A DNA stretch of 31,090 nucleotides from a virus. The stretch is from IMG/VR virus record IMGVR_UViG_3300025168_000389, positions 1-31,090 of that record; one strand, given 5' to 3'. This document shows positions 1 through 31,090 of this stretch, in pieces; the first letter of the stretch is position 1, and each line of letters begins with the position of its first letter. A model generated the notes under the pieces. It saw only the letters and a program-made list of their open reading frames with translations. It ran no database searches and had not been told where the DNA came from. The translations under genes were made by a program, and so were the position numbers.

Positions 1-1
1 A

Positions 2-238
2 ATAGTAATTGGGTTACTAATAGGTGCTGCAGCGATGCACTTTAAAAACTCAAAAGATTTAGGAGTAGTTAATACTACGTTAGAAGCAACACAAGAAAAA
101 TTAAAGTCAGTTACACATAAGTTATATAAGAGACGTTCGACTTATAAAAAGAAACCAAACGGATCAAATGGCAAAAAAGCAGTCAAGAAGACAGCGCGTA
201 AAAAAGCAGTCACCAACACTAAAAAAACAAATATCTAG
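2..238 (+). CDS. Partial small membrane-anchored basic protein (5' end outside window)
   Basis: The frame is already open at the first bases of the window, so the true start lies upstream. The visible part begins with a hydrophobic stretch (IVIGLLIGAAAMHF) that looks like the end of a transmembrane or signal-anchor helix. A short helical segment follows, then a very lysine/arginine-rich tail up to the TAA at 236-238. A start at the in-frame ATG at 35 would cut off the hydrophobic segment, so I prefer the longer, truncated reading. Its last 71 bases overlap the next gene in another frame. I do not recognise a family. It may be a small inner-membrane phage protein, but the function is unknown. 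Confidence 0.5.
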   Translation: MVIGLLIGAAAMHFKNSKDLGVVNTTLEATQEKLKSVTHKLYKRRSTYKKKPNGSNGKKAVKKTARKKAVTNTKKTNI

Positions 239-632
239 TAATCTTTCTAAACGAGCTAATAAGCTTTTAGAGCATTACGAGAATGTTGAAGCACTTGGTA
301 AAGTAGGTGAATCTAATTCAGAATCATCTCAGCTATTGAGTAAGCTTGGTGATATATTTAATATTTCAGAAGAGATACCTACAGATACCTTCAGCACTAA
401 AGTTGAGGGTGTTTTAGGTAAATTAAAAACTCTTAAACAATTAATTATATATAATATAGCGTGTACAGAGGATAAAAAAAATTTTGATACTGAAGAGTAT
501 CGATCAGATCGAATGTTTGTTACGGATACAGTGTTTAAGATACACGCTACTAGTGAAGTAGATAATGGAGATCTTAAAGTTATGAATACATTATATAAAA
601 AACATAAACGTGTTAAACAATTATTTGATTAA
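168..632 (+). CDS. Hypothetical protein, basic N-terminus
   Basis: This 154-residue protein starts at an ATG inside the preceding gene (71-nt overlap). The first 30 residues are strongly basic, and the rest is a mixed acidic/helical protein without transmembrane segments. No later in-frame Met offers a sensible alternative start before residue about 115, so the long overlap seems real unless a non-ATG start is used. The basic leader followed by an acidic helical body could suit a nucleic-acid- or virion-associated protein, but no motif supports this. Unrecognised. Confidence 0.6.
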   Translation: MAKKQSRRQRVKKQSPTLKKQISSNLSKRANKLLEHYENVEALGKVGESNSESSQLLSKLGDIFNISEEIPTDTFSTKVEGVLGKLKTLKQLIIYNIACTEDKKNFDTEEYRSDRMFVTDTVFKIHATSEVDNGDLKVMNTLYKKHKRVKQLFD

Positions 633-661
633 AAGTTACTAATTATTATAAAGGGAATATT

Positions 662-715
662 ATGATACATAGATTTATGATACCAAGAACTGCCCACTGT
701 AAGGCTGGATGTTGA
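662..715 (+). CDS. Possible 17-residue micro-ORF with its own ribosome binding site
   Basis: ATG at 662 follows the purine-rich AAAGGGA by about 6 nt and reads MIHRFMIPRTAHCKAGC before TGA at 713-715. The next gene starts at GTG 717, one base after this stop, so ribosomes ending here could reinitiate there. It could be a real microprotein, a leader peptide that couples translation, or chance. No homology can be judged at this length. Confidence 0.3.
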   Translation: MIHRFMIPRTAHCKAGC

Positions 716-716
716 C

Positions 717-977
717 GTGGATAGTTTTAATGAACCTATAGAGAGGTTTGGTGACTCAGATCAAGATTTAGAGCTACTAGAGGCTGCTATGAACAATACT
801 TATGAGTATTTAGTAAGCGAAATAGATATGCAAGATTTACCTGAAGGTACTTGGATGCTCAAACGCCCTAGAAGGGTTTCAACTATAGACGAATTAATAG
901 AATATTTTCAGCACCCAGATCGTGAAGAGTATGAAAAGTGTGCCGAACTTACTAAAATAAAACAAACAATAAATTGA
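717..977 (+). CDS. Hypothetical acidic small protein
   Basis: This is an 86-residue acidic protein. The GTG at 717 has no strong ribosome binding site of its own but lies directly after the stop of the micro-ORF, which suits translational coupling; an ATG at 789 is the alternative start. The C-terminal part (TIDELIEYFQHPDREEYEKC and on) resembles the short helical ending of many phage hypothetical proteins with a 'YF...EEYEKCA' pattern. No catalytic motif is seen. The stop codon lies at the edge of the tmRNA acceptor piece, so the gene and the RNA abut or overlap by a few bases. Confidence 0.6.
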   Translation: MDSFNEPIERFGDSDQDLELLEAAMNNTYEYLVSEIDMQDLPEGTWMLKRPRRVSTIDELIEYFQHPDREEYEKCAELTKIKQTIN

Positions 978-1034
978 CCGCTAGTACTTTTATTAGCTGC
1001 TCTTTTGGACGAGGGTTCGAAACCCTCCACCTCC
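975..1034 (+). ncRNA. tmRNA acceptor piece (3' half, placed upstream)
   Basis: Contains the helix 2 3' strand (segments near 975-979, 988-993 and 1000-1005), the GGAC that precedes the T stem in E. coli tmRNA as well, the T arm and the acceptor strand. The discriminator would be A1035. The genomic bases after it are CTA rather than CCA, so CCA would have to be added after cleavage, as is usual for permuted tmRNA. The 5' end is uncertain because it meets the end of the upstream gene. Confidence 0.8.
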
Positions 1035-1053
1035 ACTAAACAATTTACATCAT
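1035..1053 (+). other. Intervening segment between tmRNA halves
   Basis: These 19 bases join the acceptor 3' strand to the acceptor 5' strand. In the precursor they would form the loop closed by the seven-base-pair acceptor stem and be removed by tRNA-type processing (RNase P at the 5' end, 3' trimming plus CCA addition), as inferred for known permuted tmRNA genes. Confidence 0.7.
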
Positions 1054-1190
1054 GGGGGTGACTGGCTTTGACAGAGAGATAAGGATTTAAGGAAGGTCAC
1101 GCATAACAGGCGAACATGTTGAAATGGCAATGGCGGCTTAATTAAGCTCCCAGAACCGAACGGCATTAACAGGGCAAGTCGTATAAGCCC
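1054..1190 (+). ncRNA. tmRNA coding piece (5' half, placed downstream)
   Basis: Starts with GGGGGTGACTGGCTTTGACA, a typical tmRNA 5' end, then the helix 2 5' strand and the tag frame. Only 55 nt separate the 5' end from the resume codon (89 nt in E. coli), so a full pseudoknot 1 does not fit. After the tag stop, GGCTT-AATT-AAGCT can form a helix 5 equivalent around the stop codon, and GGGC (1172-1175) can pair with GCCC (1187-1190), with CCC at 1149-1151 as a possible pseudoknot partner. The 3' end is a guess. Confidence 0.75.
1109..1141 (+). other. tmRNA proteolysis tag frame, GEHVEMAMAA-stop
   Basis: Resume codon GGC at 1109, then GAA CAT GTT GAA ATG GCA ATG GCG GCT and TAA at 1139-1141. 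The end -AMAA matches the hydrophobic/Ala-Ala ending that ClpXP and ClpAP recognise, and the G-E start with -AMAA/-ALAA end is the pattern I know for Bacteroidota tags. Positions -5 and -4 before the resume codon are T and A, as in E. coli (U85, A86). Confidence 0.75.
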
Positions 1191-1221
1191 GGTGGAGGTG
1201 GACCTTTATAAGGTGAATATT

Positions 1222-1944
1222 ATGATTAGCAGACCAATGGTATCCAAAGAGTTAAAATGTAACGGTAAGTTATATAAATTAGAGATGTGGGGTGCTCCTT
1301 ATGACGATGATGATATTACTGATAACCTTCCGTCTGTTAATGGTAGCATAGATAACTATAGGAACCATAACGCACGTAAAGAGTTTTTTAATGAAGTGGA
1401 TATGAAAGGTAGTTGGACACCTTCCTCTACTTCGAAGTATACTAAAGATTTTCAACTTTGGTTTGATACATTGTCTGTTGATAAACAGCGAGAGTATGTC
1501 AAAGCTATAGATGAATCTAATCGCGTTATTATATCTATGGTGTGGGATATTCTTCAATCCAAAGACAGGTATGAACTGTTTAATAATAATCTACGTCAGT
1601 TTAGCAATTGGTTTACTAACCTAGATGTAAGTGATGTTGATTTTTATATGTCACGTATAATGAGTAAGCGTAGGTTAATGCCCAAAGAGTTTAGGTCAGA
1701 ACCAGGAATGCTATCAGAGGATCAAGTAACAGTATTATTACAAGAGGTTTATGATAGTATAGATGATGATCTTGTAAGGGCTACATCTATTAATGGATTG
1801 CTCTGCATAAGCTGTACTGATGAAGATAGGTTAAAAAAAGCTAAAACACATATGGTACGTCACGGTAGTATATTACGTGATTATCGAAAAAAGGAAAATG
1901 CTAACGGTAGAGTGATATATACTTATATATTCTCTAAACCATAA
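1222..1944 (+). CDS. Hypothetical protein
   Basis: 240 residues from the ATG at 1222, which has AAGGTG seven bases upstream. An in-frame GTG at 1192 would extend the protein into the tmRNA 3' region and is less likely. The protein is soluble and mixed-charge, with an acidic segment (YDDDDITDN) near residue 30, a Trp-rich middle, and a C-terminal part (LLCISCTDEDRLKKAKTHMV) that could be a small alpha/beta domain with a Cys pair. The ending NGRVIYTYIFSKP resembles beta strands of winged-helix-like domains, but this is weak. Unrecognised. It sits between the tmRNA and the secreted-protein operon. Confidence 0.65.
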   Translation: MISRPMVSKELKCNGKLYKLEMWGAPYDDDDITDNLPSVNGSIDNYRNHNARKEFFNEVDMKGSWTPSSTSKYTKDFQLWFDTLSVDKQREYVKAIDESNRVIISMVWDILQSKDRYELFNNNLRQFSNWFTNLDVSDVDFYMSRIMSKRRLMPKEFRSEPGMLSEDQVTVLLQEVYDSIDDDLVRATSINGLLCISCTDEDRLKKAKTHMVRHGSILRDYRKKENANGRVIYTYIFSKP

Positions 1945-1960
1945 TTAAAGGAGAAGCACT

Positions 1961-2530
1961 ATGAATTACAAAGAAAACAAACAAGTATTATTAGCGTTAT
2001 TTATCACAATGATAATGATGACAACTACCATATTTACATTTGGTCAGACAACAATTAATCCAGATACTGTATGTGCAAATGCAACAGGTGAGCAGTATTA
2101 TGTTGCAGTCACACCTACATCAACTTATCAATGGACGGTAGCAGGTGGTGGTGGTGTTTTACAGACTGGTCAAACTACAAGTTCTATTACAGTAGATTGG
2201 GGTGGTGTTTCCGGTCTCTACCCTAACGCGGTTGAAGTAATAGAATCCAATGCAGCTGGGTGTCCTGGTATACCACAGCTACTAGATGTATTTATTTTGG
2301 ACCTATCCGGTAATGTTATAGGACCATTTTGCCCAGGTGATCCAACTACACCATTGATAGGGAGTCCTGCAGGAGGGTCATGGTCAGGTACAGGAGTAGT
2401 AGGTAATAATTTCCAACCATCTACAGGTGTTGGTAATTATGTATTAACGTATTCTATGGCTGGATGTAATACAACAATAAATGTAATAGTTAATAATGGA
2501 CCCGTTACTGGTCCAATCCAACATTTTTAA
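1961..2530 (+). CDS. Secreted PKD/Ig-like protein, Bacteroidota type
   Basis: 189 residues. The N-terminus carries an export signal (residues about 8-29, hydrophobic, ending in TFGQ, a common Bacteroidota signal peptide end). A PKD-like beta-sandwich typical of marine Bacteroidota surface proteins follows: VCANATGEQYYV, then YQWTVAGGGG and ITVDWGG (residues about 35-105), then a second Ig-like unit with GSWSGTG and a Gly/Thr-rich composition. It ends in GPIQHF. AAAGGAG lies upstream of the ATG. It is the first of three adjacent exported proteins, probably one operon. It could be a cell-surface protein made during infection or a virion decoration; the signal peptide favours export. Confidence 0.75.
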   Translation: MNYKENKQVLLALFITMIMMTTTIFTFGQTTINPDTVCANATGEQYYVAVTPTSTYQWTVAGGGGVLQTGQTTSSITVDWGGVSGLYPNAVEVIESNAAGCPGIPQLLDVFILDLSGNVIGPFCPGDPTTPLIGSPAGGSWSGTGVVGNNFQPSTGVGNYVLTYSMAGCNTTINVIVNNGPVTGPIQHF

Positions 2531-2531
2531 T

Positions 2532-3062
2532 ATGAGATGGTGGGTATTAATATTATTGCCCTTTCACCTATTAGCTCAAGAGACCTATAACGATTGTGAA
2601 AATATGCAACCACAATCCTATCAAGTAGATTATGATGCTGATAAGAACTATTATTGGTCAATATCTAACGGAGATGTGATTTCTACCTTCAACAATACAA
2701 TTACTGTACAATGGCCTGATAGTGCAGGAGAGTACTTCATTTCAGTTTATACGATGAGATTTGGATGTGAAGGAGATACTTCTCGATATCAAGTGGTTAT
2801 AGATCCTTGCCCTTATGCTACTCTATTTTTTCCAAATTCATTTACTCCTAACGGAGATGGTATAAATGAGCAGTATAGTGTAGGTGGTAGATCGGTAGAT
2901 GATATAGAATATATCGCAATCTATAATAGATGGGGTCAAAGAATATTTGAAGCTAATAGCAACATACCATGGGATGGTAATGATAGCCCTATAGGTATCT
3001 ACACCATAAATGTTTTTATAAAAAATAATAGGTTTGTTAGACCTATAACATTAGTAAGATGA
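2532..3062 (+). CDS. Secreted protein with gliding-motility/T9SS C-terminal domain (CHU_C type)
   Basis: 176 residues from the ATG at 2532, two bases after the previous stop. This start gives a clean signal peptide (MRWWVLILLPFHLLAQ), whereas the in-frame ATG at 2496 would place extra residues before it. Residues about 20-95 repeat the PKD-like pattern of the previous protein (YYWSISNG, TITVQWPDSAGEY, FGCEGDT). Residues about 97-176 match the gliding-motility-associated C-terminal domain: FFPNSFTPNGDGINEQY, then IYNRWGQRIFE, WDGN and IGIYTINVFIK. In Bacteroidota this domain directs type IX secretion (type B sorting). A phage-borne copy implies use of the host's own export system. Confidence 0.85.
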   Translation: MRWWVLILLPFHLLAQETYNDCENMQPQSYQVDYDADKNYYWSISNGDVISTFNNTITVQWPDSAGEYFISVYTMRFGCEGDTSRYQVVIDPCPYATLFFPNSFTPNGDGINEQYSVGGRSVDDIEYIAIYNRWGQRIFEANSNIPWDGNDSPIGIYTINVFIKNNRFVRPITLVR

Positions 3063-3625
3063 AAAAATTAATAATTATATTAGGTTTATTCTTTAACTTA
3101 AATGCTAACTCACAATGCATTAATACTCAGATAGGTAGTATGACTCCTGCTGGACCGTATGCTCCAGGTCAGGTTGTAACTGTTACATATACATTAGGTA
3201 ACTTTACAGGAATTAATATAAACTGGATACATGCATTTCAAATTAATCTATCACCAAGTTGGATCAATCTCACTCCAATAACTACTCCACTTAACCCTAA
3301 TGGATCAACTGGTAATTGGTTATGGGATTTGCAGCATACATTTATTGGTGGTCTAAACTTTGGACCAGGATGGAGATTTGTTAATACATCAGATCCTGAT
3401 TGGGGCACATCATCTCAAGGACCGTTTACAATGAGCTTTCAAGTAACAGTAGGACCTACATGTACTGCTGATAATCTAAATATTAGCATGTTAGTAATAG
3501 ATGATTGTACAACTGGTGGGTGGACTGGAGGTGGTGGAGCCTGTTGTACGGACCCGGCATTTCAAATATACAGCGGAATTGTATCTGTTCCTAGTGTACT
3601 TACAACACCTATAATTCATTATTAA
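3059..3625 (+). CDS. Secreted beta-rich protein
   Basis: 188 residues. Its ATG overlaps the previous stop (ATGA), so it is translationally coupled. The signal peptide is MKKLIIILGLFFNLNANSQ followed by C, which could be a lipoprotein-like or ordinary cleavage end. The mature part is Gly/Thr/Asn/Trp-rich and beta-type, with a TPAGPYAPGQVVTVTYTL strand pair at the start and a Gly-rich, Cys-containing loop (GGWTGGGGACCTDPAF) near the end. It ends in TTPIIHY, like the GPIQHF end of the first protein in the cluster. It looks like a Bacteroidota surface protein; the exact role is unknown. Confidence 0.75.
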   Translation: MKKLIIILGLFFNLNANSQCINTQIGSMTPAGPYAPGQVVTVTYTLGNFTGININWIHAFQINLSPSWINLTPITTPLNPNGSTGNWLWDLQHTFIGGLNFGPGWRFVNTSDPDWGTSSQGPFTMSFQVTVGPTCTADNLNISMLVIDDCTTGGWTGGGGACCTDPAFQIYSGIVSVPSVLTTPIIHY

Positions 3626-3626
3626 G

Positions 3627-3657
3627 TTGCATGTTTAATATTTTTTTCGTATATTTA
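3627..3657 (+). promoter_or_regulatory. Promoter of the TTG-N19-TATATTTA class, upstream of hsp20
   Basis: TTGC at 3627-3630, 19 nt spacer, TATATTTA at 3650-3657 preceded by the shared TTTTCG. This fits the Bacteroidota promoter (TTTG, 19-20 nt, TAnnTTTG). Unlike the other three copies it leaves a leader of roughly 80 nt before the heat-shock gene, and that leader contains a hairpin. Confidence 0.65.
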
Positions 3658-3663
3658 TATTAA

Positions 3664-3696
3664 ATAACTTATTGATACTGCGGGTCAGCAAGTTAT
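3664..3696 (+). promoter_or_regulatory. Hairpin in the hsp20 leader
   Basis: ATAACTT (3664-3670) pairs with AAGTTAT (3690-3696), closing a 19-nt loop that holds the GC-rich TGCGGGTCAGC. The hairpin lies between promoter and start codon, so it could act as a thermosensor-like or long-range pairing element; that role is inference. Confidence 0.4.
3679..3689 (+). repeat. Left copy of 11-bp inverted repeat flanking hsp20 and DUF2061 genes
   Basis: TGCGGGTCAGC; its exact reverse complement is at 4410-4420. It is GC-rich in an AT-rich region and lies in the loop of the leader hairpin. Confidence 0.6.
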
Positions 3697-3744
3697 ATTA
3701 AAACAATAATGTTTAATAATTAAAATTATCTAAGGAGATTTATT

Positions 3745-4158
3745 ATGGGAAATTTAACACCATTCGGCACATCGCCATTCGACGTCCTTTTTAAGGACTT
3801 TTTCAAAGCAGACGTAGATTATCAGTTTGCAGACACAACTAAACTTAACCACCCAGTAGATATATATGAGGCCAGAGATGGACTTAATATAGATATCGCT
3901 TGTGTTGGTTTAACTAAAGAAGATATTGAGCTCACTATTGAGGGAGATGTACTTCGAGTAGAATATAAAAAAGAAGCTGGCCATAACGGGGCAGAATATA
4001 TTCAAAGAAATATAGCTAAACGAGCGTTTAACTTTGGATGGAGAATTAGTAGAAGGTTTGATTTATCAGTACTTGAAGCTAATTTAGAGAACGGTTTACT
4101 TCACTTATATGCACCACTTGCTGATGAAGCTAAACCAAAATCTATAACTATTAAGTAG
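3745..4158 (+). CDS. hsp20: Small heat-shock protein, Hsp20/alpha-crystallin family
   Basis: 137 residues, a normal length for the family. ATP-independent holdase chaperone that binds unfolding proteins as oligomers. The alpha-crystallin domain spans residues about 35-125: PVDIYEARDGLNIDIACVGL, ELTIEGDVLRVEY, and the diagnostic AnLENGLLhLyaP near residues 112-124. The C-terminal I-x-I anchor is present as SITIK. AAGGAG lies before the ATG. Hsp20 genes are common in marine T4-like phages, where they may help virion protein folding or host stress handling. It is probably co-transcribed with the DUF2061 protein from the promoter at 3627-3657. Confidence 0.92.
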   Translation: MGNLTPFGTSPFDVLFKDFFKADVDYQFADTTKLNHPVDIYEARDGLNIDIACVGLTKEDIELTIEGDVLRVEYKKEAGHNGAEYIQRNIAKRAFNFGWRISRRFDLSVLEANLENGLLHLYAPLADEAKPKSITIK

Positions 4159-4166
4159 AGTTTATT

Positions 4167-4406
4167 ATGATGATGTTTGCTAGTAAAAAAAGAAGTTTAT
4201 TAAAGACTTTAAGTTGGAGGACAATTGCCAGCTTAGATACTCTTTTACTAACTTGGCTTGTAACAGGCAGTATTACTGCTGGTTTAACAGTCAGCGGTCT
4301 AGAGATACTTACAAAAATGATTTTGTACTATTTCCATGAACGTGCTTGGATACGAAACAAATATGGAATAGACAAAAACGTAAAAAAGGTTATAGAAAAA
4401 AATTAA
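4167..4406 (+). CDS. DUF2061-type small membrane protein
   Basis: 79 residues. KRSLLKTLSWRTIASLDTLL followed by WLVTGS and a second hydrophobic stretch (AGLTVSGLEILTKMILYYFHERAW) matches the DUF2061 predicted-membrane family, which occurs in many bacteria and marine phages. Two short transmembrane helices are likely. Biochemical function is not known for the family. It starts 8 nt after the hsp20 stop, so same operon. Confidence 0.8.
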   Translation: MMMFASKKRSLLKTLSWRTIASLDTLLLTWLVTGSITAGLTVSGLEILTKMILYYFHERAWIRNKYGIDKNVKKVIEKN

Positions 4407-4409
4407 AAA

Positions 4410-4420
4410 GCTGACCCGCA
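4410..4420 (+). repeat. Right copy of 11-bp inverted repeat
   Basis: GCTGACCCGCA, exact reverse complement of 3679-3689, just after the DUF2061 gene. TGAC/GTCA (4412-4415 and 4422-4425) could also form a tiny local stem. See the left copy. Confidence 0.6.
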
Positions 4421-4440
4421 CGTCAATTTAACAATACTAT

Positions 4441-4671
4441 ATGAAAAAAAAAGTTTGGCAGTATGATAATGAATACTGGATTATACACAGATCTATATCT
4501 GAACATCAAATGATCCCTAAATCGCACGGAATTAATTCTGATGATATTAATAAAATGGTTAGAGTCTGGGTTGAATGGTTACGTGATAATTGTGTAAATA
4601 TTGAGAAGGTATTTCATAAAGATGGTAGGTTTTTATTTTGTGAACAAATTAAATCAGTAGAAAGTTTATAA
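4441..4671 (+). CDS. Hypothetical protein
   Basis: 76 residues, soluble, rich in aromatic residues (VWQYDNEYWIIHRS, VRVWVEWL). No clear Shine-Dalgarno precedes the ATG and no known motif is visible. Codon use is like its neighbours. Unrecognised. Confidence 0.55.
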   Translation: MKKKVWQYDNEYWIIHRSISEHQMIPKSHGINSDDINKMVRVWVEWLRDNCVNIEKVFHKDGRFLFCEQIKSVESL

Positions 4672-4816
4672 AATAGTTGCTTTTTCGAAATATTTTAATT
4701 ATATTCTATAATTTATATAGTAATAATTAAATATAATAATAATAAAAATAATAATAATTAAATATAATTTTAATAAATAATATATTAAGTGATAATTATA
4801 ATAAAGAAATATATAT
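4672..4816 (+). repeat. Intergenic AT-only tract with 17-nt direct repeat
   Basis: About 145 bases, nearly pure A/T after 4690. TAATAATTAAATATAAT occurs at 4721-4737 and again at 4752-4768, with AATAAT triplets between. A degenerate copy of the phage promoter box (TTTTTCGAAATATTTTA) lies at 4681-4697 but lacks a TTG at the right distance. No gene is seen here. Confidence 0.5.
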
Positions 4817-4990
4817 ATGAAGTATAAAGATCAAATACAAACTAGGTGCGAAGCTACCAATAATATCCTTGCAACATTAAAGAGAGGGTTAGAGTCTGAT
4901 GCTATCTCTAAAAAAGAAGCAATTAATATTATTATCAAGTTACAATCAATAAATAAACAAATAGAAAACTTTACTGAATTAGAAGGATAG
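4817..4990 (+). CDS. Small helical hypothetical protein
   Basis: 57 residues starting MKYKDQIQTRCEATNNILAT and ending TAG at 4988-4990, two bases before the next ATG. Predominantly helical and charged (KKEAINIIIKLQSINKQIE), possibly a coiled-coil partner. The tight spacing to the following membrane protein suggests one transcript. It has the size and composition of small phage proteins of the type seen in T4-like genomes, but I do not recognise it. Confidence 0.55.
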   Translation: MKYKDQIQTRCEATNNILATLKRGLESDAISKKEAINIIIKLQSINKQIENFTELEG

Positions 4991-4992
4991 CG

Positions 4993-6294
4993 ATGCGTGA
5001 GCGGCTTTTTCCATTAGTAATAGCATTAAGTGCACTTGCCGTATCTGGTAGTGCTGCTTTCTACTCTGTGTATGGTTTAAGTAAATTATTTGCTGGAGCT
5101 AGCTTTCAGGTTATGGTAATGGCTGGTTCGTTAGAGTTTGCTAAACTAGTTATAGCATCATTATTATATCAGTACTGGGATACTATTAATAAAGCTCTTA
5201 AAGTATACTTATCTATTGCATGCTTTATTCTGATAGTAATTACCTCAGGTGGTATATATGGGTTCCTATCAGGTGCTTATCAATCGACTGCAACTCAATC
5301 TGAGTTGTTAGATAAATCATTAATGATACTTAATCAAAAGCAGGTTAGGTTTGAAGAACAAAAAACTGATCTTAAGATAGAAAAACAACAATTAACCAAA
5401 TCAATCTCTGATTTAAGAATTGCGCTTTCTAACCCAACTCAAGTGCAATATATAGATAAAGCATCCGGTCAACTGATTACAACCGCTTCTTCATCAGCTC
5501 GACGAGCGTTACAGGGTGAACTATCTTCTGCTACTAATACAAGGGATGATATTAATCTTAAAATAGAAGCAGTAATGGATTCAATAAATAAAACTGATAT
5601 GGCTCTTTTAGATAAAGAGATATCTAACGAGGCGGAGAGTGAGTTAGGACCATTAAAATATTTAGCTGCCACTACTGGTCAAGATATGGGTGTAGTTGTA
5701 AATTGGTTTCTTTTGCTTATTATATTTGTATTTGATCCATTAGCTATTGCATTAGTAATAGCAGCTAATATGGCATTTGCGCAATTAAAAAATAACAATA
5801 CAGTTAATATGTCTGTCCCAGAGGGAATGAAATTTAACACATCTTACCCAATACCAGCTGAATGGAAGGAACCTTCTCCGGAATTAAAAAAGAGGGTTGC
5901 TCAAAATCAAAATAAATTAAAATCAAGTATAACTGAAAGTGTTAAGATAGAAAAAAAAGATTTAGTTGTTAATGATCTTGAAACTAATATTGAGTTACCT
6001 GAGCCTACTCATACAGGTTTAGATGCATGGATTGAAGTATTAGAAGAAGAGTCACCATCAGAGTTACAGGACAGCAAAGACATGGTAGAGCAAGAAGAAG
6101 CTAAGGAGAGCGTTGATAAACCTGTAGAAGATATGAAATCTGAACATGAATTATATCACGGTGAAGTGGGAGATATTGATAAAGAAAAGTTAATTGGTAT
6201 GGTTCAATCCAAAAAATCTAATACTAAAAAACGTGTAATAAAACGTCCAGCAACTACTCATAAAGTTAGGAAGTCTTATAAATATAGAGGGTAA
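4993..6294 (+). CDS. Multi-pass membrane protein with central coiled coil
   Basis: 433 residues. Hydrophobic helices lie at about 5-28, 35-60, 70-95 and 235-262; a long charged coiled-coil region (about 100-225) sits between helix 3 and helix 4. A long acidic C-terminal tail follows and ends in a very basic segment (KKRVIKRPATTHKVRKSYKYRG, last about 30 residues). This architecture recalls conserved hypothetical membrane proteins of marine T4-like phages, for which I know no function. It could scaffold something at the inner membrane through the long cytoplasmic tail, but this is inference. Confidence 0.7.
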   Translation: MRERLFPLVIALSALAVSGSAAFYSVYGLSKLFAGASFQVMVMAGSLEFAKLVIASLLYQYWDTINKALKVYLSIACFILIVITSGGIYGFLSGAYQSTATQSELLDKSLMILNQKQVRFEEQKTDLKIEKQQLTKSISDLRIALSNPTQVQYIDKASGQLITTASSSARRALQGELSSATNTRDDINLKIEAVMDSINKTDMALLDKEISNEAESELGPLKYLAATTGQDMGVVVNWFLLLIIFVFDPLAIALVIAANMAFAQLKNNNTVNMSVPEGMKFNTSYPIPAEWKEPSPELKKRVAQNQNKLKSSITESVKIEKKDLVVNDLETNIELPEPTHTGLDAWIEVLEEESPSELQDSKDMVEQEEAKESVDKPVEDMKSEHELYHGEVGDIDKEKLIGMVQSKKSNTKKRVIKRPATTHKVRKSYKYRG

Positions 6295-6295
6295 G

Positions 6296-6326
6296 TTGGT
6301 TGACTAATTTTTTTTTCGTATATTTA
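6296..6326 (+). promoter_or_regulatory. Promoter of the TTG-N19-TATATTTA class; start codon 5 nt after the box
   Basis: TTGG 6296-6299, 19-nt spacer ending TTTTCG, TATATTTA 6319-6326; the next gene's ATG is at 6332. Transcription should begin at or very near the start codon. Confidence 0.7.
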
Positions 6327-6331
6327 ATTAT

Positions 6332-6844
6332 ATGGCAAAGAAGAATAAGGTAATATATAAAAGTTATATTGAAAACGGTGAACGGTGGTTAATCTGTCGA
6401 AACAGTGTTGAAGGTGGTAGGTATTGGACTGGTACTTTTTGTGGTGAGTGGAATAAGGTTGGAGATAAAGTTACAGCTGTATTATGTCATAAATGTGTTA
6501 ATAAGGTAACAGAGCCACCTAAATTTACTCCAAGATATAAACCAACTGGTAGGCCGAAAGGCTGGCAATGGATGAATGAGTATGTTGATTCAGAAGGTAA
6601 CGTATACCGTAAAGGAAAAGAGCATCCAGAATTAAAAGGCACACTACCTGCTACTATTATTGAAACTAAAAAGCCTAAAAAGCGATTAACTAAACGTGAA
6701 AGAGAAGCAAAAAAACGTACGTTAATGGCTGAGTTATATGATCTTAAGAAGAAGTATAAAAAAGTTACTTTAAAAAAAGATAAGAAATCTATAGAATCTC
6801 AAATTAAAAAAATAAGTCGCAAATTAAAAATCAGATTAGTTTGA
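6332..6844 (+). CDS. Hypothetical protein with Cys pairs and basic helical tail
   Basis: 170 residues, probably read from a leaderless or nearly leaderless transcript because the promoter box ends 5 nt before the ATG. The N-terminal half has C22, C37, C52 and C55 (CHKC), a possible zinc site. A central segment with GRPKGWQWMNEYVDSEGNVY resembles a short motif common in marine phage hypotheticals. The C-terminal 65 residues are very Lys/Arg-rich and helical. A nucleic-acid- or polymerase-binding role would fit, but this is inference. Not recognised by name. Confidence 0.65.
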   Translation: MAKKNKVIYKSYIENGERWLICRNSVEGGRYWTGTFCGEWNKVGDKVTAVLCHKCVNKVTEPPKFTPRYKPTGRPKGWQWMNEYVDSEGNVYRKGKEHPELKGTLPATIIETKKPKKRLTKREREAKKRTLMAELYDLKKKYKKVTLKKDKKSIESQIKKISRKLKIRLV

Positions 6845-6870
6845 TCTTAAATTTATTTTTCGTATATTAT
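6840..6870 (+). promoter_or_regulatory. Promoter of the TTTG-N19-TATATTAT class; start codon 5 nt after the box
   Basis: TTTG 6840-6843 (overlapping the previous stop), 19-nt spacer ending TTTTCG, TATATTAT 6863-6870, ATG 6876. Confidence 0.7.
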
Positions 6871-6875
6871 ACAAT

Positions 6876-7085
6876 ATGGATAAATTAATATACACACGAG
6901 GTACGTATTCTAAAGAAATACAGAAGGTTGAATTGGATGTTAACGAAAATGTAGACATACATGACTTCAAAAGAGTATGCAAACGTTTAGCCTGTGCTCT
7001 AGGTTATGACAGCAATAGTGTAGAGGAGGCTTTTGAAAGTAAAACAAAGCCATTCGATAAATTAAAACAAATAATAAAAGGTTAA
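6876..7085 (+). CDS. Small hypothetical protein
   Basis: 69 residues from an ATG that lies at the expected transcription start. It alternates short strands and helices (IQKVELDVNENVDIHDFKRV) and has no recognised motif. It ends two bases before the ClpP-like gene (TAA then ATATGG), so the two are surely co-transcribed from the promoter at 6840-6870. Unrecognised. Confidence 0.6.
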   Translation: MDKLIYTRGTYSKEIQKVELDVNENVDIHDFKRVCKRLACALGYDSNSVEEAFESKTKPFDKLKQIIKG

Positions 7086-7086
7086 T

Positions 7087-7749
7087 ATGGCTAGTAATAT
7101 ATACGGTAGTTACGAGGAACAAGAATCTAAAGAACCAACTATAACAAGTTCAGCAGAAGAAGAAGTATATTATGAAGATGATTTAGAAAAAAAGCATCTA
7201 TATAAAGAAATTGAATTTGCTGTAGATGTAGACGATAGTGTAGTTTATATGATTGGTGAAATAGAAGATTTTGGTTTATACGATTTTATGGTACGCTGTC
7301 GTGCTATTATTAAGAATAGAGAAGAAGGGGATACCTCACCTATTAATGTTATAATAGATTCAGTAGGTGGTGATGTATATGAGATGTTTGGTATTATCGA
7401 TTATATAGAAAGTTTAGAGAGAAATAGTAATATTAAAGTTAATACTATATGTAGAGGTAAAGCGATGAGTGCAGCTGCAATGATTCTAGCTTGTGGTACA
7501 GGTAAACGTTTAGCTAGCAAGAGATCTACAATTATGATTCATGAAGGCTCATCTATGCAAGCAGGTAAATCATCCGATCTTAAAGCAGCTCATAAATACA
7601 ATGCTCACCTTGAAGATATGGCTAACTCTATTCTAGGTGAAAAAACAATTAAAGATAAAAAATTCTGGTCTGAACAAACAAAGACGGATTTATATTTATC
7701 TTCTAAAGATGCTCAAAAGCTGGGTGTTATTGACGGAATAATACATTAA
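7087..7749 (+). CDS. ClpP-like serine protease
   Basis: 220 residues, the usual ClpP length. ClpP forms a barrel peptidase that, with ClpX or ClpA, degrades tagged proteins. Visible landmarks: the substrate-binding loop DSVGGDV (91-97), the nucleophile region GKAMSAAAMIL with Ser128, MIHEGSS with His152, and KTDLYLSSKDA with Asp201, followed by the usual GVIDGII end. The acidic 40-residue N-terminal extension is unlike housekeeping ClpP. No ATPase partner is in the window. In other phages ClpP-type proteins also serve as capsid maturation proteases, but this gene is not beside capsid genes, so I favour a general or regulatory protease. Confidence 0.88.
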   Translation: MASNIYGSYEEQESKEPTITSSAEEEVYYEDDLEKKHLYKEIEFAVDVDDSVVYMIGEIEDFGLYDFMVRCRAIIKNREEGDTSPINVIIDSVGGDVYEMFGIIDYIESLERNSNIKVNTICRGKAMSAAAMILACGTGKRLASKRSTIMIHEGSSMQAGKSSDLKAAHKYNAHLEDMANSILGEKTIKDKKFWSEQTKTDLYLSSKDAQKLGVIDGIIH

Positions 7750-7758
7750 TATATTAAT

Positions 7759-8580
7759 ATGAAATTAAACGAAAAACAAATTAAAGAAAACTGGGATGAT
7801 CTAATAGGAAGAATAGAGCATCAGTTTAGTGGTGAACGTAAGGATAAACTTCTTACAATGTATAATCACTTTGCGAGCAGAATGATGTTCGCTCCTGCTA
7901 GCTCTAGAGAGTCCTATCACAACTGCTTTCCTGGTGGTTATGTTGATCACGTACTTCGTGTGATGGATTGTGCTTTCGATTTATATAACTCATGGATGAT
8001 GCAAGGCGCTTATACAGATAATTACTCAGTAGAAGAGCTAATGTTTGCAGCATTAAACCATGACTTAGGTAAGGTAGGTGATTTAGAAAATGATACGTAC
8101 ATACCCAATAAGTCTGAATGGCATAGAAAGAATCAAGGCGCTCTATATACAGTTAATCCTAAAACTGAATTTAGTTTAGTTCCTGACAGGAGCTTATTCT
8201 TATTACAGCATTTTGGTATTACGTATTCTTGGAATGAATTTTTAGGTATACGGATACATGATGGTATGTATGAGGAAGCTAACAAACCTTACCTAATTAG
8301 TTTTAATCCAGATTCGAGATTGCGTTCTAACCTACCATTAATACTCCATCAAGCTGATATGATAGCTTCAAGGGTAGAGTGGGAGAGGTGGAAGTATGGT
8401 GAGAATGGACTACAAGGTACTAGAACATTAACAGATGTTCCTAAAGATAAGATGATGGAGCATGTAGTTAAAAAGCCTACATCAGCTCCTAAACCTGCAC
8501 CTAAGAAGAAACCTACCCCAGCGTCACAGCTAAACACTGGTTCAGATGCTAGTAAATTATTTGATGAGTTATTCGGATGA
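7759..8580 (+). CDS. HD-domain phosphohydrolase with clamp-binding-like tail
   Basis: 273 residues. The HD superfamily hydrolyses phosphate esters, often of nucleotides, with a metal pair held by His and Asp. The pattern is visible as GYVDHV (H64), NHDLGKVGD (H101-D102), further His at 151 and 167, and HQAD (D200). A Pro/Ala/Lys-rich linker (residues 239-257) then leads to the C-terminal ASKLFDELFG. That end resembles the short hydrophobic tails with which T4-like proteins bind the gp45 sliding clamp. HD proteins are common in T4-like marine phages; the substrate is unknown. Overlaps the next gene by ATGA. Confidence 0.85.
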   Translation: MKLNEKQIKENWDDLIGRIEHQFSGERKDKLLTMYNHFASRMMFAPASSRESYHNCFPGGYVDHVLRVMDCAFDLYNSWMMQGAYTDNYSVEELMFAALNHDLGKVGDLENDTYIPNKSEWHRKNQGALYTVNPKTEFSLVPDRSLFLLQHFGITYSWNEFLGIRIHDGMYEEANKPYLISFNPDSRLRSNLPLILHQADMIASRVEWERWKYGENGLQGTRTLTDVPKDKMMEHVVKKPTSAPKPAPKKKPTPASQLNTGSDASKLFDELFG

Positions 8581-8867
8581 TAATAACAATTATATTACTT
8601 ACGCTAGCTCTCGCTAGCACTCTGTATATTATATATAACCTGTTACGTAAATATGAGCAGGGTGAGGAGTATATAGAAAACCTAGAAACTTGGGTGAGGG
8701 AGTTCTCAAAGACAATTACTGATATGAACAGAGAGATTAAAAAGATAGATAATAAAGGATCGTTTTCATCAGACGATGAAGTAGGTTATTTTTTTAAAGA
8801 ACTTAAAGCAATTATACAAAAATTAGACACACTCGGAGAAGAGGATGATAAATCAAGTAAGCGCTAG
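8577..8867 (+). CDS. Single-pass membrane protein with coiled coil
   Basis: 96 residues, starting on the ATGA of the HD-protein stop. Residues 1-22 form one hydrophobic helix (MIITIILLTLALASTLYIIY). The rest is a charged helical region (YEQGEEYIENLETWVREFSK and on) ending in a highly charged tail. It has the build of small T4-like phage proteins of unknown role located before the late sigma factor gene, with which it overlaps by 23 nt. Function unknown. Confidence 0.65.
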   Translation: MIITIILLTLALASTLYIIYNLLRKYEQGEEYIENLETWVREFSKTITDMNREIKKIDNKGSFSSDDEVGYFFKELKAIIQKLDTLGEEDDKSSKR

Positions 8868-9657
8868 CTTATCACCAGTACAAGAATTTTATAAATGGTA
8901 TGATGAGTTCGAAACAGAACGTAAGGTAACAAAAGCAAAAAAACGGAGAGGGTACTTTCACGAGGAAAATGAGCGTGCTATTATAGCTTACAATAATGAA
9001 CCAGATTATTTTTTGCGTAATAAAGTTTACTCTCAACATATACATAAACCGTTTATGAAACTTACAGAAAATATTATTCATACCTTTAAATTTTATTGTT
9101 TTGACGATCCCTATGTTGATGTACAAGCTGAAGTAGTTGCCTACCTTATAGAGAAAATTGATAAGTTTGATCCAACTAAAGGTTCAAAAGCTTATTCTTA
9201 TTTTAGTATAGTTGCTAAAAATTACTTAATTTATAATAATAACGAAAATTATAAAAAGATGAAGCAACGTACAAGTGTTGATGCTATTGATATTAAGCGT
9301 AATATAACTAATGAGATAGTCCGAGAAGATATAAAAGAAGCCAGAAAAGATTTTACTGATTTAATGGTTGAGTACTGGGATTCAAATCTTAATGTTTTAT
9401 TTACCCGTAAAAAGGATATACGAGTAGCAGCAGCAATAACTGAATTATTCAGACGTAGAGTGAATATAGAAATTTATAATAAGAAAGCTCTATATATTAT
9501 GATACGTGAAATGGCAGATGTTAAGACGCAGTATATAACCAAGGTAGTGAATCAGATGAAGCGTATTTATAAAGAAAAATGGGAAGAATATCAATCTACT
9601 GGTCGATTAGATTATACACCTGTTAGTTCAAGTCAACAAAATTCTAAATATTTCTAA
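8845..9657 (+). CDS. Late-transcription sigma factor, T4 gp55-like
   Basis: 270 residues. A sigma-70 region 2-like segment lies at residues about 90-130: VDVQAEVVAYLIEKIDKFDP followed by TKGSKAYSYFSIVAKNYLI, the pattern of T4 gp55-type and related sigma factors that direct RNA polymerase to late promoters. Downstream parts are helical and basic; no clear region 4 is seen, as in gp55. CGGAGAAGAGG precedes the ATG, and the start overlaps the previous gene. Its placement just before the virion module fits a late-gene activator. T4 late transcription also needs gp33 and the clamp; I cannot identify a gp33 here. Confidence 0.85.
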   Translation: MINQVSASLSPVQEFYKWYDEFETERKVTKAKKRRGYFHEENERAIIAYNNEPDYFLRNKVYSQHIHKPFMKLTENIIHTFKFYCFDDPYVDVQAEVVAYLIEKIDKFDPTKGSKAYSYFSIVAKNYLIYNNNENYKKMKQRTSVDAIDIKRNITNEIVREDIKEARKDFTDLMVEYWDSNLNVLFTRKKDIRVAAAITELFRRRVNIEIYNKKALYIMIREMADVKTQYITKVVNQMKRIYKEKWEEYQSTGRLDYTPVSSSQQNSKYF

Positions 9658-9666
9658 TTATTATAT

Positions 9667-10059
9667 ATGGATAAAGATACTGAAATATTTAAAGGCAAAA
9701 GCTTTTCTGATATTGCTAAAGATTTATATGGTGCTTCTAAAAAGAAAGAATCTCAAATAAATCTTTTAATATCTGAACTAAAACCTTTTGTTAAAAACAT
9801 TGGTGATGCAACTATTATAGTTCCTTTAATTAAAGATTATTTAGAGGTTAGTGTAAAAAATGATGATCAACTAGCTAAATTACTAGCAGTAGCTCAGCGA
9901 TTGATAGGCAACAATACTCAAGGTGAAAGTGATTTTGGTATTTCAGAAGAAGAAAAGAATCAATTACTAGCAGAGCTAGATGCTTTAGATAAAAATAACG
10001 CTAATTTAGATAAAAAGATTAAGGGTGTAGATAATGGGGTACTCAAGGGTAAGAAATAA
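9667..10059 (+). CDS. Hypothetical acidic helical protein
   Basis: 130 residues: helical, with a motif KSFSDIAKDLYGAS near the start, a middle segment (ELKPFVKNIGDATIIVPLIK) and a charged coiled-coil end. It lies between the late sigma factor and the spike gene, overlaps the spike start by 26 nt and may be a chaperone or assembly factor. A gp33-like coactivator is another option, but no clamp-binding hydrophobic tail is present. Not recognised. Confidence 0.6.
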   Translation: MDKDTEIFKGKSFSDIAKDLYGASKKKESQINLLISELKPFVKNIGDATIIVPLIKDYLEVSVKNDDQLAKLLAVAQRLIGNNTQGESDFGISEEEKNQLLAELDALDKNNANLDKKIKGVDNGVLKGKK

Positions 10060-11488
10060 TAAGGGTAAATCTTATCGTCCGTATGGACCTTCAGCCCCTA
10101 TTACTCAGCAAGATGTAGATTTTCAACAAAACCTAAAGGTTGAAGATATACATACAGAGCCAGCTGAAGTAATAGACATAGTTTTAAATACATCACATCC
10201 AAATTATGATGCATCTATACCTGATCCTGAAGAACAAATAGGTACAATACAAGTCAGACGTTTATTTAGTGATGCAAATGTTGAAGATGTAGAGAACTTA
10301 AGCTGGGCAGTCCCTTTGACACGTAATTTTAAACAATACCCGTTAATACATGAAATAGTATTAGTTACTTCGTACTGTGAGAAATCTTCAGTAGATGTAT
10401 CGGATAGCACACAAATGTATTACCATGATATACTTAATATGTGGGGATCAATACATCACAATGCTCTACCATTTTTAAGCATACCTGATCCTAATCCTGA
10501 TTCAGCTGAAGCAGATAAAATAGCGGAATATAAAGAGGTTGGTTTTGGTAATCCTAATATAGCAGGTGATGAAGGTAGTGATATAGAATACGGCCGAACA
10601 TTTAAGGAACAGCCACGTATAAGACCTATACAGCCATACGAAGGTGATATTACAATTGAAGGTAGATTTGGTCATTCTATAAGATTTGGTTCAGCAGTTA
10701 AAGATCCAGATATACCTAATTTGTGGTCTGACCCATCTACTGATGATCCAGCTGAACCTATATTAATAATACGAAATGGTCAAGATCAAGATCTCGAAGA
10801 TGGTGGAGAGCATGTGATTGAAGACCCTGATACAGCAGCAGGCTCAATCTGGATGACTAAAGGACAAACCGTACCATTAACTTTTGGGTCAACTAAATAT
10901 GATGCATTGTCTTTTCAAGCAGGTGAAAACACAGTAGGTGAAGATCTTACAGCTCCAACTACTGATGATATGATAGATACAGAAGGTGAACGTCAAGGTC
11001 AAATACTTCTAACTTCAAACAGGTTAGTATTTAATAGCCGTGAAGCAGGAACATATATTTTTGGAGGTGGTGGGATTGGATTAACCACTGAAACTGATAT
11101 GACGTTTGATGCTGGTAGTGAGTTCTTAGTTGATACACCATCAATATATTTAAACGCAACTGAAAAATTAGAAATAGAAGCACCGTTAATATATCTTGGG
11201 AAGTCACAACAGTCAGAAGATGATGGAGGTGTTGGAGCAACTCAAGCTACTAAAGGTCACCCGCTAGTTTTAGGTGACGAAGATGACCTATGGAAAAGTA
11301 CTTTATGTGATATTATAGATGCAATGCTTACTACATTGCAATCAGAAATACATCCAACCCCGGCAGGTCCATCTGGCCCACCAATACAAGCACCACAATA
11401 TGCAACTCAGCAATCGGATATAGCTACTTTGAAAGCTTCACTAGCAACTAGCTATAGTGACACTGTATGGGTACAGAGGAACGGATAA
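10034..11488 (+). CDS. Baseplate spike/hub protein (gp5- or VgrG-like, OB-fold plus beta-helix)
   Basis: 484 residues. The N-terminal 200 residues carry an OB-fold-like pattern (EVIDIVLNTSHPNY, IGTIQVRRLF, YPLIHEIVLVTSYC) as in hub proteins that sit on the tail tube. Next comes a GRFGHSIRFGSAV turn and, after residue 320, repeated short beta strands (QGQILLTSNRLVFNS, LTTETDMTFDAGSEFLV, IYLNATEKLEIEAPLIYL) typical of the needle-like beta-helix of spikes. No lysozyme domain as in T4 gp5 is visible, so the protein is a spike without cell-wall enzyme. The gene overlaps the previous one by 26 nt; it is followed by a small gene 13 nt later. Confidence 0.75.
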   Translation: MGYSRVRNNKGKSYRPYGPSAPITQQDVDFQQNLKVEDIHTEPAEVIDIVLNTSHPNYDASIPDPEEQIGTIQVRRLFSDANVEDVENLSWAVPLTRNFKQYPLIHEIVLVTSYCEKSSVDVSDSTQMYYHDILNMWGSIHHNALPFLSIPDPNPDSAEADKIAEYKEVGFGNPNIAGDEGSDIEYGRTFKEQPRIRPIQPYEGDITIEGRFGHSIRFGSAVKDPDIPNLWSDPSTDDPAEPILIIRNGQDQDLEDGGEHVIEDPDTAAGSIWMTKGQTVPLTFGSTKYDALSFQAGENTVGEDLTAPTTDDMIDTEGERQGQILLTSNRLVFNSREAGTYIFGGGGIGLTTETDMTFDAGSEFLVDTPSIYLNATEKLEIEAPLIYLGKSQQSEDDGGVGATQATKGHPLVLGDEDDLWKSTLCDIIDAMLTTLQSEIHPTPAGPSGPPIQAPQYATQQSDIATLKASLATSYSDTVWVQRNG

Positions 11489-11501
11489 TAGGAGAACAAA
11501 T

Positions 11502-12098
11502 ATGCCAGCAGCATGGCCCGGTTTTACAGCAGCAATGAATTCATGGTTTTGTGGTAACGCAAAAGGAGATACAGATGAAGATTGGCAAGCAGCTGGAGCT
11601 CCAACAGCTAAAAAAATAGCTGATGAATATGAGTTAGCTATAACTACTGCAGGAATAACAGTTCCCGGTAACCTGTTGGCAAGTGGTTGGGTAAAATCTA
11701 CAATGGAATCAGGTTGGAAAGCATCATTTAAGTTAGTATTTGATTCAGCTAGTATACCACCGGAAGGTTTAGATCTTGGTGTACCTAATTGGATACCAGC
11801 TGCAACAGGCACAGTTAATGCTTGGGCCGCAGCTCAATATCAACCTGTACCTCCGCACCCTCCAACTGTAGCGCCTGCACCTGGAGTTACTCAATTAGAC
11901 CCGGGACTAGGAGCTATACCAGCTTTAGCATCAACTATAAACGATGCATTTCATTCAAATAATTGTGGAGCTATCGCAGGAATTCTGGTATCAGGGTTCA
12001 CGCAACATTTAACTATGATATCTGGGTTATATACTGGACTTGTACCAACACCAGCAGGACCAGTACCTACCCCTGTTCCGTGGATGGGAGTATCATAG
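11502..12098 (+). CDS. Virion-module hypothetical protein
   Basis: 198 residues from the ATG at 11502, preceded by AGGAGA at a good distance; the in-frame start at 11457 lies inside the spike gene and is rejected. The protein is Ala/Pro/Gly/Trp-rich, with a proline-rich linker (residues 115-135) and an end containing LVPTPAGPVPTPVPW. The same TPAGP motif occurs in the C-terminal region of the spike, which hints that the two proteins contact each other or a common partner. Likely a baseplate or spike-tip accessory protein. Function is inferred from position only. Confidence 0.6.
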   Translation: MPAAWPGFTAAMNSWFCGNAKGDTDEDWQAAGAPTAKKIADEYELAITTAGITVPGNLLASGWVKSTMESGWKASFKLVFDSASIPPEGLDLGVPNWIPAATGTVNAWAAAQYQPVPPHPPTVAPAPGVTQLDPGLGAIPALASTINDAFHSNNCGAIAGILVSGFTQHLTMISGLYTGLVPTPAGPVPTPVPWMGVS

Positions 12099-12165
12099 AG
12101 GTTTTTAACCGACAATTTAACAATAGTTATATTTATATATGATAAAGTATATTTAGAGGAGAGAC

Positions 12166-12678
12166 ATGTCAACAAACAAATTAGCACAAGTTATAAGAAA
12201 GATAGTTCGTGAAGAGGTTCGCAAAGAAGTGCGTACTGTATTAAACGAGCAAAAACGTTCAAAAACTAAAGTTACTAAAAATGATTTTAAAAAAGGATTA
12301 AAGCATGCTTTAGGTCTTCAAGATGGTATAGAGCGAGCTGCACGTAAGCCGAAGCCTAAAAAACAGTATACTAAAAATGCTGCATTAAATGATATACTAA
12401 ACGAAACAGCTGGTGAGATAGAAAACTCAGCTCAAGAATATCCAACAATGAATCAGCAAACTTATACTGCAAATTCAGCTCAAGGATTCGATAGAGCAAC
12501 ATTAGCAGCTAAAATGGGTTATGGTGATATGACAGCGCAAGGTCAACCTACATTAGAAGAAATGCTACCGAGAGTTGATACACGTGGAATGTCTAATCAA
12601 GGTGTTCAAGTAGATAACGCAGTAGCTAAAGCATTAACTAGGGATTATTCTGAGTTAGTAAAAAAGTTTAAAAAGTAA
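12166..12678 (+). CDS. Virion-module hypothetical protein, charged helical N-terminus
   Basis: 170 residues with GAGGAGAG before the ATG. The first 40 residues are an amphipathic, strongly charged helix (LAQVIRKIVREEVRKEVRTV), followed by a basic Pro/Lys segment (RKPKPKKQ) and a Gln/Thr/Ala-rich low-complexity middle. N-termini of this kind (I-R-x-x-V-R-E-E) are frequent in marine T4-like phage hypotheticals near baseplate genes. The gene ends 3 nt before the gp25-like gene, so it is in the same transcript. No enzyme motif. Confidence 0.6.
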   Translation: MSTNKLAQVIRKIVREEVRKEVRTVLNEQKRSKTKVTKNDFKKGLKHALGLQDGIERAARKPKPKKQYTKNAALNDILNETAGEIENSAQEYPTMNQQTYTANSAQGFDRATLAAKMGYGDMTAQGQPTLEEMLPRVDTRGMSNQGVQVDNAVAKALTRDYSELVKKFKK

Positions 12679-12681
12679 AAA

Positions 12682-13113
12682 ATGGCAAATTTATTTGGTA
12701 GAGACGATATTGCATTAGGGATAGCACTCCCTTTCGGTTCAGGTAGATCTAATTTTAAGTTAAATTATACTACGCTAGATCAAGCTAGAACTAATATTGT
12801 TAATCTTTTATTGACGGATAAAGGTGAGCGGTTTATGCAACCACAATTTGGTACTAACTTGAAACGATTTATTTTTGAACCTAATACTAGAGATTTAACC
12901 TCAATGGTTCGTACTGAAATAATGGATGCAGTTAAATTTTGGTTACCATATGTTAAGTTAGGACCAGTTAGAGTTGATCGCTCTATAGAAAATATTGACC
13001 AATATAAATTAGTAATAGAACTAAATTTTAGCGTAATAGATGATATTACACAATTTAAATCAGTAACGTTTAAATTTGGTTCGGATGGTAGTGTAACAGT
13101 AATGAATATGTAG
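12682..13113 (+). CDS. Baseplate wedge protein, gp25 family
   Basis: 143 residues, normal for gp25/GPW proteins. gp25 helps join baseplate wedge to hub and tail sheath, and has a homologue in type VI secretion (TssE). The central signature is visible: ARTNIVNLLLTDKGERFMQP followed by QFGTNL and IFEPNT (residues about 32-73), then the beta-alpha-beta end SVTFKFGSDGSVTV. The gene is followed 7 nt later by the gp6-like gene, the conserved T4 neighbour pair. Confidence 0.93.
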   Translation: MANLFGRDDIALGIALPFGSGRSNFKLNYTTLDQARTNIVNLLLTDKGERFMQPQFGTNLKRFIFEPNTRDLTSMVRTEIMDAVKFWLPYVKLGPVRVDRSIENIDQYKLVIELNFSVIDDITQFKSVTFKFGSDGSVTVMNM

Positions 13114-13120
13114 GAAAAAT

Positions 13121-15007
13121 ATGGCATCAATAAACAAAAAAATAAGCAAAGATATTAAATATACTGGTAAGGATTTTCCTACTATCCGTAAAAATTTATT
13201 AAATTTTGCAAAAACATATTACCCAACAACTTTTAACGATTTTAATGAAGCATCGCCAGGAATGATGTTTCTTGAAACTACAGCTTATGTTGGAGATGTA
13301 TTAAGCTTTTATTTAGATAAACAATTTAAAGAAACTCTACTACCATACGCTTCTGAGCGAAAGAACGTTATATCATTAGCTCAAGCTCTTGGGTATAAAC
13401 CTAAGCAAGCTATTTCAGCTAATGTAGATGTAGATATCTTTCAGACAGTTCCAGCGAAAGGAGCAGGTATAAATAATAGACCAGATTACTCATACGCACT
13501 ATCTATTAAAGGTGGAATGAAAGTGCGTGCTAGTAATGGTACAGTTTACAGACGTAACTTACCGATAGACTTTACAGTATCAGGCTCTACTAACCCTACT
13601 GAGATATCTATATTTTCTACAGATGATTCAACTGGTGATCCTACTTTTTATCTTTTAAGAAAGCAAGCAGGGTTTCAATCAGGCACCCCAGTTACTGAAA
13701 CTTTTAGTGTAGGAGCAGTTCAACCATTTTTGCAAATTGCTTTAGCTAGAACTAACATTATTGAAATAGTTAAAGTTACTGATTCTTCAGGTAGGGAATG
13801 GACTGAAGTTCCATTTCTAGCACAAGATACTGTATTTAAGCAAGTACAAAACGATCAATATATTGATCCAGATTTAACTGTTTATAATCAAGAAACACCA
13901 TATCTATTAAAATTAAAAAAGACATCAAAGCGATTCACTTCTAGAGTTAGAGAGGATGGTAGATATGTTTTAGAATTTGGACCTGGTACTTCAACTCAAC
14001 CAGACGAAGAAGTAATACCTAATCCTAAAAATGCTGGTTCAGCTCTACCAACAGTAACTCCTACCAGTAATCAGTTTATAGATCCATCTAATTTTATGTA
14101 TACTAAAGCGTATGGTGAAGCTCCATACAGTACGACTATAACGGTAGAGTACACGATTGGTAATGGTATTAAAGATAACGTAGCTACTGGTGATATAAGT
14201 GATATTGATAGCATTAATTTTACTAGTGAAGGAGCTGGATTAGATAGATTACTATTTAATAATACTAAAAAATCAGTAGCAGCTACTAACCCAGTACCAG
14301 CTCAAGGTGGTCGAGGAGGAGAAACAGCAGATGAAATACGTGATAATGCTTTAGCATTTTTTAACGCTCAAGGTAGGGTTGTTAGTAAAGATGATTATAT
14401 GATTCGTACCTTAACTATGCCTAGCAGTTTCGGATCAGTTGCAAAAGCGTATGCTACACAAGATGAAAAATTAAACATTAGTGATACAAATAATAGATTA
14501 AGGAATCCTTTTGCAGTGAGTCTATATACTCTATCATATGATTCAAATAAATCATTAGTTAATACCAACCCAGCTACTAAAGAAAATATTAAAAATTATT
14601 TGAGTCCTTACAGACTATTAACTGATTCAGTTACTATAAAGAATGCCTTTGTTATAAATGTGGGAGTCGATTTTGAAATTCTGACCTTACCAGGGTTTAA
14701 CAGTAATGATGTATTGCTAAAATCTATTAAAAGAGTGCAAGAGTTTTTTAATATAGATAACTGGCAAATAAATCAACCAATAATATTATCAGACTTATAT
14801 ACTGAACTGTCAACTATTATGGGTCTACAAAGTATAGTAAATATTGAAATTTTTAATCTTCAAGATACTCAATCAGGTTATTCAGGAAATATTTATGACA
14901 TTAATCAAGCAACACGAAATCAGGTAATTTATCCATCACTTGATCCTAGTATATTTGAAATAAAATATCCAAACTCAGATATTAAAGGTCGTGTAGTATC
15001 AATCTAG
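13121..15007 (+). CDS. Baseplate wedge protein, gp6/BaseplateJ-like
   Basis: 628 residues, close to T4 gp6 (660). gp6 forms the wedge ring that holds the baseplate together. The N-terminal part (KYTGKDFPTIRKNLLNFAKT, NEASPGMMFLETTAYVGDVL, YLDKQFKETLLPYASERKNV, ALGYKP) is the family signature. The middle includes an AQGRVVSKDDYMIRTL segment, as in BaseplateJ proteins, where long-range 'dyMir' motifs are common. A start with no strong Shine-Dalgarno (GTAGGAAAAAT) lies 7 nt after the gp25 stop. Confidence 0.93.
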   Translation: MASINKKISKDIKYTGKDFPTIRKNLLNFAKTYYPTTFNDFNEASPGMMFLETTAYVGDVLSFYLDKQFKETLLPYASERKNVISLAQALGYKPKQAISANVDVDIFQTVPAKGAGINNRPDYSYALSIKGGMKVRASNGTVYRRNLPIDFTVSGSTNPTEISIFSTDDSTGDPTFYLLRKQAGFQSGTPVTETFSVGAVQPFLQIALARTNIIEIVKVTDSSGREWTEVPFLAQDTVFKQVQNDQYIDPDLTVYNQETPYLLKLKKTSKRFTSRVREDGRYVLEFGPGTSTQPDEEVIPNPKNAGSALPTVTPTSNQFIDPSNFMYTKAYGEAPYSTTITVEYTIGNGIKDNVATGDISDIDSINFTSEGAGLDRLLFNNTKKSVAATNPVPAQGGRGGETADEIRDNALAFFNAQGRVVSKDDYMIRTLTMPSSFGSVAKAYATQDEKLNISDTNNRLRNPFAVSLYTLSYDSNKSLVNTNPATKENIKNYLSPYRLLTDSVTIKNAFVINVGVDFEILTLPGFNSNDVLLKSIKRVQEFFNIDNWQINQPIILSDLYTELSTIMGLQSIVNIEIFNLQDTQSGYSGNIYDINQATRNQVIYPSLDPSIFEIKYPNSDIKGRVVSI

Positions 15008-15017
15008 GAGCTATAAA

Positions 15018-16133
15018 ATGATAAAATCTATATACGCAGATTCAGATAATACTATCTATGAAAAGACTGGTAGCTTAAATGCCGGTGTAGATTCAGTATT
15101 AGAATTAACTAAAGTATCTTCATCTGCAGGAATTCACTCCTCAAGAATATTAATAAAATTTCCATTAGAAGAAATAAGTGCATCGGTTGCATCAGGTAAA
15201 ATTAATCAACCAAGATTTTATTTAAATCTATACCAAGCTGGAGCTTTTGAAGTTCCAAGAGAATATTCATTAATATCATATCCAGTATCACAATCATGGG
15301 ATGAAGGGTCTGGTAGAAAGCTAGAGCCAACTGCATTAAATTTATTTGAACGTCAAGCATCATCTTGGATTTTTAGAGACAAGCAAGCTACTAGTATTGA
15401 ATATATAGCTGCTAGAGATACACAATGGACATCACGCTCACTTGCAGAAGGATCAGCTATTAATTTTAACAGCGTTACAGGTGGTGGTACATGGTATAAT
15501 GACTATTATGGTACTCAATCATTTGAACATGAATCAGCTGATTTACGTATGGATGTAACACCTGCAATACAGTATTTATTAACTGGTAGTATACCTAATG
15601 ATGGATTAATAGTAATGCGTTCAGGATCTCAAGAAACTAACTCTACTAACTACGGTAAAGTACAATACTTTTCAAGACAAACTAATACAGTATATCAACC
15701 GAGATTAGAAGTAGTATATGATGATTCAAGTTTTGACTCAAACGGTTTATCAGAATTAATTTCTGATCAAAGTGTAGTTTATTTAAAAAATCTTAAACAT
15801 GAATATAATGTGAACGAGCAACCTAAGCTTAGAATAGTTGGTCGTGATAGATATCCTACCAAGACTTTTTCTACCCAGTCTAATTTTAAAGATATAAAAT
15901 TTTTACCTACCTCTTCTTATTACGGGGTAAAGGATGCTATAACTGAAGAATATGTTGTACCTTATAGTAATCAAGGAACTAAATTAAGTTGCGACTCATC
16001 TGGTAATTTTATGAAACTGGATATGAATTCTTTTATGCCTGAACGTTATTATAAACTTTGCTTTCAAGTAACTCAGTCAGATAGTTCAGTAGTTGTATAT
16101 GATGAAAACTTTTACTTTAAGGTAATTAGATAA
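15018..16133 (+). CDS. DNRLRE-type beta-sandwich structural protein
   Basis: 371 residues. The N-terminal 240 residues match the DNRLRE-domain pattern: IYADSDNTIYEKTGSLNAG, HSSRILIKFPLEEI, RFYLNLYQAG, SLISYPVSQSWDEGSG, and DVTPAIQYLLTG followed by GLIVMRSGS. Such domains are beta-sandwiches found in secreted and adhesive proteins. The C-terminal part (LEEEYVVPYSNQG-like strands, ending YKLCFQVTQSDSS) is a second beta domain. It lies directly after gp6, where T4 has gp7 and gp8, so it is probably a baseplate wedge or fibre-attachment protein. AGGAGCTATAAA precedes the ATG; its stop overlaps the next gene. Confidence 0.75.
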   Translation: MIKSIYADSDNTIYEKTGSLNAGVDSVLELTKVSSSAGIHSSRILIKFPLEEISASVASGKINQPRFYLNLYQAGAFEVPREYSLISYPVSQSWDEGSGRKLEPTALNLFERQASSWIFRDKQATSIEYIAARDTQWTSRSLAEGSAINFNSVTGGGTWYNDYYGTQSFEHESADLRMDVTPAIQYLLTGSIPNDGLIVMRSGSQETNSTNYGKVQYFSRQTNTVYQPRLEVVYDDSSFDSNGLSELISDQSVVYLKNLKHEYNVNEQPKLRIVGRDRYPTKTFSTQSNFKDIKFLPTSSYYGVKDAITEEYVVPYSNQGTKLSCDSSGNFMKLDMNSFMPERYYKLCFQVTQSDSSVVVYDENFYFKVIR

Positions 16134-17281
16134 TGGCAGTCAATAAGAAAACTAATATTACTCGTGCTCAACAGATACGTGATGCAGGTAAAACACCTCT
16201 ACAGAAAGCTCAAGCTAAAGTAGGTAGGTCAGATATACCTATTGAAAAGCCTGAACCTGTATCAATACCTCGACCATTACCTGAATCACCGGTGCGAACA
16301 CCTGGAGGTGAATCTCCATATATTCCACCTATTAAGGATGGTAAACCTAATCCGGATTTTATAAGAGACATACCACCAAGGACGGGTGGAACATCACCAG
16401 TTAAAACTGAAGTCGATAAAATTATAGAAGAATCGAACGAAGTAATACAACAGATTGAAAGCAATAAAGATCCAGCAAGACCACCAGTTGATCCAGTTCA
16501 AGATATAGTTAAACCACCTCCAGCTATAACCCCTACAGAGGTTGCTTTAGAAAATCAGAAAGATTGTGATAATAAAGTTGAATTTCCTAACATAGTTATT
16601 AATAACGAGGTAGTAGTAGATCTTGGACAAGAACAGGAACAAGGATTTGATATTAATATTCCAACCCCTGACCCGATAGAGGTGAAAGAGATACGTAGAG
16701 GTTGTACTGATCCTGACGCAGAAAATTATGACCCAGCAGCTCTGATAGATGATGGTTCATGCGTATTTGCAGAACCTGATACAGGTGAAGAAATACTTGA
16801 TCCACCAGTTGACCCATTACCTAATATAGCACCTATAACTGAGTTTTTAGATAGTCACGGAAATGAAGTTTTTACTGTTACTATAGGTGCAGTAGTTGCT
16901 GAAGAAGATGTAGTTCTAGAGAATGGAGTAAAAATTCCAGCTACTGTAGAATTGGTAGAAGAAATTACAAGACCAAATTTAACCGATAGTGATCTGATAT
17001 TTTCAGAAGAAGATATAGAGGTGACTAAAAAGAAAGCTGCACGAGCTGAGTTAGGAGAGCTTGCAGGGGATACCAAACTAGATTCTGATCAAGATATAGT
17101 TATTATAGGTAATAAAGAATCTATTAAGAAAAAATTAGTTAGAAATGATAATGGAGTTATACTACTTAAACCTGATGAATCTCCTAAACTTAAAGTTAGT
17201 TTGAGAAGCCAATCATTTACAATGACACAGTATAGACGTACTATTGATATTGAATTTAAAAAATTAGTAGGGAAGTTATAA
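16133..17281 (+). CDS. Proline-rich virion linker protein with GCTDP motif
   Basis: 382 residues. Residues 1-180 are low-complexity, Pro/Asp/Glu-rich (EKPEPVSIPRPLPESP and similar), so probably extended. At about 190-211 is RRGCTDPDAENYDP followed by DDGSC, a short Cys-bounded, acidic motif repeated in many marine Bacteroidota secreted proteins. The remainder alternates acidic strands and helices. The gene overlaps both neighbours by one base (TAATG-type junctions), so it is produced with them and is likely part of the same structure. No T4 counterpart is evident. Confidence 0.65.
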   Translation: MAVNKKTNITRAQQIRDAGKTPLQKAQAKVGRSDIPIEKPEPVSIPRPLPESPVRTPGGESPYIPPIKDGKPNPDFIRDIPPRTGGTSPVKTEVDKIIEESNEVIQQIESNKDPARPPVDPVQDIVKPPPAITPTEVALENQKDCDNKVEFPNIVINNEVVVDLGQEQEQGFDINIPTPDPIEVKEIRRGCTDPDAENYDPAALIDDGSCVFAEPDTGEEILDPPVDPLPNIAPITEFLDSHGNEVFTVTIGAVVAEEDVVLENGVKIPATVELVEEITRPNLTDSDLIFSEEDIEVTKKKAARAELGELAGDTKLDSDQDIVIIGNKESIKKKLVRNDNGVILLKPDESPKLKVSLRSQSFTMTQYRRTIDIEFKKLVGKL

Positions 17282-20200
17282 TGCCGTTTGATTATTATAA
17301 AAATACAGAAGAGATAGACTTAACTACAGGGCAAGTACGAGCACAGGTATATACTGAAGCAGACTTGATATCTATGGATACTGTGCATGGTTATATGCAA
17401 AATCCTATATTTGGTCAAAGTGATTTTGACCGTATTGAGCTGCACATATATGATGTAAATAAACAACTTCTATTTTCAGATCATAGAGTTGAAGGTTGGT
17501 CTATGGGTACTGATCTTGAAGGTATGCCGGAGGTAGAATTAGATGTTAATACTAATATTAATAAACTAGGATTTACTTCAGGTGTTTATGACATAGTATA
17601 TAACTTTCACAGAGATGCAGTAGGAGCTCCCATAGGACCTAAATTTAGAGTTCATTCTATAAGTTCGGATCGAACAGAGATTCGTATAATACCTTCTGTA
17701 TCTGAAGATGATGAAGTAAATGCAGGAGCATTGCTAGAGGCTTTCTATGCTAGATTGCAGCGACTAAAAATCACCTCAGCAGTTACAGGACCATATACTC
17801 ACGCAGCTATACCAAACAATCCACTTTGGACTGAACTACAGTTAAATTTAGCGTATAACAGGATATATAATGTAGCTGCCTGGCTAATTGATGATATCTT
17901 CCCTGCAGATGAATCAGTACCTAATACTTTATTGCTTAAATTATATGAACCTATTCCATCTGAAGTAGAAGTAAAAAATCAAGCCTGGTTAGTAGCTGAA
18001 TCAACTCAACCTGCTATTAATAGAGTATTGTTAGATGCACCGATAATAATAGAGGGAAATAGTATTGCAGGACCCAATTTTGATTTATGCTTAGACGATA
18101 CAGCTAGATTACAAACAGATTATAAAAGTTATAATCAAGTTCTAGGAACTGATCCTGACACTCAATCAACTATATTAAATAGTTATAGTTCGAGCGCAGA
18201 TGGTATACAACTTAATATAGATTATTCTGTTTTTAGTAATTATGTTCACTTTAGTTCAGCTGAAAAACGTATAAATAATTTTATATATAAATTACAAGTT
18301 ATAGGTCAATACGATAAAGCAGCTCAAGAAATAGAATACAGTGACTTTGCGACTTCAGATGTATACATCTACGAGTTTACAGGTTCTCAAGGTACTTTGC
18401 ATAATAAACGTTATCAGAAAAAATGGGTTGATAAAAAAGTAAAATTAATTAACGAATTTGATGATTTTGAAAAATGGCTATACTTTGAAAGCGGCTCTAA
18501 TTCTAAATATATTACCCTATCTGGATCGAAAGGTGGAGGAGATAGAGATTGGACTAGATCAGTTATAACACCATTTCCTAAATTATCAGGTTCATATAAG
18601 AACGCTAGATGGAAGGAAGATTACCTGCAATGGGATTCTGACGATATATTTGACTGGGCAGTTCACAGTATATTTTTACCTGGTGCTTCATACGAACTGT
18701 TAGATGTAAGAAACAGCAAAGCACTTAGCTGGAGGACATCTGCAATTGCTTCAGCTAGCGCGTTCGATAGTCAAAATAATAATTTGTTACGGAAAACGGT
18801 ACCACAGTACTTAAGCGACCGAGGTAAACATGACAATGAAACTTATTTAAATTTTTTAGATTTAGTCGCTCAATCACATGATGTTTCTTGGACTTATACA
18901 AAATACTTTACTGATCTTAACAGTAGAAATCATAATATAAATTATGAAAATAAACATGGTATCTCTGACGATTTAGCATACCATGTAGGTAAATCATATG
19001 GTATAGACTTAATTGCAGGTGATCCAAATCAAGAGCTTTGGGAATATAAATTAGGTAAAACTGAAAATGGATTTTCCATACAAAGCTCTCCTACTGCTTC
19101 AATACGAACTATGTCAGCTCAACAAAGAACTGCAGAAACTTGGAAACGTATAGTAAACAATCTACCTTTATTATTAAAAAGTAAAGGTACCATAACAGGT
19201 GTCCGTAGTTTAATAAACTGCTACGGTATTCCAGAGGATGTTTTACCTATTCATGAGTATGGTTCTAGTAAAAAAAGTGAACAAACAACTCTTTACAAAG
19301 AACCTAATTTTAAATACTGTTTAAATTTCAATCAGTCACAAGCAGTTAATACTTGGTGGGGACCTCACCATAAAACTGCTGGGTGGGTAACCTCTAGTAA
19401 TGTTACTCCTAATGCAGTAGAAGTTAGAGTTTGGCCTGAACCAACAGTAGGATCTCACACACAATCTATATGGCAAGTTAATAATGAATTAGGTATTACT
19501 TTACATAGAAGTCACTCTACTGCTATTCATGAAGGTAGACGTGAAGGGTTTACTGATTTCGGACATTTCAGCATGATACTATCAAGTTCACAAGGGTATG
19601 TATCAGCTTCAACAGGAAAAGCAAGAATATTTGAATCTACTAATAATAAACAAATAGGTCACGGGTGGTGGACTATTTTATTTAATCGACATGCAAATAA
19701 AAACTCACACCCACTAGGATCATACCATACAGGTAGTAATTTTAAATATGAATTGACTGCTCTGCGAGGTGATTATGACAGCATAGATCAAACAGTATCA
19801 TGTAGCATGTTAGTAACCGGAAGTGACGCTTACTACTCAAGCTCAATAAATAAATCTTGGTCAGGGAGTTTAGATGCAGGCAAGCGAGCATATTTAGGCG
19901 GCTTTGTAACTTCAAGCATAACTTCAGCGTATGTACATCATCAACAACATGGTGCGTTTGGTATACCTTTTAGTGGATCAATGCAAGAGTTAAGGTATTA
20001 TGCTACCCCTCTATCACGGTCTGCTTTAATAGATCATACTCTAGCTACTGAAGTGTATTCCTCAAACGGACCTACCGACTCTTATAATAATTTATTATTG
20101 CGACTTAGACTAAGTGATAAAGGTAACCACTACTCAGGTAGTGCAGCTAAAGAGACGTCATCTAAAGCATTAATTAGCGTACAACCTGATCAACGAAATA

Positions 20201-21786
20201 AATATACTTATTGGGATAGCTCTAGACTATACTCCGTATCAGGTTCAACTATTAACTACCCTGATAGTATACCGTATGATTTTACAGAGGAATACTATAA
20301 CATTAATACTCCTGAATTAGGACCAAACAGTTATACTAGTAATAAAGTTAGAACTGAAGAAAACAAACTTTTAAGACACTTAAGTGCTGAAGGTAGAGCT
20401 GAAAAACCTAGTAGTGATAAATATGCTTTAGATAGTAATAATCTTGGTATATATTTTTCACCAACAGATCAAATTAATAAAGATATATTTGATCATATTG
20501 GTCGAGCACCTTTAGATAATTTTATAGGGGATCCAAAACAAGCGTACGAATCTGAGTATATAGATTTATTTAATTTTAATAATACCTATTGGAAAAAATA
20601 CAATCGAAGTATTAACCAAATGACTTATCTTAACGAATTAAAATTATATGATATGTCATTATTTACAATGTTAAAAAAACTTATACCAGCTAGAGCTAAT
20701 GCTGATTTAGGAGTAGTGATCGAACCTCACTTTATAGAGCGTTCAAAAATATCACCACCGGGTAGAATTTCTATATCCGGAGATGGTAGTCCAGCTCCTA
20801 TAGCTTTAACATCTGCTCAATTAGCTAAACCTCAACAATTAACTACACCGTTAGTAAATAAACCTAGAGTTACTCAGTTAGGGTATCAACTACCCCCTCA
20901 AGTTTTAGTAGCTAAAATAGGTAAACCTCAAAAGAAGCCGTTCAAGATTAATATTAAACAAGTAGCTCCACTTAATTCTGTAATGAAATCTTTTAGTGCG
21001 GTTACTCAACAGAGTACACCTTTAGCTAAATCTGAGTTTGTTCAAAATACAACTACAGTTGATGCAGTAATTGGTTCAAGTGATGCACCTATTATAGTAT
21101 TATCTAATACTAATGCTAAAAGCTTAGGTAAAAATACAGTGGAATATCAAGCAGCTAAAGAGCGTAAAGATCAGAGAACTACAAGTACAGTACCTTCACA
21201 TATACAGTTTGGTCATTCTTTTTATACAGCACCTTCTAATGGATCAACTTCAGAACCTATTAATGGAAGTATACGGGTTACAAATAAAGTATCATCATCT
21301 CAATATAGTTTTACTAGCTTGAGAAAAAGCTCTAGCTTTACCTCTACTGGCTACAATACCTCAACTGGTAAATTTATTAAAGTACAAACACCAGGGTATA
21401 TTTCTTCAGCAAGCATGGTACATATATGTGATTACCGTAAGTCAGAATTTAGAAAAACTACCAAATACTTTTATAAAGGTAATGGTTCAGTTTTAGATAC
21501 AATGAAGAGTGCTTCATTAGGTAAAGCATTCGAAGATGGTAGATCGTTTAACAAATTTGCATTTAGCCATTCATTAGTTTATGCAGAAGTATCTGATTAT
21601 AATTTAGGTGGAACTACAGGTACTGATAGAACTAGACATGCTGGAACTCAAGTAACAGCTCCAGATTTTAATATTAATAGTAAAGAGACGCCCGATAACG
21701 GACCAGTAGTTTCATTTACTATAGGAGATCCAAATCAAATTATAACTTCTGATCCTTCTTTTAGAGGAAACTTAACTATTGAATAA
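17281..21786 (+). CDS. Large (1501-residue) baseplate/tail structural protein with LamG-like domain
   Basis: This is the largest complete gene here. It has an N-terminal beta domain (residues 1-160, SDFDRIELHIYDVNKQLLFS), long mixed regions, and a conserved segment near 615-660 (RTAETWKRIVNNLPLLLKSK followed by GTITGVRSLINCYGIPEDVL). From about 680 to 920 there is a concanavalin/LamG-like fold with FSMILSSSQGYVS, GHGWWTILFNRH and the closing SGSMQELRYYATPLSRSAL. The C-terminal third is Pro/Lys/Gln- and Ser/Thr-rich. Position after gp6 and size recall T4 gp7 (1032 residues), but sequence recognition is not strong enough to name it. Probably a wedge component that also touches the cell surface. 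Confidence 0.7.
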   Translation: MPFDYYKNTEEIDLTTGQVRAQVYTEADLISMDTVHGYMQNPIFGQSDFDRIELHIYDVNKQLLFSDHRVEGWSMGTDLEGMPEVELDVNTNINKLGFTSGVYDIVYNFHRDAVGAPIGPKFRVHSISSDRTEIRIIPSVSEDDEVNAGALLEAFYARLQRLKITSAVTGPYTHAAIPNNPLWTELQLNLAYNRIYNVAAWLIDDIFPADESVPNTLLLKLYEPIPSEVEVKNQAWLVAESTQPAINRVLLDAPIIIEGNSIAGPNFDLCLDDTARLQTDYKSYNQVLGTDPDTQSTILNSYSSSADGIQLNIDYSVFSNYVHFSSAEKRINNFIYKLQVIGQYDKAAQEIEYSDFATSDVYIYEFTGSQGTLHNKRYQKKWVDKKVKLINEFDDFEKWLYFESGSNSKYITLSGSKGGGDRDWTRSVITPFPKLSGSYKNARWKEDYLQWDSDDIFDWAVHSIFLPGASYELLDVRNSKALSWRTSAIASASAFDSQNNNLLRKTVPQYLSDRGKHDNETYLNFLDLVAQSHDVSWTYTKYFTDLNSRNHNINYENKHGISDDLAYHVGKSYGIDLIAGDPNQELWEYKLGKTENGFSIQSSPTASIRTMSAQQRTAETWKRIVNNLPLLLKSKGTITGVRSLINCYGIPEDVLPIHEYGSSKKSEQTTLYKEPNFKYCLNFNQSQAVNTWWGPHHKTAGWVTSSNVTPNAVEVRVWPEPTVGSHTQSIWQVNNELGITLHRSHSTAIHEGRREGFTDFGHFSMILSSSQGYVSASTGKARIFESTNNKQIGHGWWTILFNRHANKNSHPLGSYHTGSNFKYELTALRGDYDSIDQTVSCSMLVTGSDAYYSSSINKSWSGSLDAGKRAYLGGFVTSSITSAYVHHQQHGAFGIPFSGSMQELRYYATPLSRSALIDHTLATEVYSSNGPTDSYNNLLLRLRLSDKGNHYSGSAAKETSSKALISVQPDQRNKYTYWDSSRLYSVSGSTINYPDSIPYDFTEEYYNINTPELGPNSYTSNKVRTEENKLLRHLSAEGRAEKPSSDKYALDSNNLGIYFSPTDQINKDIFDHIGRAPLDNFIGDPKQAYESEYIDLFNFNNTYWKKYNRSINQMTYLNELKLYDMSLFTMLKKLIPARANADLGVVIEPHFIERSKISPPGRISISGDGSPAPIALTSAQLAKPQQLTTPLVNKPRVTQLGYQLPPQVLVAKIGKPQKKPFKINIKQVAPLNSVMKSFSAVTQQSTPLAKSEFVQNTTTVDAVIGSSDAPIIVLSNTNAKSLGKNTVEYQAAKERKDQRTTSTVPSHIQFGHSFYTAPSNGSTSEPINGSIRVTNKVSSSQYSFTSLRKSSSFTSTGYNTSTGKFIKVQTPGYISSASMVHICDYRKSEFRKTTKYFYKGNGSVLDTMKSASLGKAFEDGRSFNKFAFSHSLVYAEVSDYNLGGTTGTDRTRHAGTQVTAPDFNINSKETPDNGPVVSFTIGDPNQIITSDPSFRGNLTIE

Positions 21787-21851
21787 AAAAACAACAGTTT
21801 TTAATGTTTAATCATATTTATTAAAGACAAAGAATATAAAGGGAAACAATT

Positions 21852-22520
21852 ATGGGATATTTAGACAACACATCAATTACGGTGGACGCAATTCTTACAA
21901 AGAAAGGACGTGAAATTTTAGCTAAAGGAGCTGATGAATTTAAAATCACTCAATTTGCACTAGCTGATGACGAAATTGATTATTCATTATGGAACCCAGC
22001 ACACTCTCTTGGCAGCAACTATTACGGTATTGCAATAGATAATATGCCATTAATAGAAGCTATTCCAGATGAGACACAAACAATGAAGTATAAGTTAGTA
22101 ACTTTAAGAAAAAGCACTACACGTATACCGGTTATAACAGTACCTAACTCTACAATTACTTTAGTAGCAGGAGGAGATGCAGTAGATGTATCACCAAATA
22201 CTTCTAACTTTGAAGGTGGTAATTCAACACTAGGTTATACAGCTATTTTATCTAATAGTGATGTAGCTTTTCTAGAAGTTGGTACTGCAGTTAAAAGTGT
22301 ATTAATGCAAGGAGCAACAGTTCCTACCTTTGTAGGAGATGATGAGTCAGCTCAATCAGTTTCTGCAGTTGGATTTAGCTTTAGAATAGTAGCAAAGAAT
22401 CAACCAATACAATCAAAAACTGCTACCTTAACAATTATAGGTAACGAGACTGGTGGTAGAGCAACTGTAACAGTAACTGTTAACAAACAACAAGTCGCAA
22501 CATCAGGCGGTGATCTTTAA
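21852..22520 (+). CDS. Structural protein with Ig-like C-terminus
   Basis: 222 residues with AAAGGGA before the ATG. The N-terminal segment (GYLDNTSITVDAILTKKGRE, ITQFALADDEIDYSLWNP, YYGIAIDNMPLIEAIPDETQ) resembles proteins in virion modules of marine phages, here set before the fibre-like genes. The last 120 residues are Thr/Val-rich strands like an immunoglobulin fold. Probably a fibre adaptor or decoration protein; function is inferred from position. Confidence 0.6.
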   Translation: MGYLDNTSITVDAILTKKGREILAKGADEFKITQFALADDEIDYSLWNPAHSLGSNYYGIAIDNMPLIEAIPDETQTMKYKLVTLRKSTTRIPVITVPNSTITLVAGGDAVDVSPNTSNFEGGNSTLGYTAILSNSDVAFLEVGTAVKSVLMQGATVPTFVGDDESAQSVSAVGFSFRIVAKNQPIQSKTATLTIIGNETGGRATVTVTVNKQQVATSGGDL

Positions 22521-22534
22521 AATAGGGAATAAAA

Positions 22535-23773
22535 ATGGCTAAAAAAACTAAAGCTCAAATAGAAAAAGAAATTGCAGAAGTAGAAGCGATTAAAAACCAG
22601 CTTCAAGAAGAAAAACGGCAAGCTGATGGATTACCTTCTACACAAGATTCAGCACAAGGTGCGATAATTCGAGAAGCTCAAAAATTAGCTACTCAAATAG
22701 TTCGTGAAAGAGATGCACTAGAGCAAAAAACTACTACAGGTAAAATCTACTCTAGATTTGATGTAGGTAATGATGTTATATCTAATAGAAAAGAAAAGGT
22801 TACTGCAGGTATATGGTCTAACGGAACAGGTGAAATTGCAACGTTTCATACATCATCAGCTCAAACATCTTCTAATGCAGGGAGATACTACTGGGATGTA
22901 TACAATAGCTCTTCAGTATCAGTTGGTTCCTCAGTACAGTTTGCTATAGCTTATGGACATAAACAAGGTAGTGGTAGTATAATTACTAATGAAGATTTTC
23001 CAACTAAAGCAATTTACACTCAATATAAAAACCTTCTTTTAGCTCCAGGAGATAATACATTTACTTTTGATAACAAGGTAGATGAAGAGCATATATTAGC
23101 TATAAACTTTCAACGAGCTAGATTAAAAGAAAAATTAGATCCAGGTAACTGGGAATTAGTATTGAGCGGAAGTGGTATTTCTACTACAGGTGGTAACATT
23201 ACTAAGCTAATAGATAATAGTGGTGGTAAGGACGCATCGATACAGGACGGTCAACGAGTATATAGTGTAGTTAGTGGTACTATAGCTGGTGGTGAATTAA
23301 CAACCGACGATGATGGTGTAACAGGTGGTTATGGATTGGTTTACCCTGATCTAGGTATAATAGTTCTTAATCCAGGAAGGTTAAAAGAACGCGGAATTAC
23401 ACCTACAGGTGTTGTAACTGCTTCAAATACAAATAATCAATATAACGCAATGCTATTTACTGCAATATCAGGAGCAGCAGCTTATAACTCTAATTATGGT
23501 TTTGCAGCAAGAAATGAAGAAGAAGTTACATCAACATTTTACTATGTAAGGGTTAAGAATGCAGATTATAATTTTAGTAATAATCCTACATTTTCAACCG
23601 GTTCTTTAGGTGCTTTACGTCACCCTACAATGATTAAAGATCCAAAAACTTATATCACTACAGTTGGATTATATAATGATAGACAAGAATTGTTGGCAAC
23701 TGCTAAATTAAGTAAACCGTTAATTAAATCTTTTGACCGTGAATCACTTATAAAGGTTAAACTTGATTTTTAA
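22535..23773 (+). CDS. Fibre-like structural protein A
   Basis: 412 residues. Starts with a coiled coil (TKAQIEKEIAEVEAIKNQLQ and on, residues 3-70), then a beta-rich body. The last 45 residues (YITTVGLYNDRQELLATAKL then SKPLIK) closely match the C-terminus of the 1041-residue protein two genes on. That shared module may be the capping or attachment point of both proteins. Followed by a strong hairpin at 23805-23837. No enzymatic motif. Confidence 0.65.
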   Translation: MAKKTKAQIEKEIAEVEAIKNQLQEEKRQADGLPSTQDSAQGAIIREAQKLATQIVRERDALEQKTTTGKIYSRFDVGNDVISNRKEKVTAGIWSNGTGEIATFHTSSAQTSSNAGRYYWDVYNSSSVSVGSSVQFAIAYGHKQGSGSIITNEDFPTKAIYTQYKNLLLAPGDNTFTFDNKVDEEHILAINFQRARLKEKLDPGNWELVLSGSGISTTGGNITKLIDNSGGKDASIQDGQRVYSVVSGTIAGGELTTDDDGVTGGYGLVYPDLGIIVLNPGRLKERGITPTGVVTASNTNNQYNAMLFTAISGAAAYNSNYGFAARNEEEVTSTFYYVRVKNADYNFSNNPTFSTGSLGALRHPTMIKDPKTYITTVGLYNDRQELLATAKLSKPLIKSFDRESLIKVKLDF

Positions 23774-23804
23774 TATTTACTTGACTAGATAATAGCCTAA
23801 ATAT

Positions 23805-23837
23805 ATAAACCCTTTATATTTATTATAGAGGGTTTAT
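23805..23837 (+). terminator. Long hairpin between fibre-like genes; possible terminator or processing site
   Basis: ATAAACCCT (23805-23813) pairs with AGGGTTTAT (23829-23837), extended by a T-G wobble and TATA/TATA around a five-base loop: about 14 pairs. The bases after it are ATTATTATATAATAG rather than a T-run, so it may instead be an RNA processing or stability element. Confidence 0.5.
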
Positions 23838-23856
23838 TATTATATAATAGAATTAT

Positions 23857-26800
23857 ATGTCAGTATTTAAAAAAATAGATAACAACGATATTACAATTAC
23901 ACCGTTTGATGTGAACAAGGAGTATGTCCTTGATTCAGCTAATTACAGCAGTTCATTCGGTGTACAGATTTTAGGTGCTACTTATCACTCATATAGTTTT
24001 GCAGATCCAATACGTGGAAAAAGTTTAGCTGATGAGCAGACTAATTTAAACGGTACTTATAAAAGTATAATATATGATAGTGTAAATCATTTATATTATA
24101 AAAATCCAGATAATCCTAATAAAAATTTTGGTGGTAATTTACCTGAAAAAGAAACTCGTTTTTTAGGAGAAAAAGCTCACATAATATCAGTACCTTCTAC
24201 TATATATGATTTGCGAATCTTATCTGGTTCAATATCATTTAAAGATCATTTTATAGAAACTCTACCTCTTGAGCGAGAAAAACTGATAACTGCTTCTTCT
24301 ACAGTGTATAATACCCCGCCTCTGATAGCTAACCATTGGGAGTTTGAAAGCTCTCAAAGTGGGTTAGTAGATGTGTACGGAACCACTACACTACAGCAAG
24401 CAACAAGCTCTATACCAACTCATGGTGCAGGATTTAAAATATTAACTGGGTCACAAGCTTTGGTAGGAACTGGTAGTATTTTATTTAAAGTTCATGAATA
24501 TAATACTGTTAATGGTAGGCCAGGGAGTGAGCTTACTCACTCGTACAATGCAGGTAACGGGCTACGATTAAAACCAGCGAGCGATTTTACAGGTTCAAAT
24601 GTAGCTAACTGGTGGACTTATGAAGGAGGTCAAGCATTAGGTAATAATGCATCTCACGGAATGCCTGTATATAATATTACTATGTGGGTAAATCCACCAG
24701 ACTGGAATGAAATGCCAAATAAAGTTACAGGTGCTCCTGGTCAAAGCACTATTATTACTAGAGATAAAAATGCATATTTTGAATTAAATATGCTGACAAG
24801 TTCATATGATAGTTACACAAATAATCCTAAAGGCTTACTACCCCTACAAATGCACTGGGGAGCTACAGGATCAAATGCAACTGATGGTACAATACAAGCT
24901 GCTATAGATAAAGGATTTGGTTTAGCTACAGGTTCATGGAATTTAATAAGTGTACAACAAGAATTTTGGCCCGGTGATGCATTCTTAGGTACTTCAGGAT
25001 CTCAATACCAAGAACTACCACCTTGGGGTCATTCACCAGCTAAAACCACTCTACGTATTTTTAGACCTGACCCTAACAATCATAGAGGGTATACTGTAAT
25101 AAAACAAGTAGGTTACGCAACTCAGTCTATTGAGCCTGGCACAGCTAACTTACCATCACATTCATGGTCAAACGAAATATATCGTGCAGTTACCTCTTCT
25201 ATACAATATGATAGAAGTTTATATGTAGGTGCATCTGGCTCTTATTCACTTGGAGCAGCTCAAAATGCTAACCCTGGAGCTGATACAAAAATGAATGCGT
25301 TTACTGGATCAATGGATGATATAAGATTTTATGAATCTTCATTAACTGATACACATTTAACAACCTTATATCATCACCCTTATTTACGTTTAGATCAAAT
25401 AGCACCTATGACTGCTTCATTTGATTTGTTAGATGATGGTTACGGTAATTTTATAGATAAAGGTATAGATTCTAATAATTTTGTAAGTGAGAGTAATTTA
25501 GTAGGGTACTATGGATTTAATGAGTTATTTACAATATTGAATCAAACAAGCGGCTCTACTGATATATTATTGCATGATGGTTTAGGTCCTACAAAAGTTA
25601 AAGATTTATCTACATATGAGAATCATGGAATATCTGATAAAGTAAAGTACACTCCTGGTATAGCGGTGTTTGCTCAAAGCGGTTCAATACGTTCAGCTGA
25701 CTCTATAAATTACTATCAATCATCAGTACAATCAGGAATTCGAGCTCAATTTAATAATAGCGGTAGTGTAAAGATACCTCATCATACTAAATTAAATTTA
25801 GGTCACCCTAGAGGATTCGCAATAAGCTTCTGGGTAAAAATACCAGAAAATCAAATACCAGGAGTTAATACAATATTACGGACTGAACGCTACGAGACTA
25901 CAGGAGCTGGAGGTAATGCAGGGGGTACTAGAATACCTTGTTTTAATATGATATCTGGTTCTACTGCAGGTAGAGATTATGTAACTTTAATAACTAAAAC
26001 CGGGTTAAGCAATATATCTAAATTAGACAATTCATCTGGTCAGTACTTTGAAGAATTTTCACATAAAGGTGTTAATAATGTTTACCCTTACAATATAGAG
26101 TTAAAAAATACACACTTTCAACAAGATGGTGAAGATATAGAATACTGTAAAACTAATAAAATAAATACTATAGTAGTAAGACGCTCTGATGGTAAAAAAA
26201 CAACAGTGCTTGAATCATCTATACCACTATCACCTTTAGTAGATAATCATATAGTATTAGAAAAAGCAGGAGCTAGTCTTAACTTATGGATAAACGGTAA
26301 ACTTGATACTACTGTAATTGACTCACTAGGGTGTACAGACAATAAATCAGATATATTTTTAGGTGATGACGGATCTGGTTGGGTAACTGGTTCTAACATA
26401 ACTCATACGTTCCCTTACCCAGTTAAACCGTTTAGTGGTTCTTTAGATGAAATACGCTTTTATAACACCTCGCTAACCGAAGGTCAAGTTTTATCTTTAT
26501 ATGATAATAGCTGGAAAGATTCAACGGCTTATCAAGAAGATGTTGTAGGTAATACTTTTTATGAACAAGGGCTACTATCATTAACTAATACAAATTATCC
26601 AAGATATTATTCTGGATCCTTACATGAAGGTACAGCTACTGTAGGAAATCCATCAGCTGCTATTTTTAGTGAAAACTTTAAATTATCATTAAAAAATACT
26701 AGACGAATTTATGAACATAAAATTAAATGTCACACTAAAGCTTCTGATTTTAATTTATCATTAAACCCTACTTTGTTAAAACCTATAATAGATGAGTGCG

Positions 26801-26982
26801 GTAATGTTACTAACTCTGAAGAATTGAGAGAGTTTGCAACTAAACCAGAATTTAATCCATACTTAACAACAGTAGGCTTGTATGATGAATTCGGTAGAAT
26901 GTTAGCGGTAGCTAAGCTAGCTAAACCTCTCCAAAAACTTCAAAACGTTGATATGACGTTTGTAGTAAGGTTTGATAGGTAG
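23857..26982 (+). CDS. Fibre-like protein B with two LamG-like domains
   Basis: 1041 residues. Two concanavalin/LamG-like units: residues about 180-500 (NITMWVNPPDW, then FTGSMDDIRFYESSLTDTHL) and about 545-885 (FAISFWVKIPENQIPG, LNLWINGKLDTTV, then FSGSLDEIRFYNTSLTEGQV). The paired closing motifs, G-S-[ML]-D-[DE]-I-R-F-Y, are the standard end of this fold in Bacteroidota and phage proteins. Such folds often bind polysaccharide. The C-terminus (YLTTVGLYDEFGRMLAVAKL then AKPLQK, from about 1003) repeats the end of fibre-like protein A. No clear Shine-Dalgarno; TATATAATAGAATTAT precedes the ATG, possibly a promoter. Likely tail fibre or adhesin for host recognition. Confidence 0.75.
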   Translation: MSVFKKIDNNDITITPFDVNKEYVLDSANYSSSFGVQILGATYHSYSFADPIRGKSLADEQTNLNGTYKSIIYDSVNHLYYKNPDNPNKNFGGNLPEKETRFLGEKAHIISVPSTIYDLRILSGSISFKDHFIETLPLEREKLITASSTVYNTPPLIANHWEFESSQSGLVDVYGTTTLQQATSSIPTHGAGFKILTGSQALVGTGSILFKVHEYNTVNGRPGSELTHSYNAGNGLRLKPASDFTGSNVANWWTYEGGQALGNNASHGMPVYNITMWVNPPDWNEMPNKVTGAPGQSTIITRDKNAYFELNMLTSSYDSYTNNPKGLLPLQMHWGATGSNATDGTIQAAIDKGFGLATGSWNLISVQQEFWPGDAFLGTSGSQYQELPPWGHSPAKTTLRIFRPDPNNHRGYTVIKQVGYATQSIEPGTANLPSHSWSNEIYRAVTSSIQYDRSLYVGASGSYSLGAAQNANPGADTKMNAFTGSMDDIRFYESSLTDTHLTTLYHHPYLRLDQIAPMTASFDLLDDGYGNFIDKGIDSNNFVSESNLVGYYGFNELFTILNQTSGSTDILLHDGLGPTKVKDLSTYENHGISDKVKYTPGIAVFAQSGSIRSADSINYYQSSVQSGIRAQFNNSGSVKIPHHTKLNLGHPRGFAISFWVKIPENQIPGVNTILRTERYETTGAGGNAGGTRIPCFNMISGSTAGRDYVTLITKTGLSNISKLDNSSGQYFEEFSHKGVNNVYPYNIELKNTHFQQDGEDIEYCKTNKINTIVVRRSDGKKTTVLESSIPLSPLVDNHIVLEKAGASLNLWINGKLDTTVIDSLGCTDNKSDIFLGDDGSGWVTGSNITHTFPYPVKPFSGSLDEIRFYNTSLTEGQVLSLYDNSWKDSTAYQEDVVGNTFYEQGLLSLTNTNYPRYYSGSLHEGTATVGNPSAAIFSENFKLSLKNTRRIYEHKIKCHTKASDFNLSLNPTLLKPIIDECGNVTNSEELREFATKPEFNPYLTTVGLYDEFGRMLAVAKLAKPLQKLQNVDMTFVVRFDR

Positions 26983-26991
26983 TTAACCTAT
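26975..26991 (+). terminator. Weak hairpin at the end of the virion module
   Basis: ATAGGT (26975-26980) pairs with ACCTAT (26986-26991) around AGTTA, then TTATTAT. It overlaps the stop of fibre-like protein B. Short stem and mixed A/T tail, so only a possible terminator. Confidence 0.25.
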
Positions 26992-27008
26992 TTATTATAT
27001 AATAAGTT

Positions 27009-27416
27009 ATGGCAAGAAAAATTTCAAAAGCAAGAGCAAACGCTATTAAGCATGGTTATCGAAGCGGATTCGAACACACAGTAGCTGATCAACTTACTGA
27101 AGCAAAAATTAACTTTAAATACGAAACTACTGTTATTGGTTATATTAAACCTGAAACTAATCACACTTATACAATAGATTTTACTTTACCTAATGGTATA
27201 TTAGTTGAAACAAAAGGTCGATGGGTTTTAGAAGATCGTAAGAAACATTTACTAATAAAAAAGCAGCATCCTGAATTAGACATACGAATGGTATTTCAAA
27301 ATTCAAACGGAAAAATACGTAAGGGTAGTAAAACAACATACGCTAGTTTTTGTGACAAGCATGAAATAAAGTGGGCAAGTAAGACTATCCCGACCGCTTG
27401 GTATCAAGAAAAGTAA
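27009..27416 (+). CDS. T7 endonuclease I-like Holliday junction resolvase
   Basis: 135 residues, close to T7 gp3 (149). Endonuclease I cuts branched DNA such as Holliday junctions and works as a dimer of the PD-(D/E)XK fold. The catalytic set is visible: SGFE (E22), TIDF (D57), VETKG (E67 and K69), followed by DRKKHLLIKKQHPELDIRMV and FQNSNGKIRKGSKTTYASF, as in this family. T4 itself uses an unrelated enzyme (gp49), so this is a replacement seen in several marine phages. First gene of the DNA-metabolism part. Confidence 0.9.
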   Translation: MARKISKARANAIKHGYRSGFEHTVADQLTEAKINFKYETTVIGYIKPETNHTYTIDFTLPNGILVETKGRWVLEDRKKHLLIKKQHPELDIRMVFQNSNGKIRKGSKTTYASFCDKHEIKWASKTIPTAWYQEK

Positions 27417-27425
27417 CTAAATAAG

Positions 27426-27456
27426 TTTGTTTTTCTAGATTATTTTCGTATATTAT
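27426..27456 (+). promoter_or_regulatory. Promoter of the TTTG-N19-TATATTAT class; start codon 3 nt after the box
   Basis: TTTG 27426-27429, 19-nt spacer ending TTTTCG, TATATTAT 27449-27456, ATG of the primase at 27460. Would drive primase and the SbcDC fusion gene. Confidence 0.7.
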
Positions 27457-27459
27457 TAT

Positions 27460-28380
27460 ATGCTTAAAAAACTCCAAACATTACTAGAGTCTTTATTAAA
27501 TAGAGGTAGACCGCTACAAAATGATGAAGTAGCATTTCATTGTGCGTTCTGTCACCATTCTAAAAAGAAATTACAAGTAAATTTACGCACTCAAATGTGG
27601 CAATGTTGGGTGTGTGGAGTAAAAGGTAGAAGCTTATATCACCTGTTTAAAAAGCTTAAAGCATCTAAAATGCATATAGAAAAGCTTCAACAGTTTACAG
27701 GATATATACCAACAACAGCAGTTAAAAAATCATATGATGATTTAACTCTACCTCAAGAATTTAAATCATTTTTACAGGTAGATAACAGTAATCCGGAATT
27801 TTGGAATGCTTTAAGATATCTGAAAAAACGAGGTATATCTCGTGAAGATATATTAAGATATAATATAGGGTACTGCGAAACAGGACCGTACAGTAAAATG
27901 GTTATAATACCGAGCTACGATAAAGATGGAGTACTAAACTTTTTTACAGGTAGATCGTATTATAATGACTCAAGTTTCAAGCATAAAAATCCTAAAGTAT
28001 CTAAGGATATTATAGGGTTTGAATTATATATAAATTGGAAAGAACCTATAACTGTAGTTGAAGGTGTATTCGACGCGCTAGCAGTAAAACGGAATGCTAT
28101 ACCGTTATTTGGTAAAATAGTTTTAGAAAAACTTAAAAAAGCAGTAGTAGAGAATAATGTAAAAAATATTAATATAGCTTTAGATAAAGATGCTCGCTCA
28201 AAGGCATTGCAGAGCTGTGAGTATTTTATTAATAATGGAATAGCAGTTACATTAATTAATTTAGACGACGATGATCCTAGTGATTTAGGATTTTCTAATA
28301 TAAATACAATAATTCAAAATAGTGTTAGCTTAACCTCTTATAAGCTAATGGAAATGAAAATTAAGGAGAAGATGATTTGA
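27460..28380 (+). CDS. DNA primase, DnaG/T4 gp61-like
   Basis: 306 residues. Primase makes RNA primers at the fork together with a helicase. The N-terminal zinc ribbon is visible as HCAFC (C28, C31) and CWVC (C49, C52). A TOPRIM catalytic core lies at about residues 195-260: ITVVEGVFDALAVKR contains the conserved Glu, and IALDKDARSKAL the metal-binding Asp-x-Asp. The middle segment (YLKKRGISREDILRYNIGYC) is the usual link between these domains in DnaG-like proteins. Its transcript should be nearly leaderless. It ends with AAGGAG shortly before its TGA, which overlaps the TTG start of the next gene. Confidence 0.88.
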   Translation: MLKKLQTLLESLLNRGRPLQNDEVAFHCAFCHHSKKKLQVNLRTQMWQCWVCGVKGRSLYHLFKKLKASKMHIEKLQQFTGYIPTTAVKKSYDDLTLPQEFKSFLQVDNSNPEFWNALRYLKKRGISREDILRYNIGYCETGPYSKMVIIPSYDKDGVLNFFTGRSYYNDSSFKHKNPKVSKDIIGFELYINWKEPITVVEGVFDALAVKRNAIPLFGKIVLEKLKKAVVENNVKNINIALDKDARSKALQSCEYFINNGIAVTLINLDDDDPSDLGFSNINTIIQNSVSLTSYKLMEMKIKEKMI

Positions 28381-31090
28381 ACAAGGTAAATATCGGTTTT
28401 GATAATATACAATGTATAGCACATATCGCAGATGTGCATATAAGAAATTTAAGACGTCATAGAGAATACAAGCAAGTATTTAGAAAACTATATAAAGATC
28501 TTAAAGATAATCTACCAGAAAATTCTTTAATATATCTAGCGGGTGATATAGCTCATGCTAAAACAGAGATGAGTCCTGAGTTAATTGAGATGACTTCTGA
28601 ATTATTTACTAAATTAAGCAAGATAGCACCAACTATACTTATAGCTGGTAACCATGACTGTAATCTTAATAATAAAAATAGATTAGATGCATTATCACCT
28701 ATAGTAGATTCTTTACATTTAGATAATTTTTATTATCTTAAAGATAACGGTTTATATGAGATAGCTGATTGTGTATTCAATGTTATGTCAGTTTTTAATG
28801 ATCCAGAAGATTATATATTATCTAAAAATATAAAAACCGATAAAACTAAAATTGCTCTGTACCATGGCTCTGTAGAGAGTGCAACTACTGATGTAGGATT
28901 CAAATTACCTGGTGAAGTAACGACTGATATATTCAACGGATACGATATGGTCCTGTTAGGTGATATACATAAGCAACAATACCTTAACAAACAAAAAACA
29001 ATTGCGTACGCAGGTTCTCTGGTATGTCAGAATTGGGGTGAGCATCCAACTAATCATGGATACATTAAATGGGATGCTCCTAAGCGTAGACCAGAGTATA
29101 GGATAATAGAAAACGATTATGCGTACGTTACTTTAGAGATAGAAAATGGTAAAATAAAAAATGAAATACCATTACCTAAGTATCCTAGAATGAGAATTAA
29201 AGTAGCTAAAACTGAAGAGTCGCAGCTTAAGAAAATTCTAGCTAAAATAAGAAAAACTTCTAAATTAAAAGATGTTGCAATAATACGAACAGATAGATTA
29301 TCAGATCAACGTAGTGGTGATAGAAACGCAAAAGATGCAGGTATAGGTGATGTTCGAGATGCAAATTACCAAAATAAACTTATAGTAGATTATCTAGAAA
29401 GGAATTTTGTATTAGAAGATGAGACTATTAAGACTATTAAAAAAATTAATAAAGACTTAAACAGTACTATACCGCAAGTAGAGGGGTTCAGAAACTTAAC
29501 TTGGAAGCCTATGAACTTTCAATTTAGTAATATGTTTAGTTATGGTACAGGTAATTCAGTAGATTTTTCTAAAATGAAAGGAGCTTACGGATTATTTGCT
29601 CCGAATGCAGCAGGTAAGAGTGCTCTACTAGACGCTTTAACTTATTGCTTGTTTGATAAATGTAGTAGATCATCTCAAGCTAGAGATGTCATGAATAGTG
29701 AAAAAAATACCTTTCATTGTAAACTACACTTTAAAATCGATGGTCAGGATTATTTTATTGAACGTAATGGTAGTAAAGGGTTAAAGGGTTGGAAGGAAGG
29801 AAAATATTCAGTTAAAGTAAACTTTTGGACTCTAGATGAGCAGGGTAATGAAGTATCATTAAATGGAGAAGCAAGATACGATACTAATAAAATTATCAGT
29901 TCTTATGTTGGTCATTTCGAAGATTTTATTCTAACAGCATTATCAGTACAGAATAACAATACAGGATTTATAGATATGTCTCAATTTGAGAGGAAAGATC
30001 TACTTGCTCAATTTTTAGATATTAAAGTATTTGATGAGCTATATAGAGCTTCTTTAGATGAAATAAAAGATGTTAGTGCACTATTAAAAGATTTTAAAAA
30101 GAATGACTTTACTCAACAATTAGCTGACGCAGAAACTGAACTAGAAATAAAACGTGAACGCAAGCAGGAAGTAAAAAAGAACTCAACCTCTTTAACAGGT
30201 AAGGTTAATACATTAAACAAACGTATTACAGCACTTCAATCCAAAATAATAGAGTTGGAATCAGTTAATCAAGATATTGATTCTATGGACCAGCAATATG
30301 AAAATTATAGTAAACAAATAGAAGCTATAAATGATAGATTGCATTCAGATGAAAATATTGCAGTTGAAAATAAAGAAAAAATTAGTAAAGCAAACACTAT
30401 ATTAGAGGGGTATGATATACAAGAAGTAGAAGATATATATACTGCAGTAAGTGAGCGAAAGGAGGAAGTTAAAGAATTTACAGCTGAACGGGACCGGATA
30501 AAAGTAGATGTTAAGTATAAGTTAGAAAAATTAGAATCTACTAATAACCAATATGATCCTAATTGTGAGTTCTGTAAAGAACGTGAAAGTGAATCTATAA
30601 AGATTGCAAATGAAACTAAATTAAGTCTAGATCAAGATAAGAAAAAAGCAGATATAGTAATACAAAAAATTAAAGATAGTAATAATTTTATATTACAAAA
30701 TTCTGATATAGAAGTAGATTATAATAAAATTATTAAGATTAATAACTTACTAGCAACTATAGAAAAAGAACGAAATGTAGGTAGGATAGCATATTATCAA
30801 GCTAGAGAAAAGCGTGATAAAATTCAACAAATGCAGTATAGTATTGAATTAGATATTAAAAAATATCATGAAAATAAAAAAGCTATTGTACATAATATAA
30901 AAACTAACGAACAAATTAATGAGTTAAGTATTAAGATGGATGAATTGTCTGATGCTAAGGTTGGCGTAGATGAAGAGTTTATGACACTTCATGGAGCTAT
31001 AGAAGTTGCTTTATCAACTAAAAATAATATAACTCAATCTATTAAGAAAGCGGAAGAGCTCGAACAGAAGTTTAAGGCATATGAATACTA
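28377..31090 (+). CDS. SbcD-SbcC (gp47-gp46 / Mre11-Rad50) fusion, 3' end outside window
   Basis: One uninterrupted frame of 904 codons to the window end. The TTG start at 28377 overlaps the primase stop and has AAGGAG about 8 nt upstream. SbcD part (residues 1 to about 300): all phosphoesterase motifs are present, IADVH (D19, H21), LAGDIAH (D57), AGNHD (92-94), LYHGS (H163) and GDIH (195-198). SbcC part: Walker A GLFAPNAAGKS at 405-415, then the Q-loop region LSVQNNNTGFID, long coiled coil, and zinc hook CEFC (C730, C733) with the return coiled coil after it. In T4, gp47 and gp46 are separate proteins forming the nuclease that resects DNA ends and degrades host DNA. I checked the reading frame across the junction and found no stop. 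Confidence 0.9.
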   Translation, partial: MNKVNIGFDNIQCIAHIADVHIRNLRRHREYKQVFRKLYKDLKDNLPENSLIYLAGDIAHAKTEMSPELIEMTSELFTKLSKIAPTILIAGNHDCNLNNKNRLDALSPIVDSLHLDNFYYLKDNGLYEIADCVFNVMSVFNDPEDYILSKNIKTDKTKIALYHGSVESATTDVGFKLPGEVTTDIFNGYDMVLLGDIHKQQYLNKQKTIAYAGSLVCQNWGEHPTNHGYIKWDAPKRRPEYRIIENDYAYVTLEIENGKIKNEIPLPKYPRMRIKVAKTEESQLKKILAKIRKTSKLKDVAIIRTDRLSDQRSGDRNAKDAGIGDVRDANYQNKLIVDYLERNFVLEDETIKTIKKINKDLNSTIPQVEGFRNLTWKPMNFQFSNMFSYGTGNSVDFSKMKGAYGLFAPNAAGKSALLDALTYCLFDKCSRSSQARDVMNSEKNTFHCKLHFKIDGQDYFIERNGSKGLKGWKEGKYSVKVNFWTLDEQGNEVSLNGEARYDTNKIISSYVGHFEDFILTALSVQNNNTGFIDMSQFERKDLLAQFLDIKVFDELYRASLDEIKDVSALLKDFKKNDFTQQLADAETELEIKRERKQEVKKNSTSLTGKVNTLNKRITALQSKIIELESVNQDIDSMDQQYENYSKQIEAINDRLHSDENIAVENKEKISKANTILEGYDIQEVEDIYTAVSERKEEVKEFTAERDRIKVDVKYKLEKLESTNNQYDPNCEFCKERESESIKIANETKLSLDQDKKKADIVIQKIKDSNNFILQNSDIEVDYNKIIKINNLLATIEKERNVGRIAYYQAREKRDKIQQMQYSIELDIKKYHENKKAIVHNIKTNEQINELSIKMDELSDAKVGVDEEFMTLHGAIEVALSTKNNITQSIKKAEELEQKFKAYEY

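Follow-up and report, generated by a model that had tools for sequence, protein, structure and literature searches.

The 31,090-nt stretch of viral DNA analyzed here (IMG/VR record IMGVR_UViG_3300025168_000389, referred to below as the window) carries a circularly permuted tmRNA gene at positions 974-1216 of the + strand, the permuted form being called by both ARAGORN and Rfam. With a probability of about 0.85, we read this gene from its sequence as a working two-piece tmRNA, encoded by the phage, that belongs to a type lacking the pseudoknot PK1. The gene architecture, the covarying structure, the alanine-type acceptor stem and the conserved tag frame are directly established, while we expect by analogy that the gene is expressed, that its RNA is cut into two pieces and that it tags proteins. 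Two-piece tmRNAs have been described from three bacterial groups, some mitochondria and marine phages. A widespread family of phage tmRNAs without PK1, from hosts outside those groups, offers a test of which tmRNA parts trans-translation needs.

ARAGORN calls positions 944-1232 'Permuted' and gives the tag as EHVEMAMAA. The Rfam model RF04321 (tmRNA_permuted) scores 64.1 bits against the window (E 2e-10, spanning 986-1141), above its curated cut-off of 47 bits, whereas the standard model RF00023 reaches only 21.1 of the 47 bits at relaxed thresholds and matches 922-1038 only. With RF00023 below and RF04321 above cut-off, a one-piece tmRNA with its T arm downstream of the tag was rejected. At relaxed thresholds beta_tmRNA gives a partial match (44.2 bits against a cut-off of 84), and among the matches listed no lineage model (RF01849, RF01850 or RF01851) exceeds its own cut-off for the window. 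The original prediction, made from the letters alone, had proposed a permuted, two-piece-type tmRNA on a Bacteroidota phage, and ARAGORN, RF04321 and the host markers discussed below all agree with it; the covariance-model comparison that it called for came out on the permuted side, with no downstream-T-arm form fitting better. A direct reading of the sequence likewise agrees with its placement of the T arm, the acceptor strands and the 19-nt gap between them. Its extent of 970-1190 is too short for the whole feature, since pairing begins at 975 and a possible 3' hairpin runs to 1214. In window coordinates, the features are:

717-977, + strand: upstream ORF of 86 aa with no assigned function (ORF list); homologues adjoin the tmRNA in several related contigs
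974-1035, + strand: acceptor (3') piece, encoded first, with connector strands, T arm, acceptor 3' strand and discriminator A1035 (ARAGORN/RF04321)
975-979, + strand: distal connector helix, 5' strand UGACC, pairing with 1095-1099 GGUCA
987-993, + strand: middle connector helix, 5' strand, pairing with 1085-1091
1000-1005, + strand: proximal connector helix, 5' strand CUCUUU, pairing with 1073-1078 AGAGAG
1011-1027, + strand: T arm, 5-bp stem 1011-1015/1023-1027, loop 1016-1022 UUCGAAA
1028-1034, + strand: acceptor 3' strand CACCUCC, forming seven pairs with 1054-1060 GGGGGUG
1035-1053, + strand: stretch of 19 nt between the acceptor strands, comprising A1035, the positions of the unencoded CCA and the intervening segment
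1054-1200, + strand: coding (5') piece, encoded second, with acceptor 5' strand, D-like segment, connector helix, tag and pseudoknot
1104-1121, + strand: resume-codon hairpin ('helix m'), 1104-1108 pairing with 1117-1121
1109-1141, + strand: tag frame GGC GAA CAT GTT GAA ATG GCA ATG GCG GCT TAA, encoding GEHVEMAMAA and a stop
1132-1151, + strand: stop-codon hairpin (helix 5 type), 1132-1138 pairing with 1145-1151
1160-1190, + strand: single pseudoknot (PK2 type) 3' of the tag, 1160-1164/1178-1182 and 1172-1175/1187-1190
1202-1214, + strand: short 3' hairpin ACCUU-UAU-AAGGU, a weak candidate seen by eye, recurring in some family members whose bases differ yet still complement each other
2496-3062, + strand: protein with a CHU_C type IX secretion signal domain (PF13585, E 2.8e-10)

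The structure was tested on an alignment of 40 distinct related viral sequences, in which seven helices were scored. Paired bases occupy 96.6% of the cells in these helices, compared to 41-50% when the partners are slid by 1-3 columns, and double-sided changes are found in 123 cells, where shuffling gives a mean of 36. Because these same sequences helped to define the structure, the comparison with slid versions leans in its favor, and the count of double-sided changes is the stronger measure. RNAalifold independently proposed most of the structure. Duplex energies of the two pieces, compared with shuffles, were mostly non-significant taken singly, so the case for the structure rests on covariation.

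Every cell of the acceptor stem is paired in the 40 relatives, and the position-5 pair alternates between C-G, U-A and G-C, giving the compensatory variants GGGGGTG/CACCTCC, GGGGATG/CATCTCC and GGGGCTG/CAGCTCC. Further variants, also compensatory, appear in crAss-like phages (GGGGCAT/ATGCTCC and GGGGTTG/CAACTCC). The original prediction had named related phages without such compensatory conservation as evidence against itself; in the relatives examined, the acceptor pairing is conserved. The pair U1032-G1056, which corresponds to the G3-U70 alanine identity pair, is invariant (40/40), as is the T loop across the family; the T stem is paired in all 200 cells from the 40 relatives, and in 9 sequences one of its pairs has changed on both strands. 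The window reads CUA at 1036-1038 and thus does not encode the CCA; across the family the discriminator and positions 74-76 read ACTA in 26, ACAA in 11 and ACCA in 2 of 40 sequences, with one unparsed. The stretch between the acceptor strands is 17-23 nt long in most of the family and poorly conserved in sequence; by comparison with known two-piece tmRNAs, the intervening segment would be expected to be cut out of a precursor. The 5' end of the acceptor piece is a probable position, placed from pairing. The UGA stop of the upstream ORF (975-977) falls within the first connector strand, which suggests that this ORF and the tmRNA share a single precursor transcript.

The acceptor and coding pieces are joined by three helices, each of which covaries. 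The distal helix is paired in 86.5% of cells in the raw alignment, with one pair appearing as C-G, U-A or A-U in 18, 10 and 7 sequences, respectively. Pairing reaches 96.4% in the middle helix, where 4 of 7 pairs show double-sided changes and the window itself has two U-U mismatches, and 93.2% in the proximal helix (double-sided changes in 4 of 6 pairs). A candidate hairpin at 980-997 within the acceptor piece was dropped because it competes with the covarying middle helix.

Within the coding piece, the D-like segment is nearly invariant in the family. Both hairpins that flank the tag have described counterparts in helix m and helix 5 (PMC1168896): the resume-codon hairpin is paired in 99.5% of cells, with a change from U-A to A-U in 5 sequences (the window among these), and the stop-codon hairpin in all cells, with a U-A/C-G swap in 13 sequences. 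All 37 relatives whose pseudoknot was parsed are fully paired in it (stem 1, 185/185 cells; stem 2, 148/148), a count that leaves out three sequences with divergent, unparsed pseudoknots. Stem 2 shows double-sided changes in 42 cells and seven different combinations, whereas shuffles gave at most 130 paired and 24 double-sided cells. The coding piece ends somewhere between about 1191 and 1216, and the hairpin at 1202-1214 could conceivably form that end. A scan near the gene returned six weak promoter sites against 2.7 expected, and no terminator. Most relatives, though not the window, have an AT-rich box (GATATTTATAT) just upstream of the acceptor piece (alignment A1, columns 7-14), possibly a phage promoter on either strand.

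The ten-residue tag is encoded in all 40 sequences, mostly as GE[QH]VE[ML]AMAA, a G-initial tag. ARAGORN starts the tag at GAA in the window and at GGC in most relatives. Codons 7, 9 and 10 have undergone silent changes only, codon 6 is Met or Leu, and codon 8 is always ATG (n=40); the silent-only changes indicate that selection acts on the tag peptide. Two relatives, L068 (8452-8713) and L077 (9927-10189), have a far longer frame past the resume codon and keep the AMAA end. The tags of other Bacteroidota phages end in IAA, IGA, AVA, QFA or EVAA, not ALAA, and a literature search on Bacteroides tag sequences found no paper.

PK1 is found in most tmRNAs, with two exceptions named (PMC1168896), and the coding piece of a two-piece tmRNA typically holds both PK1 and PK2, flanking the tag (PMC3985003). 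The window has the PK2-type pseudoknot after the tag but not PK1: between the connector helix and the resume codon, there are nine nucleotides only (1099 to 1109). Among the copies parsed, the GAC in the D-like segment and the tag lie 36-45 nt apart in Bacteroidota-type phage copies and 58-68 nt apart in alpha-type copies, a count that leaves out L068 and L077, whose long tags had their start misassigned by ARAGORN. So short a segment has no room for PK1, and every parsed Bacteroidota-type phage copy lacks the 25-30 nt in which other two-piece tmRNAs form it. The same short segment occurs in four tRNA-rich contigs (L013, L048, L049 and L059) with the alpha-like tags ANDNFALAA or ADGEFALAA, and the PK1-less trait is thus not confined to G-initial tags. 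What is new here, as judged against the open-access papers searched, is a structural class, the two-piece tmRNA without PK1.

Pattern scans of IMG/VR returned 49 stretches under strict and 56 under relaxed settings, with partial overlap, and about 40 distinct viral contigs carry the same tmRNA type. ARAGORN and RF04321, the latter above its cut-off, also identify the permuted form in five named phages, namely the crAss-like phages cr114_1, cr50_1 and cr10_1 together with Maribacter phage Panino and Chryseobacterium phage MA9V-3, whose genes are labeled 'SsrA/tmRNA' in GenBank with no comment on their form. Given these five annotated phages and some 40 contigs, the window is not the lone case that it had been taken for. 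In many family contigs the neighborhood of the tmRNA has genes in common with the window, and in several of them homologous genes adjoin it, indicating a conserved position. The same baseplate protein was found in 12 of the 15 related viral records tested besides the window (41-61% identity). No permuted tmRNA was seen in Flavobacterium phage immuto or in Microcystis phage Mel-JY01, which are the closest myophages with names.

A covariance model built from the window family was scored on copies outside its seed and on other types. Non-seed members scored 147-155 bits, several other Bacteroidota-type copies 50-80, L013 and L048 68-72, and alpha-type copies 30-50. Three crAss-like copies with long intervening segments reached 18-36 bits, two of them as only partial matches; given these low scores, the crAss-like copies are linked to the family by architecture and spacing, not by sequence. 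In one of these phages, cr114_1 (L006, NC_055897.1), a tRNA-His gene (2042-2114) lies inside the segment between the tmRNA halves; a similar tRNA-Ala case has been called unique (PMC11915505). Matches to RAGATH and hatchet ribozyme families lie near crAss-like tmRNA genes (L009, 1357-1523; L006, 160-288 and 1518-1685; L010, 626-804). Bacteroidota cells may lack the permuted form: the single genome used as a control for this, Bacteroides ihuae, gave an RF00023 match by a lax criterion and none to RF04321. The type pattern matched once among 84,980 species genomes, on a contig assigned to a Pelagibacter MAG whose other sequences include an alpha-type tmRNA. The matching sequence, L083 (CAJQJC010000010.1), is a short contig with a phage-type permuted tmRNA and is probably misbinned phage DNA.

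The host is indicated by other genes. The CHU_C domain (PF13585) is also encoded in five related viral records, the baseplate is Flavobacterium-phage-like, and the nearest named phages include Flavobacterium phages vB_FspM_immuto; together these indicate that the phage infects Bacteroidota. A search for SmpB was negative in 20 phage records, several near genome size and some fragments, and positive in 10 of 10 bacterial control genomes; the phage presumably uses the SmpB of its host. Elsewhere in the window, three proteins encoded in a row at 1961-3625 resemble one another in length and have apparent signal peptides; one has the type IX secretion domain, and all three are likely exported, phage-carried proteins. 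A phage Hsp20-type small heat shock protein (3745-4158) and a ClpP-like head maturation protease (7087-7749) are also encoded, and a sigma-like match within 8845-9657 was set aside as too weak.

The mechanism that we propose is modeled on known two-piece tmRNAs (PMC3985003, PMC11915505); Caulobacter has a functional one (Keiler 2000, cited in PMC3985003). The region would be transcribed, probably jointly with the gene before it; RNase P, along with 3'-end processing, would excise the short segment between the halves, and the host would add CCA. The acceptor stem and the long, interrupted connector helix would keep the two pieces together. Carrying alanine and complexed with host SmpB, they would enter ribosomes stalled on broken mRNA during infection, append Ala and GEHVEMAMAA, and free the ribosome. 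The AMAA end would probably still mark the product for a host protease, which is the least certain step. Efficient function without PK1 is assumed from the conservation of the gene. The phage may carry a tmRNA to replace a host function that fails in infection, or to use a tag of its own.

Two points count against a working tmRNA: PK1, near-universal in described tmRNAs, is missing, and the tag ends in AMAA where ALAA is usual. The tRNA-like half might instead be a decoy that binds host SmpB or AlaRS and blocks trans-translation, as proposed for mycobacteriophage DS6A. One known phage tmRNA consists only of the TLD, and inhibition of tmRNA by a similar molecule has been described (PMC4131195, PMC11915505); a decoy would suit both the missing PK1 and the phage records without SmpB. 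A decoy, however, has no need of a tag frame, hairpins or a pseudoknot, yet the frame, the two hairpins beside the tag and the pseudoknot persist across all or almost all of the 40 relatives, with silent and compensatory changes, making this explanation improbable. Less still can be said for chance pairing, or for a host ssrA fragment left at an integration site, even though phages do integrate in ssrA and partial copies occur. The combination of a T arm and, within the next 60 nt, a 7-bp acceptor partner is present once in the window; random sequences of matched composition contain it 0.07 times each, in no case with five or more G-C acceptor pairs. The full structure also covaries, which rules out both chance and a remnant.

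A quite different possibility grants that the tmRNA works and places its value in the tag, whose products would evade the usual proteolysis of tmRNA-tagged proteins or reach another protease. The AMAA end and the departures from ALAA in other Bacteroidota phages lend this some appeal, but Met for Leu is a mild change, and we consider it a minority prospect beside a working tmRNA whose tag still leads to degradation.

As to origin, we give even odds to transfer of an alphaproteobacterial-type permuted gene, followed by loss of PK1 and rewriting of the tag in phages, as opposed to a new split in a Bacteroidota lineage. Transfer would account for a break position and architecture that are the same as in the RF04321 families, and the tRNA-rich phages that lack the PK1-sized segment yet have alpha-like tags are a possible intermediate. 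On the other hand, the window partially matches beta_tmRNA, with no alpha model among the matches listed, and a tree built from so short an RNA would not resolve. We suggest, tentatively and at somewhat under even odds, that Bacteroidota phages (myophages, crAss-like phages and others) harbor a further two-piece tmRNA lineage, PK1-less and with its own tag, that replaces or supplements the one-piece tmRNA of the host and evolved or was kept in viruses, not cells. The family would make ribosome rescue a viral trait in Bacteroidota phages, gut crAss-like phages included, and its varied natural tags could be used to study degradation; public records call the gene only 'tmRNA'.

The permuted tmRNAs of Alpha- and Betaproteobacteria and Cyanobacteria (RF04321; RF01849, RF01850, RF01851) have in common with the window the connector helix between pieces, the G3-U70 pair and the gene order, which runs from T arm and acceptor 3' strand through a short intervening segment to acceptor 5' strand, tag and pseudoknot. 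Unlike alpha-type copies, the phage type has 36-45 rather than 58-68 nt before the tag, a CCA that is usually unencoded, and a G-initial tag ending in AMAA. The two-piece tmRNAs of marine phages (Melnitz and Pelagibacter phage Mosig; PMC9004378) are likewise permuted and phage-borne, but that of Mosig is of alpha type, with RF01849 above cut-off and a longer pre-tag segment than in the window. In that survey, 53 of 133 unique phage tmRNA structures were two-piece, 50 of these from marine or aquatic samples, and the main text does not mention Bacteroidota phages (PMC9004378). A tmRNA database holds 79 phage sequences (PMC11915505), and the Panino paper mentions a tmRNA but not its form (PMC11590407); among the open-access papers searched, we found none describing a permuted tmRNA in Bacteroidota phages or a two-piece tmRNA without PK1. 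Panino, MA9V-3, cr114_1, cr50_1 and cr10_1 share with the window the permuted form, the short pre-tag segment and compensatory acceptor stems, yet differ in their tags, in intervening segments of up to about 215 nt and, in cr114_1, in the tRNA-His gene. Cellulophaga phages phi40:1 and Calle_1 also infect Bacteroidota and carry a tmRNA, but theirs is one-piece (RF00023, 87 bits) with a 22-residue tag. The permuted phage tmRNA is itself already known, and it is the PK1-less form that is the new variant.
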